A DNA stretch of 64,000 bases from Aggregicoccus sp. 17bor-14 (GTDB taxonomy: Bacteria > Myxococcota > Myxococcia > Myxococcales > Myxococcaceae), in NCBI RefSeq assembly GCF_009659535.1, contig NZ_VJZZ01000002.1, positions 62,001-126,000 of the forward strand, read 5' to 3'. The translations under genes were made by a program, and so were the position numbers. Shown here in pieces: positions 1 to 64,000 of the stretch. The notes beneath the pieces are model-generated. The model searched no databases and was not told where the DNA came from. It saw only the letters and a program-made list of their open reading frames with translations. How positions within the stretch are numbered: position 1 is the first letter of the stretch; each line of letters begins with the position of its first letter.

Positions 1-2145
1 CACGTGGGCATGCTGCTCAACCTGGTGCTCGCGGTGGCGGTGCTCGGCGGCGAGGGGCTCGGGCTCGAGCACCCGCTGCTGCGCTACGCCGGCGCGCCGC
101 GCGTCTCCTACGGGGAGATGAGCGGCTACGGGCCCGAGCTCGGCTCCTTCCTGCTCTTCATGGCCTACTGGTCCGCCTTCGCCGCGCTGCTCGCGCTCGT
201 CACGGCGGGGCTGTGGCGCCGCGGCCGCGTCACGGCCCTGCGCACGCGGCTGCGGCGCCTGCCGGGGCAGTGGGGGCGCCCGGGAGCCATCGCCGCGGGG
301 GTGTGCGCGCTGCTGCTGGTGACGACCGGCGCGCTCGCGTTCCGCGGGGGCAACGTGCGCCACACCTGGGAGTCCTCCGAGGCGCGCGTGCAGTGGCGCG
401 TGGACTACGAGCGGCGCTACGGGCAGCTGCAGCACGTGCCGCAGCCGCAGGTGGTGGGCGTGCGCGCGGACGTGGACCTCTTCCCCGCGCAGGGGCGCTA
501 CGCCGCACGCGGCACGCTGCGGCTGCGCAACGAGACGCAGGCCCCCATCGACACGGTGTGGGTGACGCTGGACCGGGAGCTGCAGGGCGTGCAGCTCACG
601 CTCTCGGGCGCGCACGAGCGCGAGCACGACGCGCGCTTCGGCACCTGGGCCTTCGCGCTGCTGCGGCCGCTGCCGCCGGGTGGGGAGGCGGAGCTCGCCT
701 TCGCGCTCGCCACCGAGGCGCCCGGCATCCGCGCTGCGGACTTCGACCCCTCGGTGGTGGAGAACGGCAGCTACCTCACGGGTGGGCAGGCCTTCCCGCA
801 GGTGGGCTTTCGCCAGAGCTTCCTGCTGCGGGACCCGGACGAGCGCCGGCTGCGCGGCCTGCCCCCGCTCGCGCCCGTGCCCGGGCCCGAAGAGGCGGAC
901 GCACCGCAGACCCGCGACCCGTGGATGACGTTCGAGACCACCGTCTCCACCTCCGCGGACCAGGTGGCAGTGTCACCCGGGCGGCGGGTGAAGCAGTGGG
1001 AGTCGGGCGGCCGGCGCTACTTCCAGTACGCGAGCGATGGGCCGATGAGCCCCAACGTCTCGTACGCCTCGGCGCGCTACGAGGTGCGGCGCGTGCAGCA
1101 CCGCGGCGTGGACGTGGAGGTGTACTTCCACCCCGCGCACCGCATGAACGTGCCGCGCATCCTCGAGGCCGCCACGCACTCGCTGGACCTCTTCTCCGAG
1201 GCCTTCGGCCCCTATCCGCACGGCTCGCTGCGCATCGTGGAGGTGCCCAGCACCTGGGGCTTCGGCGCCTACGCGCAGCCGGGCATCGTGTGGTTCACCG
1301 AGGACCGCGGCTTCCTCACCGACCTGCGCCGCCCCGGCACCCTGGACCTGGTGACGAAGAGGGTGGCGCACGAGGTGGCGCACCAGTGGTGGGGGCACCT
1401 CGTGGACCCGCCGCAGGTGCAGGGACGCCTCGCCATCGTGGAGACGCTCGCCAAGTACGGAGAGATGCGGGTGCTGGGGGAGCTGTACGGCGAGCCCGCG
1501 CTGCGCGAGCTGCGCGCCTTCGAGCTGCAGCGCTACCTCTCGGGCCGCGCGGCGCTGGGCAAGGAGGAGCCGGCGCTGGACCGCGTCCTGGACGAGGCGC
1601 ACGTCTACTACTCGAAGGGCGCGCTCGTGATGGCGGGCGCGCAGGAGGTGCTGGGCACGGCGGCGGTGGACCGTGCGCTCAGGCGCCTCGTGGAGACGCA
1701 GGCCTATCCGCACCGGCCCACCTCTCGAGACCTGCTCGCCTTGCTGGAGGAGGGGACGACGCCCGAGCAGCGCGCGCTGCTCGAGTCCTGGATGAAGGAG
1801 CGCATCCTCTACGACCTGCAGGTGCGCGAGGCGAGCTGCGCGCGCGTGGCCGGAGGCTTCCGGGTGACGGCGGTGGTGGCGGCCCGGCGCACCGCGCTGC
1901 GCGAGGGGCAGGAGGTGGAGCTGCCGATGGATGAGCCGGTGGAAGTAGCGCTGCTGAGTGAGGACCCGGAGCGCGACTTCTCCGCGCAGACGGTGCTCCG
2001 GCGCGAGCGGCTGCAGGTGCGCGGGCCGCTGCAGACGCTCACGCTCGACGTGCAGCAGTGCCCCGCGTACTTCGCCGTCGACCCCTTCCTGCGGCGCGTG
2101 GACAAGGACCGCATGGACGACGTGCTCGCGGTGGACCGCCGGTAG
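1..2145 (+). CDS. ABC-2 permease / M1 aminopeptidase fusion (5' truncated)
   Basis: The reading frame is open at base 1, so the gene starts upstream of the window; the visible part is 714 codons. The visible N-terminus holds about three hydrophobic segments (near residues 1-15, 45-70 and 95-115), consistent with the last helices of an ABC-2 type permease. The rest is a soluble domain with the M1 zinc peptidase signature HEVAHQWWGH at about residue 456, followed by ETLAKYGE, which supplies the third zinc ligand. Upstream, WGFGAYAQPG sits where M1 enzymes carry their exopeptidase loop. Permease-M1 fusions are known in bacteria; the partner ATPase is expected upstream. A weak GAGCGC/GCGCTC hairpin (2158-2174) follows the stop. 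Substrate unknown. Confidence 0.85.
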   Translation, partial: HVGMLLNLVLAVAVLGGEGLGLEHPLLRYAGAPRVSYGEMSGYGPELGSFLLFMAYWSAFAALLALVTAGLWRRGRVTALRTRLRRLPGQWGRPGAIAAGVCALLLVTTGALAFRGGNVRHTWESSEARVQWRVDYERRYGQLQHVPQPQVVGVRADVDLFPAQGRYAARGTLRLRNETQAPIDTVWVTLDRELQGVQLTLSGAHEREHDARFGTWAFALLRPLPPGGEAELAFALATEAPGIRAADFDPSVVENGSYLTGGQAFPQVGFRQSFLLRDPDERRLRGLPPLAPVPGPEEADAPQTRDPWMTFETTVSTSADQVAVSPGRRVKQWESGGRRYFQYASDGPMSPNVSYASARYEVRRVQHRGVDVEVYFHPAHRMNVPRILEAATHSLDLFSEAFGPYPHGSLRIVEVPSTWGFGAYAQPGIVWFTEDRGFLTDLRRPGTLDLVTKRVAHEVAHQWWGHLVDPPQVQGRLAIVETLAKYGEMRVLGELYGEPALRELRAFELQRYLSGRAALGKEEPALDRVLDEAHVYYSKGALVMAGAQEVLGTAAVDRALRRLVETQAYPHRPTSRDLLALLEEGTTPEQRALLESWMKERILYDLQVREASCARVAGGFRVTAVVAARRTALREGQEVELPMDEPVEVALLSEDPERDFSAQTVLRRERLQVRGPLQTLTLDVQQCPAYFAVDPFLRRVDKDRMDDVLAVDRR

Positions 2146-2294
2146 CGCATCCCCCTCGAGCGCGCTTCGCGCTCCTCTGCCCGCTGGGCAGCTGGCGTCC
2201 GGGACGAGGCCACTGTCGCCCACATTCTGGACGAGACGGGTCCAATTGCCGCGCCCTGCGCCCCGCTCCAGCTCTGTGTTGGGAGGGGAACGCC

Positions 2295-3449
2295 ATGTTG
2301 CAGACCGGTGTGCAGAGGAAGCGTCTGGTGTTGGCCGTGGTGGCCGTGGTCTCCGTACTGGGGTGCGGAGGGGAGGGTCTGGAGGAGACAGGGGCGCCCG
2401 GGGAGACCGCGCAGCAGCAGTCGGAGCTCAAGCGCCCGCGGGTGCCGAAGCTGACGGCGCAGGACAGCGGCACCACCCAGCGGCTGCAGGCGATCAGCCC
2501 GGTGAGTGCGCGCGTGGTGTGGGCGAGCGGCGTGGGCGGCACCTTCGCGCTCACCACGAATGGCGGGGCCACGTGGCACTCGGGCGTAGTGCCGGGCGCC
2601 GAGGCGCTGCAGTTTCGCGACGTGGAGGGGGTGAGCGAGAAGGTCGCCTACCTCATGGCGGCGGGGTCGGGCGAGGACTCGCGCATCTACAAGACGGAGG
2701 ACGGCGGGCGCACCTGGAAGGAGCAGTTCCGCAACACGGACCCCGCGGCCTTCTACGACTGCTTCGCGTTCTGGACGCCGGAGCGCGGCATCACCATGAG
2801 CGATGCGGTGGAAGGGCGCTTCCCCGTCATCCGCACCACGGACGGCGAGGCGTGGCGGGACATCGGCGACAACCTGCCCGGGGCACAGACGGGCGAGGCC
2901 GCGTTCGCTGCGAGCGGCACCTGCGTCGCGGTGCAGGGCAAGCAGCGCGCGTGGATCGCCACCGGCGGCGCCGAGCACGCGCGCATCCTCGCCACCACCG
3001 ACGGCGGCAAGACGTGGGCGTCCTACGCCACGCCGACCGTGCAGGGCACGCCGAGCTCCGGCGTGCTCTCGGTCGCCTTCCGCGACGCGCGCCACGGCAT
3101 CCTCGGCGCCGGCGAGCTCGCCGCGCCCACGGAGTTCGCGGACACCGTCGCCCGCTCGAGCGACGGGGGCAAGACGTGGAGCCTGACGAGCCGCCCGCCC
3201 TTCCCGGGCGCCATCTACGGGCTCGCCTACGCGGACTCGAAGGAGGCCATCGACCGCCGCGGGGGCAGCTCGCGCTTCGTGCCCGCCGTCGTCGCCACCG
3301 GGCCGGGCGGGGCGGCGGTGACGTTCAACGAGGGCAACTCGTGGACGCCGCTGCAGGGCGTGGACAACTACTGGGCCGTGGCCTTCGCGGACGAGCGCAC
3401 GGGCTGGCTCGTGGGCACCGAGGGGCGCATCCTGAAGATCCGCTTCTAG
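2295..3449 (+). CDS. YCF48/BNR-repeat beta-propeller lipoprotein
   Basis: This is a 384-residue protein. I chose ATG 2295 because GGGAGGGG lies 6 bases upstream and because the next 20 residues form a lipoprotein signal ending in LGCGG; the open frame extends further upstream without a signal. The body carries repeated DGGKTW, DGGRTW and NGGATW elements, the Asp-box/BNR pattern of YCF48-like seven-bladed propellers, and ends with [13 protein letters not shown], a typical last blade. It probably sits in the cell envelope as a binding or scaffold protein rather than an enzyme, since no sialidase catalytic residues are evident. It stands alone and is followed by a strong hairpin at 3472-3504. 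Confidence 0.85.
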
Positions 3450-3471
3450 GGCGCGGTGTGCAGGCGGGCAG

Positions 3472-3504
3472 GCCGCCGCGTGGGACCGCAGTCCCAGCGG
3501 CGGC
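3472..3504 (+). terminator. hairpin after the BNR lipoprotein gene
   Basis: The arms GCCGCCGC (3472-3479) and GCGGCGGC (3497-3504) enclose TGGGAC/GTCCCA with a CGCA loop, giving a 14-bp stem with one bulged G, 23 bases after the stop codon. There is no clear T tract, so it may be an intrinsic terminator of the GC-rich type or simply an mRNA 3' end protector. Confidence 0.6.
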
Positions 3505-3543
3505 GCAGCGCGAGGAGTATGACCTTGCGCACGGGGTGCGCCG

Positions 3544-5775
3544 ATGGCTGACGGGATAGAACGGCCCGCGAACGTGGAGCGCTACCTGCGCCTCCTCATC
3601 TGGGTGGGCGGCCCCTTCGCGCTCGGCAAGCTGGTCGCCTCGCTCCTCTTCGGCAGCCTGCGGCTCTTCCTGAGCGCGCTGGCGCTCAGCTCGATGGTGG
3701 GGGTGGCAGCATGGGGCCGGCGCGGGGTGCGGCAGGGGCGCGCCGAGCAGGTGCTGCGCAAGGCCGGCTGGGTGCTGTTGCTCATCCCCATGGTGGGCGC
3801 GACGGCGGTGCCGCAGCTGAGCACCACCTACGTGCTCTTCCCGGTGCTTGCGCTCGCCGCGACGCTGCCCTCGCTGGAGCGGCCGCTGCTGCGGCGCTTC
3901 ATCGTCACGGCCGTGGCCACGGAGCTGGTGGTGGGCTGCTCTCAGGCCTTCCTCGCGCCCGCTCCCGGCATTCCCCGCGCCTTCGTGCAGCTGGTGCTGG
4001 TGACGGGGCTGGGGTGTGCGTCCGTGGTGCTGCTGGTGCTGCTCGTGCAGTCGCGGCTGCAGCTGCGCGAGCGGATGCGGGAGACGGCGCGCAGCGAGGC
4101 GCGCTTCCGCTCGCTGGTGGAGGCCTCCGCCACGCTGGTGTGGACGGCGAGCGCGGAGGGGCAGGTGCAACACTCCGCCCGCTGGCAGGCCTTCACCGGG
4201 CAGACGCCTTCGGAGAGCGCGGGCTTCGGCTGGCTGGAGGCGCTGCACCCGCAGGACCGCGCCCAGGCGCTGCACGACTGGCGGCAGGCCGTGGCGAGCC
4301 AGGCGCCGCACGATGGCGAGGTGCGGGTGCGCCGGGCCGAGGGCGGCCATGCGTGGCTGCACGTGCGCGCGGCGCCGGTGCGCGGCGCGGACGGCCAGGT
4401 CCTCGAGTGGATCGGCTCGGCCGTGGACGTGACGGCGGGGCACCTCGCCGAGGTGCGGCGGCACGTGCTCTCCGACGTGAGCCTCGCGCTCGTCGGCACG
4501 CTGGACCTGGAGGACACGCTGCAGCGCATCGCGCACTGCCTGGTGCTGCGGCTCGCCGACGGGTGCCTGGTGCGCCTCTTCGAGGGCACGGCGCCCGCGG
4601 TGGGCTTCGCGCACGTGGACCCGGAGGACGAGCTGCGCCTGGGCGCGCTGGCCGCGCACCCGCAGTGGCTGCGCGAGCTGCACTTCGGCTCGGCGGAGGT
4701 GCAGCGCAGCGGGCGCGCCCACCTGCTGGAGGACTACGCGGCGAGCGCGCGCGAGGTGCTGCGCGGTGCGCCGCCGGCCCTCGCGCGCGCCGTCTCCGCG
4801 CTCGCGGTGCACTCCGTGCTCAGCGTGCCCCTGCCGGCGCGCAGCGGGCACGTGCTGGGCGCCCTCACCCTGTTCACGACGGGCGAGCATGCGCGGCGCC
4901 TCGGCGCCCAGGAGCTGGAGACCGCCGAGGAGGTGGGCCGGCACTGCGCGCTCGCGCTGGAGAACGCGCTGCTGTACCGCCAGGCCCAGGACGCGGTGCG
5001 CACCCGGGAGGACTTCCTCGCGGTGGCGAGCCACGAGCTGCGCACGCCGCTCGCCGCGCTCAACCTCTCGCTCGAGGGGCTCGAGCGTCACCTGCAGCCC
5101 GACGCGCGGGCGCTGGACGCCCCCTGGGTGCGCGAGCGCGTGCGGCGCCTCAAGCGCCACGCCCGGCGGCTCGAGCGGCTGGTGGAGGCACTGCTGGACG
5201 TGGCGCGCATCGCGGGCGGACGGCTGCAGCTGCAGCTGGAGGAGGTGGACCTCGTGGCCCTCACCCGGGAGGTGGTGGAGCGGCTGAGCGATGAGACCGT
5301 GCAGTCGGAGCGGGTGGGAGAGCGGGTGCGGGTGCACGCGCACGGGCCGGTGGTGGGCCGCTGGGACCGGCTGCGGGTGGAGCAGACGGTGGAGAACCTG
5401 GTCACCAACGCGCTGAAGTACGGCGAGCACGGGCCGGTGCAGGTGGAGGTGGAACGCGAGGGCGCGCTCGCCCTGCTGCGCGTCACCGACGAGGGCCTGG
5501 GCATCCCGCCCGAGAAGCACGCGAGCATCTGGGACAAGTTCGAGCGCCACGTGTCCGGACGCCACTACGGCGGGCTGGGCCTCGGCCTGTACATCGTGCG
5601 CGAGGCGGTGGACGCGCTGGGCGGGCAGGTGTCGGTGGCCTCGACCGCGGGCCACGGCGCCACCTTCACCGTGCGCCTGCCGCTCGCGGGCCCCGCCCTG
5701 CAGCTCGCCGGGCTCGCGGAGGCGCGGCCGCGCGCGCACCGCGACCTGCCCCCGTCCGCCGGCGCGACGCACTGA
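3544..5775 (+). CDS. membrane hybrid PAS-GAF sensor histidine kinase
   Basis: The 743-residue protein starts with about 150 residues of hydrophobic helices, so it is membrane anchored. A PAS domain follows (about 185-305, starting RFRSLVEASATLVW), then a GAF domain (about 310-475), a HisKA dimerisation domain with phospho-acceptor His near residue 497 in SHELRTPLAALN, and a HATPase domain with N box VENLVTNALKY and G boxes DEGLGIPPEK and GLGLGLYIV. All catalytic boxes look intact. No response regulator lies next to it, so it is an orphan kinase, as is common in myxobacteria. The ATG start is supported by the signal-like first helix, although no strong ribosome binding site precedes it. Confidence 0.9.
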   Translation: MADGIERPANVERYLRLLIWVGGPFALGKLVASLLFGSLRLFLSALALSSMVGVAAWGRRGVRQGRAEQVLRKAGWVLLLIPMVGATAVPQLSTTYVLFPVLALAATLPSLERPLLRRFIVTAVATELVVGCSQAFLAPAPGIPRAFVQLVLVTGLGCASVVLLVLLVQSRLQLRERMRETARSEARFRSLVEASATLVWTASAEGQVQHSARWQAFTGQTPSESAGFGWLEALHPQDRAQALHDWRQAVASQAPHDGEVRVRRAEGGHAWLHVRAAPVRGADGQVLEWIGSAVDVTAGHLAEVRRHVLSDVSLALVGTLDLEDTLQRIAHCLVLRLADGCLVRLFEGTAPAVGFAHVDPEDELRLGALAAHPQWLRELHFGSAEVQRSGRAHLLEDYAASAREVLRGAPPALARAVSALAVHSVLSVPLPARSGHVLGALTLFTTGEHARRLGAQELETAEEVGRHCALALENALLYRQAQDAVRTREDFLAVASHELRTPLAALNLSLEGLERHLQPDARALDAPWVRERVRRLKRHARRLERLVEALLDVARIAGGRLQLQLEEVDLVALTREVVERLSDETVQSERVGERVRVHAHGPVVGRWDRLRVEQTVENLVTNALKYGEHGPVQVEVEREGALALLRVTDEGLGIPPEKHASIWDKFERHVSGRHYGGLGLGLYIVREAVDALGGQVSVASTAGHGATFTVRLPLAGPALQLAGLAEARPRAHRDLPPSAGATH

Positions 5776-5877
5776 GCGGCGCCCGTGGACGCAGCGCAGA
5801 GCCCTCCGGAGCCGCCCTTGCGGCGCCGCGAGGACTGCGCTGAGGTCGCGCCCCTCTCCAGCCCCCCGAGACCCCCG

Positions 5878-7749
5878 ATGCGCGCTGCACGCCCACCGCT
5901 GCTGCTCTCCCTGCTGGTCTCCCTCGCCGGCTGCCGCACGGTCGCGCCGCCCGCCGCCGCCGCGAAGCCCGCCGCCCCGGCCCCCGCCGCCCCTTCCGCC
6001 GACGCGCGGCTCACGCAGTGGGTGGAGCAGTCCTTCGAGGCGCGCCTCGCGCTCGCCCCCACCCTCGCCACCTCCATCGGCGACAACCGCTTCAACCACC
6101 TGTACGCGGACGACCTGTCGGATGCGCACCGTGCGCGCATGCGCGCGCTGCTCGAGGAGGGGCTCGCCGGAGCGCGCGCCATCGACCCGCGCGCCCTCTC
6201 GGAGCAGGGGCGCCTGACGCACACCCTCTTCGTGCGCGGCCTCGAGCTCGAGCTCGCCGGCCTGCGCTTCCCGCAGCACCTGCTGCCCGTCAACCAGTTC
6301 TCCAGCGCGCCGAGCGCCTTCGCGCAGATGGGCGCGGGCGGAGGCCTGCACCCGTTCAAGACGACGAAGGACTACGAGGACTTCCTCTCGCGCATGGACG
6401 GGTACCTCGCCTGGAACGCGTCCGCCATCGCGCGCCTGCGCGAGGGCGTGCAGGCGGGCGTGGTGCTGCCGCGCGTCGTCGTCGAGCGCACCCTGCCGCA
6501 GCTCGCGGCGCACGTGGTCGCGCGCGCCGAGGACAGCCTCTTCTGGGGCCCGGTGGCGCACTTCCCCGAGGGCGTGCCCGAGGCAGACCGCGCGAGGCTC
6601 ACGGCCGCCTACCGCGCCGCCATCGAGGGCAAGCTCGCGCCCGCCTACCGGCGCCTGCACGACTTCCTGCGCGACGAGTACCTGCCGCACGCGCGCAGCA
6701 GCGTGGGGCTGGGCGCGCTTCCCGGTGGGGACGCCTGGTACGCGTACCTCGTGCGCCGCTCCACCACGACGGAGCTCACTCCGGATGCGCTGCACGCGCT
6801 CGGCCTCTCGGAGGTGGCGCGCATCCACCGGGAGCTCGAGGCGCTGATGCGCGAGGTGGGCTTCACGGGAGACCGCGCCGCCTTCAACAAGCACGTGATG
6901 GGCCTGAGCGCGCTGCGCTTCAAGAGCCGCGAGGACATGCTCGAGCGCCACCGCGCCTTCAAGGAGCGCGTGGAGGGGCTCACCCCGCGCCTCTTCTCGC
7001 TCATCCCGCGCCAGACCTACGAGGTGCGCGCGGTGGAGGCGTTCCGCGAGAAGAGTGCCTCCATCGGCGCCTACCAGGCGGCCACGGCGGACGGCAGCCG
7101 CCCGGGCATCTTCTACGTGAACACCCGCGACTGGGCCGAGGTGCCGGCGACCACCGTCGAGGCCCTCACCCTGCACGAGGGCGCTCCAGGCCACCACTTC
7201 CAGCTCTCCGTGCAGCGCAGCCTCGAGTCCCTGCCGCGCTTTCGCCGCTTCGGCAGCTACACCGCCTACGTGGAGGGCTGGGGCCTCTACGCCGAGACGC
7301 TCGGGACCGAGCTGGGCGTGTACACCGACCCCTACCAGCGCTACGGCGCGCTCTCCGAGGAGCTGTGGCGCGCGGTGCGCCTCGTGCTCGACACCGGCCT
7401 GCACGCCCGGGGCTGGACGCGCGAGGAGGCCATCGCCTACGGGCTGCAGAACGGTACCCGCTCCGAGAAGCAGGTGGTGGCCGAGGTGGAGCGCTTCATC
7501 GCCATCCCCGGCCAGGCCCTTGCGTACAAGGTGGGGCAGCTGAAGCTCTCCGAGCTGCGCGCCCGGGCCGAGCGCGCGCTCGGGCCGCGCTTCGACGTGA
7601 AGGCCTTCCACCGCGAGGTGCTGGAGGACGGCGCCATGCCGCTCGACGTGCTCTCGGAGAAGCTCGACGCGTGGATTGCCCGAGAGGCGGCCCGCGACGG
7701 GTGCTCCGGAAGCACGGAGGGGTGTCCCCCGAGTCCGCGGGCGGGGTGA
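5878..7749 (+). CDS. DUF885 family lipoprotein (putative zinc peptidase)
   Basis: ATG 5878 gives a lipoprotein signal with lipobox LAGC within the first 20 residues; an upstream in-frame GTG at 5785 would add a charged proline-rich leader and spoil the signal. The 623-residue protein has the DUF885 hallmark HEGAPGHHFQ at about residue 433, a variant HExxxGH metal site, followed by a conserved YVEGWGLYAE segment. Family members are thought to be metallopeptidases, but substrates are mostly unknown. After the signal comes an Ala/Pro-rich linker (about 20-45), consistent with tethering to the outer membrane. The gene sits between two sensor kinase genes without obvious operon structure. Confidence 0.88.
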   Translation: MRAARPPLLLSLLVSLAGCRTVAPPAAAAKPAAPAPAAPSADARLTQWVEQSFEARLALAPTLATSIGDNRFNHLYADDLSDAHRARMRALLEEGLAGARAIDPRALSEQGRLTHTLFVRGLELELAGLRFPQHLLPVNQFSSAPSAFAQMGAGGGLHPFKTTKDYEDFLSRMDGYLAWNASAIARLREGVQAGVVLPRVVVERTLPQLAAHVVARAEDSLFWGPVAHFPEGVPEADRARLTAAYRAAIEGKLAPAYRRLHDFLRDEYLPHARSSVGLGALPGGDAWYAYLVRRSTTTELTPDALHALGLSEVARIHRELEALMREVGFTGDRAAFNKHVMGLSALRFKSREDMLERHRAFKERVEGLTPRLFSLIPRQTYEVRAVEAFREKSASIGAYQAATADGSRPGIFYVNTRDWAEVPATTVEALTLHEGAPGHHFQLSVQRSLESLPRFRRFGSYTAYVEGWGLYAETLGTELGVYTDPYQRYGALSEELWRAVRLVLDTGLHARGWTREEAIAYGLQNGTRSEKQVVAEVERFIAIPGQALAYKVGQLKLSELRARAERALGPRFDVKAFHREVLEDGAMPLDVLSEKLDAWIAREAARDGCSGSTEGCPPSPRAG

Positions 7750-7908
7750 GCAGCAGCAGGACGTAGAGGCCGAGAATCTGCGTCTGGTGCGGCCCCTGAG
7801 GCGCTGGCAAGGCACGCCTGCCCGACCGGCGAGCATGCGGCGCGACGGGGACCCTCCTGCGGTGAGGCTTCTCGGGCCGGGACCCTTCCCGTACGCTGCC
7901 CGCCGCCC

Positions 7909-9498
7909 ATGCTCGAAGCGCCCCTGCCCCTCGATGAGCCGAAGCGCCTGCGGGCGCTGCATGCGCTCGGCCTTCTCGACACGCCGCCGGAGGAGCGCTT
8001 CGAGCGCATCGTGCGGATGACGCGCGAGGTGCTCGACGTGCCCATCGCGCTGGTGTCGCTGGTGGACGCGGAGCGCCAGTGGTTCAAGGCGCGCTGCGGG
8101 CTGGAGGCGACGGAGACCCCGCGCCGCATCTCCTTCTGCGCCCACGCCATCCTCTCCTCCGAGCTCTTCCTCGTGCCGGACACGCTCGCGGACGTGCGCT
8201 TTCGCGACAACCCGCTGGTGACGGGCGCACCCCACGCGCGCTTCTACGCGGGCCAGCCCCTGCACGCGCCGGACGGCAGCCGGGTGGGCACGCTGTGCGT
8301 GCTGGACACGCAGCCGCGCAGGCTCACGGACCGCGAGCGCCGGCAGCTCGCGGACCTGGGCGCGTGGGCCGAGGGCGAGCTGCACACCCTCACCCTGCGC
8401 CAGGCGCGCGTGGCGCTCCTGCAGCAGGAGCACTTCTTCGCGCTCGCCGCGGACCTGCTCGTCATCGCGGACTTCGACGGCCGGCTGCACCAGCTCTCGC
8501 GCTCGTGGGAGGCGCTGCAGGGCGTGCCGCTCGCGCGGCTGCGCGAGCGCGGGCTGCTCGAGCTCGTGGCGCCCGAGGACCGGGACGCGGTGGAGCGGGC
8601 GCTCGCGCGGGCGCGCGAGGCGGGGCGGCAGGTGGCCTTCGAGCACCGCAGCCGGGGCGCGGACGGCGCCGAGCGCTGGCTGCAGTGGAGCGCGGTGCCG
8701 CACCCCGGGGAGCGGCTGCTCTACGCGGTGGCGCGCGACGTGACGGCGCAGAAGCAGCTGGAGGCGGAGCGCGCGCGGGTGCAGCAGATGAAGAGCGAGT
8801 TCGTGTCCACCGTGAGCCACGAGCTGCGCACGCCCCTCACCTCCATCCGCGGCTCGCTGGGCCTGCTCGCGGGCGGGGTGGCGGGGCCGCTGCCGGAGAG
8901 CGCGCAGCAGATGGTGCGCATCGCGCAGGGCAACAGCGAGCGGCTCGTGCGGCTCATCAACGACATCCTCGACCTGGAGAAGGTGGAGCGCGGCGAGCTC
9001 TCCTTCGCGCCGCGGGTGGTGGAGCTCGAGGCGCTGCTGCGCCACGCCGTGGAGGCGGCGGAGGGGCTCGCGCAGGCGGCCGGGGTGCGGCTCGCGCTGC
9101 GGGTGGAGGCGGGCGGGGTGCGCGTGCATGCGGACCCGGACCGGCTGCTGCAGGTGCTCGCCAACCTCCTGTCCAACGCGGTGAAGTTCAGCCCCGAGGG
9201 CGGCGAGGTGCTCGCGCGCCTGCGCTGCACGCCCCAGGCGGTGCGCGTGAGCGTGGAGGACCGGGGGCCCGGGGTGCCCGAGGCCTTCCGGGCGCGGCTC
9301 TTCGAGCGCTTCGCGCAGGCGGACAGCTCGGACACGCGCGCGAAGGGGGGCACGGGCCTGGGGCTCGCCATCAGCCGCGCGCTGGTGGCCGGCATGGGCG
9401 GCTGGCTCGACTACGGCCCGCGCGAGGAGGGCGGGAGCTGCTTCTGGCTCGAGCTGCCCCCCTGGCATCCGGAGGCCCCCGGCACCACCGTCCCCTGA
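7909..9498 (+). CDS. GAF-PAS sensor histidine kinase (soluble)
   Basis: This 529-residue protein has no membrane segment. The first 30 residues plus a GAF domain (about 25-165) match the common module starting with ...LDTPPEERFERI. A PAS domain (about 180-280) follows, then a HisKA domain with the phospho-acceptor His near residue 304 in SHELRTPLTSIRGSLG, and a HATPase domain with N box LANLLSNAVKFSP and G boxes DRGPGVP and GTGLGLAIS. It is a complete cytoplasmic kinase with no regulator gene beside it. A perfect 10-bp hairpin follows 68 bases after the stop. The signal it senses cannot be read from the sequence. Confidence 0.9.
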   Translation: MLEAPLPLDEPKRLRALHALGLLDTPPEERFERIVRMTREVLDVPIALVSLVDAERQWFKARCGLEATETPRRISFCAHAILSSELFLVPDTLADVRFRDNPLVTGAPHARFYAGQPLHAPDGSRVGTLCVLDTQPRRLTDRERRQLADLGAWAEGELHTLTLRQARVALLQQEHFFALAADLLVIADFDGRLHQLSRSWEALQGVPLARLRERGLLELVAPEDRDAVERALARAREAGRQVAFEHRSRGADGAERWLQWSAVPHPGERLLYAVARDVTAQKQLEAERARVQQMKSEFVSTVSHELRTPLTSIRGSLGLLAGGVAGPLPESAQQMVRIAQGNSERLVRLINDILDLEKVERGELSFAPRVVELEALLRHAVEAAEGLAQAAGVRLALRVEAGGVRVHADPDRLLQVLANLLSNAVKFSPEGGEVLARLRCTPQAVRVSVEDRGPGVPEAFRARLFERFAQADSSDTRAKGGTGLGLAISRALVAGMGGWLDYGPREEGGSCFWLELPPWHPEAPGTTVP

Positions 9499-9565
9499 GG
9501 CTTCGAGCGACCATGGCCCACCTCGCGCTGCCGGCCTCTTCGCGCACTGCACTGCGCGCTGAGGC

Positions 9566-9595
9566 GTCACCGCCTGCTCGGCCCGATGCAGGCGG
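9566..9595. terminator. bidirectional hairpin between convergent genes
   Basis: CACCGCCTGC (9566-9575) and GCAGGCGGTG (9586-9595) form a perfect 10-bp stem with a 10-base loop. It lies between the 3' ends of the kinase gene (9498) and the ion channel gene (9610), which suits a shared terminator. No T tract is present. Confidence 0.55.
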
Positions 9596-9609
9596 TGCAC
9601 GGGCCGCGG

Positions 9610-10302
9610 TCATGAATCCGCATCATCGACGAAGCTCTCGCGCGGCGGGTACACGCCTGCGAGCCGCGCGATCAGGATCGCGACGAACAGGGCGCCCGTG
9701 AGCTGCTCGATGATGCAGATGCCACGCGCCTGGCGGGTCAGCGGCGCGATGTCGCCGAAGCCCGTGCTCGTGAGCACCGTCATGCTGAGATAGAGCGCGT
9801 CGGCGTAGACGAGGCGTCCCGGCTGGCCGACGACCAGGTACGAGCTCGGATAGAAGTAGCCGACGATCGCGTAGAGGTAGGCCCAGAAGACGCCGATCAG
9901 CAGGTACGCCGCGGCGGCGCCGAACAGCTTGTCCTGCGTCATGACGCGCGGCTGGAACACGTAGCGGAACAGGTAGGCGATCGCCGTGAAGTAGAGCGAC
10001 GCGCTGAACATCCACGACAGCGCGAGCTCGCGATCGCTGTCCAGCCACAGCCCGCGGTACTGGAAGATCACTGCGGGGAGTGCGAGCAGCACGGCGAGGA
10101 CGAACGCGCCCCGCGTGCGGGCGACGACGGCGATGGTCGCCATGAGCAGCGCCATGTTGACGCCGCTGAGCGCGAGCCGGCCCACGTCCGTGTGCGGCAC
10201 GAACGAGACCACCGCGATCGCAAGGAGCAGCGCGCCGAAAAGCCAGAAGCAGCGCTGCTGGACGGCGTCGGCCAGGATGCCGCGGGTGCCTCTCGTCTGC
10301 AT
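9610..10302 (-). CDS. two-transmembrane-type potassium channel family protein
   Basis: The 230-residue protein has about six hydrophobic segments and ends with a pore loop carrying LTSTGFGDIAPL, a TxGFGD potassium selectivity filter, followed by the last helix. It therefore belongs to the ion channel (Ion_trans_2) group. The ATG at 10302 is preceded by GGAGGGGAG on the coding strand, a good ribosome binding site. There is no RCK or cyclic-nucleotide domain, so no regulatory ligand is evident. It is followed across a hairpin by the convergent kinase gene. GFGD rather than GYGD is known in several bacterial channels. Confidence 0.85.
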   Translation of the reverse strand: MQTRGTRGILADAVQQRCFWLFGALLLAIAVVSFVPHTDVGRLALSGVNMALLMATIAVVARTRGAFVLAVLLALPAVIFQYRGLWLDSDRELALSWMFSASLYFTAIAYLFRYVFQPRVMTQDKLFGAAAAYLLIGVFWAYLYAIVGYFYPSSYLVVGQPGRLVYADALYLSMTVLTSTGFGDIAPLTRQARGICIIEQLTGALFVAILIARLAGVYPPRESFVDDADS

Positions 10303-10326
10303 GACGACTCCCCTCCGCGTCCCGCG

Positions 10327-10737
10327 TCAGGCCTTGCCCGGCGCGCGCGGGACGTCCCCGGCGCTCAAGGGCGTGGAGTGGCGCTTCCACACCCGCCACG
10401 CCCCGTCCTCGCACCTGAGCCACGTGTCGGTCAGGACGAAGAGCCCGTTGCGCGGCACGCCGAAGACCTCGGCGCGCATGTCCACCCGGTGCAGGTGGCT
10501 CGCAACGCCTCCCGCCACCGCCCAGCTGGACTCCTGCTCGTCCCAGTGGCTCACGACGTAGCCGTGCAGGGTGCCGAGCCACTCCGCCCGCGGCATCACC
10601 GACAGCTTCGGGTGGACCAGCATCAGCGCGTAGTCCGGGTGGAGGAAGTCCGCCACCGCGGCCACGTCGCGCCGGGTGAGCGCCTGGGTCCAGCCTGCGT
10701 CCCGCGCGTGGAGCGCGTCGAGCACCGGGTCGTTCAT
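10327..10737 (-). CDS. SnoaL/DUF4440-like NTF2-fold protein
   Basis: A 136-residue protein starting MNDPVLDALHARDAGW, with a helix-rich N-terminus and the pattern ADFLHPDYALML...RVWKRHSTPL seen in SnoaL-like and DUF4440 proteins of the NTF2 fold. Such proteins are small ligand-binding or isomerase-like cone-shaped domains; the actual ligand is unknown. The in-frame region upstream of 10737 is low-complexity and I exclude it. The next gene on the same strand, the ion channel, begins 24 bases downstream, so the two may be co-transcribed. Confidence 0.75.
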   Translation of the reverse strand: MNDPVLDALHARDAGWTQALTRRDVAAVADFLHPDYALMLVHPKLSVMPRAEWLGTLHGYVVSHWDEQESSWAVAGGVASHLHRVDMRAEVFGVPRNGLFVLTDTWLRCEDGAWRVWKRHSTPLSAGDVPRAPGKA

Positions 10738-10881
10738 GGTGGCGTGAGAGCCTAGCAGGCGTCCCGCGCGTTGCCGCAGCGGCCGGGGCCGCGTCGTTCG
10801 CCGCTGTTTGCTCGAGCGCACGGGAGGTGCGCATGCCCGGCGCCACGTCCCACCGGGAGGCTGGCCTATGCTCCCGGGCCC

Positions 10882-11301
10882 ATGCACAGCCCCATCCTCG
10901 CTCCCGTGGTCGCGCTCGTGGTCTGGTCCATGGTCATGTGGGCGTGGATGTACGCCACGCGCCTGCCGGCCATCTTCCGCGCGCGCATGAAGCTGGACCC
11001 CTACGCGCCGCGCGGCGAGCAGATGAGCCAGCTGCCGCCCCGGGTGCGCTGGAAGGCGGACAACTACAACCACCTGATGGAGCAGCCCACGATCTTCTAC
11101 GCCATCGCGCTGGCGCTGGCGCTGCTGGGGGTTGGCGGCGGCGTGAACGCGGGGCTGGCCTGGGCCTACGTGGCGCTGCGGGTGGTGCACAGCCTGGTGC
11201 AGGCGCTCATCAACAAGATCGAGCTGCGCTTCACGCTCTTCGTCCTCTCCTCCGGCGTGCTCATCGCACTGACGTTCAACGCGGCTCGGGCCCTGCTCTG
11301 A
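10882..11301 (+). CDS. MAPEG family membrane protein
   Basis: This 139-residue protein has four hydrophobic segments: near residues 5-25, 70-90, 92-115 and 120-139. Between the first two it carries DNYNHLMEQPTIFYA, which resembles the conserved loop of MAPEG proteins (membrane-associated eicosanoid and glutathione metabolism), whose members are usually 130-150 residues with four helices. The eukaryotic members conjugate glutathione or isomerise prostaglandins; the bacterial substrate is unknown. ATG 10882 is chosen because it opens directly into the first helix. It converges with the DUF4388-MinD gene over only 22 bases. Confidence 0.75.
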   Translation: MHSPILAPVVALVVWSMVMWAWMYATRLPAIFRARMKLDPYAPRGEQMSQLPPRVRWKADNYNHLMEQPTIFYAIALALALLGVGGGVNAGLAWAYVALRVVHSLVQALINKIELRFTLFVLSSGVLIALTFNAARALL

Positions 11302-11323
11302 CGGAGCCGTCCGGAGGGCGTCT

Positions 11324-12631
11324 TCAGAGGAGGAAGCCTCCGGGCGGCAGCGTGCGCTCGCGCTGCGGCCCGTCCAGCCCCAGGCGCGCGCTCACCTCGC
11401 TCGCGAGCATGTCGAAGAGGAAGGCGAGGCTGCGCGCCCCGTCCACCTGCGAGGCGCGCAGCGGCAGCCCCTCGAGGCTCGCCGCTCCGAAGGCGTCGTG
11501 GCGCGGCAGCGTGGTGTCGAAGGGACGGTAGCCGGCCCCGGCAGCCGCGAGGCGCTGGAAGGCCTCGAGGCTCGCGCGCGAGCGGCCCTGGAACATGTTC
11601 ACCGCCGTGCCCAGCACCTCGAGCTGACCGGGCTCCGGCAGCGCCCGCAGCGCCTGCAGGAACACGTCGAAGGAGCGCCCCGCCACCATCTCCGCCTGGA
11701 AGACGCCGAGCGCGTGGGTGCAGCCCTGCAGCACGTCGCGCGTGGTGCCCAGCATGCCGGCCGGGCAGTCCACCAGCGCCACGTCGCAGCGCTGCGCCAC
11801 GCGTCCGAGCAGCTGCCTCCAGCCCTCCACGTGGCGCGGCTCCGGCTGCAGCGCGGCCTGGGGCAGCTCCGGGCCCGAGGCGGGCAGCACCTTCAGCCGC
11901 TCGTGTGCCGTCGGGCGCAGCGCCTCGTCGAGCGCGCGCGTGTCCCCGTCCAGCAGATCGTACGCGCCCCGCTGCGCGCGGCCCCGCGCATCCAGCAGGC
12001 TCAGCTGTCCGCCGTTCGGGTCCGCGTCCACCAGCACCGTGTGCAGGCCGCGCTCGGCGAGCGCGAAGGCGAGGTTGAGCGCGAGCGTGCTCTTGCCCAC
12101 CCCGCCCTTGGGGCTGCACACCGCGAGCACCCGCCCGCGCGCGAGGCTCGCCGCGGTGCGCGAGACGGCCGGGGGCACCGCGCGCAGTGGCACCGCGCGC
12201 GGCGGAGGTGCAGCACGCGCGGGCGGCGGCGGCGCAGCACGCACGGGCGGCGGCGGCGCCTCGAGCTGCAGCAGGGACTCGTGCACGTCGCTGGGGGGCG
12301 CGGGGTCCTCGCCTGCGTTGCTCGCCTCGAGCAGCAGCGAGCTGAGCCCGCCCAGCGGCTCGGCGAAGCGCGGGGGGTCCTGCAGCCGCACCACCACGAA
12401 GGAGTCGGCCACCGGGCCGAAGAGCTCGAAGAAGGCGCCGCGGCCCTCGTCCGCGCCGCAGCGCGCGTTGAGCACCTGGCCGCTCTTCACCCAGATGGCG
12501 CCCTGGGGCGTGCGGTGCTGCAGCCGCAGCTCGATGAGCGTGTGCTGCCGGCTGATGCCCACCACCTGGAGGATGTCGAAGAGGCGGAACTCGCTCAGCG
12601 AGCCCTGCATCACCACCGTCGCGCCGCTCAT
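11324..12631 (-). CDS. DUF4388 - MinD/ParA-type ATPase fusion
   Basis: The 435-residue protein has an N-terminal DUF4388-like domain (about 1-100; MQGSLSEFRLFDILQVVG), a Pro/Ala-rich linker (about 107-160) and a ParA/MinD ATPase domain. The deviant Walker A motif KGGVGKST is at residues 175-182, followed by VLVDADPNGGQLSLL (Walker A') and VALVDCPAG (Walker B region). Such ATPases position cellular structures or partition cargo; the DUF4388 module is common in myxobacterial signalling proteins. No ParB-like partner is adjacent. Its ATG overlaps the stop of the globin gene by the four bases ATGA, indicating translational coupling. What it positions is unknown. Confidence 0.85.
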   Translation of the reverse strand: MSGATVVMQGSLSEFRLFDILQVVGISRQHTLIELRLQHRTPQGAIWVKSGQVLNARCGADEGRGAFFELFGPVADSFVVVRLQDPPRFAEPLGGLSSLLLEASNAGEDPAPPSDVHESLLQLEAPPPPVRAAPPPPARAAPPPRAVPLRAVPPAVSRTAASLARGRVLAVCSPKGGVGKSTLALNLAFALAERGLHTVLVDADPNGGQLSLLDARGRAQRGAYDLLDGDTRALDEALRPTAHERLKVLPASGPELPQAALQPEPRHVEGWRQLLGRVAQRCDVALVDCPAGMLGTTRDVLQGCTHALGVFQAEMVAGRSFDVFLQALRALPEPGQLEVLGTAVNMFQGRSRASLEAFQRLAAAGAGYRPFDTTLPRHDAFGAASLEGLPLRASQVDGARSLAFLFDMLASEVSARLGLDGPQRERTLPPGGFLL

Positions 12632-13113
12632 GCCTTGCTCCCGGAGGGGATCAGGTCGCGCTGCACCGTGCTGGTGCGCGCCATCTTCATCGTCATGGAG
12701 ATCAGGCCGTAGGCGCGCGTCCACGCCTCGCGCGCCTCGGGGGTGAAGGCCTCGCCGAGCCCGTAGTCCAGCGTCCAGAGCAGCGCCTCGCCCACGGTGG
12801 CGTAGGCCTCGTCCGGCACGCGGTAGAGCTCCGTATGGCGCCGGCCCAGCGCGAGCATCACCAGGAAGAGGTCGCTGTCCGAGGCGACCGGGTCCTTCCA
12901 CTGCGCATCGCTCCAGTCGAGCGAGCGCACCACGAAGCGCAGCATCCCCACCAGCTTGCGCTTCTGCTTCTCCAGGTCCGGCGAGAACAGCCCCTGGTAC
13001 TGGGGCGCGAGCTCGAAGAGCCGCCGGTAGAAGAGGTCCGCGACCGTGTCGGCCACGGGCTCGGCGAGCTCCCAGGTGCGTTTGAGCGTGCTGCGCTGCG
13101 CTTCGGTCATCAT
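12628..13113 (-). CDS. single-domain globin
   Basis: A 161-residue globin beginning MMTEAQRSTLKRTWELAEP. Helix patterns FYRRLFELAPQYQGLF (C-D region) and LALGRRHTELYRV match bacterial flavohaemoglobin-type globins; His93 in GRRH is the likely proximal haem ligand. There is no reductase domain, so it is a single-domain globin that could bind O2, CO or NO, or sense them. Two consecutive ATG codons (13113 and 13110) are possible starts. Its stop overlaps the start of the DUF4388-MinD gene, so globin and ATPase are made from one message. A palindrome lies 15 bases upstream of the start. Confidence 0.88.
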   Translation of the reverse strand: MMTEAQRSTLKRTWELAEPVADTVADLFYRRLFELAPQYQGLFSPDLEKQKRKLVGMLRFVVRSLDWSDAQWKDPVASDSDLFLVMLALGRRHTELYRVPDEAYATVGEALLWTLDYGLGEAFTPEAREAWTRAYGLISMTMKMARTSTVQRDLIPSGSKA

Positions 13114-13127
13114 TCTCGCGTCAGTCC

Positions 13128-13140
13128 CGGAATTGTTCCG
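13128..13140. promoter_or_regulatory. palindrome upstream of the globin gene
   Basis: CGGAATTGTTCCG is a perfect 5+3+5 inverted repeat 15 bases before the globin start, in the divergent region between the globin and the toroid-like gene. Its place suits a regulator binding site, but no regulator is identified. It is not an obvious FNR/DNR or NsrR box. Confidence 0.3.
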
Positions 13141-13339
13141 AAGCTGTACGGAGTGGGGTCCGGAGTGGATGCCTGCCCCGGTCGATTCCCTCGCACGCGC
13201 GAGCCCCCTGTCGCTCACACGACGGGGACCAGCGTCGCGAAGGGAGGTGGGGGCAGGTGGGCGTGCTTGCAGGCAGGGGAGGGAGGTGCGCGCTGCGCGT
13301 GACGGAAGGCCGTCGCGCCGCTGCGCTAGCCTCGCGCGC

Positions 13340-14383
13340 ATGAGCCCCCGAGAGCAGCTGCTGCGCGAGCGCCTGTCCCGCATCCCCGCGCCGCAGGTGG
13401 CGCCGTCGCCCGCCGTGCAGGAGGCGCTCGCGGACACCGAGCGCTACCTCGGCTCGGACGCGGCGCTGCGCAGCCTTGTCCAGGACCCCTACTGGCCCAA
13501 GTGGCACTCGCCGTGGTGGCACATGCTGCTGCTGCTCGAGCTGGGGGAGGCGCAGCGCATCCCGCAGCGCACGCTGCACGCGATGAGCGCGAGGCTCGAG
13601 GCGATGCCGGTGAAGTGCTTCCCCATCGCGCCTGGAGAGCTCCCGCCGGGGATGGACCTGCACCGCGACACCCTGTGCCACTGCGCGGTGGCGAGCATCG
13701 TCCAGGTGCTCGCGGCCGGAGGCCTCGACGTGGACCGTGCGCTGCCGTGGGCGAAGCCCTGGCTGCTGCGCTACCAGATGGCGGACGGCGGCCTCACCTG
13801 TGACAACGACGCCTACCGGGTGAGTGGCGAGTGCCCGAGCTCCATGGTGGGCACGGTGTCGCCGCTCGAGGCGATGCTGCTCGGAGACCCGGCGGGCTGG
13901 AGCGCCGCGCAGCGCGCCTTCGTGGACCGCGCGGCCGGCTTCCTGGTCGGCCGGGAGCTGCGCCGCGGCTCGGCCACGGTGCACAACGCGGAGGAGCGCT
14001 CGCGCGAGCCGCTGTGGCTGCGCGTCTGCTTCCCGCGCTTCTACTTCTACGACGTGCTGCGCGGCGCGCGCGTGCTGGTGCGCTGGGCGGAGCTGCGCGG
14101 CGCCCCGCTGCCGCTGGAGGCCGTGGAGGCCGTGGCGCTGCACCTGTGCGAGGCCTTCCCCGACGGTGTCGTACGGCCGCAGCGCCAGGCCTACGAAGGG
14201 ACCGGGACGCTCGCCCCCGATGCGGCGGGCACCTGGACGCGGCAGCCCGCCTCGCGCTTCCCCCTGCTGGAGGCGACGAGCGCCATCGGCGAGCCCTCGC
14301 CGTGGCTCACCCGCCATTGGACGGAGACGCGCCAGGGGCTGCTGCGCCTCCTCGACGCGGGACGCCTGCGGGCGCGGTCCTGA
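13340..14383 (+). CDS. terpenoid cyclase/prenyltransferase-like alpha-alpha toroid protein (tentative)
   Basis: The 347-residue soluble protein contains LRYQMADGGLTCDNDAY, which resembles the QxxDGGW repeat of squalene cyclases and prenyltransferases, together with regularly spaced helices and conserved-looking Cys/His positions (DTLCHCAVAS, SGECPSS). This suggests an alpha-alpha toroid fold. I cannot see the DxDD cyclase motif, so cyclase activity is doubtful. ATG 13340 is chosen because the upstream in-frame sequence is non-coding in character. The gene is divergent from the globin operon and stands alone. The fold is inference from a single motif. Confidence 0.6.
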   Translation: MSPREQLLRERLSRIPAPQVAPSPAVQEALADTERYLGSDAALRSLVQDPYWPKWHSPWWHMLLLLELGEAQRIPQRTLHAMSARLEAMPVKCFPIAPGELPPGMDLHRDTLCHCAVASIVQVLAAGGLDVDRALPWAKPWLLRYQMADGGLTCDNDAYRVSGECPSSMVGTVSPLEAMLLGDPAGWSAAQRAFVDRAAGFLVGRELRRGSATVHNAEERSREPLWLRVCFPRFYFYDVLRGARVLVRWAELRGAPLPLEAVEAVALHLCEAFPDGVVRPQRQAYEGTGTLAPDAAGTWTRQPASRFPLLEATSAIGEPSPWLTRHWTETRQGLLRLLDAGRLRARS

Positions 14384-14449
14384 CCGCGGCGTCGCTCCGT
14401 GGGCCCTTCCTGCTCCTCGGCGTGGACGCGCAAGGGTGACTCCTGCAAC

Positions 14450-14947
14450 TCAGGCCTTCTTCGCCGCATCCCTCACGCTCGCAATGGCGCGCAGCTCCGT
14501 TTCCGTGAGCTTGTCCTTGGGCCGGCCCATGGACGCCTTGACCTGGATGAGCAGATCGAGCGGGAGCACCCGGACCCTAAGACCGCCCACGTCCATCCAC
14601 TCCGCCTCTCGCAGGACGGACGTCACATCCTCGACGGGCGGCAGGCTGCCCAACACGTCGAGGCGGCCGAGGTCCGTGAGGAGATAGAGGTTCCTGAAGC
14701 TCGACAGCTCGCTCGCAGAGAGTTGCAGCGGGCGCTTGTCCACTGTGTGGGAGAGACGTGGCTGCAGGCCCGAGATGGCTTTGAGCAGGCGCTCACAGTT
14801 CACCTCCGTGAATGGCATGAGCACGTCCAGGTCGTACGTGGCCATGGCCGAGCCATGCAGGACGGCCGCTGTTCCTCCGACGACCACGAAGTCGACGCGT
14901 GCCTCCGTGAGCAGACGAAGGAGCTGGAGGAAGTCATTCGCCGGCAC
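14450..14947 (-). CDS. minimal nucleotidyltransferase-fold protein
   Basis: A 165-residue protein with VVVGGTAAVLHGSAMATYDLDVL near residues 21-43, the GG...D39xD41 pattern of DNA polymerase beta-like nucleotidyltransferases (DUF6036/AbiEii-type superfamily). A third acidic residue may be the D of LGRLDVLG. Its start overlaps the end of the upstream 74-codon gene by 14 bases, so the two form a coupled pair. Proteins of this fold act as toxins or antitoxins in several two-gene systems, but that role is not shown here. Codon third positions are visibly less GC-biased than in neighbouring genes, which hints at acquisition. Confidence 0.75.
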   Translation of the reverse strand: MPANDFLQLLRLLTEARVDFVVVGGTAAVLHGSAMATYDLDVLMPFTEVNCERLLKAISGLQPRLSHTVDKRPLQLSASELSSFRNLYLLTDLGRLDVLGSLPPVEDVTSVLREAEWMDVGGLRVRVLPLDLLIQVKASMGRPKDKLTETELRAIASVRDAAKKA

Positions 14948-15158
14948 GGCGCGAGTCCCTCAACAAGGCGTGGAACTCGACCACCTGCTGCAGACGCCGC
15001 AAGCGCTCGGCGGGACTCAGCGCAAGGTTCTCGAGCAGCAGCGTGACGTCGATGCCGAAGTCGATCGCGCGGTCCCAATCGGGCCCGTAGGACGGCAGGT
15101 TCGCCCGCGACCAGTCGGACGTGAAGCCGTCGAGATCTGCCGCGGAGCGCTCGGACAT
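14934..15158 (-). CDS. small helical partner of the nucleotidyltransferase
   Basis: A 74-residue charged protein containing the stretch GIDVTLLLENLALSPAERL, a pattern I associate with small proteins that precede nucleotidyltransferase-fold genes in proteobacteria. It has no membrane segment or metal site. It overlaps the downstream nucleotidyltransferase gene by 14 bases, which indicates coordinated synthesis. It could be the regulatory half of a toxin-antitoxin-like pair, or just an accessory subunit; I cannot tell which. Confidence 0.65.
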   Translation of the reverse strand: MSERSAADLDGFTSDWSRANLPSYGPDWDRAIDFGIDVTLLLENLALSPAERLRRLQQVVEFHALLRDSRRAGE

Positions 15159-15312
15159 GCGAGAGGACTATTCATCCACCGGCACGCCGGGTCAATGCGG
15201 TGTCCGGTCGCTTGACGCCTCCGGTGCAAGGCTCGCTCGGTGAGTCGTCGGCGCTGCTCGGGCGCGGTCTCCGAGCAGCGTTTCCGGGAGAGGGCAGTGC
15301 TACCCTCGCCCC

Positions 15313-16236
15313 ATGACCCCGCCTCCCGCTCCCTATCCCATCGGCACCCCCGGCGTTCCCTGGGGGGCGGCGGAGGTCGCCACCTGGCTCGCGCGCCAGA
15401 AGCGCCAGCGCAGCTACGCGCAGGACGTGCTCACGGCCGTCGAGCGCCTGCGCGCGCGCTTCGACGTGCAGCAGTACGGCACGCTCGACTACGCGCCGGA
15501 GACCTACCCACTCTTCGCGGTGCGCAGCCGCGGCTGGCGCGACGCGCTGCCCGTGGCGCTGGTGACGGGCGGCGTGCACGGCTACGAGACGAGCGGCGTG
15601 CACGGCGCGCTGCAGTTCCTCGACCGGCACGCGGAAGGCTACGCCTCGCGCCTGAACCTGCTGGTCGTGCCCTGCGTGAGCCCCTGGGGCTACGAGCGCA
15701 TCCACCGCTGGAACCCGCTCGCCCTGGACCCGAACCGCAACTTCCGCGAGGGGAGCCCGGCCCAGGAGTCGGTGGCCCTGCTGCGGCTCGTCGCTCCGCT
15801 GCGCGAGCGCGTGCTCCTGCACATCGACCTGCACGAGACCACCGACTCGGACGAGACCGAGTTCCGCCCCGCGCTCGCCGCCCGCGACGGCAAGGCCTAC
15901 GAGCCGGACGGCATCCCGGACGGCTTCTACGTCGTCGGCGACACCGAGAACCCCCAGCCCGGCTTCCAGCAGGCGATCATCCGTGCGGTGGCGCAGGTGA
16001 CGCACATCGCCCCGGCGGACGCCGCGGGCAACATCATCGGCTCGCCCGTCGTCGCGCCCGGCGTCATCAACTACCCGCTGCGGGCGCTCGGCCTGTGCGC
16101 GGGCATCACCCCGGCGCGCTTCGCGAGCACCACCGAGGTCTACCCGGACAGCCCGCGCGCGACGCCCCAGCAGTGCAACGACGCGCAGGCCGCGGCGGTG
16201 TGCGCCGCGCTCGACTACGCGCTCGCGCACGGCTGA
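15313..16236 (+). CDS. M14 family zinc carboxypeptidase
   Basis: The 307-residue protein shows the M14 zinc site HxxE in GGVHGYETSG (His89, Glu92), the substrate-binding DPNRNF segment and the third zinc ligand in HIDLHET. Members hydrolyse C-terminal residues or deacylate small substrates of the succinylglutamate desuccinylase/aspartoacylase type. There is no signal peptide, so it acts in the cytoplasm. It lacks a neighbour in the same orientation and ends 51 bases before the convergent cytochrome gene, with a strong hairpin between them. The ATG follows a short CCCC run without a good ribosome binding site. Confidence 0.88.
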   Translation: MTPPPAPYPIGTPGVPWGAAEVATWLARQKRQRSYAQDVLTAVERLRARFDVQQYGTLDYAPETYPLFAVRSRGWRDALPVALVTGGVHGYETSGVHGALQFLDRHAEGYASRLNLLVVPCVSPWGYERIHRWNPLALDPNRNFREGSPAQESVALLRLVAPLRERVLLHIDLHETTDSDETEFRPALAARDGKAYEPDGIPDGFYVVGDTENPQPGFQQAIIRAVAQVTHIAPADAAGNIIGSPVVAPGVINYPLRALGLCAGITPARFASTTEVYPDSPRATPQQCNDAQAAAVCAALDYALAHG

Positions 16237-16240
16237 GGAA

Positions 16241-16276
16241 GGCGGCGGCCCGGGCTCCCCAGACCGGGCCACCGCC
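16241..16276. terminator. bidirectional hairpin between M14 and cytochrome genes
   Basis: Arms 16241-16253 (GGCGGCGGCCCGG) and 16264-16276 (CCGGGCCACCGCC) pair over 13 positions with one C-A mismatch, around a 10-base loop. It starts 4 bases after the M14 stop and ends 10 bases before the end of the convergent cytochrome gene, so it probably terminates both. Confidence 0.6.
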
Positions 16277-16286
16277 CAGGTGCAAC

Positions 16287-17372
16287 TCAGTTACAAGAGC
16301 CTTGCATCTCGTGGATCCACTGCTGGATGAGGGCGAGCCCCTCCTCGTGCACCACGCTGCGGCCCACCTCGGGCATGGCCACCATCGGATCGGTGGAGCC
16401 GAGGCGGTAGGGCAGGATGGACGCGTCGGGTGCGGTGGGCACGATGTCGTAGCTGAAGCCCCCCGAGCCCGCGCCCGCGGCCACGGGGCGCTTGCAGACG
16501 CCCAGGTGGAAGAGGTCCGTCTCGTCCGTGCTCAGGTACAGGCCGGAGGTACGCGCCGCGCCGGTGCGGCTGTGGCAGTGCGCGCAGTTGCCCTCGAGGT
16601 AGGCGCGCGCCCGGGCGTCCACGCTGCCGGTGCTCGGGTCGTTCCACACGGCGAGGCGCGGGGCCTCTGCCGGTGCCGGGGCGCCCTCGAGCGCCCCCAC
16701 CCGCGTCCAGTGCGCGAGCTGGTTCTCGGCGCCGTCTGCGTACGCGAAGTCGCGGTTGAGCTGCCGGGCGGTGGGGCCGAGCAGGTGCAGCGCGTCCTCG
16801 TTCTCGGCGGCGTGGCACTTCTTGCACTGGTTCTTGTTGGGGACGAGGTAGTGCGTGGAGCGCGCCTCGCCGTGCGCGTCGGTCCAGGCCACGTCGAGCA
16901 CCGTGCCGCCCAGCTGCAGGGTGGCGTCGCGGCCGTCCGCGTCCCACACGTAGGGCAGGCCCACCCAGCCCTGCGCGGTGTGCACCAGCAGCCGCGTCTC
17001 GAGCGGCCGGCCGGGGGCATCCGCCTGCCGCAGGTCGCCGGGCGCGGAGAAGGTCTTGGCGACCACGCTGCCCACCGGCAGGTCCATCGCGCCGCTCGCC
17101 TGGTAGTGCGCGTGCGCGCCCGGCGGCAGCCACACCAGCCGGTCCTTGTGGGTGTAGTCGGAGAAGAGGGGCGTGTTCAGGGTGTAGGGCAGGGCGCCGC
17201 CCTTGGCGACCACGCGCCCGTCCTGCACCTCGAGCAGACACCACGCGGACAGCCGCTCCGGCGGTTGGGTCAGCGCGCCCTCGGGCGGGCCGTCACACGG
17301 GGCAGCGGGGGACGAGCCCCCGCACCCGCAGAGCGCGAGTGCGAGGGCTCCGAGCAGCAACAGCCTGGACAT
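16287..17372 (-). CDS. SO2930-type diheme c-type cytochrome lipoprotein
   Basis: A 361-residue exported protein with a lipoprotein-like signal (ALALCGCGG) and two haem c attachment sites: CKKCH at residues 183-187 and CAHCH at 263-267. The overall pattern, starting with LSAWCLLEV and ending with an IQQWI helix, matches the SO2930 family (related to TIGR03806) of diheme cytochromes. It is coupled to the beta-helix gene upstream, which stops 2 bases before this start. Members of this family are typically encoded beside a TIGR03805-type beta-helix protein, exactly as here. The role is probably electron transfer at the cell envelope; the electron partner is unknown. Confidence 0.88.
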   Translation of the reverse strand: MSRLLLLGALALALCGCGGSSPAAPCDGPPEGALTQPPERLSAWCLLEVQDGRVVAKGGALPYTLNTPLFSDYTHKDRLVWLPPGAHAHYQASGAMDLPVGSVVAKTFSAPGDLRQADAPGRPLETRLLVHTAQGWVGLPYVWDADGRDATLQLGGTVLDVAWTDAHGEARSTHYLVPNKNQCKKCHAAENEDALHLLGPTARQLNRDFAYADGAENQLAHWTRVGALEGAPAPAEAPRLAVWNDPSTGSVDARARAYLEGNCAHCHSRTGAARTSGLYLSTDETDLFHLGVCKRPVAAGAGSGGFSYDIVPTAPDASILPYRLGSTDPMVAMPEVGRSVVHEEGLALIQQWIHEMQGSCN

Positions 17373-17374
17373 GC

Positions 17375-18655
17375 TCAGGGGACCTGCTGGAGGGTGACGG
17401 CCGTGAGCGGCGCGAGGGTGCAGGCGTACGGCGCCACGTCGGTGCTGAAGTGCGTCCAGTTGCCCTGCGCGTCCGGGTCGGCCGCGTTCACGTTCACGAA
17501 GCTGGTGGCGGTGCCGATGCACAGCTCCATCGGGTTGTTCGCCAGGCGCGCGCTCGCGTTGGCGCCGGGGATGCCGTCGTACACGTGGTCCGGCACGCGG
17601 CCGCCAGGCAGGTACTGGGCGAGCGCGCCGAGCGCCGCGCCCAGCGGGTTGTTCATGTCCGGCGCCGTGCCGGTCTGGCTGAAGGTGTTGTTGTGCAGGT
17701 ACACGCGGTAGGAGTCCGGGTTGAAGGCCGCGTCGTCCGGGGTCTGGTCCAGCAGCAGGTAGCTGACCACCGACACGCCCACCGTCTTGTTCCCGGTGAA
17801 GGTGTTCTCGAACACCTCGACGTCGTGGGCGGCCATCACCAGCATGCCGGTGCCCGCGGGCACGGTGCCCACGGTGTTGCCCTTGGGCGCGAAGTTGGCG
17901 GTGTTGTTCTCCACCAGCTGGTTGCGGAACACGCGCACGTGCGACACGTCCGGCACCTGGAGGCCGGGCAGGCCGAAGACGAGGATGCCGCCGGTGTTGG
18001 CGTGCGCGTTGTTCTCGTACACGTCCGCGCGGTGGCTGTTCTCGATCTCGATGCCCGCCACGTTCTGGGTGGCCTCGTTGCGGCGCACGACGATGTCCTC
18101 GGACTGGCCCACGTAGATGCCCGCGTCCGAGGCGCCCGCGACGTAGCAGTCCTCGATGAGGACCTGCTTGCTCTGCACCGGGTACAGGCCGTAGGCGCCG
18201 TGCGCGGTGGGGTTCGCGCCCGTCCAGGTCACGCGCACGTGCTGGAAGCTCACGCCGTTGGTGCCCAGCACCTTGATGCCGTCACCCTTCGCGTCGCGCA
18301 CGTGCAGGTTGCGCACCGCGAGCCCGTCCGTGCGGGTGGCGGACAGCGCCTCGCTGCCGGCGAGCTGGCCCTTGAAGTCGAGCACCGTGGTCTCGGCGCC
18401 CGCGCCCTCGAGCGTCACGTTCGCCACGCCGTCCAGCACCAGCGCGTTCTGGAAGGTGAAGGTGCCCGCCGCGAAGCGGAAGGTGGTGCCCGGCTTCGCG
18501 GAGACCAGCGCCGTCTGGATGTCGTGCTCGGTGGCGCCTGCCTCGAACGCCACGCACTCGCCCGTCACGCCCTCGCACGCGCCCTTGTCGTCGGACGAGC
18601 AGGCGACCAGCATTCCACTCGCGAGCGCCGCGAGCACCACACGTCTTCCCAGCAT
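17375..18655 (-). CDS. parallel beta-helix repeat lipoprotein (TIGR03805-like)
   Basis: The 426-residue protein starts with a lipoprotein signal (SGMLVACSS) and then shows right-handed beta-helix repeats throughout, such as GVSFQHVRVTWTG, QVLIEDCYVAGASDAGIYVG and VRVFRNQLVENN, the pattern of TIGR03805 and pectate-lyase-like proteins. ATG 18655 is preferred over the upstream GTG at 18670 because GGAGGA lies 7 bases before it and overlaps that GTG. It forms a two-gene operon with the diheme cytochrome gene 2 bases downstream. Family members are known to co-occur with SO2930-type cytochromes; whether they bind or scaffold them is not established. Confidence 0.85.
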   Translation of the reverse strand: MLGRRVVLAALASGMLVACSSDDKGACEGVTGECVAFEAGATEHDIQTALVSAKPGTTFRFAAGTFTFQNALVLDGVANVTLEGAGAETTVLDFKGQLAGSEALSATRTDGLAVRNLHVRDAKGDGIKVLGTNGVSFQHVRVTWTGANPTAHGAYGLYPVQSKQVLIEDCYVAGASDAGIYVGQSEDIVVRRNEATQNVAGIEIENSHRADVYENNAHANTGGILVFGLPGLQVPDVSHVRVFRNQLVENNTANFAPKGNTVGTVPAGTGMLVMAAHDVEVFENTFTGNKTVGVSVVSYLLLDQTPDDAAFNPDSYRVYLHNNTFSQTGTAPDMNNPLGAALGALAQYLPGGRVPDHVYDGIPGANASARLANNPMELCIGTATSFVNVNAADPDAQGNWTHFSTDVAPYACTLAPLTAVTLQQVP

Positions 18656-18814
18656 GTCGGCTTCCTCCACGCGGGAGGGATGGACACAGTGGGCCGCGCG
18701 CGGCCCGCCTCCCGGCGTCCGCGTGTTCTCCCATGGCCTCGTGGCGCATCCGGGTGGCCGGGCGCGCCAGGAGCAGTGGCCGCGCGCGCCACGTGGGGGG
18801 CCGGTGCCCGGCGC

Positions 18815-19840
18815 TCAGCCCTGGCGGTACTGGCCCGGCGTGGTGCCGGTCCAGCGGCGGAAGGCCCGCAGGAAGGTGCTCTTCTCCGAGTAGCCGAGCA
18901 GCCACGCCACCTCGTCCAGCGCGCGCTCGGACTCCTTCACGTACAGCCGCGCCTGCTCCTCGCGCACCGCGTCCACGAGCGCCTGGAAGGAGGTGCCCTC
19001 GTCGGCGAGGCGGCGCTGCAGCGTGCGCGGGCTCATGCGCAGCGCGCGCGCCACCTCCGCCACGCCGGGCAGGCGCTGGCCCAGGTGCTGGCGCAGCCGC
19101 TGGCGCACGTGCAGGGCGAGCCCGCCGGGCACCGGCACGTGCCGCAGCGCCTGCTCGGCGTGCGCGTCCAGGTGCTGCAGCAGCGCGGGGTCCGCGGAGA
19201 GCAGGGGCGCATCCAGGTCCGCCGCCGAGAGCGCGAAGGCGTTGGCCTCGGCCCCGAAGGAGAGCGCGGAGGTGCCCAGCGCCTCGGCGAGCCCCGCGAG
19301 CAGCCCGGGCTCGCGCGGCGCCGGGTGCGCGAGCCACACGCGCACCGGGCGCAGCGGCCGGCCGATGGCGCGCGCCGTCTCGCCCAGCAGCGCCGCCATC
19401 CAGAACTCGTTCGCGTGGCGCCCGAGGCCACCGGGCAGGCCGGGAACCTCCTGGGAGAGCCGCCCCTCCTGGCCCTCCTCCACGTAGGTGAAGCGCACCA
19501 CGTCGTCGAGCAGCCGCCCGTAGCGCGCGAGCCGCGCGAACGCGTCGCGCACCCGCGGGGCGTTGCGCGTGGCGAACTCCACCAGCCCCCAGGCGCCGCG
19601 CGGGAAGAGGGGCGCGGTGTGCACGCCCAGCAGCGGGTCGCCCACGGCGCGCTCCGCGGCGACGAGGAAGGCGCGCAGCTGGGAGATGGACACGAACACG
19701 TCCGGTGCCATCTCGGCGTCCGCGCCCAGGCCGAACTCGCGCACGAGCGCGTCCGCGTCCCCGCCCCGCGCGCGCACCGCCGCGAGGAAGGGCCGCACCA
19801 GCTGCGTGCGCAGGAAGACGTCGCTGCCCGTTCGGTCCAT
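18815..19840 (-). CDS. AraC family transcriptional regulator
   Basis: A 341-residue regulator. The N-terminal 220 residues fit the AraC arabinose-binding-type sensor domain of the OruR/ArgR class (WGLVEFATRNAPRVRDAFARLARY), and the C-terminal 100 residues form a double helix-turn-helix with MSPRTLQRRLADEGTSFQAL and LGYSEKSTFLRAFRRWTG. ATG 19840 (MDRTGSDV) is preferred; the frame extends a few codons further up. The target genes are unknown: the cytochrome/beta-helix operon lies downstream on the same strand and is separated by 159 bases, so control of that operon is possible but unproven. Confidence 0.9.
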   Translation of the reverse strand: MDRTGSDVFLRTQLVRPFLAAVRARGGDADALVREFGLGADAEMAPDVFVSISQLRAFLVAAERAVGDPLLGVHTAPLFPRGAWGLVEFATRNAPRVRDAFARLARYGRLLDDVVRFTYVEEGQEGRLSQEVPGLPGGLGRHANEFWMAALLGETARAIGRPLRPVRVWLAHPAPREPGLLAGLAEALGTSALSFGAEANAFALSAADLDAPLLSADPALLQHLDAHAEQALRHVPVPGGLALHVRQRLRQHLGQRLPGVAEVARALRMSPRTLQRRLADEGTSFQALVDAVREEQARLYVKESERALDEVAWLLGYSEKSTFLRAFRRWTGTTPGQYRQG

Positions 19841-19973
19841 GGCTCCAGGGCGCAGGATAGCGCCGCGTGCAGGTCCGTCAGCACCCATGCAGCGCTCGCC
19901 TACCTGGACGCCGGCAGGCCGACATGCACTGAAGTCCAGGTGCGCCCTGCGCGCCGACCCGCCTCCGCGGCCC

Positions 19974-20198
19974 TCAGCGCGTGCCGGCCGACGGCGCCTC
20001 GGCGCGGGGGGCCGCGTGGTCCGCGGGCGAGAGGAAGCTCAGCACCGCGAGGACGAGGCCCGCGAGCAGCAGGGTCACCAGGAAGGCGAGGCGCACCGTG
20101 GTGCCCGTCGTCCACTCCGAGCGGTGGCCCCGCCCGTGGCACAACTTGTACTTCCTCCCGCTCCCACAGGGGCAGGGGGCATTGCGAGACACCTTCAT
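19974..20198 (-). CDS. SEC-C motif membrane protein
   Basis: This 74-residue protein begins [20 protein letters not shown], a complete SEC-C zinc-binding motif (CxCx8CH) as found at the C-terminus of SecA. A single hydrophobic helix follows (about residues 32-55) and a short Ala/Pro-rich tail. Ribosome binding sequence GAGGAGGAG lies just upstream of ATG 20198. Pairing of SEC-C with a membrane helix suggests a membrane-anchored zinc adaptor, but its partner is unknown. Confidence 0.8.
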
Positions 20199-20241
20199 GG
20201 CTCCTCCTCGCGCATCCGCCGGCAAGTATGCCACGCGCGCC

Positions 20242-21285
20242 TCAGGGAAGGACCTGCGCGCGCTCCGCCTGCGGCAGCAGCAGCCGCAGGCTCTCCTTCA
20301 CCAGCTCGCCCATGGTGGCGCACTCGAGGAAGCCCGGGTGCGCGTAGTGCCGCGCGAGCGCCTCGCGCAGCACCCGCAGCTTCTCCGGCGGCGCGAGCTG
20401 CTCCTGGGAGAGCACGCGCAGCAGCGCGCCCAGCCGGCGGCGCGACGCGCTCGCGCGCCGGCCCATCAGCGCGCGCTCCTCCTGCTGGTACTGCAGCGCC
20501 GTCTCGCGGTTGAGCAGCTGCATGCCCAGCTGCACGTAGGGCGCGTTCTCGGCGAAGAGGTGCGGCAGGTACACGTGCTTCGCGCCCTCGTAGCTCTGCT
20601 GGTCGAAGTCGATGGCGCGGATGCGGAACTGGGTGCCGTCGAAGTCGCCCGTCGCCACCACCACGAAGTTGTAGGCGCGCATGTCCCCGAGCAGCCGCAC
20701 GAAGCAGCGCTCGTTGAACTTCACGAACTCCTTGGCGATGCGGGTTCCCTTGTAGCGGTGCAGGTGGCCGTGGGCGAAGACGTCGCCCGGGATGCCGGTG
20801 ATGTGCTCCTCCACCAGCGTGTGCTCGTCCACCAGGTAGCTGATGCGGTTGGGGCTGAGCACGTCCTCCAGCTCGAGCCCGTAGACGCGGCTCGCGTCCG
20901 GCACCTTCACGTAGAAGTAGTCGTGGTTGTCGTTGTAGCGGTTGACGATCTTCACCCGGAAGGGGCGCGAGTTTCCGAAGCTGCAGTAGTCCACCCGCTC
21001 CACCTGCAGGTGCTGCATCACCTCGAAGTTGCCCGCCGTCTTGAGCCAGGCGTACACGCGCTTGAGCTGTGCGAAGAGCTCGTCGCGCTCGGCGCTCGGG
21101 TAGAGCACGCTCTCCCAGAGCGTCTCGCGGTCCTCGCCGTCGCGCAGCGGCACCGAGCCCTCGTAGCGCAGCAGGTCCGCGTAGCGCAGCGGCGCGGGAA
21201 GGAAGCGCCCGCCCTGGCGCAGGTACTCGAGCAGCGCGGGGCCGAGCGGGTAGTACTGCTTCTTCTGGAGGATGAAGGCGCTCAT
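20242..21285 (-). CDS. protein-kinase-like fold protein of unknown function
   Basis: A 347-residue protein that I do not recognise as a named family. It contains [11 protein letters not shown] near residues 200-210 and RAIDFDQ near 223-229, an arrangement like the catalytic loop (Asp201...Asn206) and metal-binding Asp226 of the protein-kinase and HipA/PI-kinase superfamily, and a candidate ATP-anchoring Lys127 in YFYVKVPD. The order Lys, catalytic loop, DFD fits a kinase. The C-terminus is helical and basic ([15 protein letters not shown]). No neighbour indicates a substrate. It is divergent from the GAF gene with 143 bases between them. Fold assignment is inference. Confidence 0.65.
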
Positions 21286-21428
21286 CGCAAGGGCCCTCTC
21301 AGCCTAGCGACGCGCCGGGGGCTGGGGCGAGCCCTCGTGGGGGAATCGGCCGCGGAGCGTCGCACGCGCGTGCCATCGAGCGGGGCGTGCCCGGCCACTA
21401 CTGTGACTCGGAGAGAGGAGACGGCGCC

Positions 21429-22196
21429 ATGGGAGCGAAGCTCGCAGCGTACTTCGTGAAGGCTGAGCAGCTGGGAGGCGTGCTGGGCAAGGTACGGCTC
21501 TCGGGGCTCACGCGCATGACGACCACGCAGGCGCTCAACGTGGACGACACGCCGGAGCTGGTGGCGCTGTTCGAGAAGTCGCTGGATGCGCTGCGCTCCG
21601 ACTCGCGCGGCGCGGGGCCGGCTGCGGCGGCGCCGAGCAGCAGCCGCGCTCCCGCGATGGGGCAGGCCTCGGCGGACGCCGCCACGCTGCGCCGGCACAT
21701 CGGCGTGTACCTGGACCTGATGACCCAGCGCGCGCTGCTGCAGGGGGACCTGCGCGAGACCGCGCGCCGGGTGGACGAGGCCGCGAGCCAGGCGCTGGAC
21801 GTGGAGCGCGTGAGCGTGTGGCTGCTGGACGACGCGCGCACGCGCATCGAGTCCATCGACCTCTTCGAGCGCGCCGGGCACAAGCACTCGAGCGGCGTGC
21901 AGCTGTCCCAGGCGGACTTCCCCGCGTACTTCGCCGCGCTGGCCACCGAGCGCACCATCGCCGCGCACGACGCGCACACCGACCCGCGCACGCAGGCCTT
22001 CTCCAAGGGCTACCTCACCCCGCTGGGCATCGGCGCGCTGCTGGACGTGCCCATCTGGGTGGAGGGGCGGATGATCGGCGTGGTCTGCCACGAGCACGTG
22101 GGCCGCGCGCGGACGTGGAACGCGGACGAGGAGCAGTTCGCCTACCTCATGAGCGCCTTCGTGGCGCTCACGGCCGAACGCGTGGCGCGCCGCTAG
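21429..22196 (+). CDS. GAF domain protein
   Basis: The 255-residue protein carries an N-terminal conserved stretch (MGAKLAAYFVKAEQLGG) followed by an Ala/Pro/Ser-rich linker and a GAF domain (about 95-250) with VERVSVWLLDDARTRIES and GIGALLDVPIWVEGRMIGVVC. No output domain is attached, so it probably acts as a small-molecule sensor subunit. ATG 21429 follows GAGAGGAGA; an in-frame upstream GTG at 21387 is less likely. The linked kinase or regulator is not in sight; the upstream gene is the kinase-like protein in the opposite direction. Confidence 0.8.
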   Translation: MGAKLAAYFVKAEQLGGVLGKVRLSGLTRMTTTQALNVDDTPELVALFEKSLDALRSDSRGAGPAAAAPSSSRAPAMGQASADAATLRRHIGVYLDLMTQRALLQGDLRETARRVDEAASQALDVERVSVWLLDDARTRIESIDLFERAGHKHSSGVQLSQADFPAYFAALATERTIAAHDAHTDPRTQAFSKGYLTPLGIGALLDVPIWVEGRMIGVVCHEHVGRARTWNADEEQFAYLMSAFVALTAERVARR

Positions 22197-22276
22197 TGGC
22201 CCGCGCACGCTGCGCGCTGGCGTAGCATCCGGGAGCGCCGCGCGAGGAGCGTCCCGCGCGCGCACCGGGAGGGTGG

Positions 22277-23428
22277 ATGGACCGTCGTTCCTTCATGTAC
22301 GCCGCGCTGGCGGTGACCGCAGCGCCCAGCGCCCTGGCGCAGTCTCATGCAGCCCCTGCCGCGCGCCCCGCCGCGCCGGAGTTCCCGCCGGTGGACGCGC
22401 GCACCGTCTGGCTCGTGGGAGATGGTCCGCCCGGCGACCCCACGGCGTTCGCGCCGCGACTCGCCGCGCTCGTGCAGGCGCACCAGGGCCCGGCGCGCGA
22501 CACCTACCTGGGCGGAGGCGCCGTCGCCGAGCTGGAGGCCGCCTTCGCTGCGCTGTTGGGCAAGGAGGACGCGGCCTTCTTCCCCACCGGCACGCTGGCG
22601 AACAACGTGGCGCTGCGCATGCTGTGCGGCGAGCACCCCCACGCGCTCGTGCAGCACGAGAGCCACCTCTACCGCGACGAGAGCGATACGCCCGCGCGGC
22701 TCGGGGGCATCACGCTGGTGCCGCTCGCCGCGGGCCGCACCTCGCCCACGCTCGAGGAGGTCTCCACGGCCATCGACGAGGCGGAGAAGGGCCCGTACCC
22801 GCTGAAGGTGGGCGCCATCGCGCTGGAGAGCCCGGTGCGGCGCACCAACGGCGCGCTCGTGCCACTCGAGACCGTGGCGGCAATCGCGAAGCTCGCGCGC
22901 GCCCACGGCGCGGGGCTGCACCTGGACGCGGCGCGCCTGCTGCTCGCTCCGCCCTCCGTGGACGTGAAGGCGTACGCTGCGCACTTCGACACGGTGTACG
23001 TGTCCCTCTACAAGTACCTGGGCGCGCCCTTCGGTGCGGTGCTCGCGGGGACGAAGGCGCAGGTGGCGCAGGCGCGCGAGCTGCGCCACCTCTACGGCGG
23101 GCTCATCGCCCAGGGGTGGATGGCGGCGCTCGTCGCGCTCGACTCGCTGCGCGGCTTCTCCGAGCGGATGGCGGCGGCGCACGCCGCGGCCGCGCGGCTG
23201 CTGCAGGCGCTCGAGGCGAAGGGCAAGGTGCGCCGCCGACCCGAGCCGAACCCCTCCAACATCCACCTGCTGGAGATGAGCGAGGCGCAGGCGCAGGCGG
23301 CCTTCGAGCGCTGCCGTCAGGCGGGCGTGCGGCTCGCGCACTGGAGCGAGGGCGCGGTGCCGCTCTACGTGAACGAGACCCTCACGCGCCGGCCGGTGGA
23401 GGAGTACGTGAAGCTGCTGCTCGGCTAG
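22277..23428 (+). CDS. exported PLP-dependent beta-eliminating lyase / threonine aldolase-like protein
   Basis: The 383-residue protein has a fold-type I PLP enzyme of the threonine aldolase/beta-eliminating lyase type: FFPTGTLANN (cofactor phosphate loop), HLDAARL with Asp218 (pyridine contact) and SLYKYLGAPFGA with the Schiff-base Lys246. Unusually for this family, the N-terminus MDRRSFMYAALAVTAAPSALA resembles a Tat signal peptide (twin Arg at residues 3-4, hydrophobic core, AxA cleavage). Tat export of a cofactor enzyme after folding is plausible. Start ATG 22277 follows GGGAGGG. The natural substrate is not evident. No operon partner; the next gene is 209 bases away. Confidence 0.85.
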   Translation: MDRRSFMYAALAVTAAPSALAQSHAAPAARPAAPEFPPVDARTVWLVGDGPPGDPTAFAPRLAALVQAHQGPARDTYLGGGAVAELEAAFAALLGKEDAAFFPTGTLANNVALRMLCGEHPHALVQHESHLYRDESDTPARLGGITLVPLAAGRTSPTLEEVSTAIDEAEKGPYPLKVGAIALESPVRRTNGALVPLETVAAIAKLARAHGAGLHLDAARLLLAPPSVDVKAYAAHFDTVYVSLYKYLGAPFGAVLAGTKAQVAQARELRHLYGGLIAQGWMAALVALDSLRGFSERMAAAHAAAARLLQALEAKGKVRRRPEPNPSNIHLLEMSEAQAQAAFERCRQAGVRLAHWSEGAVPLYVNETLTRRPVEEYVKLLLG

Positions 23429-23637
23429 GGGCGGGTGAGCGCCCGCGCGTCAGGTCTCCGATCGCGTCGACCACGCGAAGCGCTGGGGCCGGGAACGCGC
23501 GGACACGGGAGTGGGACGAGGCCTTACTCCCCGCGGCATCCACTTTTCCGGGGCTGTGCGGTTGTCCGGACCTGCTCTACGTGAGAGCATCGGAGGCTTC
23601 GCGCCCGCCTGGACCCTGCGCGCCTGGAGCCCTGCAC

Positions 23638-25089
23638 ATGCCCCGCCTCCACCTGCTCTGTGTCCTCTCGCTCATGGGGCTCGCCGCCTGCGACGACGCT
23701 CCCTCCCCGGAGCCTGTGGGGGGACAGGCGCCGCCGGTCGAGGCCGAGCCCCAGCGCATCGAGATCGCCCCCGGTGAGGCGTCGAGCAGCCCGCTCGACT
23801 TTGCCACGCTCAATGGCGTCGCCTACTTCAGCGCGGACGACGGTACGTCGGGGCGGGAGCTGTGGCGCACCGACGGCACCCCCGCGGGCACGCACCGCGT
23901 GGCGGACCTGCGGCCTGGCTCCCAGAGCAGTGGTCCTCGCTGGTTCGCGCCCTTCTCGGGCGCCTTGTACTTCGTTGCGGACGGCGAAGACGGAACCGAG
24001 CTCTGGCGCACGGACGGGACGGTGGAGGGGACGCGCCGGGTGCTGGACCCCGTGGCCACGGGGCTGCGCCCCAGCTACGTCTTTTCCAACCCGCTGGGGC
24101 TCTTCGCGCTCTCCGAGACGCCCACGGACGCGCAAGAGCTGTGGTTCCTGCGGGAAGGCGCCTCGACGCCGGTGAAGCTGACGAACTTCGCCGCAGATGG
24201 GGGCTCGGGCTTCATCCACGGCATGCAGCACCTGGGCGGGCTGCTCTACTTCATGGCGCGCCAGGGAACGATTTTCCCGGACGCGTTGTGGGTCACCGAT
24301 GGAACTCCCGAGGGCACGCGCAAGCTGGCCGGGAGCGGGGACACCCAGTGGGGGGCCGTCGGGGTTCTGGGTCAGCGCTACCTCTTCATCCAGCCCCAGC
24401 TGGATGGCGGCGTCTCGCTGCGCTACAGCGAGGGGACCCCCGAGTCCACGGGCGCCGTCGCCGTGCTGCGCGAGCCGCCAGCGACGCCCATGGGCGCCTC
24501 GGGCATGCCCTACGCACTCCTGACCACGGCCGGCGCGAGCACCTACTTCCCCGTCAACGAGCCCGACGGGACGGCCGTGCTCTGGGAGACCGATGGCACC
24601 GCGGCCGGTACCCGGCGCGGGCTCACCCTGCCCGGAGGCTCGCTGCCCACGCCCATCGACCTGCGCTCCTGGGAGGACCACCTGCTGTTCCGGCACAACG
24701 CGGGAGGGGGAGCGTCCTGGCTTTGGGTGAGCGATGGCACCGCTGCGGGGACGCGCGCCGTGACGTGGGATGGCGACGTGCGGCCCGACCTCATCCTCTC
24801 GAATGCGAAGCCCTGGGAGGTGACCGCTCAGCATGCCTTCTTCTGCGCGCAGACGCCGGGGCTCGGCGAGGAGCTGTGGATGGCGGACGCAGGGGGCGTG
24901 CACGCGCGGCCGGTAGCGGACCTTGCGCCAGGAGCGGCCGGGTCTGACCCCGCCATCCTCCTCGTGCTGGGCAACCGGCTCTTGTTCCGCGCGGATGACG
25001 GGACGCACGGCAGCGAGCTCTGGTCGCTCGACCTGGGCGTGCCCGCGACCACCGGCGCCGCAGCGCCTGAAGGGGAGCGGGGCCACTAG
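23638..25089 (+). CDS. ELWRTDGTxxGT-repeat lipoprotein
   Basis: A 483-residue lipoprotein (signal ending LMGLAAC) with repeated units of the type ELWRTDGTPAGTHRV, ELWRTDGTVEGTRRV, LWVTDGTPEGTRKL and LWVSDGTAAGTRAV. These repeats build a beta-propeller-like surface protein family frequent in myxobacteria. ATG 23638 is preferred because the lipobox lies 17 residues in and GGAG lies 8 bases upstream; the frame is open far upstream but inside another gene. It is likely on the outer cell surface; a function is not known. It stands alone, 97 bases before a convergent gene. Confidence 0.85.
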   Translation: MPRLHLLCVLSLMGLAACDDAPSPEPVGGQAPPVEAEPQRIEIAPGEASSSPLDFATLNGVAYFSADDGTSGRELWRTDGTPAGTHRVADLRPGSQSSGPRWFAPFSGALYFVADGEDGTELWRTDGTVEGTRRVLDPVATGLRPSYVFSNPLGLFALSETPTDAQELWFLREGASTPVKLTNFAADGGSGFIHGMQHLGGLLYFMARQGTIFPDALWVTDGTPEGTRKLAGSGDTQWGAVGVLGQRYLFIQPQLDGGVSLRYSEGTPESTGAVAVLREPPATPMGASGMPYALLTTAGASTYFPVNEPDGTAVLWETDGTAAGTRRGLTLPGGSLPTPIDLRSWEDHLLFRHNAGGGASWLWVSDGTAAGTRAVTWDGDVRPDLILSNAKPWEVTAQHAFFCAQTPGLGEELWMADAGGVHARPVADLAPGAAGSDPAILLVLGNRLLFRADDGTHGSELWSLDLGVPATTGAAAPEGERGH

Positions 25090-25186
25090 CCCTTCGAGGC
25101 GGTGCCGCCGTCGCGGCCTGCTGCTGCGGGGAGATGCTCCGGAAGGTCGCCTCCCGCTCGGGGCCCTCCCCTCCCACGCGTGCGGC

Positions 25187-25930
25187 TCAGCGTGTGGGGA
25201 GGGGATAGCGCACGACGAGCCAGGGCAGCCACCCTGTGAGGGTGTGGGGGCCCGGCGGCTCGAGCACGTCGAGCGCACGGGCGCAGGCGAGCGCGTCCTC
25301 GAACCGGTCGATGAGGCCATTCCCATTCGGGACGACGCCGGCGGCCCTCAGCGCCGCGCGCTCGTCGCGATGCCGCGACTCGGGGCTGTTGAGGGCGCAC
25401 CCCACGTCCTCGACGAGGAGCTCGTGTCCCAGCACGGCGCCCCCGTCGGCGAGCGGCGCCGCGCGCCGGCAGGCCGCCTCATGGAACCCGCTGGCTCCCT
25501 CGGGCGCGAAGCCCGGCGCGGGCGGGGAGGGCGCGGTGGCGCTGCAGTAGGTACTCACCAGTGAGCGGTGCAGTCCGATACCCCAGAGCTCGAGGCCGGC
25601 TGCGCGCTGCAGGAACGTGCGTGCGGCATGAAGCGCATCCTCGAGAGTGAACAGGACGCTCCACGCACCGAAGGCCGAGCCGAAGCTCTCGTCCGCCCAG
25701 GCCATCACGCGGGGGAGCTCCTCCGCCGCGATCCCGAAGTCCGCAGCATCCTCGACCCGCCCTTCATCGGAGTCACGGGTCCACGAGAGTGCCCAGGTCG
25801 CCGGGAAAAACCTGCGCCGCGTGTGGTCATGCGCCAGGGTGACCGAGCGAAGGTCCAGGCCGCCGTGACGGCTCGTGGACTCACAGGAGAGGAAGTAGCC
25901 GGCGGCCACGTACTCGTGAAGCGTCACCAT
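25187..25930 (-). CDS. hypothetical protein (family not recognised)
   Basis: A 247-residue soluble protein beginning MVTLHEYVAAGYFLSCESTSRH. I do not recognise a family. It contains many Trp and His residues and mixed alpha/beta propensity, without signal peptide, membrane segment or a clear catalytic motif. Third codon positions are less GC-biased than in neighbours, suggesting relatively recent acquisition. It lies alone between the ELWRTDGT lipoprotein (convergent) and the lipase maturation factor fusion (same strand). Myxobacterial immunity proteins often look like this, but nothing here proves such a role. Confidence 0.6.
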   Translation of the reverse strand: MVTLHEYVAAGYFLSCESTSRHGGLDLRSVTLAHDHTRRRFFPATWALSWTRDSDEGRVEDAADFGIAAEELPRVMAWADESFGSAFGAWSVLFTLEDALHAARTFLQRAAGLELWGIGLHRSLVSTYCSATAPSPPAPGFAPEGASGFHEAACRRAAPLADGGAVLGHELLVEDVGCALNSPESRHRDERAALRAAGVVPNGNGLIDRFEDALACARALDVLEPPGPHTLTGWLPWLVVRYPLPTR

Positions 25931-26008
25931 CGGCGCAGGCTACCGCTGCAGCGAGCCGGTGAGGAGCTCAGTGCATCCTCCCGCCCGCTCCTGCGGAGGA
26001 GGGCGCCC

Positions 26009-27886
26009 TCACGCCTGCGCGCGCGGCCAGTGCAGGCCCGTGAAGGGGTTGGGCGGCGTGGGCTCGTCCGGGCTGAGCATGGAGGGGGCGACGTAGAGCC
26101 CCACCCGCTCGCGCTTCCACCAGGCGCCGGTGGCCTGGCGCGTCGCGCGGTCGCTCATCCGGTACTTATAAAGGGTCGCGCGCACCATCTTCGGCGGCCC
26201 CTCGGGGAAGGGGTTCGACTCGAAGAGCGCGAGCACCTCGGGTGAGCCCTCCAGCAAGCGCCCCAGCAGCGCGAGGAACCAGCCCGGGGGACTGGAGAGC
26301 GCGGCGAACCACAGCTGCCAGTCGAGCCGGGGCTGGTGCGGCGCCACCCAGCGCGGAGGCCGGTTCAGCGGGCCCGGCTTGTAGCGCATCGGGTAGGCGC
26401 GCCAGGTGACGCCGTCGTTGGAGCCCTCGATCTCGATCTCCGGCCGCTCCAGCGTCATCACGCTGAACAGCCCGTAGCCGTTCACCGAGCGCAGGGGCGC
26501 GGCCCACTGCGCGAGACGGTCCAGCCACGCGGGCGGGTTGCGGGGGCGGTCGAAGCGCGCGCCCAGCTCGCGCAGGGACAGCGCCACGAGCGGCGCGGCG
26601 ACGAGCGCCTTCGCCCCATGTCGCCACGCGCGCGTGGGCCGTGCCGGCGCGGGCTCGGGCACCCAGCGCGCGAGCGCGTGGTCGTCCAGCAGCCACACGC
26701 CCATCACCGCGGACAGCAGGTTGAAGAAGCCGTAGTTGCCCGTGGCGGCGATGCCCGCCTGTAGCCCCGTGAAGCTCCAGAAGCCCGCGAGGCGCAGCGG
26801 CCTCGGGAGGAAGGAGAGGAAGGGCGCCGCCGTCTCCAGCGCGAGCGTGACCGCAGTGCTCGCCTTCTGCGCGCGCAGGGGCAGCTGGTGCGCGTGCCAG
26901 CCGAGCCGCGTGGGCAGGGGCGTGGTCTCGTGGTGGATGGCCATGGCGGTGAGGTCGCGCCAGGTGCGGTCGCCGGACTGCAGCTTCGCGAGGCCCGACT
27001 CGAAGTAGAGCTTGAAGACGAGCCAGCGCATCAGCGCGAGGTCCAGCGCCGAGGGCTCGCGCTCGCCCATCCCGGGCCGCAAGCCTCCGGGCGCCACCAG
27101 CAGCGCGTGCGCGCTCGTCTCCAGCAAGAGCACGTCCCACTGGAAGGAGAGGAAGGCGCGGCCGGTAGAGGCGTAGGAGAGGTAGAGCGCCCACAGCGCC
27201 GCGAGGCTCGCGCGCGGCGCCACGTTCGCCACCAGCGCGAGCGCGAGCAACTGCCCTGCGCGCGTGCCATTCACGAGCGCGCGGTCGGAGGCGCCGGTGA
27301 GCCAGAAGATGCTGGGCACGCGCGTGAGCCGCTCCTTCCCCAGCCGCGGCTCGAGGTCGTCGAGCAGCTCCTGCACGGGCGCGATGCCGCGCGCGCCGTA
27401 CAGCCCGCGCACCTGGCGCCCCAGGGAGGTGAAGGCGATGAGGTACACGCCGCCCAGCAGCCGCAGGAAGAGCCAGCGCACCTGGCGGTGGCTGCTCGCG
27501 CGCGCGCCGCGCAGCACCCGGCGCTCCAGCCGGCTGGCCGCCATGCGGTGGCGCGCCACCTGCCGGTACGCGAGCTCCGCGAGCCCGCGCACCCCGGGCA
27601 AGAGCCCCGCGCGCGCGGCGAGGCGCACCGCGGGCGCGCGTGCGTAGAGCAGGGAGCGGAACACCGCGCGCGCCCCCTGCGTCACCCGCCCCGAGGGCTC
27701 CACCAGCTGCACGGAGCGCCGTGCGTCGGCGCGCCGGATGCCCAGCAGCCAGAGGGGCAGCAGCTGCTGCGGCGCATAGCGCACCCGCGCTCCCGTCTGC
27801 GTGCGCCAGCGCGCGACCCACCGTCGGCAGAAGCCGCAGTCTCCGTCGTAGACCATGAGGGGACGGCGCAGCGGGTGCAGGCGCAT
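26009..27886 (-). CDS. DCC thiol-disulfide oxidoreductase - lipase maturation factor fusion
   Basis: The 625-residue protein starts with a DUF393/DCC domain whose active site YDGDCGFC is at residues 13-20 (Cys17 and Cys20). From about residue 135 it continues as a lipase maturation factor (LMF1/DUF1222) domain with many helices: FLRLLGGVYLIAFTSLG, SYASTGRAFLSFQWDVLLLE, FKLYFESGLAKLQSGD and the C-terminal soluble segment NGYGLFSVMTLERPEIEIEGS. LMF1 helps fold lipases in the eukaryotic ER; bacterial members are known but their clients are not. Linking a redox CxxC domain to it suggests disulfide handling during export. No lipase gene is next to it. Confidence 0.85.
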   Translation of the reverse strand: MRLHPLRRPLMVYDGDCGFCRRWVARWRTQTGARVRYAPQQLLPLWLLGIRRADARRSVQLVEPSGRVTQGARAVFRSLLYARAPAVRLAARAGLLPGVRGLAELAYRQVARHRMAASRLERRVLRGARASSHRQVRWLFLRLLGGVYLIAFTSLGRQVRGLYGARGIAPVQELLDDLEPRLGKERLTRVPSIFWLTGASDRALVNGTRAGQLLALALVANVAPRASLAALWALYLSYASTGRAFLSFQWDVLLLETSAHALLVAPGGLRPGMGEREPSALDLALMRWLVFKLYFESGLAKLQSGDRTWRDLTAMAIHHETTPLPTRLGWHAHQLPLRAQKASTAVTLALETAAPFLSFLPRPLRLAGFWSFTGLQAGIAATGNYGFFNLLSAVMGVWLLDDHALARWVPEPAPARPTRAWRHGAKALVAAPLVALSLRELGARFDRPRNPPAWLDRLAQWAAPLRSVNGYGLFSVMTLERPEIEIEGSNDGVTWRAYPMRYKPGPLNRPPRWVAPHQPRLDWQLWFAALSSPPGWFLALLGRLLEGSPEVLALFESNPFPEGPPKMVRATLYKYRMSDRATRQATGAWWKRERVGLYVAPSMLSPDEPTPPNPFTGLHWPRAQA

Positions 27887-28098
27887 GGCGGCGTTCTCCG
27901 GGGGCGGGGGCCTCTACCGCGCAAAGGTGCGCTGCCCTCGCGCGCCTGCCACACCCGCGCTGCCTCCCTGCCTGCTCTCTCGGGCGCAAGGCTCGCGCCG
28001 CTGCGGCGTGCCCGCGCACGATTTGCGCCGCGCGCGGCCTGCGGGCTCCCTGCGCACGGGGCGGCGCGCGTGGCACCCGCCTTGCTCAAGGGCGGAGC

Positions 28099-28779
28099 AT
28101 GACTGCACTCTCCATGGCGAACCCCGACCTGCCCCCCACGGTGGATCTGCGCGCCGAGCAGCAGCGCACGCTCGCCACTCCGCGCCGCCGCTACGGCTTC
28201 CTCGCCCGCCTGCTCTTCATCACGATGGACCTGGTCTACGGGCGCAAGCGCACGCTCTCCAAGTTCAAGGTGCTGGAGCTCATCGCGCGCGTGCCCTACC
28301 AGACCTGGGAGCACGTGGCGTACGTGGCGCTCACCCACCGCTACCGCCAGCCGCGCTTTGCCCGCCGCATCTTCGAGTTCGTGCGCGAGGCGCGCCTGCA
28401 GCAGGACAACGAGCAGTGGCACCTGCTCATCCTCGAGGAAGCGGTGCAGCGCTCGGGCGTGCAGGAGGGCTTCCTGCGCTACCGCGTGGTGCCGCAGCTC
28501 ATCGCGTTCTTCTACTACCACGTCAGCTGGCTGCTCTACGTCATCAACCCCAAGCTCTCCTACGCGCTCAACGCGGACTTCGAGGACCACGCCGAGCACG
28601 AGTACATGCTCTTCGTGCAGGAGACGCCCGCCTTCGAGAGCCAGCCCTTCGTGAGTGACTTCCGCCAGGACTACGGCGCCTTCCGCAGCATGGCGGACCT
28701 GCTGCGGCGAATCGGGCTGGACGAGCGCGAGCACAAAGACGAGAGCGTGCTGCGCATGGTCCAGCCCCGCTTCGCCTGA
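28099..28779 (+). CDS. alternative oxidase (AOX/PTOX) family protein
   Basis: The 226-residue protein shows the four-helix diiron pattern of alternative oxidases: LELIARVP (Glu60), NEQWHLL (Glu105, His108), FEDHAEHEY (Glu162) and DEREH (Glu209, His212), giving four carboxylates and two histidines. AOX enzymes oxidise ubiquinol with O2 at the inner membrane without pumping protons. The motif FEDHAEHEY deviates from the classic LEEEAIHSY, so substrate use may differ. ATG 28099 is preceded by AAGGGCGGAG; ATG 28114 is an alternative. No quinone-synthesis or cytochrome oxidase genes are adjacent. Confidence 0.8.
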   Translation: MTALSMANPDLPPTVDLRAEQQRTLATPRRRYGFLARLLFITMDLVYGRKRTLSKFKVLELIARVPYQTWEHVAYVALTHRYRQPRFARRIFEFVREARLQQDNEQWHLLILEEAVQRSGVQEGFLRYRVVPQLIAFFYYHVSWLLYVINPKLSYALNADFEDHAEHEYMLFVQETPAFESQPFVSDFRQDYGAFRSMADLLRRIGLDEREHKDESVLRMVQPRFA

Positions 28780-28916
28780 GCCTGGTCGCCTGCTCTGCCA
28801 GCGTGGGGCCGGCCCACTTGCGCGCCCCTCCCTGGACAGCGCGAGGAGCGTCCCTAGCTTCCCCTCCATGGCTTCGCTCCCGGTGGACGGGAGCCACACA
28901 CGGAGGGGGAACTCAC

Positions 28917-29156
28917 ATGCGCAAGGCACTGCTGGCGGTGGCGATGACGGGTCTGGTCGGTCTGGTGGGCTGCCACCGCGAGACCCGCAACGACATGGCG
29001 AACGACGCGAAGAGCGACGCGAAGGCCGCCACGAACAAGGCCCAGGACGCGGCCGAGACGGCGGGCGACAAGGTGGAGAACGCCACCGACAAGTCCGACA
29101 GCAAGACGGTGGAGAACGCGGGCGACAAGGTCGAGAACAGCACCGACCCCAAGTAG
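28917..29156 (+). CDS. small repetitive lipoprotein
   Basis: A 79-residue lipoprotein with signal ending LVGC, followed by a strongly charged, helical, repetitive region (NDAKSDAKAATNK, AGDKVENATDK, AGDKVENSTDPK). The direct repeat of AGDKVEN is visible at about residues 49-55 and 68-74. GGAGGGGG lies 7 bases upstream of ATG 28917. It probably forms an extended helix, like small outer-membrane lipoproteins that bind the cell wall or buffer stress; its exact role is unknown. It stops directly against the convergent DUF2156 gene with no base between the two stop codons. Confidence 0.8.
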   Translation: MRKALLAVAMTGLVGLVGCHRETRNDMANDAKSDAKAATNKAQDAAETAGDKVENATDKSDSKTVENAGDKVENSTDPK

Positions 29157-30578
29157 CTAGCCCGCAGGCGCTGACGGCAGGGCGCGCGCGCGGTGCGCGC
29201 GCGCCCGCCACAGCAGGAAGGCGGCGAAGGTGGGCGCCGCGAGCGAGGCGAGCACGATGCCCGCGTCCACCACCCCGCGCACCCGCGGCAGGTTGAAGCT
29301 CAGCGCCTGCGTGAGCGTGAGCAGGGCATCCGCGGTGACGGCCACCGCGAGCCCCAGCGCGAGCCGCGGCCGCCAGCGCACGCTGAGCGCGTAGAGCGCC
29401 GGCGCGACGAGCGCGTCGAAGAGCACCCAGCCCCACTGCACCCCGCGCGAGGGAAACCACTGCCGCCCCGGAGCGAGCAGCAGCGCGAGCGTCCAGGGCA
29501 CGAGCAGGAGCGCCATCAGCCGCAGCAGCAGCGTGGGCCCGCGCAAGAGCGTCCGCAGCCCGAAGCGCAGGAGCCCCCCGCGCGAGAAGGCCGCGAGCGT
29601 GTCGTAGAGCGCCGAGGCCGCCGTCTGCTCCCGGGGGTAGCTCAGGTAGATGGGGTCCCAGCGCTGCGGGCGCAGCTTGGCCTTGAAGGCGCGCAGGCCC
29701 TCGAAGTCGTAGAGCGCCGAGCCCAGCCAGCGCGCGAGCCGCAGCGGCCGCGCGAGCGCGCCGGCGAGCGGCACCATGCCCAGCGTGAGGTAGGGCGCGC
29801 CTTCCGCCGCGGCCGCCCGCATCGCCGCGTCCACCAGCAGCTCGGCGCTGCCGTTGGGCGCCTCGCCGCTGCGCAGCAGGTCCTCGAGGAACCAGCCGCT
29901 GCGCCCGTACACCGGCACGGCGTTGAGGAAGGCCACCAGCCGCCCGCCCTGCTCGGCGACGAAGAGGCGCCGCTCCTCGGGGAAGCCGAAGAGGTGCAGC
30001 TGCACGAGGAAGCCCATGGGCGCCATGGGGCGCGTGGCGAGCCACCCCGCGAGCAGCGCCTCGATGGCCTGGCGCGTGCTGCCCGGCGCCTCGCCCAGCT
30101 CCTCGCTCGAGACGCGCCGCACGCTGACGCCTTTCGCGCGCGCGCGCCGCAGCTGCTCGCGCAGGGAGCGGCTCCCCTTCAGTGTGGCCTCCCACTCCGA
30201 GGGCACCCACACCGGCTGCTCGCCCACGTGCAGGCGCTGGAAGGGGGAGCGGTCGCTGAAGCGCGGCTCGATGGCGAAGAAGCTCGCGCGCCTCCCTGCC
30301 GCCCGCGCCGCGCGCACGAAGGCCTCGGCCACCGGGATGACCTGCTCGCGCGCCGCGATGGGCGCGCCGCCCGCCACCCACGCGCGCCCCGTGTCCACGT
30401 ACGCCACGCACGCGTCGGCCTCGCTGGCGCCGCTTCCCTCCGGGAACCAGTAGCGGAACTCGGGCTCCAGCACCTGGAAGCTGGTCGCGTTCCAGCCGTG
30501 GCGCCGCAGCAGCGCGAGCACGCGCTCTCGCTCGGCGGCGGGCTTCGGGGCCGCGGGGGTCTGGTGCGTTGGCGTCAC
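29157..30578 (-). CDS. DUF2156 / phosphatidylglycerol lysyltransferase C-terminal domain protein
   Basis: The 473-residue protein has an N-terminal soluble GNAT-like domain (about 15-330) with FRYWFPEGSGASEADACVAYV and FSDRSPFQRLHVGEQPVWVPS, matching the DUF2156 (MprF C-terminal) family, and a C-terminal membrane part with about four helices (350-470). I chose GTG 30578: the frame runs upstream, but there it translates the palindromic repeat at 30603-30642, an unlikely coding sequence, and AGGAG precedes the GTG. MprF-like proteins attach amino acids to lipids, but this order (soluble domain first) is inverted relative to MprF. No promoter seen. Confidence 0.8.
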   Translation of the reverse strand: MTPTHQTPAAPKPAAERERVLALLRRHGWNATSFQVLEPEFRYWFPEGSGASEADACVAYVDTGRAWVAGGAPIAAREQVIPVAEAFVRAARAAGRRASFFAIEPRFSDRSPFQRLHVGEQPVWVPSEWEATLKGSRSLREQLRRARAKGVSVRRVSSEELGEAPGSTRQAIEALLAGWLATRPMAPMGFLVQLHLFGFPEERRLFVAEQGGRLVAFLNAVPVYGRSGWFLEDLLRSGEAPNGSAELLVDAAMRAAAAEGAPYLTLGMVPLAGALARPLRLARWLGSALYDFEGLRAFKAKLRPQRWDPIYLSYPREQTAASALYDTLAAFSRGGLLRFGLRTLLRGPTLLLRLMALLLVPWTLALLLAPGRQWFPSRGVQWGWVLFDALVAPALYALSVRWRPRLALGLAVAVTADALLTLTQALSFNLPRVRGVVDAGIVLASLAAPTFAAFLLWRARAHRARALPSAPAG

Positions 30579-30602
30579 GGGCGGTGGTGCTCCTGCGCTC
30601 GG

Positions 30603-30642
30603 CAATCCCTCACCCCGCCCCTCTCCCAGAGGGAGAGGGGAC
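30603..30642 (+). repeat. 40-bp palindromic repeat, copy A
   Basis: One of four near-identical elements in the window (also 42473-42512, 45675-45714, 61595-61634). It starts CAATCCCTCACCCCG and ends with a perfect hairpin of CCCCTCTCCC and GGGAGAGGGG around AGA. This copy lies 18 bases beyond the stop of the ClC gene, upstream of the DUF2156 start, where it could end ClC transcription. Confidence 0.85.
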
Positions 30643-30659
30643 GGCACAACCCGTTTCTC

Positions 30660-32531
30660 TCAGTGCGCCGGAGCGGCCGGGGCGCGCCCGCGGCCCAGCC
30701 CCTGCTCCGGCTGGAACTCCGCGTGCAGGCGCCGGTGGTGCGCGCTCAGCAGGTCCGAGCGGGTGAGGATGCCCACCAGCTTCTGCGGATCCTCGGCGGA
30801 CACCACCGGGAGGCGCCCCACGCCCTCGCGCACCATCTGGTCCGCGGCGTCGCGCATGGAGCGGTCGTCGAACACCACCGAGGGCGCGCGCTTCACCAGC
30901 GAGCCCACGGTGAGGCCGTCCGCGGCCGGGCCCTCCTTCACCGCGAGGAAGTCGCGGCGGGTGAGCACGCCCACCAGCCGGCCCTCGGCCGAGACGACCG
31001 GGTAGCCCTGGTGCTGGTAGGGCGGCAGGGCGGAGAGCACCTTCGGGGCGACCTCGGCGAGGGGCGCCTCCGCCGCGAGCGTGACGAGCGTGCGCCGCGC
31101 GTGCTCGCGCACCAGCTCGCCGGCGAGGAAGTCCGGCGCGTACTCGCTGGGCACGCGCGCCCCGCGCCGCGCCATCTTCTCCGTCATGATGCTGTGGCGC
31201 ATGAGGAGGCAGGAGACGAGGTAGCTCGCCGCGCACCCGCCCAGCAGCGGCAGCAGGCCCACCGTCTGGCGCGTGGTCTCGAAGGCGAACACCACGCTCG
31301 CGAGCAGCGCGCGGCTCGCCCCCGCGAAGATGGCCGCCATGCCCACCAGCGCCGCGAGCCGCACGTCCACGCTCAGCCCCGGCACCAGCGCGATGGCGCC
31401 CGCCGCGAGCGCCGAGCCCACGCCGCTGCCCACCGTGAAGAGCGGCGCGAGCGTGCCGCCCGAGGTGCCGCTGCCCAGCGCGATGGACCAGGAGACGAAC
31501 TTGAGCAGCACGAAGGCGAGCATGCTCCAGCCCACCAGCTGCCCGCCCAGGATGTCCGTGATGTTGCTGTAGCCCACGCCCAGCGTGCGCGGGCTGAAGT
31601 AGCCCACCACGCCCACCGCCACCGCGCCCAGAGCCGGCCACCACATCCAGTGCAGGGGCAGCTTCTCGAACGCGTCCTCGATGGCGTACACCGCGCGCGT
31701 CGCGACCACGCTCACCACGCCGATCACCGCGCCCAGCAGGATATAGAAGGCGATGGCCGTGGGCGTGGGGGTGGGCAGCGTGGGCATGGGGAAGGCGGGC
31801 GCCGAGCCCTCCATCGCGATGCGCGCCGCCGCGGCCGTGGCGGTGGCGAGCGCCACCGGGATGAGCGAGCGGCCGCGGTACTCGAAGAGCAGCAGCTCGA
31901 TGGCGAGCACCACCGCGGCCACGGGGCTGCCGAAGGTGGCGCTCATGCCGGCCGCCGCGCCCGCCGCGAGCAGCGTCTTGCGCTCGTCCGCGGTGATGCG
32001 CAGCAGCTGCCCGAGGAAGGAGCCCAGCGCGCCGCCGGTGGCGATGATGGGCCCTTCCGCGCCGAAGGGGCCGCCGGTGCCGATGGCCACCGCCGCGCTC
32101 AGGGGCTTGAGCCAGGTCATCTTGGGCGGGATGCGGCTGTGGTTGTAGAGCACCTGCTCCATCGCCTCGGGGATGCCGTGGCCGCGGATGGCCGCGCTGC
32201 CGTAGCGCGCCATCACGCCCACGATGAGCGCGCCCACCACCGGCACCGCGATGACCCACAGCCCCAGGTGGTGGTTCCACGGAGTGACCGGCTCTGCCGA
32301 CAGCTCGCCGTAGAAGGCCAGGTGCGTGACGAAGGCGATGAGGTGGGTGAGCACCACCGCCACCACGCTCGCGAGCAGCGCGAGCCCGATGCTCAGCACG
32401 CTGATGAAGACGGTGCGCCCGCCCACGTTGCTGCCGGGCATGGGCGCGGGCACGGTGTCCAGCGTGGGCTGCATGGACGGGGCGACGGGGAGGCGGTCGT
32501 GCTGACCGGGGAGCTTCTCAGGCGACTTCAC
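30660..32531 (-). CDS. ClC-type chloride channel/antiporter with CBS pair
   Basis: A 623-residue protein with about ten membrane segments and the ClC signatures GTGGPFGAEGP (residues 151-161, Glu159 being the gating-type glutamate) and GSGTSGGTLAP. The first filter motif reads GHGIPE rather than GSGIP. The C-terminus has two CBS repeats (about 490-610; GYPVVSAEGRLVGVLTRRDFL and GRLPVVSAEDPQKLVGILTR), which usually bind adenosine nucleotides and gate transport. Its ATG overlaps the stop of the MarR gene by ATGA, so regulator and channel are coupled. Whether it is a channel or a proton/chloride exchanger cannot be told from these motifs alone. Confidence 0.92.
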   Translation of the reverse strand: MKSPEKLPGQHDRLPVAPSMQPTLDTVPAPMPGSNVGGRTVFISVLSIGLALLASVVAVVLTHLIAFVTHLAFYGELSAEPVTPWNHHLGLWVIAVPVVGALIVGVMARYGSAAIRGHGIPEAMEQVLYNHSRIPPKMTWLKPLSAAVAIGTGGPFGAEGPIIATGGALGSFLGQLLRITADERKTLLAAGAAAGMSATFGSPVAAVVLAIELLLFEYRGRSLIPVALATATAAAARIAMEGSAPAFPMPTLPTPTPTAIAFYILLGAVIGVVSVVATRAVYAIEDAFEKLPLHWMWWPALGAVAVGVVGYFSPRTLGVGYSNITDILGGQLVGWSMLAFVLLKFVSWSIALGSGTSGGTLAPLFTVGSGVGSALAAGAIALVPGLSVDVRLAALVGMAAIFAGASRALLASVVFAFETTRQTVGLLPLLGGCAASYLVSCLLMRHSIMTEKMARRGARVPSEYAPDFLAGELVREHARRTLVTLAAEAPLAEVAPKVLSALPPYQHQGYPVVSAEGRLVGVLTRRDFLAVKEGPAADGLTVGSLVKRAPSVVFDDRSMRDAADQMVREGVGRLPVVSAEDPQKLVGILTRSDLLSAHHRRLHAEFQPEQGLGRGRAPAAPAH

Positions 32532-33055
32532 GGGTGGACCTTCTTCTTGTTGCGAGAGGGGGTGGGACGCCGGCTCTCCTCCTCGAAGAAGAGCGCCGGC
32601 GCGAGGTGACTGGCGCCCAGCTCGGCGAGCAGGGCGCCCAGGCCGCGCGAGAGGCCGCGGCGAACGGTGGGGGTGAGCTGCGCGAGCGCCGCCTGCAGCG
32701 CGGCGCCCGGAGAGGCCGGCGCGCGCGCGAGCAGGGTCCGGCCGCGCGGGGTGAGGGTGAGCACGGCGCGGCGGCGGTCTCCGTCCGCGTGGCCCCGCGC
32801 CACGAGGCCCCGCGCGATGAGCCGCTTGGCCACCACCGACACCGAGCTCTGGTGCGTGGCGGTGTGCACCGCGAGCTCGCCCACGCTCGCGCCCGGGTGC
32901 TCGCCGAGCCGCTGCAGCACGAAGAGCTGCGCGCCGCTGATGCCCAGCTGCCGCTCCGCCGCGCTCGCCGTGAGCCGCAGCGCCTGCACGAGCCGGCGCA
33001 CGTCGTCCATCAGCGCGCGCAGCTCGGGGGTGGGGGGAATTGCATGGGAGCCCAT
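32528..33055 (-). CDS. MarR family transcriptional regulator
   Basis: A 175-residue winged helix regulator: LGISGAQLFVLQRLGEHPGAS, ELAVHTATHQSSVSVVAKRLIARGLV and the wing DGDRRRAVLTLTPRGR are typical MarR features. ATG 33055 has GGGAG 5 bases upstream. The stop overlaps the ClC gene start by four bases, so the two are coupled; autoregulation of this operon would be the usual arrangement. An inverted repeat GGGAG...CTCCC (33046-33064) covers the start and ribosome binding site and could be its operator. The ligand is unknown. Confidence 0.9.
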   Translation of the reverse strand: MGSHAIPPTPELRALMDDVRRLVQALRLTASAAERQLGISGAQLFVLQRLGEHPGASVGELAVHTATHQSSVSVVAKRLIARGLVARGHADGDRRRAVLTLTPRGRTLLARAPASPGAALQAALAQLTPTVRRGLSRGLGALLAELGASHLAPALFFEEESRRPTPSRNKKKVHP

Positions 33056-33064
33056 ATATCTCCC
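33046..33064. promoter_or_regulatory. inverted repeat over the MarR start
   Basis: GGGAG (33046-33050) and CTCCC (33060-33064) flank an AT-rich centre CCCATATAT. It overlaps the Shine-Dalgarno and start codon of the MarR gene, a position suited to autoregulation, but short arms make this only a candidate. Confidence 0.25.
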
Positions 33065-33172
33065 GGTCAAACTACGGGGCAATGCCCCGCGTCGCAAGCT
33101 GGACGCAGGGGAGGGGGCGCGCCCACTTCATCGTTGCCATCGGGCCTGAACTGGTGTTCAGGTGGGCCGCGC

Positions 33173-33586
33173 ATGCAGCGAGAGCCGCTCCTCCGCCTCG
33201 TCACCCAGCTGGGCCGGGCCTTCACCGCGCGCGGCATGGGCGCCCACGCCCGCATGCTGCGCGTGTACTTCCTCGCGCTGCGCCACGGGCTCGCCGACTC
33301 GCGCAACGCCGTGCGGGTGAGCCTCACCGAGGAGAGCGTGCTCGAGTGGCTGCGCACCCTGCGCGTGCCGCCCTACGACTCGGTGGACGCGGGGGGCTAC
33401 CGGGTGCAGCGGCGCGGCGAGGGCTGCGGCACCTGCGCCGCGCGCGGGGAGACGCCCACCGTCATCACGGATGCCGTGTTCCCGGGAGGTGCGCGCATGC
33501 GCTGCCGCTCGTGTACCAGCGTGTGGCTGGAGGAGGACGCGGTGCCCCACCGTGAGAATGCGAAGGGCCGCCACGGTCTCCCGTGA
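33173..33586 (+). CDS. hypothetical protein with CxxC pair (zinc-ribbon-like)
   Basis: A 137-residue protein whose N-terminal 90 residues are helical and basic (LLRLVTQLGRAFTARGMG), followed by a C-terminal pair of CxxC motifs (GEGCGTCAARGE and MRCRSCTSVW), which would form a small zinc ribbon. I do not recognise the family. The ribosome binding site is weak, so the start could vary. It converges with mreB, and its stop codon sits inside the hairpin at 33565-33592. Confidence 0.6.
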   Translation: MQREPLLRLVTQLGRAFTARGMGAHARMLRVYFLALRHGLADSRNAVRVSLTEESVLEWLRTLRVPPYDSVDAGGYRVQRRGEGCGTCAARGETPTVITDAVFPGGARMRCRSCTSVWLEEDAVPHRENAKGRHGLP

Positions 33587-33592
33587 CGGCCC
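33565..33592. terminator. hairpin between hypothetical gene and mreB
   Basis: GGGCCGCCACGG (33565-33576) and CCGTGACGGCCC (33581-33592) form a 12-position stem with one C-A mismatch and a TCTC loop. It overlaps the stop of the hypothetical gene and lies 27 bases past the mreB stop, so it likely terminates both convergent transcripts. Confidence 0.6.
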
Positions 33593-33619
33593 TGGGGTGT
33601 GCGGCGCTCGCCCGGACGG

Positions 33620-34807
<1,188 letters not shown>

Positions 34808-35362
34808 CTAGGCGGCGGGCGCGGCAGCGGGGGCGTCGAAGGTGCGGGGCGGAGGCACCGGCCCCCCGGTCACCTCGGGGAGGGGCTCTCCGGCGCCGTC
34901 CCCGCCCTGGGCCTCGGCCTGGGCCTCGCGGTACTCCGGCGTCTGGCGCAGCGCCTCGCTGGTGAGCTTGAGGAAGGCCTCGCGCACCGGCTCGAACGCC
35001 AGCGCGGCCGCATACCAGGCAGGCGCGTAGTCGAGCCGGATGAGCCCGCTCAGGTTGCAGCGCGCGTGCGAGTAGTCCCACGGGCAGCGGCCGAGCGCGC
35101 GGCGCAGGAGCCAGCCGGTGCCGTACTCGGCGCCGAAGATGACCCCGGTGTACGCGAGCGCCCGGACGGCGCGCGGGCGGTGCTTGAGCCGGTCGTAGAC
35201 CTTCTCCAGCACCAGCGCCGTGGCCCCGTAGATGGGGTGCATCCAGAGGAAGGTCTTCGCGGTCCCGTGACGGTCGCGCTGGAAGATGGCTGCGCTCGTC
35301 CCCGTGAAGCAGACCTCGAGCACCCAGCCGACACACCCGTAGAGCAGGAATCGCGGTAGCAC
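34808..35362 (-). CDS. CmpB-type putative ABC transporter type IV membrane protein (PF06541-like)
   Basis: This 184-residue protein has about four hydrophobic segments and the conserved strings LYGCVGWVLEVCF, WMHPIYGA and WDYSHARCNLSGLIRL, which match the 'putative ABC-transporter type IV' family (PF06541). Despite the family name, transport activity has not been shown for most members. The C-terminal 45 residues are Pro/Ala-rich and cytoplasmic. It may be co-transcribed with the glycosyltransferase upstream (151 bases apart) but this is unproven. Confidence 0.75.
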   Translation of the reverse strand: MLPRFLLYGCVGWVLEVCFTGTSAAIFQRDRHGTAKTFLWMHPIYGATALVLEKVYDRLKHRPRAVRALAYTGVIFGAEYGTGWLLRRALGRCPWDYSHARCNLSGLIRLDYAPAWYAAALAFEPVREAFLKLTSEALRQTPEYREAQAEAQGGDGAGEPLPEVTGGPVPPPRTFDAPAAAPAA

Positions 35363-35513
35363 GGGGGAAAGCTAAGGGCCGTGGGCCGCCCCGGGGAGGG
35401 CGGCCGCACGGCCCCTGGAGCCGCCGCGCGCCCGGGCGATGGGCATGCGACAGCGGCCCGTGGTCAGGGGGACAGGATGGCTGTCCACCCCTGGGCACTT
35501 CGAGGGGCGCGCC

Positions 35514-36236
35514 TCAGCGCTTCAGCGAGTACTTGCCGATGGCGTAGAGGGCGCGGAAGCCGTCCTTCCAGCCGATCTTCTTGCCCTCCTCGTAGGTGCG
35601 CCCGTGGTAGCTGATGGGCACCTCGAAGACTCGCCAGCGGCCGCGCGCCACCTTGGCGGTGAGCTCCGGCTCGATGCCGAAGCGGTCCTCCTCCAGGGTG
35701 AAGGTGCGCAGCACGTCCGTGCGGAAGGCCTTGTAGCAGGTCTCCATGTCGGTGAGGTTCAGCCCGCTCACCATGTTGGAGAGCGTGGTGAGCAGGTGGT
35801 TGCCCATGGAGTGCCAGTAGTAGAGCACCCGGCGGGGGCTGCCGATGAAGCGGCTGCCGAAGACCACGTCCGCGTCGCCGTCCAGGATGGGCTGCAGCAC
35901 GGCCGGGATGTCGCGCGGGTCGTACTCGAGGTCGGCGTCCTGCACGATGACGATGTCGCCGCTGGCCTCGGCGAAGCCGCGGCGCAGCGCCGCGCCCTTG
36001 CCCTGGTTCTTCTCCTGCAGCAGCACCTTGACCTGGTTCTGGTTCTTCGGCGCGGCGTTCGGGAGCGCCGCGATGCCCTCGCGGGCGAGCCGCTCGAGCA
36101 CGTCGCGGCTGCCGTCCTTGGAGCAGTCGTCGACGAGGACGAGCTCCTTGGGGAAGTCCACGGCGACCACCCGGCGCAGCAGCTCCTCGAGGGTGCGGAT
36201 CTCGTTATAGACGGGGATGACGAGGGAGACGAGCAT
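35514..36236 (-). CDS. family 2 glycosyltransferase (dolichyl/polyprenyl-phosphate sugar type)
   Basis: A 240-residue GT2 enzyme: [11 protein letters not shown] at the start, nucleotide-binding [12 protein letters not shown], the metal-binding DADLEYDP and [10 protein letters not shown], typical of dolichol- or undecaprenyl-phosphate mannosyl/glucosyltransferases. There are no membrane helices at the C-terminus, as in the DPM1-like soluble group. ATG 36236 opens the domain directly; the frame continues upstream as MREGLVSG... without conserved features. It transfers a sugar from a nucleotide to a lipid phosphate at the inner membrane; the sugar is unknown. The gene is divergent from the selenoprotein gene, 63 bases apart. 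Confidence 0.9.
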
Positions 36237-36299
36237 GGGCGGGCGCTCTAGCCCATTTCCCACCCCGCTGACGAGTCCCTCCCGCAAAGGAGCTGCCCC

Positions 36300-36533
36300 A
36301 TGACCGCCCGAATCACCATCTCCTACTGCAACTCCTGAGGCTACAAGCCCCGGGCCGCCCGTGCGGCGGCCGTACTGAAGGACGCGCTGGACGTGGACGC
36401 AGAGCTGAAGACGGGGCCCTCGGGCTCCTTCGAGGTGTCGGTGGACGGGCGCACCGTGGTGCGCAAGGCCGGCCTCGCCTTCCCCACCGAGCAGGAGGTG
36501 GTGGACGCGGTGGCCCGGGCCCTCGGCCCCTGA
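36300..36533 (+). CDS. SelT/SelW/SelH (Rdx) family selenoprotein with in-frame UGA
   Basis: Read through the TGA at 36336-36338 as selenocysteine, this is a 77-residue protein starting [22 protein letters not shown]. The CxxU redox motif (Cys10, Sec13) directly after the first beta strand and the C-terminal [13 protein letters not shown]...[11 protein letters not shown] match the SelW/Rdx thioredoxin-like family. AAAGGAG (36286-36292) lies 7 bases before ATG 36300. Codon usage after the TGA is typical of the genome, so the frame is coding on both sides. A SECIS-like hairpin lies at 36353-36371. These proteins are thought to act as glutathione- or thiol-dependent redox factors. The Sec-insertion genes (selA-D) are not in this window. 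Confidence 0.88.
36353..36371 (+). promoter_or_regulatory. bacterial SECIS-like hairpin
   Basis: GGCCGCC (36353-36359) and GGCGGCC (36365-36371) form a perfect 7-bp stem with the 5-base loop CGUGC. The loop begins 21 bases after the UGA at 36336-36338, and has a G within its first two bases followed by U, as bacterial SECIS elements require for SelB recognition. It lies inside the coding sequence, as expected. Confidence 0.7.
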
Positions 36534-36641
36534 GGTCCTGAGGGTGAGGGGAGCAGCCGGGCAGCCGGCCGCTCCCCGCTCCCCACGCCGCTCGCCGCAC
36601 CGGGCCCCTCCGCCTCAGCTTTGAGCGCAGGAGGTGGACAC

Positions 36642-36977
36642 GTGAGCGAAGCCACGGACACGGCAGCCGCACAGCGCAACTGGTGGGAGTCGCCCTTCGA
36701 GCGGCGCTCGGTGCAGCTCAAGATGGGGGTGTGGGCGGAGGACGGGACGCGGCTGGGGTACGTGAGCGCCATGTCGCGCGCCGGGCTCTCGGTGCGCCCG
36801 CACAAGCGCGCGCGGAGCGCGTTCCACATCCCGCTGGAGGCCATCGTGGGGCTCACGGCGGACGGGGTGCGGGTGCGCGGCGCCGCGGGCGGCTACGCGC
36901 TCGGGCCCGAGACGGGTGACCCCGCGGCCGTGAGCGCGCACACGCTGCCGCTCGCCGACACGCTGCTCGCGCACTAG
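36642..36977 (+). CDS. hypothetical protein, PRC-barrel/DUF2171-like
   Basis: A 111-residue soluble protein. GTG 36642 is chosen because AGGAGGT (36629-36635) lies 6 bases upstream, whereas the in-frame TTG at 36621 lacks a binding site. The middle part KMGVWAEDGTRLGYVSAMSR...PLEAIVGLTADGVRVR resembles PRC-barrel/DUF2171 proteins, with a short beta-barrel around the residues before PLEAI. No function can be assigned. It overlaps the convergent DUF4105 gene by 4 bases (CTAG serves both stops). Confidence 0.6.
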   Translation: MSEATDTAAAQRNWWESPFERRSVQLKMGVWAEDGTRLGYVSAMSRAGLSVRPHKRARSAFHIPLEAIVGLTADGVRVRGAAGGYALGPETGDPAAVSAHTLPLADTLLAH

Positions 36978-39013
36978 AAGTACACGAGCGCGCCCAGCGT
37001 GCCCTCGCGCTCGCCGTCCGCGTGGCGCTGCGCCGCGAGCTCGAGCCCGAGGGCGGGCGTGAGGTGCAGGCGCGCGGTGGCGTCCGCGCTCCAGCCCTGG
37101 CGCACGCCGTTCTTCTGTCCCGGCGGCTGCTCGAAGAAGAACTGGTAGCGCCCGCCGGCGACCACGGTCGCGCGCGTGCCCAGCCGCAGCCGCGCGCCCA
37201 CGTGCGGCCCCAGCGCCGGGCGCAGCCCCGTGCCGAAGAGCCCGGGGAGGTGCGGCCCCGCGTGCAGGCTCGCCTCGCTCAGGCCGAAGAGCGTGAGCGC
37301 GCCGCCGAAGGAGGTCACGGCGAGCCCGCCGCCCACCTCGCCGCCGGCCGCGTAGCAGTCCTTCTTGGGGCCGCCCGGGCAGCCGCCATCGCGGATGCGG
37401 TCCAGCCCCACGCGCGCGGTCCAGCTCGGCGCGCGGTCGAAGCGGTCCAGCGCGGTGAGGCTGAGGATGCGCACCAGCGTGAGCTCGTCCAGCGCGAAGC
37501 GCGGGCTGGTGAGGCCGCCGCGCAGCTGCAGGTTCACGAACTCGATCTGCGCGAGCTCGGGGTAGCCCTCGTGCGGGTCCGCGAGGTCGCGCAGCGCGAA
37601 GCGGAAGCGGTAGAGCGCGAACGCGCCGTCGCGGCTGCTCGTGCCCGCGCTCACCGCGAGCCGCTGGTTCGGGTTGCCGCGCTGGGGCTGGCGCTCGTAG
37701 GGCGGCGGGATGACGAGCGGCGGGCTGGGGCGCAGCACCTGGCTGCGCCGCTCCAGCAGGTGCTGCTTCGTCTGGCTCGCCTCGAGGCTGGTGCCGTGCA
37801 CGAGCACCTTCGCCTCGCGCAGGTCCACGTAGTCCAGCGCCGCGTCCAGCACCGCCACCTGGCGCTCGGGGGTGAGGTCCGCGGGCAGCGGGCGCGTGGG
37901 CTCGCGCGCGACGTCCTCCACCAGGTCCAGCTCGCGGCCGCTGAGCCCGGCCGCGCGCGCGCGGAACTGGCTGCGGATGGAGGGGCGGTAGGTCACGCGC
38001 GCGACGAGGCCCGGCTGCGCGTGCACCACCTTCACCGTCTCGCTCGGCAGCACGTAGGGGCGCAGGTGCTCGAGCAGCGGCAGGCGCGGCGCCGCGGCCT
38101 CGAGCACCGCGAGGATGCGGTAGGAGCAGTTCTCGCTCAGGTAGAAGTAGTCGAAGTAGGTGCCGCCCACCTCCCACAGGTGGGCGACCAGCATCGTGAG
38201 CTCCTGCGGCTGCAGCGCGAGCTCGTACTCCCACAGGTCGCGGCTCTCGTACTCGTTGTACTCGCGCACCTTGTAGAAGTACGGGTAGTGGTTGAAGCGG
38301 CCGGGGAACAGGCCGGTCATCCCCTTGAGGCCGTAGAGCAGCGCGTTGCTCGTGTCGACCACGCCCGCGTAGTCCACGCCGTAGTCCAGCAGCTCCGAGC
38401 GCATCCCGGTGCTCACCTCGGGCACCTTGTTGAAGCGCAGGAAGGTGTGGCCGAAGGCGGAGGCCGGGTTGTTCAGGTAGTAGCTGCTGAAGACCAGCGT
38501 CACCGAGCGCGGGTCCAGCCGCTTCCAGAACGCGACCAGGTCCTTGCACTCCACCCGCGGCAGGTGCGTGACGTCCACCGCGAGCGCCTGGGCGAGGAAG
38601 AGCAGGCGCGCCGGGAAGCGGCACTGGGCGTGCTGGCCCTCTTTCCCGGCCACGGGCGGCGCGAAGAGCGCGGCGAGCGTGGCGTCCAGCTCCGCCGCCG
38701 GGTCGTCCTTGCCGCCCTTGGCGAGGAAGAACTCGAGCCCGTCCGCCTCCGACTGGTAGCGGCCGCCGGGGCTCTTCACGTAGTGCCCGAGCCGCAGCCA
38801 CTGCTTCTGCCGCGCGAGCCCCTGCGCGTGCGCGCGCTGCTGGAGCACGGCCACATCGGCACTGGCGCTGGGGGACGGAGGGGGAGACGGCGGCGCGGCG
38901 CTCGCGAGCGCGCTCAGCAGGAGCAGGACGGGGAGAGACAAGAGGCCTCGGGAGAAGCGCGTGCCCGCGCACGGGCCGCCTGGGGCGGCACGCACGCGGG
39001 CACGTTGTACCAC
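36974..39013 (-). CDS. DUF4105 (Lnb N-terminal periplasmic domain) protein with C-terminal barrel-like part
   Basis: The 679-residue exported protein has a signal peptide (LLSLPVLLLLSALASA) and the DUF4105 motifs SSYYLNNPASAFGHTFLRF and LSENCSYRIL, in which the conserved His (GHTF) and Cys (NCSY) suggest a papain-like NlpC/Lnb catalytic pair. The last 250 residues show alternating strands as in an outer-membrane barrel. In Lnb-type proteins this domain acts on lipoproteins or the envelope; here it could be a peptidase or acyltransferase. No ATG is available near the signal; the start is a GTG at 39013 or 38995 and is uncertain. Confidence 0.82.
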   Translation of the reverse strand: MVQRARVRAAPGGPCAGTRFSRGLLSLPVLLLLSALASAAPPSPPPSPSASADVAVLQQRAHAQGLARQKQWLRLGHYVKSPGGRYQSEADGLEFFLAKGGKDDPAAELDATLAALFAPPVAGKEGQHAQCRFPARLLFLAQALAVDVTHLPRVECKDLVAFWKRLDPRSVTLVFSSYYLNNPASAFGHTFLRFNKVPEVSTGMRSELLDYGVDYAGVVDTSNALLYGLKGMTGLFPGRFNHYPYFYKVREYNEYESRDLWEYELALQPQELTMLVAHLWEVGGTYFDYFYLSENCSYRILAVLEAAAPRLPLLEHLRPYVLPSETVKVVHAQPGLVARVTYRPSIRSQFRARAAGLSGRELDLVEDVAREPTRPLPADLTPERQVAVLDAALDYVDLREAKVLVHGTSLEASQTKQHLLERRSQVLRPSPPLVIPPPYERQPQRGNPNQRLAVSAGTSSRDGAFALYRFRFALRDLADPHEGYPELAQIEFVNLQLRGGLTSPRFALDELTLVRILSLTALDRFDRAPSWTARVGLDRIRDGGCPGGPKKDCYAAGGEVGGGLAVTSFGGALTLFGLSEASLHAGPHLPGLFGTGLRPALGPHVGARLRLGTRATVVAGGRYQFFFEQPPGQKNGVRQGWSADATARLHLTPALGLELAAQRHADGEREGTLGALVYF

Positions 39014-39056
39014 GGGTGGGCCGGGGCGAAGGCGCGCCCCCGGCCCGCTGCGGGCA

Positions 39057-39542
39057 CTAGCCAGCCAGCTGGCTGCAGGCGAGCGACTTGTCCGCCTTCA
39101 GCGTGTTGAGCAGGCTCTCGGTGACCTGGGTGCTGGGGGTCTGCTCGCTCGGGAAGATGGTCCCGAACTTGCTCTGCAGCGCGGCGCCCACGGCGTCCGC
39201 GTTGCTGCAGCCGGCGATGGCCGCCAGGTTCACGATGGTCTCGCCCTGGCCGCGCGAGATGTCCTTGGCCAGCACCTCGCGGTTGGCCTCCACGAACACC
39301 TGGGTGCGCTGGGAGACCTGGTCGGTCGCCGCGGCGCCGCAGTTCAGCGTGCCGGTGGTGATGCCGAAGGTCTGGCTGCCGAAGCTGCCGTTGAGCGTGG
39401 CGGCGAGGATCTGGATCGCACCCGGCTTGTCGCCGAGCAGGACCGCGCCGAGACCACAGCCGGCAGTGCCGTAGGGGGCCGCCACGGCCACCGCGCTGCT
39501 CAGGAGCACCACCGCCGACACTGCGCCGATGAACTTCCGCAT
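39057..39542 (-). CDS. DUF3015 family periplasmic protein
   Basis: A 161-residue protein with signal peptide MRKFIGAVSAVVLLSSAVAVA, followed by YGTAGCGLGAVLLGDKPGAIQILAATLN and SFGSQTFGITTGTLNCG, the recognisable DUF3015 pattern with conserved cysteines. Such proteins are exported and of unknown function. GGAGAAGAG lies just before the ATG. It may be co-transcribed with the DUF4105 gene downstream (about 43 bases apart); the two envelope proteins could work together, but that is only suggested by proximity. Confidence 0.85.
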   Translation of the reverse strand: MRKFIGAVSAVVLLSSAVAVAAPYGTAGCGLGAVLLGDKPGAIQILAATLNGSFGSQTFGITTGTLNCGAAATDQVSQRTQVFVEANREVLAKDISRGQGETIVNLAAIAGCSNADAVGAALQSKFGTIFPSEQTPSTQVTESLLNTLKADKSLACSQLAG

Positions 39543-39737
39543 TCGCTCTTCTCCGTCTCTTGTGGGGGTTCTGCTGCAACGCATGTCCCGGTGGGCCGTG
39601 CCCTCGGGGTGCGTCCAGGTGCTAGCCAACCCCACCCGCGCGCCCCGCTTCAAGCCCTCCGGGGCAATAAGACGTGCGGACGACAGGAGCCGCTTCGCGC
39701 CGCGAGTCAACAAGTCCCTTCGCCTCTGCGCGCATTT

Positions 39738-39750
39738 GCGCTTTAAGCGC
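39738..39750. promoter_or_regulatory. palindrome directly before dapD
   Basis: GCGCTTTAAGCGC is a perfect 6+1+6 palindrome ending 7 bases before the dapD ATG, where a ribosome binding site would be expected; no Shine-Dalgarno sequence is visible there. It could be an operator or an RNA hairpin limiting translation. Confidence 0.35.
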
Positions 39751-39757
39751 CGTTGCC

Positions 39758-40597
39758 ATGGAGACACCCCAGAACCTCGAGAAGCTGCAGGCCCAGGTGA
39801 GCGCGGCGTTCGCGGACCGCGCGCTGCTCAAGGACGCAGGCCACGCCCAGGCGGTGCGCGACACGCTCGCGCTGCTGGACGCGGGGAGCCTGCGCGTCGC
39901 CGAGAAGGACGCGACCACCGGCACCTGGCGCACGCACGCGTGGGTGAAGGAGGCCATCCTGCTCTTCTTCGCGCTGAGCGAGATGAAGGTGATGGAGGTG
40001 GGCCCCTTCGAGTTCCACGACAAGGTGCCCCTGAAGAAGGGGCTCGAGGCGGCCGGCGTGCGCGTGGTGCCGCCGGGCGTGGTGCGCTACGGCGCGCACG
40101 TGGAGCGCGGCGCGGTGGTGATGCCCGGCTACGTGAACATCGGGGCGCGCGTGGGCGCGGGCACCATGGTGGACACCTGGGCCACCGTGGGCTCCTGCGC
40201 GCAGGTGGGCAAGGGCGTGCACCTGTCCGGCGGCGTGGGGCTGGGCGGCGTGCTCGAGCCACCCGCCGCGAGCCCCGTCATCATCGAGGACGGCGCCTTC
40301 GTGGGCAGCCGCTGCATCGTGGTGGAGGGCGTGGTGGTGGAGGAGGAGGCCGTGCTGGGGGCCAACGTGGTGCTCACCGCCTCCACCCAGATCATCGACG
40401 TCACCGGCCCCGAGGAGAAGGTCTACAAGGGCCGGGTCCCGGCGCGCAGCGTGGTCATCCCCGGCATGCGCGAGAAGCAGTTCCCCGCCGGGCGCTTCAG
40501 CGTGCCCTGCGCGCTCATCATCGGGCAGCGCACGAAGAGCACCGACCAGAAGACCAGCCTCAACGCCGCCCTGCGCGACTTCGCCGTCGCGGTGTAG
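39758..40597 (+). CDS. dapD: tetrahydrodipicolinate N-succinyltransferase DapD
   Basis: The 279-residue protein matches E. coli-type DapD in length and features: an N-terminal helical domain (QNLEKLQAQVSAAFADRALL), then a left-handed beta helix of hexapeptide repeats (VVPPGVVRYGAHVERGAVVMPGYV, VGAGTMVDTWATVGSCAQVGK) and GGVGLGGVLEPP with the succinyl-CoA site. It converts tetrahydrodipicolinate and succinyl-CoA to N-succinyl-2-amino-6-oxopimelate for diaminopimelate and lysine synthesis. dapE, the next-but-one enzyme, lies two genes downstream on the same strand, with the anti-sigma-like gene between; they need not be one transcript because a hairpin follows dapD. Confidence 0.95.
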   Translation: METPQNLEKLQAQVSAAFADRALLKDAGHAQAVRDTLALLDAGSLRVAEKDATTGTWRTHAWVKEAILLFFALSEMKVMEVGPFEFHDKVPLKKGLEAAGVRVVPPGVVRYGAHVERGAVVMPGYVNIGARVGAGTMVDTWATVGSCAQVGKGVHLSGGVGLGGVLEPPAASPVIIEDGAFVGSRCIVVEGVVVEEEAVLGANVVLTASTQIIDVTGPEEKVYKGRVPARSVVIPGMREKQFPAGRFSVPCALIIGQRTKSTDQKTSLNAALRDFAVAV

Positions 40598-40632
40598 CGG
40601 CTCGGGGCCCTGTCGGAGCTTCGTCCGGCGCT

Positions 40633-40661
40633 TGTCGAGGGTTCGCGAGGAAAACCCTCGA
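40633..40661 (+). terminator. hairpin after dapD
   Basis: GTCGAGGGTT (40633-40642) and AACCCTCGAC (40652-40661) form a perfect 10-bp stem with loop CGCGAGGAA, 35 bases after the dapD stop. There is no long T tract. It separates dapD from the anti-sigma-like gene. Confidence 0.6.
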
Positions 40662-40747
40662 CGGCACGCGCGAACACGCATCCGCTGCGGGCCCGCGCCC
40701 GTAACCTTGGACAGAGCGCAGGGCCGCTGTGGCCTGCGCGCTGAGCC

Positions 40748-41386
40748 ATGAGCGAGCCCCACCCCGAACACCTCGAAGACCTCCTCCCGGACCTCGCGCT
40801 GGGGACGCTCCCGGCGCACGCGCAGGCGCGTGCCGAGGCGCACCTCGCGCGCTGCGCCGGCTGCCGCGCGGAGCTCGCGCGCCTGCGCCTCGCGGTGGGC
40901 GCGCTGGCGCCCGCGGTCGCCCCGCCGCCGCCGGTGCTCGAAGGGCTCCTCGCCGAGATGCAGGGGCCGGAGCGCCTCGCGTACCACGCCGGCCGCGTGG
41001 CGCAGCTCTTCGACCTGGACGAGGCGCGCGCCCGCGCGCTGCTGCGCACCCTGAGCGACCCCGCCGCCTGGCAGCCCGGCCCCACGCCGGACGTGGACGT
41101 GGTGCCGGTGGAGACGGGCCCCGCGCGCGCCGGGATGCTCGCGGCCTTCGCCCGCATGCGCGCCGGCAGCCGCTACCCGCGCCACACCCACCACGGCCGC
41201 GAGTGGACGCTGGTGCTGGAGGGCGGGATGCGCGAGGAGACCGGCGAGGAGACCTGGCCCGGCGAGACCTTCGAGCAGGCGGACGGCACCACCCACGCCT
41301 TCAGCATCCTGCCGGACGTGGACTGCCTCGCCGCCGCGCTCTTCGAGGGCCACACGACCTTCGACGAGCCGGTGCCCGGGCGCTAG
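40748..41386 (+). CDS. ChrR-like anti-sigma factor with zinc-binding head and cupin tail
   Basis: A 212-residue protein. The N-terminus EHLEDLLPDLALGTL...AEAHLARCAGCRAEL carries the Hx3Cx2C anti-sigma motif (ZAS type), and the C-terminal half is a cupin with RHTHHGREWTLVLEGG and a later THAFS His, the ChrR arrangement in which zinc at the head inhibits an ECF sigma factor and the cupin binds metal and senses singlet oxygen or related stress. No ECF sigma gene (rpoE-like) is next to it, although ChrR partners are normally co-encoded. It may therefore control a distant sigma factor. It precedes dapE by 10 bases. Confidence 0.82.
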   Translation: MSEPHPEHLEDLLPDLALGTLPAHAQARAEAHLARCAGCRAELARLRLAVGALAPAVAPPPPVLEGLLAEMQGPERLAYHAGRVAQLFDLDEARARALLRTLSDPAAWQPGPTPDVDVVPVETGPARAGMLAAFARMRAGSRYPRHTHHGREWTLVLEGGMREETGEETWPGETFEQADGTTHAFSILPDVDCLAAALFEGHTTFDEPVPGR

Positions 41387-41396
41387 GGTGCGCAGC

Positions 41397-42470
41397 GTGA
41401 CGACCGCCGCCGCCCTCGCCCAGCGCACCCTGGACCTCTGCCGCATCGCGAGCCCCATCGGGCAGGAGGGGCCGCTCGCGGACCACATGGAGCGCTGGGC
41501 GCTGCAGCACTTCGCGCGCGAGCAGGTGGTGCGCCACGGCCACTCGCTCGTGGTGGGGCGGCTCGAGGACCCGCGCCCCACGGTGGCGCTCGTGGGCCAC
41601 CTGGACACCGTGCCCGCGCACCCCGGGGACGCGCCCGCGCGGCTCGAGGGCGAGCGCGTGTACGGCCTGGGCGCGAGCGACATGAAGGGCGGGCTCGCGG
41701 TGATGATGGCGCTCGCCGAGCAGCTGCCCCGCGCGGAGCTGCCGGTGAACCTGCTCCTCATGCTCTACGAGCGCGAGGAGGGGCCCTACCTCGAGAGCGG
41801 CCTCGGCCCCCTCTTCGAGCACGTGCCGCAGCTCTCGCGCGTGCACTTCGGCATCGCGATGGAGCCCACGGACAACGTGGTGCAGGTGGGCTGCGTGGGC
41901 AGCCTCCACGTGACGCTGCGCTTCTCCGGCCGCAGCGCGCACTCCGCGCGGCCCTGGCAGGGCGAGAACGCCATCCACAAGGCGGGCCCGCTGCTCGCGG
42001 AGCTGCTCGCCCGGCCGCGCGTGGAGGTGCTCCACGAAGGCTTCGCCTTCTACGAGGTGATGAGCATCACCCGGGCCGAGGGCGGCCGCGCGCGCAACGT
42101 CGTGCCCGAGCGCTTCGAGCTCAACCTCAACTACCGCTTCGCTCCCGGCAAGAGCCTCGAGGCCGCGCAGGAGGACGTGCGCAGGCTCGTCGCCGGCCGG
42201 GCCGAGGTGAGCTTCACCGACCTCGCCCCGAGCGGCCGCGTCTGCGCGCAGAACCCGCTCTACCGCCAGCTGCTGCAGCTCACGGGGCTGCCGGCCGCGA
42301 GCAAGCAGGCCTGGACGGACGTGGCGCGCTTCAGCCAGTTCGGCGTGGACGCGGTGAACTTCGGCCCCGGCGAGACGGCGCAGGCCCACCAGGCGAACGA
42401 GAGCTGCAGCATCCCGGCGCTCGCGGTGGCGTACGAGAAGCTCGCCGCCTTCCTGCAGCGCGCCGCGTGA
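41397..42470 (+). CDS. dapE: succinyl-diaminopimelate desuccinylase DapE
   Basis: A 357-residue M20 dinuclear zinc peptidase: VGHLDTVPAHPGD with His and Asp ligands near residues 68-70, LGASDMKGGLAVMM with the bridging Asp, LMLYEREEGPY with the catalytic Glu pair, and RSAHSARPWQGENAIHKA. The variant matches DapE, which removes succinate from N-succinyl-LL-diaminopimelate, rather than ArgE. I chose GTG 41397 because AGGG lies 8 bases upstream; GTG 41388 is also possible. Together with dapD it marks the succinylase route. A palindromic repeat (42473-42512) starts 2 bases after the stop. Confidence 0.9.
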   Translation: MTTAAALAQRTLDLCRIASPIGQEGPLADHMERWALQHFAREQVVRHGHSLVVGRLEDPRPTVALVGHLDTVPAHPGDAPARLEGERVYGLGASDMKGGLAVMMALAEQLPRAELPVNLLLMLYEREEGPYLESGLGPLFEHVPQLSRVHFGIAMEPTDNVVQVGCVGSLHVTLRFSGRSAHSARPWQGENAIHKAGPLLAELLARPRVEVLHEGFAFYEVMSITRAEGGRARNVVPERFELNLNYRFAPGKSLEAAQEDVRRLVAGRAEVSFTDLAPSGRVCAQNPLYRQLLQLTGLPAASKQAWTDVARFSQFGVDAVNFGPGETAQAHQANESCSIPALAVAYEKLAAFLQRAA

Positions 42471-42472
42471 CT

Positions 42473-42512
42473 GTCCCCTCTCCCCCTGGGAGAGGGTCGG
42501 GGTGAGGGATTG
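42473..42512 (-). repeat. 40-bp palindromic repeat, copy B
   Basis: This copy lies in reverse orientation relative to copies A, C and D. It starts 2 bases after the dapE stop and ends 36 bases before the start of the alpha/beta hydrolase gene. The arms pair CCCCTCTCCCCC with GGGAGAGGG; it may terminate the dapE transcript. Confidence 0.85.
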
Positions 42513-42548
42513 CTGTCCCTGACCAGCGAGCGTGCGAGGATGCGCCGC

Positions 42549-43079
42549 ATGGGCTCGCCCGTCGTGATCGTCCCCGGCCTGGACAACTCCGGGCCGCAGC
42601 ACTGGCAGACGCTGTGGGTGCCGCGCCTTCCCGCGGGCAGCGTGCGCGTGGAGCAGGCCGACTGGCAGCAGCCCGAGCTGGAGGCGTGGGTGAGGACGCT
42701 GGACGCGGCCATCGCCCGCTGCGCTGCGCCGCCCGTGCTCGTCGCGCACTCGCTCGGCTGCAGCACGGTGGTGCACTGGGCGGCGCGCATGAGCCGGCCG
42801 GTGAAGGCCGCACTGCTGGTGGCGCCGCCAGACCTGGCGCGGCCCGACGTGCTCGACGTGCTGCGCCCCTTCGCGCCCGTGCCCGCACGCCCGCTGCCCT
42901 TTCCTTCCGTGCTCGTCGCCTCGAGCGACGACCCCTACGCGAGCCTCTCCGCCTCGCGCGAGCTCGCGCGCGCGTGGGGCAGCCGCTTCGTGGACGCAGG
43001 GGCCGTGGGGCACCTCAACACGGCCTCGGGGCTGGGGGACTGGCCGCAGGGCTGGGCGCTGCTGCAGGGGCTCGGGTGA
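42549..43079 (+). CDS. RBBP9/YdeN-type serine hydrolase
   Basis: A 176-residue alpha/beta hydrolase of the small RBBP9/YdeN group: VVIVPGLDNSGPQHWQTLW (oxyanion side), VLVAHSLGCSTVVHW with nucleophile Ser, SDDPYASL (acid) and AVGHLN with the catalytic His. ATG 42549 is preferred over ATG 42540 because GAGGA lies 8 bases upstream. Proteins of this fold are often esterases, and the substrate is unknown. Confidence 0.88.
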   Translation: MGSPVVIVPGLDNSGPQHWQTLWVPRLPAGSVRVEQADWQQPELEAWVRTLDAAIARCAAPPVLVAHSLGCSTVVHWAARMSRPVKAALLVAPPDLARPDVLDVLRPFAPVPARPLPFPSVLVASSDDPYASLSASRELARAWGSRFVDAGAVGHLNTASGLGDWPQGWALLQGLG

Positions 43080-43254
43080 GCGCGGGCGCACGGAGCGTTG
43101 AGTTCTCGCCCCCCGGAGTGCGGCCCCCGCGACGCGGCCCGTGGTCCTGTGGCCTCATGCACCGCGGCCCTGCACTGCGCCGCACCCGGTGCGTGTTCAC
43201 TGCGCAGGGGACCTCGCGCCCCGGCGCTCCGCTTGCAACCTCGAGGAGGACACC

Positions 43255-44139
43255 ATGACCGACCTGCACGGCCCCCCGCCCCCCGGCTCGCATCCGCCTC
43301 CCTTCCAGCCGCCGCCGGTGCACCACCCGCGCTGGCCCATCTTCCTCGCGCTGGGGCTCGCCGTGCTGCTGGGCGTGGCCGCCTGGTACTTCTTCCTGCG
43401 CGCGCCGAAGCTGCCGGACGTGAACGTGCCCCAGGTGCCCGTCGCCGACGCGGGCCCCGCGGCGCCCGCGCCCGCCTCGCTCTCCGGCACCGACCCGCAC
43501 GTGCGCGAGGTGGTGGGCCAGCTGTCCAAGGACCCTGACTTCACCCGCTGGCTCATGGCCGAGGACCTGGTGCGCCGCTTCGTCTCCGCGGTGACGGCCA
43601 TCGGCAACGGCGAGAGCCCCCGCACGCAGCTGCCCTTCATGGCGCCCCAGGGCCCCTTCAAGGTGACCTCGAAGCGCGGCGGCAAGGTCGTCATCGCGCC
43701 GGAGAGCTTCAGCCGCTACGACCCCGTGGCGCGTGCCGTGACCTCCGTGGACACGCAGAGCGTGAACCGCGTGTACCAGGAGCTCAAGCCGCTGCTGGAC
43801 TCCGCGTACGGTGAGATTGCCCCGCCCGGAAACACCTTCGAGCAGGCGCTGGCCGGCGCCATCGGGAAGCTCGTCGCCGTGCCCGTGCCGGACGGGGACA
43901 TCCAGGTGAAGGCGAAGGGCGCCATGTACACCTTCGCGGACGAGGACATGGAGGCGCGCAGCGCGAGCGAGAAGCACCTGCTGCGCATGGGGCCGGAGAA
44001 CCAGCGCAAGGTGCAGGTGAAGCTTGCGGAGCTGGCCGGGGCGCTGGGGCTGCCGCTGCCTGCGGGCGTGGACGGCGGCGCGGCGGTGCAGCCGGATGCG
44101 GGCGCGGCGGACGCGGGTACCGTGGACGCTGGAGGGTAG
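43255..44139 (+). CDS. DUF3014 family membrane-anchored protein
   Basis: The 294-residue protein has a Pro-rich cytoplasmic N-terminus (GPPPPGSHPPPFQPPPVHH), one membrane helix (about 27-48), a linker rich in Ala/Pro and a DUF3014 domain with GTDPHVREVVGQLSKDPDFTRWLMAEDLVRRFVS. GAGGAGGA lies just upstream of ATG 43255. DUF3014 proteins are inner membrane proteins of unknown function with a periplasmic domain. A Pro/Ala/Asp-rich tail ends the protein. The next gene starts within a few bases of the stop, so they may be co-transcribed. Confidence 0.82.
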   Translation: MTDLHGPPPPGSHPPPFQPPPVHHPRWPIFLALGLAVLLGVAAWYFFLRAPKLPDVNVPQVPVADAGPAAPAPASLSGTDPHVREVVGQLSKDPDFTRWLMAEDLVRRFVSAVTAIGNGESPRTQLPFMAPQGPFKVTSKRGGKVVIAPESFSRYDPVARAVTSVDTQSVNRVYQELKPLLDSAYGEIAPPGNTFEQALAGAIGKLVAVPVPDGDIQVKAKGAMYTFADEDMEARSASEKHLLRMGPENQRKVQVKLAELAGALGLPLPAGVDGGAAVQPDAGAADAGTVDAGG

Positions 44140-44147
44140 TGAGGAGG

Positions 44148-44543
44148 ATGCTTCCCCCATCCCTCCTCGGCACGGCCTTCGTCTCGACATCGCAGGAGTA
44201 CGCGTGGCGCAAGGCAGAGCTGCCTCGCGCCGTGCGGGAGCTCGCTGATGCGAGCCTCCTGATTTTGGGAGGCGAGGCGTGGATTGCCGAGGATGGGCAC
44301 TTCCTCGGGCTCCTCCCTACGCTCGATGGCCAGTCCTGCGTCATCCACTGGGAGACCGAGGTGCCGCCAGCACTGCCCTGGCGCGAGCAGGTCGCCCAGG
44401 CTGCAGAGCAGACGCTGCGCATCATCCCCGGCCTCGATGCGGAGGAGGAGGTGGTTCCGGAGTACCGAGATCTCATCTGGTACAACGTGACCTTCTGCAA
44501 CGAGGAGGAGTACGGAGCGCTGCAGCTCCGAGACAAGCCCTAG
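44148..44543 (+). CDS. hypothetical protein (immunity-protein-like, tentative)
   Basis: A protein of about 131 residues (MLPPSLLGTAFVSTSQEYAW). I do not recognise a named family; the mix of Trp, acidic residues and a central hydrophobic core resembles immunity proteins of polymorphic toxin systems, but no toxin gene is adjacent. The start is uncertain: ATG 44148 follows GAGGAGG with no spacer, while the overlapping GTG at 44139 sits on the previous stop. Third positions are less GC-biased than in neighbours. Confidence 0.55.
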   Translation: MLPPSLLGTAFVSTSQEYAWRKAELPRAVRELADASLLILGGEAWIAEDGHFLGLLPTLDGQSCVIHWETEVPPALPWREQVAQAAEQTLRIIPGLDAEEEVVPEYRDLIWYNVTFCNEEEYGALQLRDKP

Positions 44544-44616
44544 GCGCCGAACCGAGCGAGATGCCGTCGCTACGGCTGTCGCACCATCGCTGCGCACTCC
44601 AGAAGGGTTACGTCCG

Positions 44617-45138
44617 TCAGCGGCGCCACCACGCGAGCTCCGTTCCATCGAAGTAGAGGTGGAACGCGTCGCAGTCGCCGGCCGAGAGCACGACGCCGCG
44701 CGAGCCCTGCTGCTGGCTCGCACGCGTCAGCCGCTGCTGCAGCGCACGGACCTTCTCGCACTCGGGACCCTTCGCTCCGCCCGAGCACCCCCACTCCTCG
44801 AGCGGGAGTCCGAGTGGCTCGAGCGTGAGGGTGGCCTGCTCGGCGGTTGCGCACAGGCCGTCCGCCTCGAAGGTGCGGACCCAATGCTGGGTTCCCGCGC
44901 CCACGGGACCCGCCACCACCGCCACCACGGCCGCCGTGCCACGCACTCCCAACATCACGACGTCCGCCCGGCCATCGAGCGTCACGTCCGCGCGCAGGGC
45001 GGTCGCTGCCCTCCACGTCACGTCCGGTAGGCGCTGCGCCAGGAGCGCGCGGGCCCGCTCCACCTCGCCCGCCTCTTTCGGGCTCGCAGCGGCGACGGCC
45101 AGTGCAGAGAGGAGGAAGGCGACGAGTGCAGGCTTCAT
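44617..45138 (-). CDS. hypothetical exported protein
   Basis: A 173-residue protein with an N-terminal signal peptide (MKPALVAFLLSALAVAAAS) and no further membrane helix. The mature part is mixed alpha/beta (VTLDGRADVVMLGVRGTAAVVAVVAGPVG) with four Cys, possibly forming disulfides, and ends FDGTELAWWRR. It is divergent from the exported protein at 45157, with only 18 bases between them. Family unknown. Confidence 0.6.
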   Translation of the reverse strand: MKPALVAFLLSALAVAAASPKEAGEVERARALLAQRLPDVTWRAATALRADVTLDGRADVVMLGVRGTAAVVAVVAGPVGAGTQHWVRTFEADGLCATAEQATLTLEPLGLPLEEWGCSGGAKGPECEKVRALQQRLTRASQQQGSRGVVLSAGDCDAFHLYFDGTELAWWRR

Positions 45139-45156
45139 GGGCTTAGATCTACCACC

Positions 45157-45615
45157 ATGCGCTCTGCTCCGGCTCTGCTCCTCCTCGCCACGCTCGTGCT
45201 CGGGTCGGGAGCGCCTGCGCATGCCGATGGCGATCCGTGCGGCCCTCTGGATGGAGAGCTCCAGCAACTCACGGTGCGAGCTCGCACCGGGGAGCGTGGG
45301 CTCTGGCTCCAGGTTCAGCAGGTGCAGGCGCGGTATCCGGCACGGTGTGACGATGGCGCCCTGGCCGAGGGGTACTCCGAGCTCGTGACCTCCACACTCG
45401 CGCAGCGCTGGAGCCAGGTCGCGGAGCTCGCCAGGCTCGCACGAACCGACCGTGCCTTCCTCGCCTTCGTCCTGCGGCACGTCGATGCCTCGGCGTCGGA
45501 GGACGATCTGAGGCGAGTGGCGGAGAATGCCCGGACGGCTTGTCCCAAAGGTGTGTCCCGTGCGCTCTGTGCCGACCTCGAGCGCGCCGCGGCGCGGGCG
45601 CTCTCGCCGAAGTAG
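45157..45615 (+). CDS. hypothetical exported protein
   Basis: A 152-residue protein with signal peptide (MRSAPALLLLATLVLGSGAPAHA) and a helical, charged mature domain (QLTVRARTGERGLWLQVQQVQ) with Cys residues at both ends. The family is not recognised. It is divergent from the exported protein at 44617-45138 and is followed after 59 bases by palindromic repeat copy C. Confidence 0.6.
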   Translation: MRSAPALLLLATLVLGSGAPAHADGDPCGPLDGELQQLTVRARTGERGLWLQVQQVQARYPARCDDGALAEGYSELVTSTLAQRWSQVAELARLARTDRAFLAFVLRHVDASASEDDLRRVAENARTACPKGVSRALCADLERAAARALSPK

Positions 45616-45674
45616 CCCCACTGCTCTACGGATGCGGTGATGCGCAGCAGGCCTCGAGGAGCACGGCTGCGCTC

Positions 45675-45714
45675 TCTTCCCTCACCCTTTCCCTCTCCCA
45701 GGGGGAGAGGGGAC
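45675..45714 (+). repeat. 40-bp palindromic repeat, copy C
   Basis: This copy overlaps the 3' end of the DMT transporter gene: its sequence supplies the last codons and the TGA stop of that gene on the minus strand (tail VPSPPGRGKG). It also lies 59 bases beyond the stop of the exported protein gene. Confidence 0.8.
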
Positions 45715-46560
45715 AGTCTTCGCTCTCAGGGACACGAGGACTCCGAGGAGAAGGCCTGCTCCGCCCAGCACGAGGCGCTGGGTGAGGGGCTCGTGCAGGA
45801 GCAGCACGGCTCCCGCCGCTGCGAGCACCGGCACGCTCAGTTGCACGATCGCCGCGCGCGCACTGCTCAGGTGCGGAAGCGCCGCGTACCAGAGGCTGTA
45901 GCCGACACCTGAGGCGAGCACGCCCGAGGCCGCCGCGAGCACCAGCCCCTTGACCGTCGCGTGCGGCGCACCCGCGAAGGGCAGGGCGAGCAGCCACAGC
46001 GCGAGCGCGAAGGGCACGCCGCGCAGGAAGTTCCCCGCCGTCGCCGCGAGCGGATCCGTGCTTCCGCGCCCGCGCAGGCTGTACACGCCCCACGCCACGC
46101 CGGCCCCCGCCATCAGCAGTGCACCCACTGCGTCCGGAGCGCTCGCGCCCGGAAGCGTGAGGCCGAGCAATCCCGCCAGCGCCACCGCGAGCCCCACCCA
46201 CTCGAGCGCCCGCGGCCGCTCCCCGCGCACGAGCCCCGCCGTGAGCATGGTGAGCTGCACGAGGCCGAAGAGCAGCAGCGCCCCCACCCCCGCGCCGATG
46301 CGCACGTACGCGAGGCTGAAGCCCGCCGCGTACGCGAAGAGCGCGAGCGCCGAGCGCCACGTGCCCTTCTGCCCCCGCTCGCGCTGCCGGCGCATCCGCA
46401 CCAGCAGCGCGAGGACCAACGCCCCCGCCACCAGCCGCACCAGCGTGAAGCTCGCCGCATCGATGCTGCGAGCCGCGCCGCCCGAGAGGGCAGCGCGGCA
46501 CAACAGCGAGTTCGCGGCAAAGCCCAGGAGGGCGAGCAGGGTGAGCAGGGCGGTGTTCAC
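45682..46560 (-). CDS. EamA/DMT superfamily transporter
   Basis: The 292-residue protein has ten predicted helices with the two EamA repeats (LLALLGFAANSLLCRAAL and VGALLMAGAGVAWGVYSLRG). Members export or import amino acids, sugars or small metabolites. The GTG start overlaps the stop of the LLM gene by 4 bases (GTGA), so it is the third gene of the ATP-grasp/LLM operon. Its last 7 codons and the stop lie in palindromic repeat copy C, which has replaced its native 3' end. Likely an exporter of a product of the operon, as inference. Confidence 0.88.
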   Translation of the reverse strand: MNTALLTLLALLGFAANSLLCRAALSGGAARSIDAASFTLVRLVAGALVLALLVRMRRQRERGQKGTWRSALALFAYAAGFSLAYVRIGAGVGALLLFGLVQLTMLTAGLVRGERPRALEWVGLAVALAGLLGLTLPGASAPDAVGALLMAGAGVAWGVYSLRGRGSTDPLAATAGNFLRGVPFALALWLLALPFAGAPHATVKGLVLAAASGVLASGVGYSLWYAALPHLSSARAAIVQLSVPVLAAAGAVLLLHEPLTQRLVLGGAGLLLGVLVSLRAKTVPSPPGRGKG

Positions 46561-47627
46561 GCAGCCGGGACATAGCGGGCGGCCGCCCGCGCGTCACGTA
46601 CCCGCGGCATCACCTCGCGGCTGAAGTTCTCCATCTCCTCCAGCTGGGGGCTGCACTGCAGGAGCAGCAGGTCCACCCCCGCGCGCTCGAAGGCGAGCAC
46701 GCGCTCGGCCACCTGGTCCGGCGTTCCCACCAGCCCCGCCCGCAGGCCGCGGTTGGAGACCGAGTAGTCCTGCAGGCTGAGCGCGCTCTCCAGCTTCGTG
46801 TGCGCCACCCAGTCGCGGTAGTTCTGGTAGCCCGGGCTGCCCTCCTGCACGTTCGTGATGCGCGCGAGCTCCCGCTTCGCCTCGGCCTCGGTGGGCCGCA
46901 CGATGGTGTACGCCGCCATCCCGAACTGCAGCGGCGGCAGCTTCCACTCCGCGCGCCGGCGCTGCATGTCCGCAATCTTCGCCGCCACCGTCTCCGGCGC
47001 GTCCCCGTGCATCACGTACGCATCGCAGGCGCGGCTGATGAGCCTCTTCGCCGCCTCGCTCTCGCCGCCCGCGTACAGCGTGGGCCGGCGGCGGTAGCCG
47101 CGCACCAGGGGCTTGGGCTCGAGGATGGTCCCGTCCACCCGGTAGTACTTGCCCTGGTGGCTGAAGCGCGGCTCCTTCCACACGCCGTCGAGCACCTGCA
47201 GCCAGTCCTCGGTGCGCGCGTAGCGGTCGTCGTGCTCCTCGAAGTGCACGCCGTAGCGGCGCGCCTCGTCCTGCCACCAGCTGCTCACCACGTTGAGGCT
47301 GAGCCGCCCGTTGCTGATGTGGTCGATGTTCGCCGCCTGCTTCGCGAGCAGGGCGGGGGAGTGGAACGTGGGCCGCACCGCCACAATCAGCTCGAGCCGC
47401 TCGGTCACCGCCGCGAGCGCCGCTGCGGTGCTCCACGCGTCGAGACTGGGCGCATCGATGCCCTTGATGTCGTTCATGAAGAGCTCGGCGATGAGCGTGA
47501 GGTCGTAGCCGAGCACCTCACTGCGCCGCGCGAGCCGCTGCACGTACGCCCACGAGGTCTCCATCGCCTCGTCCTGCACGTTGCGCAGCCAGCCGCCGAA
47601 GACGGGGAGCCAGTATCCGTAGCGCAT
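46557..47627 (-). CDS. LLM-class FMN-dependent monooxygenase
   Basis: A 356-residue luciferase-like monooxygenase: MRYGYWLPVFGGWLRN, IAVRPTFHSPALLAKQAANIDHIS with the barrel strand, NGRLSLNVVSSWWQDEARRYGV and PTLYAGGESEAAKRL. The same family includes alkanesulfonate and dimethylsulfone monooxygenases that free sulfur from organosulfur compounds, which fits a Cys-rich leader upstream. ATG 47627 starts 2 bases after the ATP-grasp stop. It needs reduced FMN, possibly supplied by the reductase gene at 48907-49500. The exact substrate cannot be read from the sequence. Confidence 0.88.
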   Translation of the reverse strand: MRYGYWLPVFGGWLRNVQDEAMETSWAYVQRLARRSEVLGYDLTLIAELFMNDIKGIDAPSLDAWSTAAALAAVTERLELIVAVRPTFHSPALLAKQAANIDHISNGRLSLNVVSSWWQDEARRYGVHFEEHDDRYARTEDWLQVLDGVWKEPRFSHQGKYYRVDGTILEPKPLVRGYRRRPTLYAGGESEAAKRLISRACDAYVMHGDAPETVAAKIADMQRRRAEWKLPPLQFGMAAYTIVRPTEAEAKRELARITNVQEGSPGYQNYRDWVAHTKLESALSLQDYSVSNRGLRAGLVGTPDQVAERVLAFERAGVDLLLLQCSPQLEEMENFSREVMPRVRDARAAARYVPAA

Positions 47628-47629
47628 GA

Positions 47630-48616
47630 CTAGGCCGCCTCCCCGACGTCGAGGTCGGACGGGTTCGCGCCCTCGGCGCGCGCGACGAGGAAGTCCACCA
47701 GCCGCTCGAAGGGGTCGAAGCCCACCACTCGCAGCGGGTCCGCGACGAAGTTGGAGAGCGCGTTCACGTCGTAGAAGTAGTGCTGCCCGTCGCGCGCATC
47801 CACGAGGTACTCGATGCCTCCCACGTCGATGCCAGCGCGGCGGATGAGCGTCTCCGCCTGCCAGATGACGTGCGGTGGTGGCGTCGCCGCCTCCACGCGC
47901 ATCCCGTTCTTCGGCGCATCCAGCGCGCACGCACCGCGCGCGAGCGCCGCGCCGTCGGTGGTCTGGCACACGTCCGCGGGGCAGAGGTTGAAGGAGTTCT
48001 CGGCCGGGTAGACGTTGATCGCGTAGAGGAACTTGCCGCCCAGCAGCTCCACGCGCGTGATGTGGCCACCCTGCAGGGGTGCGAGCTCCTGCAAGAGCGC
48101 GGTGCCATCCGGGCCCAGCTCCAGCGTGCCCGCCTCCACGGCGCGCGCGAGCTCGGCCTCGGTCCCGTACGCGCGGATGCCCGCGCCGCTGCCGCCCACG
48201 TTCGCCTTCACCAGCACGGGGAAGCGCAGGCCGGCAGCCGCCTCGAGTGCGCGCGAGGGATGGTTGAAGACGCGGGCGCGCGGGGTGGGCAGGTTCAGCT
48301 CCTCGGCGAGCTCGAGCTGCAGCGCCTTGCTCAGCTCCGTCTCGTAGGCGCGGGCGCCGTTCACCACCGGCACGCCGAGCCGCCGCAGGTGGCGCAGCCA
48401 GTGCTGCGTGTGGAAGGTGCTCTGTGAATGCCCGCGCAGGTAGGCGCTGGGGCTCGCGCGGTTGAAGACGAGCGAGTAGGGCACGTGGCGCTCGCGCGGG
48501 TCGTACACGTGCGCGCTCGCGTCCAGGCGCACGTAGGGGACGCGGCGGCGCTCCAGCGTGTGGAAGAGCGGGCGGAACCAGTCGGGATGCTCGTGGAGGA
48601 TGGCGATGGGCTTCAT
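47630..48616 (-). CDS. RimK-like ATP-grasp ligase
   Basis: The 328-residue protein has an N-terminal Rossmann-like part and an ATP-grasp fold (PVLVKANVGGSGAGIRAYG as the Lys/Gly loop, VGGIEYLVDARDGQHYFYDVNALSN with metal-binding Asp/Asn). Such enzymes ligate carboxylates to amines, for example peptide-like products or amino acids. It heads a minus-strand operon with the LLM monooxygenase and DMT transporter. Ribosome binding sequence GAGGT (RNA sense) lies 7 bases before the ATG and sits inside one arm of a 9-bp hairpin (48620-48628/48660-48668). Reaction and product are unknown. Confidence 0.86.
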   Translation of the reverse strand: MKPIAILHEHPDWFRPLFHTLERRRVPYVRLDASAHVYDPRERHVPYSLVFNRASPSAYLRGHSQSTFHTQHWLRHLRRLGVPVVNGARAYETELSKALQLELAEELNLPTPRARVFNHPSRALEAAAGLRFPVLVKANVGGSGAGIRAYGTEAELARAVEAGTLELGPDGTALLQELAPLQGGHITRVELLGGKFLYAINVYPAENSFNLCPADVCQTTDGAALARGACALDAPKNGMRVEAATPPPHVIWQAETLIRRAGIDVGGIEYLVDARDGQHYFYDVNALSNFVADPLRVVGFDPFERLVDFLVARAEGANPSDLDVGEAA

Positions 48617-48619
48617 GCG

Positions 48620-48668
48620 GAGGACCTCGGGTTGACCAGCGGGTGGAATCGCCGCCTGGGAGGTCCTC
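48620..48668 (-). promoter_or_regulatory. RNA hairpin hiding the ATP-grasp ribosome binding site
   Basis: GAGGACCTC (48620-48628) and GAGGTCCTC (48660-48668) are exact reverse complements, so the transcript can fold a 9-bp stem with a 31-base loop. The 3' arm in the RNA includes the GAGGT Shine-Dalgarno, 7 bases before ATG 48616. The other arm can instead pair with the terminator region at 48735-48742. Confidence 0.6.
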
Positions 48669-48705
48669 GGGATGAGCGGGGCTGCATGCTGCAAGGGGCG
48701 CCCTG

Positions 48706-48747
48706 AAAACGACAACGCCCCGGTCCGCTCGTCTCGAGGACCGGGGC
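48706..48747 (-). terminator. attenuator-like intrinsic terminator upstream of the ATP-grasp operon
   Basis: In the transcript, GCCCCGGTCC (48747-48738) and GGACCGGGGC (48726-48717) form a perfect 10-bp stem with an 11-base loop, followed by GUUGUCGUUUUC (U run opposite AAAA 48706-48709). This is a true intrinsic terminator form, 35 bases after the leader peptide stop and about 90 bases before the first structural gene, so it would end transcription inside the leader. Confidence 0.75.
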
Positions 48748-48781
48748 GACGCTTGGGGCGTCCGATGGGGGCGCTTCCCGA

Positions 48782-48868
48782 CTACGCGTGCACGCTGGCT
48801 CCCTCGCTGACCGCACGACAGGCGGCGCGACAGAGACAGCAGCAGCAGGTAGCGGAGGTGAAGGGCAT
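48782..48868 (-). CDS. cysteine-rich attenuation leader peptide
   Basis: A 28-codon reading frame starting ATG 48868: MPFTSATCCCCLCRAACRAV followed by eight more residues and a TAG at 48782-48784. It holds six Cys codons, four of them in a row (codons 8-11). It lies between the flavin reductase stop and a terminator hairpin, directly upstream of the operon. Multi-Cys small frames act as cysteine attenuators in actinobacteria: scarce Cys-tRNA stalls the ribosome and changes RNA folding. No clear Shine-Dalgarno sequence is seen; a short or absent 5' leader is possible. Confidence 0.75.
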   Translation of the reverse strand: MPFTSATCCCCLCRAACRAVSEGASVHA

Positions 48869-48883
48869 GCGGACGGGGGAGAG

Positions 48884-48910
48884 GTAATCGCGCGGCCTGC
48901 GCGGAGTCAA
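48884..48910 (-). promoter_or_regulatory. candidate promoter of the Cys-leader operon
   Basis: On the minus strand TTGACT (48910-48905) lies 15 bases from GATTAC (48889-48884). Transcription would start close to the leader ATG 48868. The -10 match is poor, so this is only a candidate; readthrough from the reductase gene upstream is an alternative. Confidence 0.3.
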
Positions 48911-49500
48911 GCGGCCGCGCTCGCGGGCCCTCGCACGAACAGCGCCTCCGCCTGCGCGAGCGCGGCCGCGTCCTGCAGCACGTCGCCGGGGCGCGAGCCG
49001 TGGCCCACCACCGCGCCTCCGAAGCGCATCTTCATGTAGTCCGCCGTGAGCCGCAGCGTCTGCACCAGCGGCGCGCTGCCCTCGTCCACGCCCGGGTCGT
49101 CCGAGTTCACCGTGACGAGCCACAGCGTGCGGCCCACCATCTTCGCGCGGAAGTCGAGACCCGGGACCCGGAACATCCCCGACCAGTGGTCGAGGTACAG
49201 CTTCGCGGAGGTGGGCAGGCTGTACCAGTAGGTGGGCGCGACGAAGACCAGGTCCGTCGCGGCCACCGTCTGGCGGTAGAGACCGGAGAGGGGCTCGGTG
49301 AGCGGCGGGTAGCCGCCCGGCGTGTGGCGCAGGTCCAGGAAGGGCGGGAGCCCGAGTGCATCGAGGCTCACCCAGGTCTGCTTCACCGAGGCGGGGAGGC
49401 TCGCGGCGGCGCGGCGCGCGAGCAGCTCGGTGTTGCCCTCGGCGCGGGCGCTGGAGAGCAGGAAGAGGAAGTGGCGGTCGGCGGCAGGAGAGGTGGACAT
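48907..49500 (-). CDS. NADPH-dependent flavin reductase (flavodoxin-like fold)
   Basis: A 197-residue protein of the flavodoxin-like NAD(P)H-dependent FMN reductase group: FLFLLSSARAEGNTELLARRAA (FMN phosphate loop) and FVAPTYWYSLPTSAKLYLDHWSG. Such enzymes supply reduced FMN for two-component monooxygenases of the SsuE-SsuD type, and this gene lies immediately upstream of the Cys-leader/LLM monooxygenase operon on the same strand, 38 bases before the leader start. Direct supply of FMNH2 to the LLM enzyme is inference. The ribosome binding site of the ATG at 49500 is weak. Confidence 0.8.
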   Translation of the reverse strand: MSTSPAADRHFLFLLSSARAEGNTELLARRAAASLPASVKQTWVSLDALGLPPFLDLRHTPGGYPPLTEPLSGLYRQTVAATDLVFVAPTYWYSLPTSAKLYLDHWSGMFRVPGLDFRAKMVGRTLWLVTVNSDDPGVDEGSAPLVQTLRLTADYMKMRFGGAVVGHGSRPGDVLQDAAALAQAEALFVRGPASAAA

Positions 49501-49566
49501 TTTGGCAGGAGCGGGCGCAGGCACAGAGGCGGTGGGCGCTGGGATGCGCGGGCCTGCGGAGCGTTT

Positions 49567-49597
49567 CCCGCACTGGCTTGCGCTTCGCAAGTGCGGG
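49567..49597. promoter_or_regulatory. inverted repeat between reductase and M28 peptidase genes
   Basis: CCCGCACT (49567-49574) and AGTGCGGG (49590-49597) are perfect complements, with a nested CTTGCG/CGCAAG inside. The element sits in the 173-base divergent intergenic region, 67 bases from the reductase start and 76 from the peptidase start, so it may be a regulator site for one or both. Confidence 0.35.
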
Positions 49598-49673
49598 AGG
49601 TGGCCCGCGGGCCAGGGTGCCCTCCCTGCCAGGCACCCGAGAGGCCACGCCGCACCTTGCCGAGGGAGAGGAC

Positions 49674-50669
49674 ATGGCGCACTTCTGGAAGGGCAAGCGT
49701 TCCTGGCTCGCGCTCGGAGTCCTGGTGTCTCTCTGGAGCCTCATCCTCGGTGCAGCGGCGTGGGTGAGCCAGCCACAGCGCCGCACCGCGCCCACCTGCA
49801 TGCCCTCTCCCGTCGACCCGCAGCGCTTGAAGGCCCACGTGCGCGCCCTGAGCGAGACGCTGCACCCGCGCGATTACGAGCACCCGGAGAACCTGGAGCG
49901 CGCGGCGCGCTACCTCGAGGCCTCACTGAAGGGGGCCGGGGGCCGCGTGAGACGCGAGCCCTTCGAGGTGTACGGCGACACCTTCCACAACGTGGTGGCG
50001 AGCTTCGGGCCGGAGACCGGGGAGCGGCTCGTGGTGGGCGCGCACTACGACGCGGTGCAGGGGACGCCAGGTGCGGACGACAACGCGAGCGGCGTCGCCG
50101 GGCTGCTCGAGCTCGCGCAGTTGCTGGGCAAGAGGCCTCCCACGATGCGCGTGGACCTCGTCGCCTTCGTGCTCGAGGAGCCGCCCTTCTTCGGCTCACA
50201 GAACATGGGCAGTGCGGTGCACGCGCGCGGGCTGAAGAAGGCGGGCGTGAAGGTGCGTGCGATGCTCTCGCTCGAGATGCTCGGCTGCTTCTCGGATGCG
50301 AAGGGGAGCCAGCAGTACCCGGTGCCGGGGATGAAGATGCTCTACCCGGACGCGGGAAACTTCATCGGCGTGGTGGGGACCCTGGGCGGCGAGGCGCTGG
50401 TGGCGGAGGTAAAGGCCGGGATGCGCTCGGCGGGCGGCATCCCGGTGGAGAGCCTCAATGCGCCGCGCAGCGTGGTGGGCGTGGACCTCTCCGACCACGC
50501 GAGCTTCTGGGACCAGGGCTTCCCCGCGCTGATGATCACCGACACCGCGTTCCTGCGAAACGAGCGCTACCACCGCGCCGACGACACCTGGGACACGCTC
50601 GACTACCCGCGCATGGCGCAGGTGGTGGAGGCGCTGCACTGCGCGCTCGAGTCGCTCGCGCAGGGATGA
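49674..50669 (+). CDS. M28 family zinc aminopeptidase, membrane anchored
   Basis: The 331-residue protein starts with a membrane segment (about residues 11-32) and carries an M28 domain with VGAHYDAVQG (His124), GADDNASG (bridging Asp135/136), VLEEPPFFG (Glu168-169) and SDHASFW plus YHRADDT, completing a two-zinc site. GAGGGAGAGG precedes the ATG. It likely removes N-terminal residues from peptides in the periplasm. It converges with the ABC permease operon, leaving 14 bases. Confidence 0.88.
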   Translation: MAHFWKGKRSWLALGVLVSLWSLILGAAAWVSQPQRRTAPTCMPSPVDPQRLKAHVRALSETLHPRDYEHPENLERAARYLEASLKGAGGRVRREPFEVYGDTFHNVVASFGPETGERLVVGAHYDAVQGTPGADDNASGVAGLLELAQLLGKRPPTMRVDLVAFVLEEPPFFGSQNMGSAVHARGLKKAGVKVRAMLSLEMLGCFSDAKGSQQYPVPGMKMLYPDAGNFIGVVGTLGGEALVAEVKAGMRSAGGIPVESLNAPRSVVGVDLSDHASFWDQGFPALMITDTAFLRNERYHRADDTWDTLDYPRMAQVVEALHCALESLAQG

Positions 50670-50683
50670 GGGAAGCGCCCGCG

Positions 50684-51874
50684 CTATCCGAGCCGCTTGC
50701 GGAAGCGCAGCGTGGCGAACCCGAGGATGGCCAGCCCGAAGACGAGCAGCGCGAGCAGCTGCGGCCACACCTCCGCGAGCCCCGCGCCCCGCAGCAGCAC
50801 CGCGCGCAGCAGCTCCACGAAGTAGCGCACCGGGTTGAGCCGCGTGGCCCACTGCAGCCACACGGGCATCCCGCTCACCGGCGTCATCACGCCCGAGAGC
50901 AGGATGGCGGGAAGGGTAAAGAGGAAGCCGCCGAGGAACGCCTGCTGCTGGCTGCCGGAGACAGTGGAGATGAGCAGCCCCACGCCCAACGTGCTCAGCA
51001 GGTAGAGCAGCGCCCCCAGCGCGAGCACCGGCAAGGGTCCGCGCAATGGCACGTCGAAGAGCCAGGTGCCGAAGGCCAGCACCAGCATCACGTCCACCAG
51101 GCCGATGACGAAGAAGGGCGCCATCTTCCCGGCAAGCAGGGAGAGCGGCTCGAGCGGCGTCACCAGCACCTGCTCCAGCGTGCCCATCTCGCGCTCGCGC
51201 GCGAGACCCATCGCGGTGACGATGGTGGTCACCACCAACAGCAGCATCGCCATCACACCGGGCACCATGAAGGGCGGCGTGCGCAGGCTCGGGTTGTAGA
51301 GCACGCGCGGCACGGCGCTCACGCCCCCGGGGGCAGCGGCACCGGCGCGCTCGCGCATGAGCCCCTCGTTAACCTCGCCGAAGTAGCGCGACACCGCGCC
51401 CGCGACCACGTTCGCCCGGTTCGGGTCCGTGCCGTCCAGCAGCACCTGCACCTGCGCGGGGCGCCCCGCGAGCAGGTCGCGCCCGAGCCGCGGCGGCAGC
51501 ACCAGGGCCGCGGCCACCTGTCCCTCGTCGATGGCCCTCTGCGCGTCCTCCGCGCTCGGCGCGCGCGCCTGCTCGCGCAGGGTGCCGTCCGCGAGGAGGC
51601 GGCGCGTGTGCAGCCGGCTCTCCGCGCTGCCGTCGCGGTCCACCACCGCGGTCGGCACGCGGTCCACGTCGAAGTCCACCGCGAAGCCGAAGAGCACGGT
51701 CTGAATCAGCGGCGCCATCACCAGCAGGAACATCATCCGGCGGTCGCGCACCGTCTGGCGCACCTCCTTGCGCACCACCGCCCGCAGCTGCACGCGGCGC
51801 GAGATGCGCGGCGGCGCGGGCACCTCGCGCAGCGGGGTAGGGGAGGGCAGGTCCTCGAGAGAACGCTCTTGCAT
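50684..51874 (-). CDS. ABC-2 type export permease (second of two)
   Basis: This 396-residue permease has a Pro-rich cytoplasmic start, one N-terminal helix (APLIQTVLFGFAV), a large extracytoplasmic loop (about 80-210) and five C-terminal helices, with AREREMGTLEQVLVTPLEP, the conserved cytoplasmic motif of YbhS/YbhR-type exporters. Its ATG overlaps the stop of the first permease by one base (TGATG). It is the last gene of the operon from HlyD to here and probably forms a heterodimer with the first permease. Confidence 0.9.
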   Translation of the reverse strand: MQERSLEDLPSPTPLREVPAPPRISRRVQLRAVVRKEVRQTVRDRRMMFLLVMAPLIQTVLFGFAVDFDVDRVPTAVVDRDGSAESRLHTRRLLADGTLREQARAPSAEDAQRAIDEGQVAAALVLPPRLGRDLLAGRPAQVQVLLDGTDPNRANVVAGAVSRYFGEVNEGLMRERAGAAAPGGVSAVPRVLYNPSLRTPPFMVPGVMAMLLLVVTTIVTAMGLAREREMGTLEQVLVTPLEPLSLLAGKMAPFFVIGLVDVMLVLAFGTWLFDVPLRGPLPVLALGALLYLLSTLGVGLLISTVSGSQQQAFLGGFLFTLPAILLSGVMTPVSGMPVWLQWATRLNPVRYFVELLRAVLLRGAGLAEVWPQLLALLVFGLAILGFATLRFRKRLG

Positions 51875-53001
51875 CACGCGACCCTCCGCTCGAAGCGCCG
51901 GGTGGCGAGCGCAATGACCGCGACGGCGAACGCCGCGAGCGCAAGCAGGCTGGGCCACAGCGTGGCGAAGCCGTTGCCCTTGAGCAGCACGCCGCGCAGC
52001 ACGTACACCAGGTGCCGCGCGGGGATGACCTGCGAGAGCAGCCGCAGGGGCAGGGGCATGTTCTGCACGGGGAAGATCATCCCGGACAGGAGCATCGAGG
52101 GCAGCAGCGCGCTCAGCGCCCCGGCCTGCGTGGCCACGAGCTGGTTCTTCGCCACCACCGAGATGAGCAGCCCCTGCCCCAGCATCCCCACGAGGAAGAG
52201 CAGCCCCGCGACGAAGAGCAGCGGGAGGCTGCCGCGCAGCGGCACGTCGAAGGCGGTGGCACCGAACGCGAGCACGAGCAAGAGCTGCAGCATCCCGAGG
52301 ACGAGGTAGGGCACGAGCTTGCCCAGGACGATCTCCAGCCGGCCCACGGGCGAGGCGAAGAGCTGCTCCATCGAGCCGCGCTCCCACTCGCCGGCGATGG
52401 TGAGCGCCGTGAGCAGCACCGCGCAGATGGCGAGCAGGTAGGCCGCGAGTCCCGGCACCATGAACAGCGCGCTGCGCGCCTCGGGGTTGTAGAGCGTCCA
52501 CACCCGCACCTGCACCGGCGGCGTCATGCGCGGAGCGCCCGTGAGCTCGCGCGAGGCGTTGCGCACGACGGCATCCGCCTTCGAGAGCACCTGGTTCGCG
52601 CTCACCGCGTCGGAGCCCTCGACCAGCAGTTGTACCGGGGCGGTCTTGCGCTCGAGCAGGCGCTCCTCGAAGTCGCGCGGCACCACTACCGCGCCGTAGA
52701 GCGCGCCACGCCGCATCCGGCGCTGCACCTCGTCCACGCTGTCCACGGGCTGCAGCTCGAACTCCCCCGAGCCCTGGAAGGCACGCGCGAGCTGCCGCGA
52801 GGAGGCGGTGGGCGCCGGGTCCACCCACGCGAGCGCGATGTGGTCCAGGTCGAAGCTCACCCCGTAGCCGAAGAGCAGCAGCATCAGCACCGGCATCCCC
52901 AGCGCGAGGTAGAGCATGCGCGGGTCGCGCCGGATGTGCAGCGCCTCCTTCGCGGCGATGGCGCCGGTGCGCAGCAGGGCGTGCTTCATCGAGGACCTCA
53001 T
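51874..53001 (-). CDS. ABC-2 type export permease (first of two)
   Basis: A 375-residue permease with the same layout as the following gene: one N-terminal helix (LYLALGMPVLMLLLFGYGV), a big periplasmic loop and five C-terminal helices, with EWERGSMEQLFASPVGRLE, the EWERGTME-type motif of YbhS/YbhR and DrrB-like exporters. ATG 53001 overlaps the stop of the ATPase gene by ATGA; a second ATG at 52989 is possible. It forms the membrane path with the second permease. Confidence 0.9.
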   Translation of the reverse strand: MRSSMKHALLRTGAIAAKEALHIRRDPRMLYLALGMPVLMLLLFGYGVSFDLDHIALAWVDPAPTASSRQLARAFQGSGEFELQPVDSVDEVQRRMRRGALYGAVVVPRDFEERLLERKTAPVQLLVEGSDAVSANQVLSKADAVVRNASRELTGAPRMTPPVQVRVWTLYNPEARSALFMVPGLAAYLLAICAVLLTALTIAGEWERGSMEQLFASPVGRLEIVLGKLVPYLVLGMLQLLLVLAFGATAFDVPLRGSLPLLFVAGLLFLVGMLGQGLLISVVAKNQLVATQAGALSALLPSMLLSGMIFPVQNMPLPLRLLSQVIPARHLVYVLRGVLLKGNGFATLWPSLLALAAFAVAVIALATRRFERRVA

Positions 53002-53954
53002 GCCGCCTGCTCCTTCGCGCTCTTGCCCACCACCGCGAGGAACACGTCCTCGAGCGAGGGCTCGGCGACCTCGGCCACCACCTCGCTCGCACCGGCCGCA
53101 CTGAGCCGCGCGACCAGCGCCTCCGGAGCGAGCCCCTGCTCCACCCGCACGTGCAGCCCGCCACCGAAGGGCGCCACGTCGCGCACGCCGGGCTGACCCG
53201 AGAGCGCACGGCTCGCGGCGAGCAGGTTGCGCCCGCTCACCGCGAGCACCCGCTCCGGCACCCAGGTGCGCTTGAGCCCCGCGGGCGTGTCCAGCGCCAC
53301 CAGGCGCCCGTCCACCATGAGTCCGATGCGCGCGCAGTACTCCGCCTCGTCGAGGTAGTGCGTCGTCACGAACACGGTGGTCCCCTCGTCGGCCACCTCG
53401 CGGATGAGGCGCCAGAAGACGCGCCGGGCCACCGGGTCCACGCCGGCCGTGGGCTCGTCCAGGAACACCACCTGCGGGCGGTGCAGCAGCGCGCTGCAGA
53501 GCGCGAGCCTTTGGCGCAGCCCGCCGGGCAGCGAGCCCGTGGTTGCGTCCTCCAGCCCCGCGAGGTCCGTGCGCTCGAGCAGCTCCGCCGCGCGCAGCCG
53601 CAGCGCGCGCCCGCTCAGGCCGTACGCCCCGCCGAAGAAGAGCAGGTTCTCCAGCACCGGCAGGTCCAGGTAGAGCGAGAACTTCTGGGACATGTACCCG
53701 ATGGAGGCCTTCACCGACTCGGGCGCGCGCCCCACGTCGTGCCCCGCCACCCAGGCCTCGCCACCGCTCGGCGCGAGCAGCCCCGTGAGCATGCGGATGG
53801 TGGTGCTCTTGCCCGCGCCGTTCGCCCCCAGGTAGCCGAAGATCTCTCCGCGCCCCACCTCGAAGCTCACGTCGTCCACCGCGCGGAAGGTGCCGAAGTG
53901 GCGGCTGAGGCCGCGCGCGACGATGGAGACATCGCTGGAGCCCTCGCCACTCAT
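52998..53954 (-). CDS. ABC transporter ATPase (second of two)
   Basis: The 318-residue ATPase has Walker A GANGAGKSTT, Q loop YMSQKFSLY, signature LPGGLRQRLALC (a variant of LSGGQ), Walker B VVFLDEPTAGVDP and switch His in THYLDEAEYC. A C-terminal extension (about 220-318, with GGLHVRVEQGLAPE) follows. It is linked by ATGA overlaps to the ATPase upstream and the permease downstream. The LPGGL signature differs from canonical LSGGQ. Confidence 0.92.
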   Translation of the reverse strand: MSGEGSSDVSIVARGLSRHFGTFRAVDDVSFEVGRGEIFGYLGANGAGKSTTIRMLTGLLAPSGGEAWVAGHDVGRAPESVKASIGYMSQKFSLYLDLPVLENLLFFGGAYGLSGRALRLRAAELLERTDLAGLEDATTGSLPGGLRQRLALCSALLHRPQVVFLDEPTAGVDPVARRVFWRLIREVADEGTTVFVTTHYLDEAEYCARIGLMVDGRLVALDTPAGLKRTWVPERVLAVSGRNLLAASRALSGQPGVRDVAPFGGGLHVRVEQGLAPEALVARLSAAGASEVVAEVAEPSLEDVFLAVVGKSAKEQAA

Positions 53955-54877
53955 GACGCCTCCTCCTCGCGCAGCCGCGAGAGGAAGAGGTCCTCGAAGT
54001 CCGCCCGCGCGGGCACGAGGTGCGCACCCAGCGGCGCGAGCCCGCGCAACACGGCGTCGCCCTCACCGTGCGTCACCACGACGCGCAGCCGTGCGCCGGC
54101 AGGAGACGCGGCCTGCACCGCGGGAAGGTGCGCGAGCGCTGCGTCCACCTCGCGCCGCTCGCCGCCGTGCACCTCGTACACCTCGTGCGCGAAGCGCTGC
54201 AGCAGCACGCGCGGCTCGCCCTCGAGCAGGAGGCGGCCGCGGTGCACCAGCCCCACCCGGTGGCAGCGCTCGGCCTCGTCCATGTAGGGCGTGGACACGA
54301 GCACCGTCATCCCCTCCTGCACGAACTCGTAGAGCAGCGCCCACAGCTCGCGCCGGCTCACCGGGTCCACGCCGTTGGTGGGCTCGTCCAGGAGGAGCAC
54401 CGCGGGCTCGTGCAGCAGCGCGCACGCGAGCGCGAGCTTCTTGTACATCCCGCCCGAGAGCGCGTCCGCGCGCCGGTCGAGGAAGCGCCCCAGCCGCGTC
54501 ACCTCCAGCAGCCGCTCGCGGCGCTGCACGTACGTCGCGCGCGGCAGCACGTAGAGCCGCGCGAAGAACTGGAGGTTCTCGGCCACGGTGAGGTCGCGGT
54601 AGAGGCTGAACTGCTGCGGCATCAGCCCGAGCAGCTCGCGCACTGCGCTCCCCTCGCGCACCGGGTCGCGTCCCAGCACGCGCGCCGTGCCGGCGTCCGG
54701 CGAGAGCAGCCCCGCGAGCGCGCGGCTCGCCGTGGTCTTCCCCGCGCCATCCGCCCCCACCAGCCCGTACAGCTCGCCGCGACGCACGGAGAAGCTCAGC
54801 CCCGCGAGCGCCTCCACGGTGCCAAAGCGCTTGTGCAGCCCCACGGCCTCCAGCGCGAGCGCGCCCTCCGTCGCCAT
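53951..54877 (-). CDS. ABC transporter ATPase (first of two)
   Basis: A 308-residue ATPase with Walker A GADGAGKTT, Q loop LMPQQFSLYRD, signature LSGGMYKKLALA, Walker B VLLLDEPTNGVDP and STPYMDEAERC, in which the usual switch His (H in STHYMDEA) is replaced by Pro. The twin ATPases thus look asymmetric, one having lost the His. Arrangement HlyD-ATPase-ATPase-permease-permease matches YbhGFSR and related drug exporters. It starts 2 bases after the HlyD stop. Confidence 0.92.
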   Translation of the reverse strand: MATEGALALEAVGLHKRFGTVEALAGLSFSVRRGELYGLVGADGAGKTTASRALAGLLSPDAGTARVLGRDPVREGSAVRELLGLMPQQFSLYRDLTVAENLQFFARLYVLPRATYVQRRERLLEVTRLGRFLDRRADALSGGMYKKLALACALLHEPAVLLLDEPTNGVDPVSRRELWALLYEFVQEGMTVLVSTPYMDEAERCHRVGLVHRGRLLLEGEPRVLLQRFAHEVYEVHGGERREVDAALAHLPAVQAASPAGARLRVVVTHGEGDAVLRGLAPLGAHLVPARADFEDLFLSRLREEEAS

Positions 54878-54879
54878 GG

Positions 54880-55920
54880 CTAGCGCCCCGTCCCCGGCAG
54901 CGTCACCTGCACCGGCATCCCGTCGCGCAGGCGCCCGCCCGGGTTATCCACGCGCACCTCCACCGCGTAGACGAGCCGGTCGCGATCGGTGCGCGTCTGG
55001 ATGTTGCGCGGGGTGAACTCCGCCTCCAGCGCCACCGTGCGCACGTGGGCGCGGAAGGTCTCGCGGGGGAACGCGTCCGCCACCACCTGGGCCTCGGCGC
55101 CGGGCTTCACCGCGCCCACCTCCGCGTTGGGCAGGTAGAAGGTGGCCTTCACCTCGCTCAGGTCGACCAGGCGCGCGAGCACTGCGCCCGGGGAGACGAG
55201 CTCGCCGGCCTCGTGCGGCAGCTCCGCCACCTCCGCGTCGCGCGGGGCGTGCACCGCGCACTCGTCCGCCATCAGCCGGGCGCGCGCCACCTCCGCCTCC
55301 GCCGCGTGCACCATCGCGGCGGCCGCGGTGGACTGCGCATCGGCCGCGCGCACGGCGGATGCGGCGGCGCGCGCCTGCTCGGCGCTGGCGTTGGCCTGCG
55401 CGCGCGCCGCCCGGGCCCGGTGCGAGAGCGCATCCGCATCCGCCTTCGTCTGGTCCACCGTGGCCACCGTCATCACCGTGGGGATGGAGGCGAGGCGCGC
55501 CGCCTGCCGCTCGGCCGCGTCGCGCTGCGCGCCCGTCGCCTCCGCCTGGGCGAGCGCCGCGGCCTGGGCGGCCCGAGAGGCGCTGGTGTTGCTGCGCGCG
55601 GAGACCACCTGCACTGCGGCGGCCTCCTGCTGCGCGCGGCCCGCCGCGAGCTTCGCCTGGGCCGCGGCGAGCTGCGCCTCGGCGTCCGAGCAGTCGAGCG
55701 TGACGAGCAGCTGGCCCTTGTGCACCCGCTCGCCCTCGCGCACGTGCAGCGCCGCGATGCGGGCCCCCACGCGGCTGGAGAGGTCCACGCGCACGCCCTC
55801 GATCTCCCCCGAGCCCCCCGCGGGCGCGGCCTCCGCGCGCGCCTGCTTCCAGAGCCGCAAGGCGATGAGGCCCGAGAGGACGAGGGTGAGGGCGACGAGG
55901 GCGACGGCGACGCGGCGCAT
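54880..55920 (-). CDS. HlyD/MFP-type periplasmic adaptor
   Basis: The 346-residue protein has an N-terminal signal anchor (VALVALTLVLSGLIAL), a lipoyl-like pair (VGARIAALHVREGERVHKGQLLVTLD and CAVHAPRDAEVAELPHEAGELVSPGAVL), and a long Ala-rich coiled coil between them (about 90-225). AGGAGA precedes ATG 55920. This membrane fusion protein would link the inner-membrane exporter to an outer-membrane channel; no TolC gene is adjacent. It is the first gene of the operon, so the promoter lies in 55921-56188, where no clear site is seen. Confidence 0.9.
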   Translation of the reverse strand: MRRVAVALVALTLVLSGLIALRLWKQARAEAAPAGGSGEIEGVRVDLSSRVGARIAALHVREGERVHKGQLLVTLDCSDAEAQLAAAQAKLAAGRAQQEAAAVQVVSARSNTSASRAAQAAALAQAEATGAQRDAAERQAARLASIPTVMTVATVDQTKADADALSHRARAARAQANASAEQARAAASAVRAADAQSTAAAAMVHAAEAEVARARLMADECAVHAPRDAEVAELPHEAGELVSPGAVLARLVDLSEVKATFYLPNAEVGAVKPGAEAQVVADAFPRETFRAHVRTVALEAEFTPRNIQTRTDRDRLVYAVEVRVDNPGGRLRDGMPVQVTLPGTGR

Positions 55921-56188
55921 GGGCTCTCCTGGCGCCTCCGGAAGGGGAGGCCACGCGACTCCAGGGGCAAGAGCCGTGCCTGCCCGCGTCCCCTCTGGGG
56001 AGCCCCGGGGCACTGTCAGGAAATCCGACGCCCCGTTCGGAAGCCCTGACACCCTCGGGCCCTCTCCGTGCCCCGGCCCGGGCGTGCGGGCCGCGGCATC
56101 CGCCTTGCTCTACGGAACACCCGTGACGAACGCGTGCGAGAGAGCAGGCGGGGGGCGTAGCCTCCCGCGGCAGAAGGGAAGGTGGAGG

Positions 56189-57520
56189 ATGAGGCCCACG
56201 CAGCCCGCTGGCTTCCGGGAGATCCAGCACCAGGAGTTCGAGCGGCTCTTCGGGCGCCTGGTGTGGGCCCGCTTTTTCGCGCTGCCGCTGCTCGGCACGC
56301 TGGTGGGCTGGCTCGCGCTGCTCGAGCCCGCGCCCTGGCGGCGCACCGTGCTGCTCGGGGTGCTGGTGCTCATCCCCACCTTCTTCGCGGTGGAGGTGGT
56401 GCGCTACCGGCGCCAGGGGCTCACCCGGCGCGCGGTGCCGCTCAACCTCACCCTCGGCGTGGGCGGCATCCTCCTGGTGCTCTTCGCCACCGGAGGCCTC
56501 TCCAGCCCCTTCCTCTACGTCCTCCTCCCGGTGACGCTGATGGTGGGCCTGCTGCTGCCGCCGCGCCTCGTGCTCGGGCTGGTGGGCACGGCGCTCGTCG
56601 CGGTGTGGGCCTTCGCGCTGCTGGGGGCGGGCCACGGCCTGCCGGACTTCAACCCGGAGGCCTTCGGAGGGGGCACGCGCGCCGCCCCCTCGCTCACCCA
56701 CCTGTACTTCCACGCGGGCTTCCTCTCGCTCGCGCTGCTGTTCGCGGCCACCGTGGGCCGCAGCCTGCGCGGCGGCTTCGACGCGGTGCTCTTGCGCACG
56801 GTGCGCGCGCAGGAGGACGCGCTGCACGCGCACGCCGAGCGCACCCAGGAGCTCACGGCTTTGAGCGCGGAGATTGCGCACGAGCTGAAGAACCCGCTCG
56901 CGAGCCTCAAGGGCCTCGGCGGCCTGCTCACCCAGAACGTGCCCGAGGGCAAGGGCGCCGAGCGCCTCGCCATCCTGCGCGGCGAGGTGGAGCGCATGCA
57001 GGGCATCCTCGAGGAGTTCCTCACCTTCTCGCGGCCCCTGCTGCCGCTCTCCGCCGCCCCCACGGACCTCGCCGCCCTCTGCGCCGAGGTGGTGAGCCTG
57101 CACGAGGGGCTCGCCCAGGAGCGCGGCGTGACGCTCTCCCTGCTCCCGGGCGGCGCCACGGTGCAGTGCGACGCGCGCAAGGTGAAGCAGGTGCTCATCA
57201 ACCTGGTGCAGAACGCGCTGGAGGCGAGCCCCGCCGGTGGCGAGGTGGCCTTCGAGGTGGGGCTCTCCCCGGGCGGCGGCGCGCGCGTGCTGGTGCTCGA
57301 CCGCGGGCGCGGGCCCGACGCGGGCCTGCTGCCGCGCCTCTTCGAGCCGGGGGTCACCACCAAGGCGCGCGGCAACGGGGTGGGGCTCACCATCGCGCGC
57401 GCCCTCGCGCGCCAGCACGGCGGCGAGCTGCAGCTCTCGGCGCGCCCCGGCGGCGGCGCAGTGGCCGAGCTGTGGCTGCCCGCGGCGCCCCCGCTGCGCG
57501 CCGAGGAGGCCGCGGCATGA
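56189..57520 (+). CDS. membrane sensor histidine kinase, NtrB-type
   Basis: A 443-residue kinase with about six N-terminal helices (residues 25-190), no clear periplasmic domain, a coiled linker, and a HisKA-type centre with the phospho-acceptor His near residue 231 in AEIAHELKNPLASLKGL. The ATPase domain has N box LINLVQNALEASP and G2 box GNGVGLTIARALA. The HELKNPL motif is the NtrB-like type that pairs with sigma-54 activators. Its stop overlaps the start of the response regulator by ATGA. Signal unknown. Confidence 0.92.
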   Translation: MRPTQPAGFREIQHQEFERLFGRLVWARFFALPLLGTLVGWLALLEPAPWRRTVLLGVLVLIPTFFAVEVVRYRRQGLTRRAVPLNLTLGVGGILLVLFATGGLSSPFLYVLLPVTLMVGLLLPPRLVLGLVGTALVAVWAFALLGAGHGLPDFNPEAFGGGTRAAPSLTHLYFHAGFLSLALLFAATVGRSLRGGFDAVLLRTVRAQEDALHAHAERTQELTALSAEIAHELKNPLASLKGLGGLLTQNVPEGKGAERLAILRGEVERMQGILEEFLTFSRPLLPLSAAPTDLAALCAEVVSLHEGLAQERGVTLSLLPGGATVQCDARKVKQVLINLVQNALEASPAGGEVAFEVGLSPGGGARVLVLDRGRGPDAGLLPRLFEPGVTTKARGNGVGLTIARALARQHGGELQLSARPGGGAVAELWLPAAPPLRAEEAAA

Positions 57521-58875
57521 GCGCGCGCATCCTCGTGGTCGATGACGACGCGGCCCTGCGCTACACGCTGCGCGAGATTCTCGAGTCCGAGGGGCACCGC
57601 GTCGCCGAGGCGGCCGACGGCGAAGAGGCTCTGGCACGTTTCGCCGAGGAGCCCTTCGCGCTCGTGGTGACGGACCTGCGCATGCCGCGCCTGGACGGGA
57701 TGGAGCTGCTGCGCCGCCTACAGGCGCAGACGCCGGCGCCGCGCGTGGTGCTCGTCACCGCGCACGGCTCGGAGCGCCAGGCCGTGGAGGCGATGAAGGC
57801 GGGCGCGTACGACTACTTCCGCAAGCCCTTCGAGACGGACGAGCTGCTCGCGGTGGTGGGCCGCGCGCTGGAGACGGTGCGGCTCGCGCAGGAGAACGAG
57901 CAGCTGTCCGGAGAGCTCGCGCTCGCGCGCACGCTGGTGTTCGCGTCCGAGCCGATGCGCCGGCTCGCGCTGCTGGTGGGGCGCGTGGCCCCGCGCGACG
58001 TGACGGTGCTCATCAGCGGCGAGAGCGGCACGGGCAAGGAGCGCGTGGCCGAGGCCCTGGTGCGCGCGAGCCGCCGCGCGCGTGCCCCGTACGTGCGCTT
58101 CAACTGCGCGGCCCTCACCGCGGAGCTCGCGGAGGCGGAGCTGTTCGGCCACGCGAAGGGCGCCTTCACGGGTGCGGTGCGCGCGCGCCCCGGCCTCTTC
58201 GGCGAGGCGGACGGCGGGACGCTGCTGCTTGATGAAGTCGGAGAGCTCTCGCCCGGGCTGCAGGGAAAGCTCCTGCGCGTGCTGCAGGAGGGTGAGGTGC
58301 GCGCGGTGGGGGAGGAGCGCTCTCGCCGCGTGGACGTGCGCGTGCTGGCGGCGACCCATCGCGACCTCGCCGAGGAGGTGCGCGCGGGGCGCTTTCGCGA
58401 GGATCTCTACTACCGCCTCAACGTGGTGCACCTGCGCGTGCCCCCGCTGCGCGAGCGCCCCGAGGACATCCCCGCGCTCACGCAGTACTTCCTCTCCCGC
58501 TTCGAGGAGCGCTTCGGCCTCGCGCCGGTCGCGCCCTCGCCTGCGCTGCTGCAGCGGCTCTCCGCGTACGCGTGGCCGGGCAACGTGCGCGAGCTGGAGC
58601 ACGCGCTGGAGAGCCTGCTCGCGCTCAGCCCGGACGGGGAGCTGGACCTCTCGCTCCTGCCGAGCGCGGCGGTGCCCGCGCCCGGAGACGGCGGCGCGGC
58701 GCTCACGCTGAAGCAGCGCGTGGACGCCTATGAGCGGGGCCTGGTCGCACAGGCGCTGCGCGCGAGCGGCGGCAACCGCACCGAGGCCGCGCGCGCGCTC
58801 GGCGTCAGCCGCGTCACCCTGCACGACAAGCTCAAGAAGTACGGGCTGGGCGGCGCGGACGAGCCGGAGGGCTGA
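57517..58875 (+). CDS. sigma-54-dependent NtrC-type response regulator
   Basis: The 452-residue protein has a receiver domain (1-120, phosphorylatable Asp53 in VVTDLRMP), an AAA+ domain with Walker A GESGTGKE (168-175), sigma-54 contact motif GAFTGA (215-220) and DEVGELSPGLQGKLLRVLQ, and a Fis-type HTH at the C-terminus (NRTEAARALGVSRVTLHDKL). It is the cognate regulator of the kinase gene overlapping its start. It would activate sigma-54 promoters; no such promoter is recognisable in the flanks. All expected residues are present. Confidence 0.94.
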   Translation: MSARILVVDDDAALRYTLREILESEGHRVAEAADGEEALARFAEEPFALVVTDLRMPRLDGMELLRRLQAQTPAPRVVLVTAHGSERQAVEAMKAGAYDYFRKPFETDELLAVVGRALETVRLAQENEQLSGELALARTLVFASEPMRRLALLVGRVAPRDVTVLISGESGTGKERVAEALVRASRRARAPYVRFNCAALTAELAEAELFGHAKGAFTGAVRARPGLFGEADGGTLLLDEVGELSPGLQGKLLRVLQEGEVRAVGEERSRRVDVRVLAATHRDLAEEVRAGRFREDLYYRLNVVHLRVPPLRERPEDIPALTQYFLSRFEERFGLAPVAPSPALLQRLSAYAWPGNVRELEHALESLLALSPDGELDLSLLPSAAVPAPGDGGAALTLKQRVDAYERGLVAQALRASGGNRTEAARALGVSRVTLHDKLKKYGLGGADEPEG

Positions 58876-58877
58876 GG

Positions 58878-60101
58878 CTACGCCGCGGCCGCGCGGGTGA
58901 GGGCCTGGGTGAGGTCCGCGAGCAGGTCCTCCGGGGACTCGATGCCCACGGAGAGGCGCAGGAGGCCCGGCGCGACGCCCGCGCGCGAGAGCTGCTCGGG
59001 CGGCTGGTGGCCGAAGATGAGCGAGGCCGGGTGCACCAGCAGCGTCTCCGTGCCGCCGAGGCTCACCGCGGGGATGCACAGCTCCACGTGCTCGAGCACC
59101 GCGAGCGCGCGGCCGTAGGCTTGCTCGTCGCTGCCTGCGACGGTGAAGGAGAGCATGCCGCCGAAGCCGCCCGTCATCTGCTTGCGGGCGAGCGCGTGCT
59201 GCGGGTGGCTCGGCAGGCCGGGGTAGTGCACCCGCGCCACGGCGGGGTGGGCCTCGAGCGCCTGGGCGAGTGCGAGCGCGCCCGCGTTCTGGGCGGCGAG
59301 CCGCAAGGGGTACGTCTTCATCCCGCGTGCGAGCAGCCACGCCTCGAAGGGGTGCAGCACCGGGCCGTGGACGCGCGCGTGCTCCCAGGCCTCGTCGATG
59401 AGCGCCTTGCGGCCGGCGAGCAGTCCCGCCGTCACGTCGCTGTGGCCGCCGAAGTACTTCGTCGCCGAGTGCACCACCAGGTCCACGCCGAGGGAGAGCG
59501 GACGTTGGTTGAGCGAGGAGGCGAAGGTGTTGTCGCAGATGCACAGCGCGCCGCGCGCCTTCGCGAGCTCCGCCACCGCCGCGAGGTCCGTGAGGGCGAG
59601 CGTGGGGTTGGTGGGCGTCTCCACGTAGACGAGGCGCGTGTTGGGGCGCATTGCCGCGGCGAAGGCCGCGGTGTCCGTCTGGTTCACCTGCGTCACGGTG
59701 ACGCCCGCGCGCGGCAGCCAGTCGGAGAGGAGCGTGAGCGCGCCCGTGTAGTGCGCGGTCTGCGCGACCACGTGGTCGCCTGCGCGGGTGAAGGCCGAGA
59801 GCGCGGTGGAGATGGCCGCCATCCCTGAGCCCACCGCGAGCGCCGCCTCGGCGCCCTCAGCCTCCGCGACCAGTGCCTCCACGCCGCGCACGTTCGGCGA
59901 GCCGTAGCGCGTGTAATAGGCGGCTGGGTGCACGTCGGTGGAGAGTCGCGCGCCCTCTTCCGGTGTGCGCAGCCGCCAGGTGCTCGTCTGGAAAATGGGC
60001 GCGGAGACCGCGGGACCAGCGCGCGCCGCCTCCGCCTCCTCCATCGCCGTGTGCTGCAGCTGCGTGAGCAGCGACCACGTCTTGCGTCCCTTGCGTTCCA
60101 T
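58878..60101 (-). CDS. trans-sulfuration PLP enzyme (Cys/Met metabolism family)
   Basis: The 407-residue protein belongs to the Cys/Met metabolism PLP family: YTRYGSPNVRGVEALVAEAEGAEAAL, GMAAISTAL, YVETPTNPTLALTDL, the Schiff-base Lys in VHSATKYFGGHSDV and HPASLIFGHQP. Typical enzymes are cystathionine gamma-synthase, gamma-lyase or O-acetylhomoserine sulfhydrylase; I cannot separate them. ATG 60101 has AAGGAGG 9 bases upstream. It converges 2 bases after the sigma-54 regulator gene. Confidence 0.9.
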   Translation of the reverse strand: MERKGRKTWSLLTQLQHTAMEEAEAARAGPAVSAPIFQTSTWRLRTPEEGARLSTDVHPAAYYTRYGSPNVRGVEALVAEAEGAEAALAVGSGMAAISTALSAFTRAGDHVVAQTAHYTGALTLLSDWLPRAGVTVTQVNQTDTAAFAAAMRPNTRLVYVETPTNPTLALTDLAAVAELAKARGALCICDNTFASSLNQRPLSLGVDLVVHSATKYFGGHSDVTAGLLAGRKALIDEAWEHARVHGPVLHPFEAWLLARGMKTYPLRLAAQNAGALALAQALEAHPAVARVHYPGLPSHPQHALARKQMTGGFGGMLSFTVAGSDEQAYGRALAVLEHVELCIPAVSLGGTETLLVHPASLIFGHQPPEQLSRAGVAPGLLRLSVGIESPEDLLADLTQALTRAAAA

Positions 60102-60164
60102 CGGGCGAAGCCTCCTTGCCCTCACCCTACGCTGACGCCGTCCGCGGCATATCGCCGCGATGGA

Positions 60165-60194
60165 TTGGACGAATTGGATTAGCGCTTATATAAA
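60165..60194 (+). promoter_or_regulatory. candidate promoter of the CPBP-MarR operon
   Basis: TTGGAC (60165-60170) and TATAAA (60189-60194) are 18 bases apart in an AT-rich stretch unlike the surroundings. Transcription would begin about at the ATG at 60201, suggesting a leaderless or nearly leaderless message. GATTGGAC and AATTGGATT are related direct repeats beside it. Confidence 0.55.
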
Positions 60195-60200
60195 CACCCC

Positions 60201-61067
60201 ATGCGAACCGTCTTCGTCGATGGGCAGGGCAGTGTGCGCAGTGGCTGGAAGATGCTCGGCGCGGTGGTGCTGACGGCCCTGGGGGCTGCGGGACTCATCT
60301 TCGTGCGCCGGCTGCTGCCTGCGGACGTGCGGCACTTCTTGCCCGAGCAGTACCTCGCCTTCCTCGGCGCGCTCTTCGCCTCCTGGGTGTGTCTTCGCCT
60401 GGAGCGGCGGCCCTTCGCGAGCCTGGGGCTCACGCCGGATGGCCGCTTTGCTCGCGAGCTCGGCGTGGGGCTCGTGGGCGGCACTGCGCTGCTCGGGCTG
60501 GTTGCGCTCATCGTGTGGCTCACGGGCGGCTATCACCTCGCGCGCGTGCCCGAGGCGGGCGTGGCGCTGCTGCTCGAGGGAGCGTGGACGATGCTGGGCG
60601 TGGCGCTCTTCGAGGAGGTGCTCTTTCGCGGCTACCTCCTGCAGCGTGCGATGCATGGGCTGGGCAGGCGCGGCGGCCAGGTCTTGCTCGCGGTGCTCTT
60701 CTGCCTCGCGCACACCTACCCGCCCGAGCTCGGTGCCGCAGGCCTGGTGCTGGCGATGCTCAACACCTTCCTTGCGGGCCTGCTGCTGGGGCTCTGCGCC
60801 GTGCGCATGCAGCGGCTCGCGCTCGCAGTGGGCGTGCACCTCGGATGGAACTGGGCGCAGCAGAGCCTCGGCTTCGGCGTGAGCGGCCACGCGCCGGCGG
60901 GCCTGTGGACGCCGGTGTTCCACGGACAGCCGCAGTGGCTCACCGGTGGGCAGTACGGCCTGGAGGCCTCCGCCGTGGCCGCCGTCGTGCTCGCGCTCGC
61001 CGTGGTAGCGCTGGCGCGGAGGGCGCGTGGCTCGCAGCCCTCGACGGCCCCGGCCGTCGCGGCGTAG
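60201..61067 (+). CDS. CPBP family intramembrane metalloprotease
   Basis: A 288-residue protein with about eight hydrophobic segments and the CPBP (Abi) motifs FEEVLFRGYL (EExxxR), LAHTYPP and HLGWNWAQQ, whose Glu/His/Asn residues build a zinc site in the membrane. CPBP proteins mature peptides or act in bacteriocin immunity. There is no Shine-Dalgarno sequence; the promoter just upstream suggests leaderless translation. The MarR gene starts 10 bases after its stop. Confidence 0.88.
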   Translation: MRTVFVDGQGSVRSGWKMLGAVVLTALGAAGLIFVRRLLPADVRHFLPEQYLAFLGALFASWVCLRLERRPFASLGLTPDGRFARELGVGLVGGTALLGLVALIVWLTGGYHLARVPEAGVALLLEGAWTMLGVALFEEVLFRGYLLQRAMHGLGRRGGQVLLAVLFCLAHTYPPELGAAGLVLAMLNTFLAGLLLGLCAVRMQRLALAVGVHLGWNWAQQSLGFGVSGHAPAGLWTPVFHGQPQWLTGGQYGLEASAVAAVVLALAVVALARRARGSQPSTAPAVAA

Positions 61068-61077
61068 GAGGGGCCCC

Positions 61078-61593
61078 ATGCCGCGTGGACTCGGAACCCA
61101 GCTGCGTCACCTCATCGAGCTGCTCGACGGCGCCGTGGCCGAGGCCTACGAGGCGCAGGGCTTCGACTACCGCCCCCGCTACACCCCAGTGGTGCGCGCG
61201 CTGCTGCAGAAGGAGCCGCTCACCATCGGCGAGATTGCCCAGCTCGCCGGCATCACCCAGCCCGCAGCGACCCAGACTGTGGCGCTGATGGTGAAGGAGG
61301 GCATCGTGTCCTCGGAGCCCGGGCTTACGGACGCACGCCAACGCCTCATTCGCTTGGGCCCCGAGGGACGCGCGCTGCTGCCCAGGCTGCAGCTGAGCTG
61401 GGAGGCGACGGCGGGCGCCGCGGCGAGCCTCGATGCGGAGCTGCGCGTGCCGCTCTCGCAGTTGCTCGAGGAGGCCATCCAGGCGCTCGAGAAGAAGTCC
61501 TTCGGCAAGCGCATCGCCGAGGCGCGCGCCCAGCTCGAGGCGCCTGCGAAGAGGGCCGCCGTAGCCCAAAAGCGGCGCCGGTCCCGCGCTTGA
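61078..61593 (+). CDS. MarR family regulator
   Basis: A 171-residue winged helix protein: YTPVVRALLQKEPLTIGEIA, ITQPAATQTVALMVKEGIV and the wing SEPGLTDARQRLIRLGPEG. The C-terminal 40 residues are basic (AKRAAVAQKRRRSRA). It is the second gene of the CPBP operon, with AGGAGGGG just before the ATG. It may regulate this operon or unrelated efflux. Palindromic repeat copy D begins one base after its stop. Confidence 0.88.
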   Translation: MPRGLGTQLRHLIELLDGAVAEAYEAQGFDYRPRYTPVVRALLQKEPLTIGEIAQLAGITQPAATQTVALMVKEGIVSSEPGLTDARQRLIRLGPEGRALLPRLQLSWEATAGAAASLDAELRVPLSQLLEEAIQALEKKSFGKRIAEARAQLEAPAKRAAVAQKRRRSRA

Positions 61594-61594
61594 A

Positions 61595-61634
61595 CAATCC
61601 CTCACCCTGCCCCTCTCCCAGAGGGAGAGGGGAC
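61595..61634 (+). repeat. 40-bp palindromic repeat, copy D
   Basis: The element starts one base after the MarR stop and ends one base before the stop of the convergent hypothetical gene, filling the whole intergenic gap. It carries the same perfect hairpin of CCCCTCTCCC and GGGAGAGGGG around AGA, and is the best case for a shared bidirectional terminator. Confidence 0.85.
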
Positions 61635-61635
61635 T

Positions 61636-62163
61636 TCACACGATGAAGTGCTCGCCCGGCCCTTCGCCCACGAGCGAGGAAGGACGCAGCTCCTCGTCGC
61701 TCGGCAGGAGGCGTGCGCTCACCAGCACGCGCCAGTCCTCGCCGCCCTCGTCGAGCACCTCCACGCCGGACACGTAGCGCGGCTCCTGCGCGTGGCGCAT
61801 GCGGCGCTCGCGCGCGAGCTGGAAGAGGCAGGCGCGCAGCTCCCGCAGGGAGGCGCGCGTGAGGGGCTGCACCAGCGCCTCCGCCCGGGCGAGCTCGTGC
61901 GCGAGGCGCTCTCCCTCGAAGGCCCGCGCCCCGTTCCACACCAGCGCCGCCGCGTGCAGGAGCGCCTCGTAGGCCTCGCGCACGAGGGGACGCGGGAGAA
62001 GTGCCGTGAGGGGTTCGGAGAAGCCGATGAGCAGGCCGGACATACTCGCCTGGTCCAGCTCCTCACCGAGGAGGGTGTATGCGCGCCGGGTGTGCTCCTC
62101 GCGCCGCTCCCGCAGGCGCTGCTGCCGCTCGCGCCGCTGCCGCCGCCGTTGCTCCGAGTGCAT
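61636..62163 (-). CDS. hypothetical protein with basic helical N-terminus
   Basis: A 175-residue protein starting MHSEQRRRQRRERQQRLRER, a long Arg-rich helix (possible nucleic acid or coiled-coil contact), followed by a compact helical domain (PLVREAYEALLHAAALVWNGAR) and a C-terminal beta stretch. I do not recognise the family. It is divergent from the SDR gene with 133 bases between them and converges with the MarR gene across repeat copy D. Confidence 0.6.
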   Translation of the reverse strand: MHSEQRRRQRRERQQRLRERREEHTRRAYTLLGEELDQASMSGLLIGFSEPLTALLPRPLVREAYEALLHAAALVWNGARAFEGERLAHELARAEALVQPLTRASLRELRACLFQLARERRMRHAQEPRYVSGVEVLDEGGEDWRVLVSARLLPSDEELRPSSLVGEGPGEHFIV

Positions 62164-62296
62164 GCCCCGAAGCTGCGCCGATGTTCGCTCCGCTGCACCT
62201 GTCCTCGGGGGAACGGCGCGGCCCGAGTGCCCGCTCGCCCGGCAGTGGGCCCTGCGCCGCGCGCACGGCACGCAGGGACATCGCATCTTCCCGGGC

Positions 62297-63088
62297 ATGC
62301 CCCCACCCCCAGGCGTCGCCGGCCTCCGCGTCCTCGTCACCGGGTCCACCGGGGGCCTCGGGCTCGCCATGGCGCGGGCGCTCTACGGCGCCGGCGCGCG
62401 GGTGCTGCTCACCGGGCGGGACGTGGCGCGGGTGGAGCGGGCGCGGGGCTCGCTGGGCGCGGGGCCAGGCGAGGCGCACGGCTGCGTGCTGGACGTGCGC
62501 GACGAGCGCTCCATCCGGGCGGTCGTCGCGCAGGCCGTGGAGCGCTGGGGTGGGCTGGACGTGCTGGTGAACAACGCAGGCATCGGGATGCGCACGGTGA
62601 ACCCGCGCTTCCTCACCGAGCCGCAGCCCTTCTGGGAGGTGAGCGCGCAGGGCTTTCGCGACGTGGTGGACACGAACCTCACCGGCTACTTCCTCGTCGC
62701 GCGCGAGGTGGTGCCGCTCTTCCTGCGCCAGGGGGCGGGGCGCATCGTCAACATCAGCATGAACCACGAGACGATGCGGCGCCGGGGCTTCGTCCCCTAC
62801 GGCCCCTCGCGCGCCGGCGCCGAGAGCCTCTCGCACATCATGGCGCAGGACCTCGCGCCGCACGGCATCACGGTGAACATGCTGCTGCCCGGCGGGGCCA
62901 CCGACACGGGGATGATTCCCGAGAGCCTCCCCGCCGAGGCGCGCGCCGGGCTGCTCTCGCCGGACGTGATGGCCGAGCCCATCCTCTTCCTCTGCTCGGA
63001 GGAGGCGCGCGGGCTGAGCGACGCGCGCCTCGTCGCCCGCGAGTTCGCCGCCTGGCGCGAGCAGTGGCGAAGCGCGCGCCCGCAGTAG
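62297..63088 (+). CDS. SDR family oxidoreductase with Lys-to-Arg change in the catalytic motif
   Basis: The 263-residue Rossmann protein shows TGSTGGLG (cofactor, residues 15-22), NNAG (92-95), catalytic Ser154 region NISM and Tyr168, but the YxxxK motif reads YGPSR: the expected Lys is Arg172. Variants with Arg are rare among active short-chain dehydrogenases, so activity may be changed or lost. The Gly pattern and LPGGATDTGM suggest NAD(P) binding. It lies 92 bases before the aldehyde dehydrogenase gene, possibly in the same transcript. Confidence 0.85.
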   Translation: MPPPPGVAGLRVLVTGSTGGLGLAMARALYGAGARVLLTGRDVARVERARGSLGAGPGEAHGCVLDVRDERSIRAVVAQAVERWGGLDVLVNNAGIGMRTVNPRFLTEPQPFWEVSAQGFRDVVDTNLTGYFLVAREVVPLFLRQGAGRIVNISMNHETMRRRGFVPYGPSRAGAESLSHIMAQDLAPHGITVNMLLPGGATDTGMIPESLPAEARAGLLSPDVMAEPILFLCSEEARGLSDARLVAREFAAWREQWRSARPQ

Positions 63089-63179
63089 GCTCCTCCGCCT
63101 GCCGGGCAGCCGGGCAGGGCGCGGATGACGCCCGCCCCAGCCGCACGCACCTTTGAGCCCCGAACGAGAGGCGACGACC

Positions 63180-64000
63180 ATGGCGATGAAGAGTGTGGAC
63201 CCGCGCAGCGGGAAGGTGCTCGAGACCTTCGAGGAGCACGACGACGCCGAGGTGGAGCGGCGGCTCGCGCTCGCAGCGACGGCCTTCACCCGCCACCGCG
63301 TGACTCCCTTCTCCCAGCGCTCGAAGTGGATGGCGCGCGCGGGCGAGCTGCTCGACACCGAGAAGGCCCAGATCGCTCGGATGATGACCCTGGAGATGGG
63401 CAAGACGCTCGCCAGCGCGGTCGCCGAAGTGGAGAAGTGCGCCTGGGTGTGCCGCTACTACGCGGAGAACGCCGAGCGGCACCTCGCGGACGAGGACGTG
63501 AAGACGAACGCCGAGCGCAGCTACGTGCGCTACGAGCCCCTGGGCCCGGTGCTCGCGGTGATGCCCTGGAACTTCCCCCTCTGGCAGGTGTTCCGCTTCG
63601 CCGCGCCGGCGCTGATGGCGGGCAACGTGGGGCTGCTCAAGCACGCCTCCAACGTGCCGCGCTGCGCGCTCGCCATCGAGGACGTGTTCAAGCGCGCGGG
63701 CTTCCCCGAGGGCTGCTTCCAGACGCTGCTGGTGGGGAGCAAGCGGGTGGAGGCGCTCATCAACGACGGGCGGGTGAAGGCCGTGACGCTCACCGGCAGC
63801 GAGGCTGCGGGGCGCAGCGTGGGCGAGCAGTCGGGGCGCGCGCTGAAGAAGTCGGTGCTGGAGCTGGGCGGCAGCGACCCCTTCATCGTCATGCCGAGCG
63901 CGGACCAGGAGAAGGCGGCCGAGACGGCGGTGAAGGCGCGCATCATCAACAACGGCCAGTCCTGCATCGCGGCCAAGCGCTTCATCGTGGCGGACGCCAT
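63180..64000 (+). CDS. succinate-semialdehyde-type aldehyde dehydrogenase (3' truncated by window end)
   Basis: From ATG 63180 the frame stays open to the end of the window (273 codons visible). Features are those of NAD(P)-dependent aldehyde dehydrogenases of the GabD type: PLGPVLAVMPWNFPLWQ, cofactor-loop LTGSEAAGRSVG, VLELGGSDPFIV (the catalytic general-base Glu) and NNGQSCIAAKRFIV with the catalytic Cys. The ELGGSDPFIV string is typical of succinate-semialdehyde dehydrogenases. It oxidises succinate semialdehyde or a similar aldehyde to the acid. GAGAGG lies upstream. The C-terminal half lies outside the window. Confidence 0.9.
   Translation, partial: MAMKSVDPRSGKVLETFEEHDDAEVERRLALAATAFTRHRVTPFSQRSKWMARAGELLDTEKAQIARMMTLEMGKTLASAVAEVEKCAWVCRYYAENAERHLADEDVKTNAERSYVRYEPLGPVLAVMPWNFPLWQVFRFAAPALMAGNVGLLKHASNVPRCALAIEDVFKRAGFPEGCFQTLLVGSKRVEALINDGRVKAVTLTGSEAAGRSVGEQSGRALKKSVLELGGSDPFIVMPSADQEKAAETAVKARIINNGQSCIAAKRFIVADA

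Follow-up and report, generated by a model that had tools for sequence, protein, structure and literature searches.

In bacteria, selenocysteine (Sec) is decoded at UGA codons, to which SECIS-bound SelB delivers Sec-tRNA-Sec. Reports from 2005-2006 describe SelW-like selenoproteins of bacteria in marine metagenomes, Geobacter, Desulfotalea and others (PMC1088965, PMC1794560, PMC1242214), and it was remarked as early as 2006 that Cys homologs of these proteins are scarce or absent in organisms that use Sec (PMC1794560). The related genus Anaeromyxobacter appears in the 2006 list without SelW. A 2026 review lists the bacterial CxxU proteins of PF10262 as "predicted with high confidence" (PMC13188914), and for SelW of C. 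jejuni full-length translation past the Sec codon has been shown by Ribo-seq in combination with proteomics (PMC11955535). Selenoprotein genes with an in-frame TGA tend to be cut short or overlooked by automatic annotation, and the epsilonproteobacterial SelW was indeed missed in this way (PMC4607533). Among openly licensed papers we found none on SelW or its SECIS in Myxococcota, and this absence is no proof.

Here we analyzed a gene of Aggregicoccus sp. 17bor-14 within a window of 64,000 nucleotides, which is the whole stretch of contig NZ_VJZZ01000002.1 under study. An earlier note, made from the letters of the DNA, had read the gene as a SelW/Rdx-type selenoprotein, and our analysis supports this overall reading, with a favorable outcome for each of the computational checks that the note had proposed. 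Bacterial SelW proteins with Sec were already known as a family. On the basis of the sequence comparisons below, the gene is best classified as a myxobacterial member of this family. We have very little doubt that it encodes a SelW-like (Rdx) protein with a thioredoxin fold, in which UGA13 would be translated as Sec by means of a SECIS hairpin and which would act as a small redox enzyme.

The SelW frame and its in-frame TGA

The following features were assigned to the locus:

36288-36292, + strand: Shine-Dalgarno-like AGGAG, 7 nt upstream of the ATG (sequence)
36300-36533, + strand: SelW/Rdx-type selenoprotein gene (predicted), 77 residues plus TGA stop (Pfam Rdx, TIGR02174, AlphaFold model)
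36327-36329, + strand: TGC, Cys10, the invariant partner of Sec in CxxU (alignment)
36336-36338, + strand: in-frame TGA, codon 13, putatively read as selenocysteine (homolog alignment)
36353-36371, + strand: putative SECIS hairpin with a 7-bp stem (36353-36359/36365-36371), loop CGUGC (36360-36364) and G at loop position 2
36531-36533, + strand: terminal TGA stop (homologs end here or at most a few codons away)

The frame of 78 codons given in the earlier note could be reproduced starting from the ATG at 36300, but this number includes the stop codon, and the protein has 77 residues when the TGA at 36336-36338 is taken as an amino acid. The Shine-Dalgarno sequence mentioned there was also found. 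With Cys at the TGA position, the frame matches Pfam Rdx (PF10262) with 47.5 bits (cut-off 22.6, E 2e-12), and TIGR02174 (CXXU_selWTH) is matched with 45 bits (cut-off 34.2). The Rdx match spans the TGA, which corresponds to the second position of the CxxC/CxxU redox motif as had been claimed for CNSU; the motif C10-N-S-U13 follows the first beta strand and both of its columns are invariant in the alignment. NF041051, the SelTWH_Campy equivalog, gives 63.6 bits, which is under the equivalog cut-off of 88, and the window protein is a relative of SelTWH_Campy outside that equivalog.

The AlphaFold model (pLDDT 90.1, pTM 0.79) has a SelW-type thioredoxin-like fold with a strand at residues 5-9 and a helix at residues 16-30, and Cys10 and Sec13 are placed in the loop that connects strand beta1 to helix alpha1. 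All top 23 PDB matches to the model (E <= 0.001) are SelW/Rdx-family entries, with 3dex as the best match (TM 0.88) and 2fa8, 2oka, 2obk, 2p0g and mouse SelW (2npb) among the others, and the profile comparison also linked the window protein to solved SelW-family chains including 2npb.

The part downstream of the TGA was described as intact in the earlier note, and the comparison with homologs bears this out. When the window copy was compared with ten others, eight dN/dS values after the TGA were between 0.20 and 0.43, and the remaining two (0.57 and 0.73) belong to the copies of lowest synonymous divergence. Judged from these values, this part is under purifying selection, and its frame is conserved across the phylum.

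A conserved operon around the SelW gene was not seen in the flanks of the homologs. A divergent glycosyltransferase gene adjoins just two Corallococcus copies (L054, L055), and a small downstream gene, located at 36642-36977 (+ strand) in the window and without a Pfam match, occurs near SelW in a few relatives (L022/L051, L024, L026). With one neighbour present at two copies and the other at a few, the gene neighbourhood was dropped as a clue to the substrate.

Sec machinery and the distribution of Sec and Cys forms

The earlier note had proposed to search the host genome for selA, selB, selC and selD, and all four are present. The host genome (G000; 6.92 Mb in 38 contigs, 99.95% complete, the window being G000:C2:62001-126000) contains selA (567 bits), selB (327 bits) and selD (383 bits), each over its cut-off in the profile search, and a tRNA-Sec with 75.1 bits (gathering cut-off 47), which ARAGORN reports as SeC with anticodon TCA. 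Furthermore, Sec appears to be used in other proteins of the host as well, because the Sec/Cys codon of selD (L019, G000:C4:375067-375993) is itself an in-frame TGA (RLTELSHCAG-U-AAKL), and each of two formate dehydrogenase (FDH) alpha frames has an in-frame TGA where Sec is expected (NQARI-U-HSSTV):

G000:C24:69524-70276: FDH alpha chain frame with in-frame TGA (L122)
G000:C7:328641-329393: FDH alpha chain frame with in-frame TGA (L123)

Together with SelW and the selD product, this brings the apparent number of selenoproteins in the host to at least four.

The nearest named records encoding a relative are from Archangium sp. (74% identity), Corallococcus exercitus and a Myxococcaceae MAG, in agreement with a host from the family Myxococcaceae. 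A SelW match was obtained in 31 of 60 relative genomes, and in 30 of these the match contains one in-frame TGA. In the phylum, 98 of 195 Myxococcota genomes contain the gene, 97 of them with TGA; for the phylum the best 30 candidates per genome were scored and more distant Cys Rdx proteins may have escaped the profile, so the count of Sec versus Cys forms refers to those relatives that our profile detected. Within 89 distinct homologs, TGA occupies the same column in 88, every one of these copies having CxxU there, and the remaining homolog (L049 in genome G042) has TGC for Cys. TAA or TAG was found at this column in none of the copies, whereas the terminal stops are mixed (51 TGA, 26 TAG and 12 TAA). 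Orthologs with a plain stop and no downstream conservation, which the earlier note had named as evidence against its reading, were accordingly not encountered.

The comparison with Cys orthologs that it had also proposed led to G042, a genome that is 98% complete and yielded no SelB or tRNA-Sec match above the cut-off. A TAA at the motif codon of the G042 match was ruled out, as this TAA is the end of the gene. In genome G020, a TGA copy is followed just downstream on the same strand by a Cys copy (YCVTC). This tandem (L038, G020:C44:127670-128265) is located in a 4.4-Mb genome of the same family as the host, and it offers a natural comparison for what selenium adds.

In the set of relatives, 27 of the 30 genomes with a TGA-containing SelW yielded selB, and the other three are fragmented or incomplete. 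SelW without Sec machinery was considered for four TGA genomes that lacked selB at first and was rejected: a looser search yielded selB as a split match in G017, G026 has a selB fragment at the edge of a contig as well as tRNA-Sec, and tRNA-Sec is also present in G031. The incomplete genome G024 (87% complete, 900 contigs) alone remains without a selB or tRNA-Sec match over the cut-off, which is probably a matter of missing data. In the opposite direction, 18 of the 29 relatives without a SelW match (e.g., G009, G010, G014 and G016) retain selB, i.e., the gene is absent and Sec use continues.

Across the genomes compared, SelW of Myxococcota seems to be nearly always kept in the Sec form, which in combination with the covarying SECIS described below constitutes a modest novelty. 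The near-absence of Cys forms in this phylum extends the remark made in 2006 (PMC1794560). We slightly favor the view that SelW in Myxococcota is of old origin and almost obligately a selenoprotein, with the Sec form retained in many families. Loss of the entire gene would then occur more readily than a change to Cys, and the Cys form would arise only upon loss of the Sec machinery or following a tandem duplication as in G020. If true, SelW would belong to the small number of Sec proteins in which Cys is insufficient, and this in a group with many aerobic soil bacteria.

The hairpin downstream of the UGA and alternative readings

The earlier note had also pointed to a perfect 7-bp hairpin whose loop CGUGC begins 21 nt after the UGA. 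This geometry is correct: the hairpin GGCCGCC-CGUGC-GGCGGCC starts 14 nt after the UGA, and with the U of UGA as position 1, nucleotides 18-24 pair with 30-36 and the loop comprises 25-29. With 7 bp, a 5-nt loop containing G, a distance of 21 nt from UGA to loop and -16.1 kcal/mol, it fits the published bacterial SECIS model, from which the constraints were taken (PMC13188914). As an argument on its own, a 7-bp hairpin in GC-rich DNA is weak evidence. A hairpin of this type with at least 7 bp follows 10.7% of the 961 TGA triplets in the window, and in comparison to synonymous recoding the folding energy of the window hairpin is unremarkable (p = 0.15; 9 of 88 copies are below p 0.05).

The claim gains its strength from covariation. 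Using 45 representatives with less than 80% nucleotide identity (43 Myxococcota and the two Acetobacteraceae sequences L056 and L057), we analyzed pairing in a fixed register at the three pairs that join one third codon position to another (18-36, 21-33 and 24-30). 124 of 135 such wobble-to-wobble pairs form, whereas 58.7±5.8 are expected by synonymous recoding and the maximum in 2000 draws was 78. Compensatory changes between G-C, A-U and C-G that affect both sides occur in five of the seven hairpin pairs, and fewer pairs form when the register is shifted by 1-3 nt (71-206 versus 281). The stems differ in deep lineages and yet pair, as in GGCCAGC/GCAGGCC (one mismatch), GGCCGCA/UGCGGCC, GGCUUCC/GGAAGCU and GGCGGCG/CGCCGCC. 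The G at nucleotide 26 (loop position 2) is present in 43 of 43 Myxococcota representatives, the exceptions being L056 and L057, and it is followed by U or, in some lineages, by G, both of which are allowed by the model. Within one genus (L032, L040, L043) the loop alternates between CGUGC and CGGGC, so the base after the conserved G is variable. We regard the covariation in these alignments as the decisive evidence for the hairpin.

L056 and L057, from a Rhodopila MAG and Acidisphaera, encode SelW with an in-frame TGA (CGM-U). Because neither has a hairpin in the myxobacterial register, their SECIS must be located elsewhere or be different.

Three other explanations of the locus have to be weighed. 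If the TGA were an ordinary stop, the gene would be a pseudogene or encode a 12-residue peptide, and the similarity downstream would be a relic. TGA does serve as a true stop at other sites of these genomes, but a relic is difficult to reconcile with a downstream frame that is conserved across the phylum at dN/dS below 1, with a codon that never changes to TAA or TAG although terminal stops do, and with a Cys substitution in a genome in which SelB and tRNA-Sec gave no match above the cut-off (G042); we consider the probability of this explanation to be negligible. A programmed readthrough of the UGA with another amino acid, e.g., Trp by near-cognate decoding, would dispense with Sec, and low-level UGA readthrough does occur in bacteria. 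The position is, however, that of the redox-active Cys/Sec in CxxC/CxxU, with Cys as the sole alternative observed, and the UGA is followed by a covarying hairpin of SECIS type in a host with the full Sec machinery, so that we give readthrough practically no credence.

The remaining explanation accepts the selenoprotein and holds that the hairpin at 36353-36371 is not a SECIS, its pairing being a side effect of GC-rich DNA with many codons for Ala and Arg. The inconspicuous folding energy and the similar hairpins after one in nine TGAs would be in line with this. Yet such a side effect is not expected to yield twice the number of wobble pairs predicted from synonymous recoding, nor different stems with compensatory changes in deep lineages such as L129, L131, L134, L140 and L050, and the hairpin codons of the window copy show no synonymous changes relative to its relatives in eight of ten comparisons; it therefore seems extremely improbable. 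Taken together, the Rdx match across the TGA, the TGA in the same column of 88 of 89 homologs and the covariation are beyond chance, and codon 13 is almost certainly read as selenocysteine. The locus adds a well-supported selenoprotein to the myxobacteria.

Proposed mechanism and comparison with known SelW proteins

Frame, motif, family, fold prediction, Sec machinery and the conserved covarying hairpin are established at the sequence level, and from these we infer Sec insertion and the redox chemistry as follows. When the ribosome arrives at the UGA of codon 13, the stem-loop 14 nt past this codon would recruit SelB with selenocysteyl-tRNA-Sec, and Sec would be inserted in place of termination, which would generate a C-x-x-U redox site between beta1 and alpha1. 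Because of its motif and family, the product is most likely a small cytosolic thiol/selenol oxidoreductase. In such an enzyme, Sec13 would attack the oxidised substrate and Cys10 would resolve the intermediate as a selenenylsulfide.

In terms of structure, the bacterial Rdx proteins 3dex, 2fa8, 2oka, 2obk and 2p0g, which we take to be Cys forms and not selenoproteins, share the fold with our model (TM 0.75-0.88), but they are 21-34% identical to the window protein, which has UGA at the second motif position. Mouse SelW (2npb) and MIEN1/C17orf37 (2ljk) also resemble it in fold and in the position of the redox motif, with 25-29% identity over the fold alignment. In eukaryotic SelW the SECIS is located in the 3'-UTR.

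Among the bacterial selenoproteins, SelW of Campylobacter jejuni, encoded on CJnc60 (80-81 aa; PMC4607533, PMC11955535), belongs to the same family and has a UGA-coded Sec. It represents the epsilonproteobacterial equivalog, whereas the myxobacterial SECIS is GC-rich and has stem sequences of its own. The SelW-like proteins known from Geobacter sulfurreducens, Desulfotalea psychrophila, Symbiobacterium and metagenomes of marine origin are similar to the protein described here in the Rdx domain, the CxxU motif, the downstream SECIS-type hairpin and the small size (PMC1794560, PMC1088965, PMC13188914). The Geobacter, Desulfotalea and Symbiobacterium proteins belong to other phyla, whereas in Myxococcota the Sec form appears to be almost exclusive.
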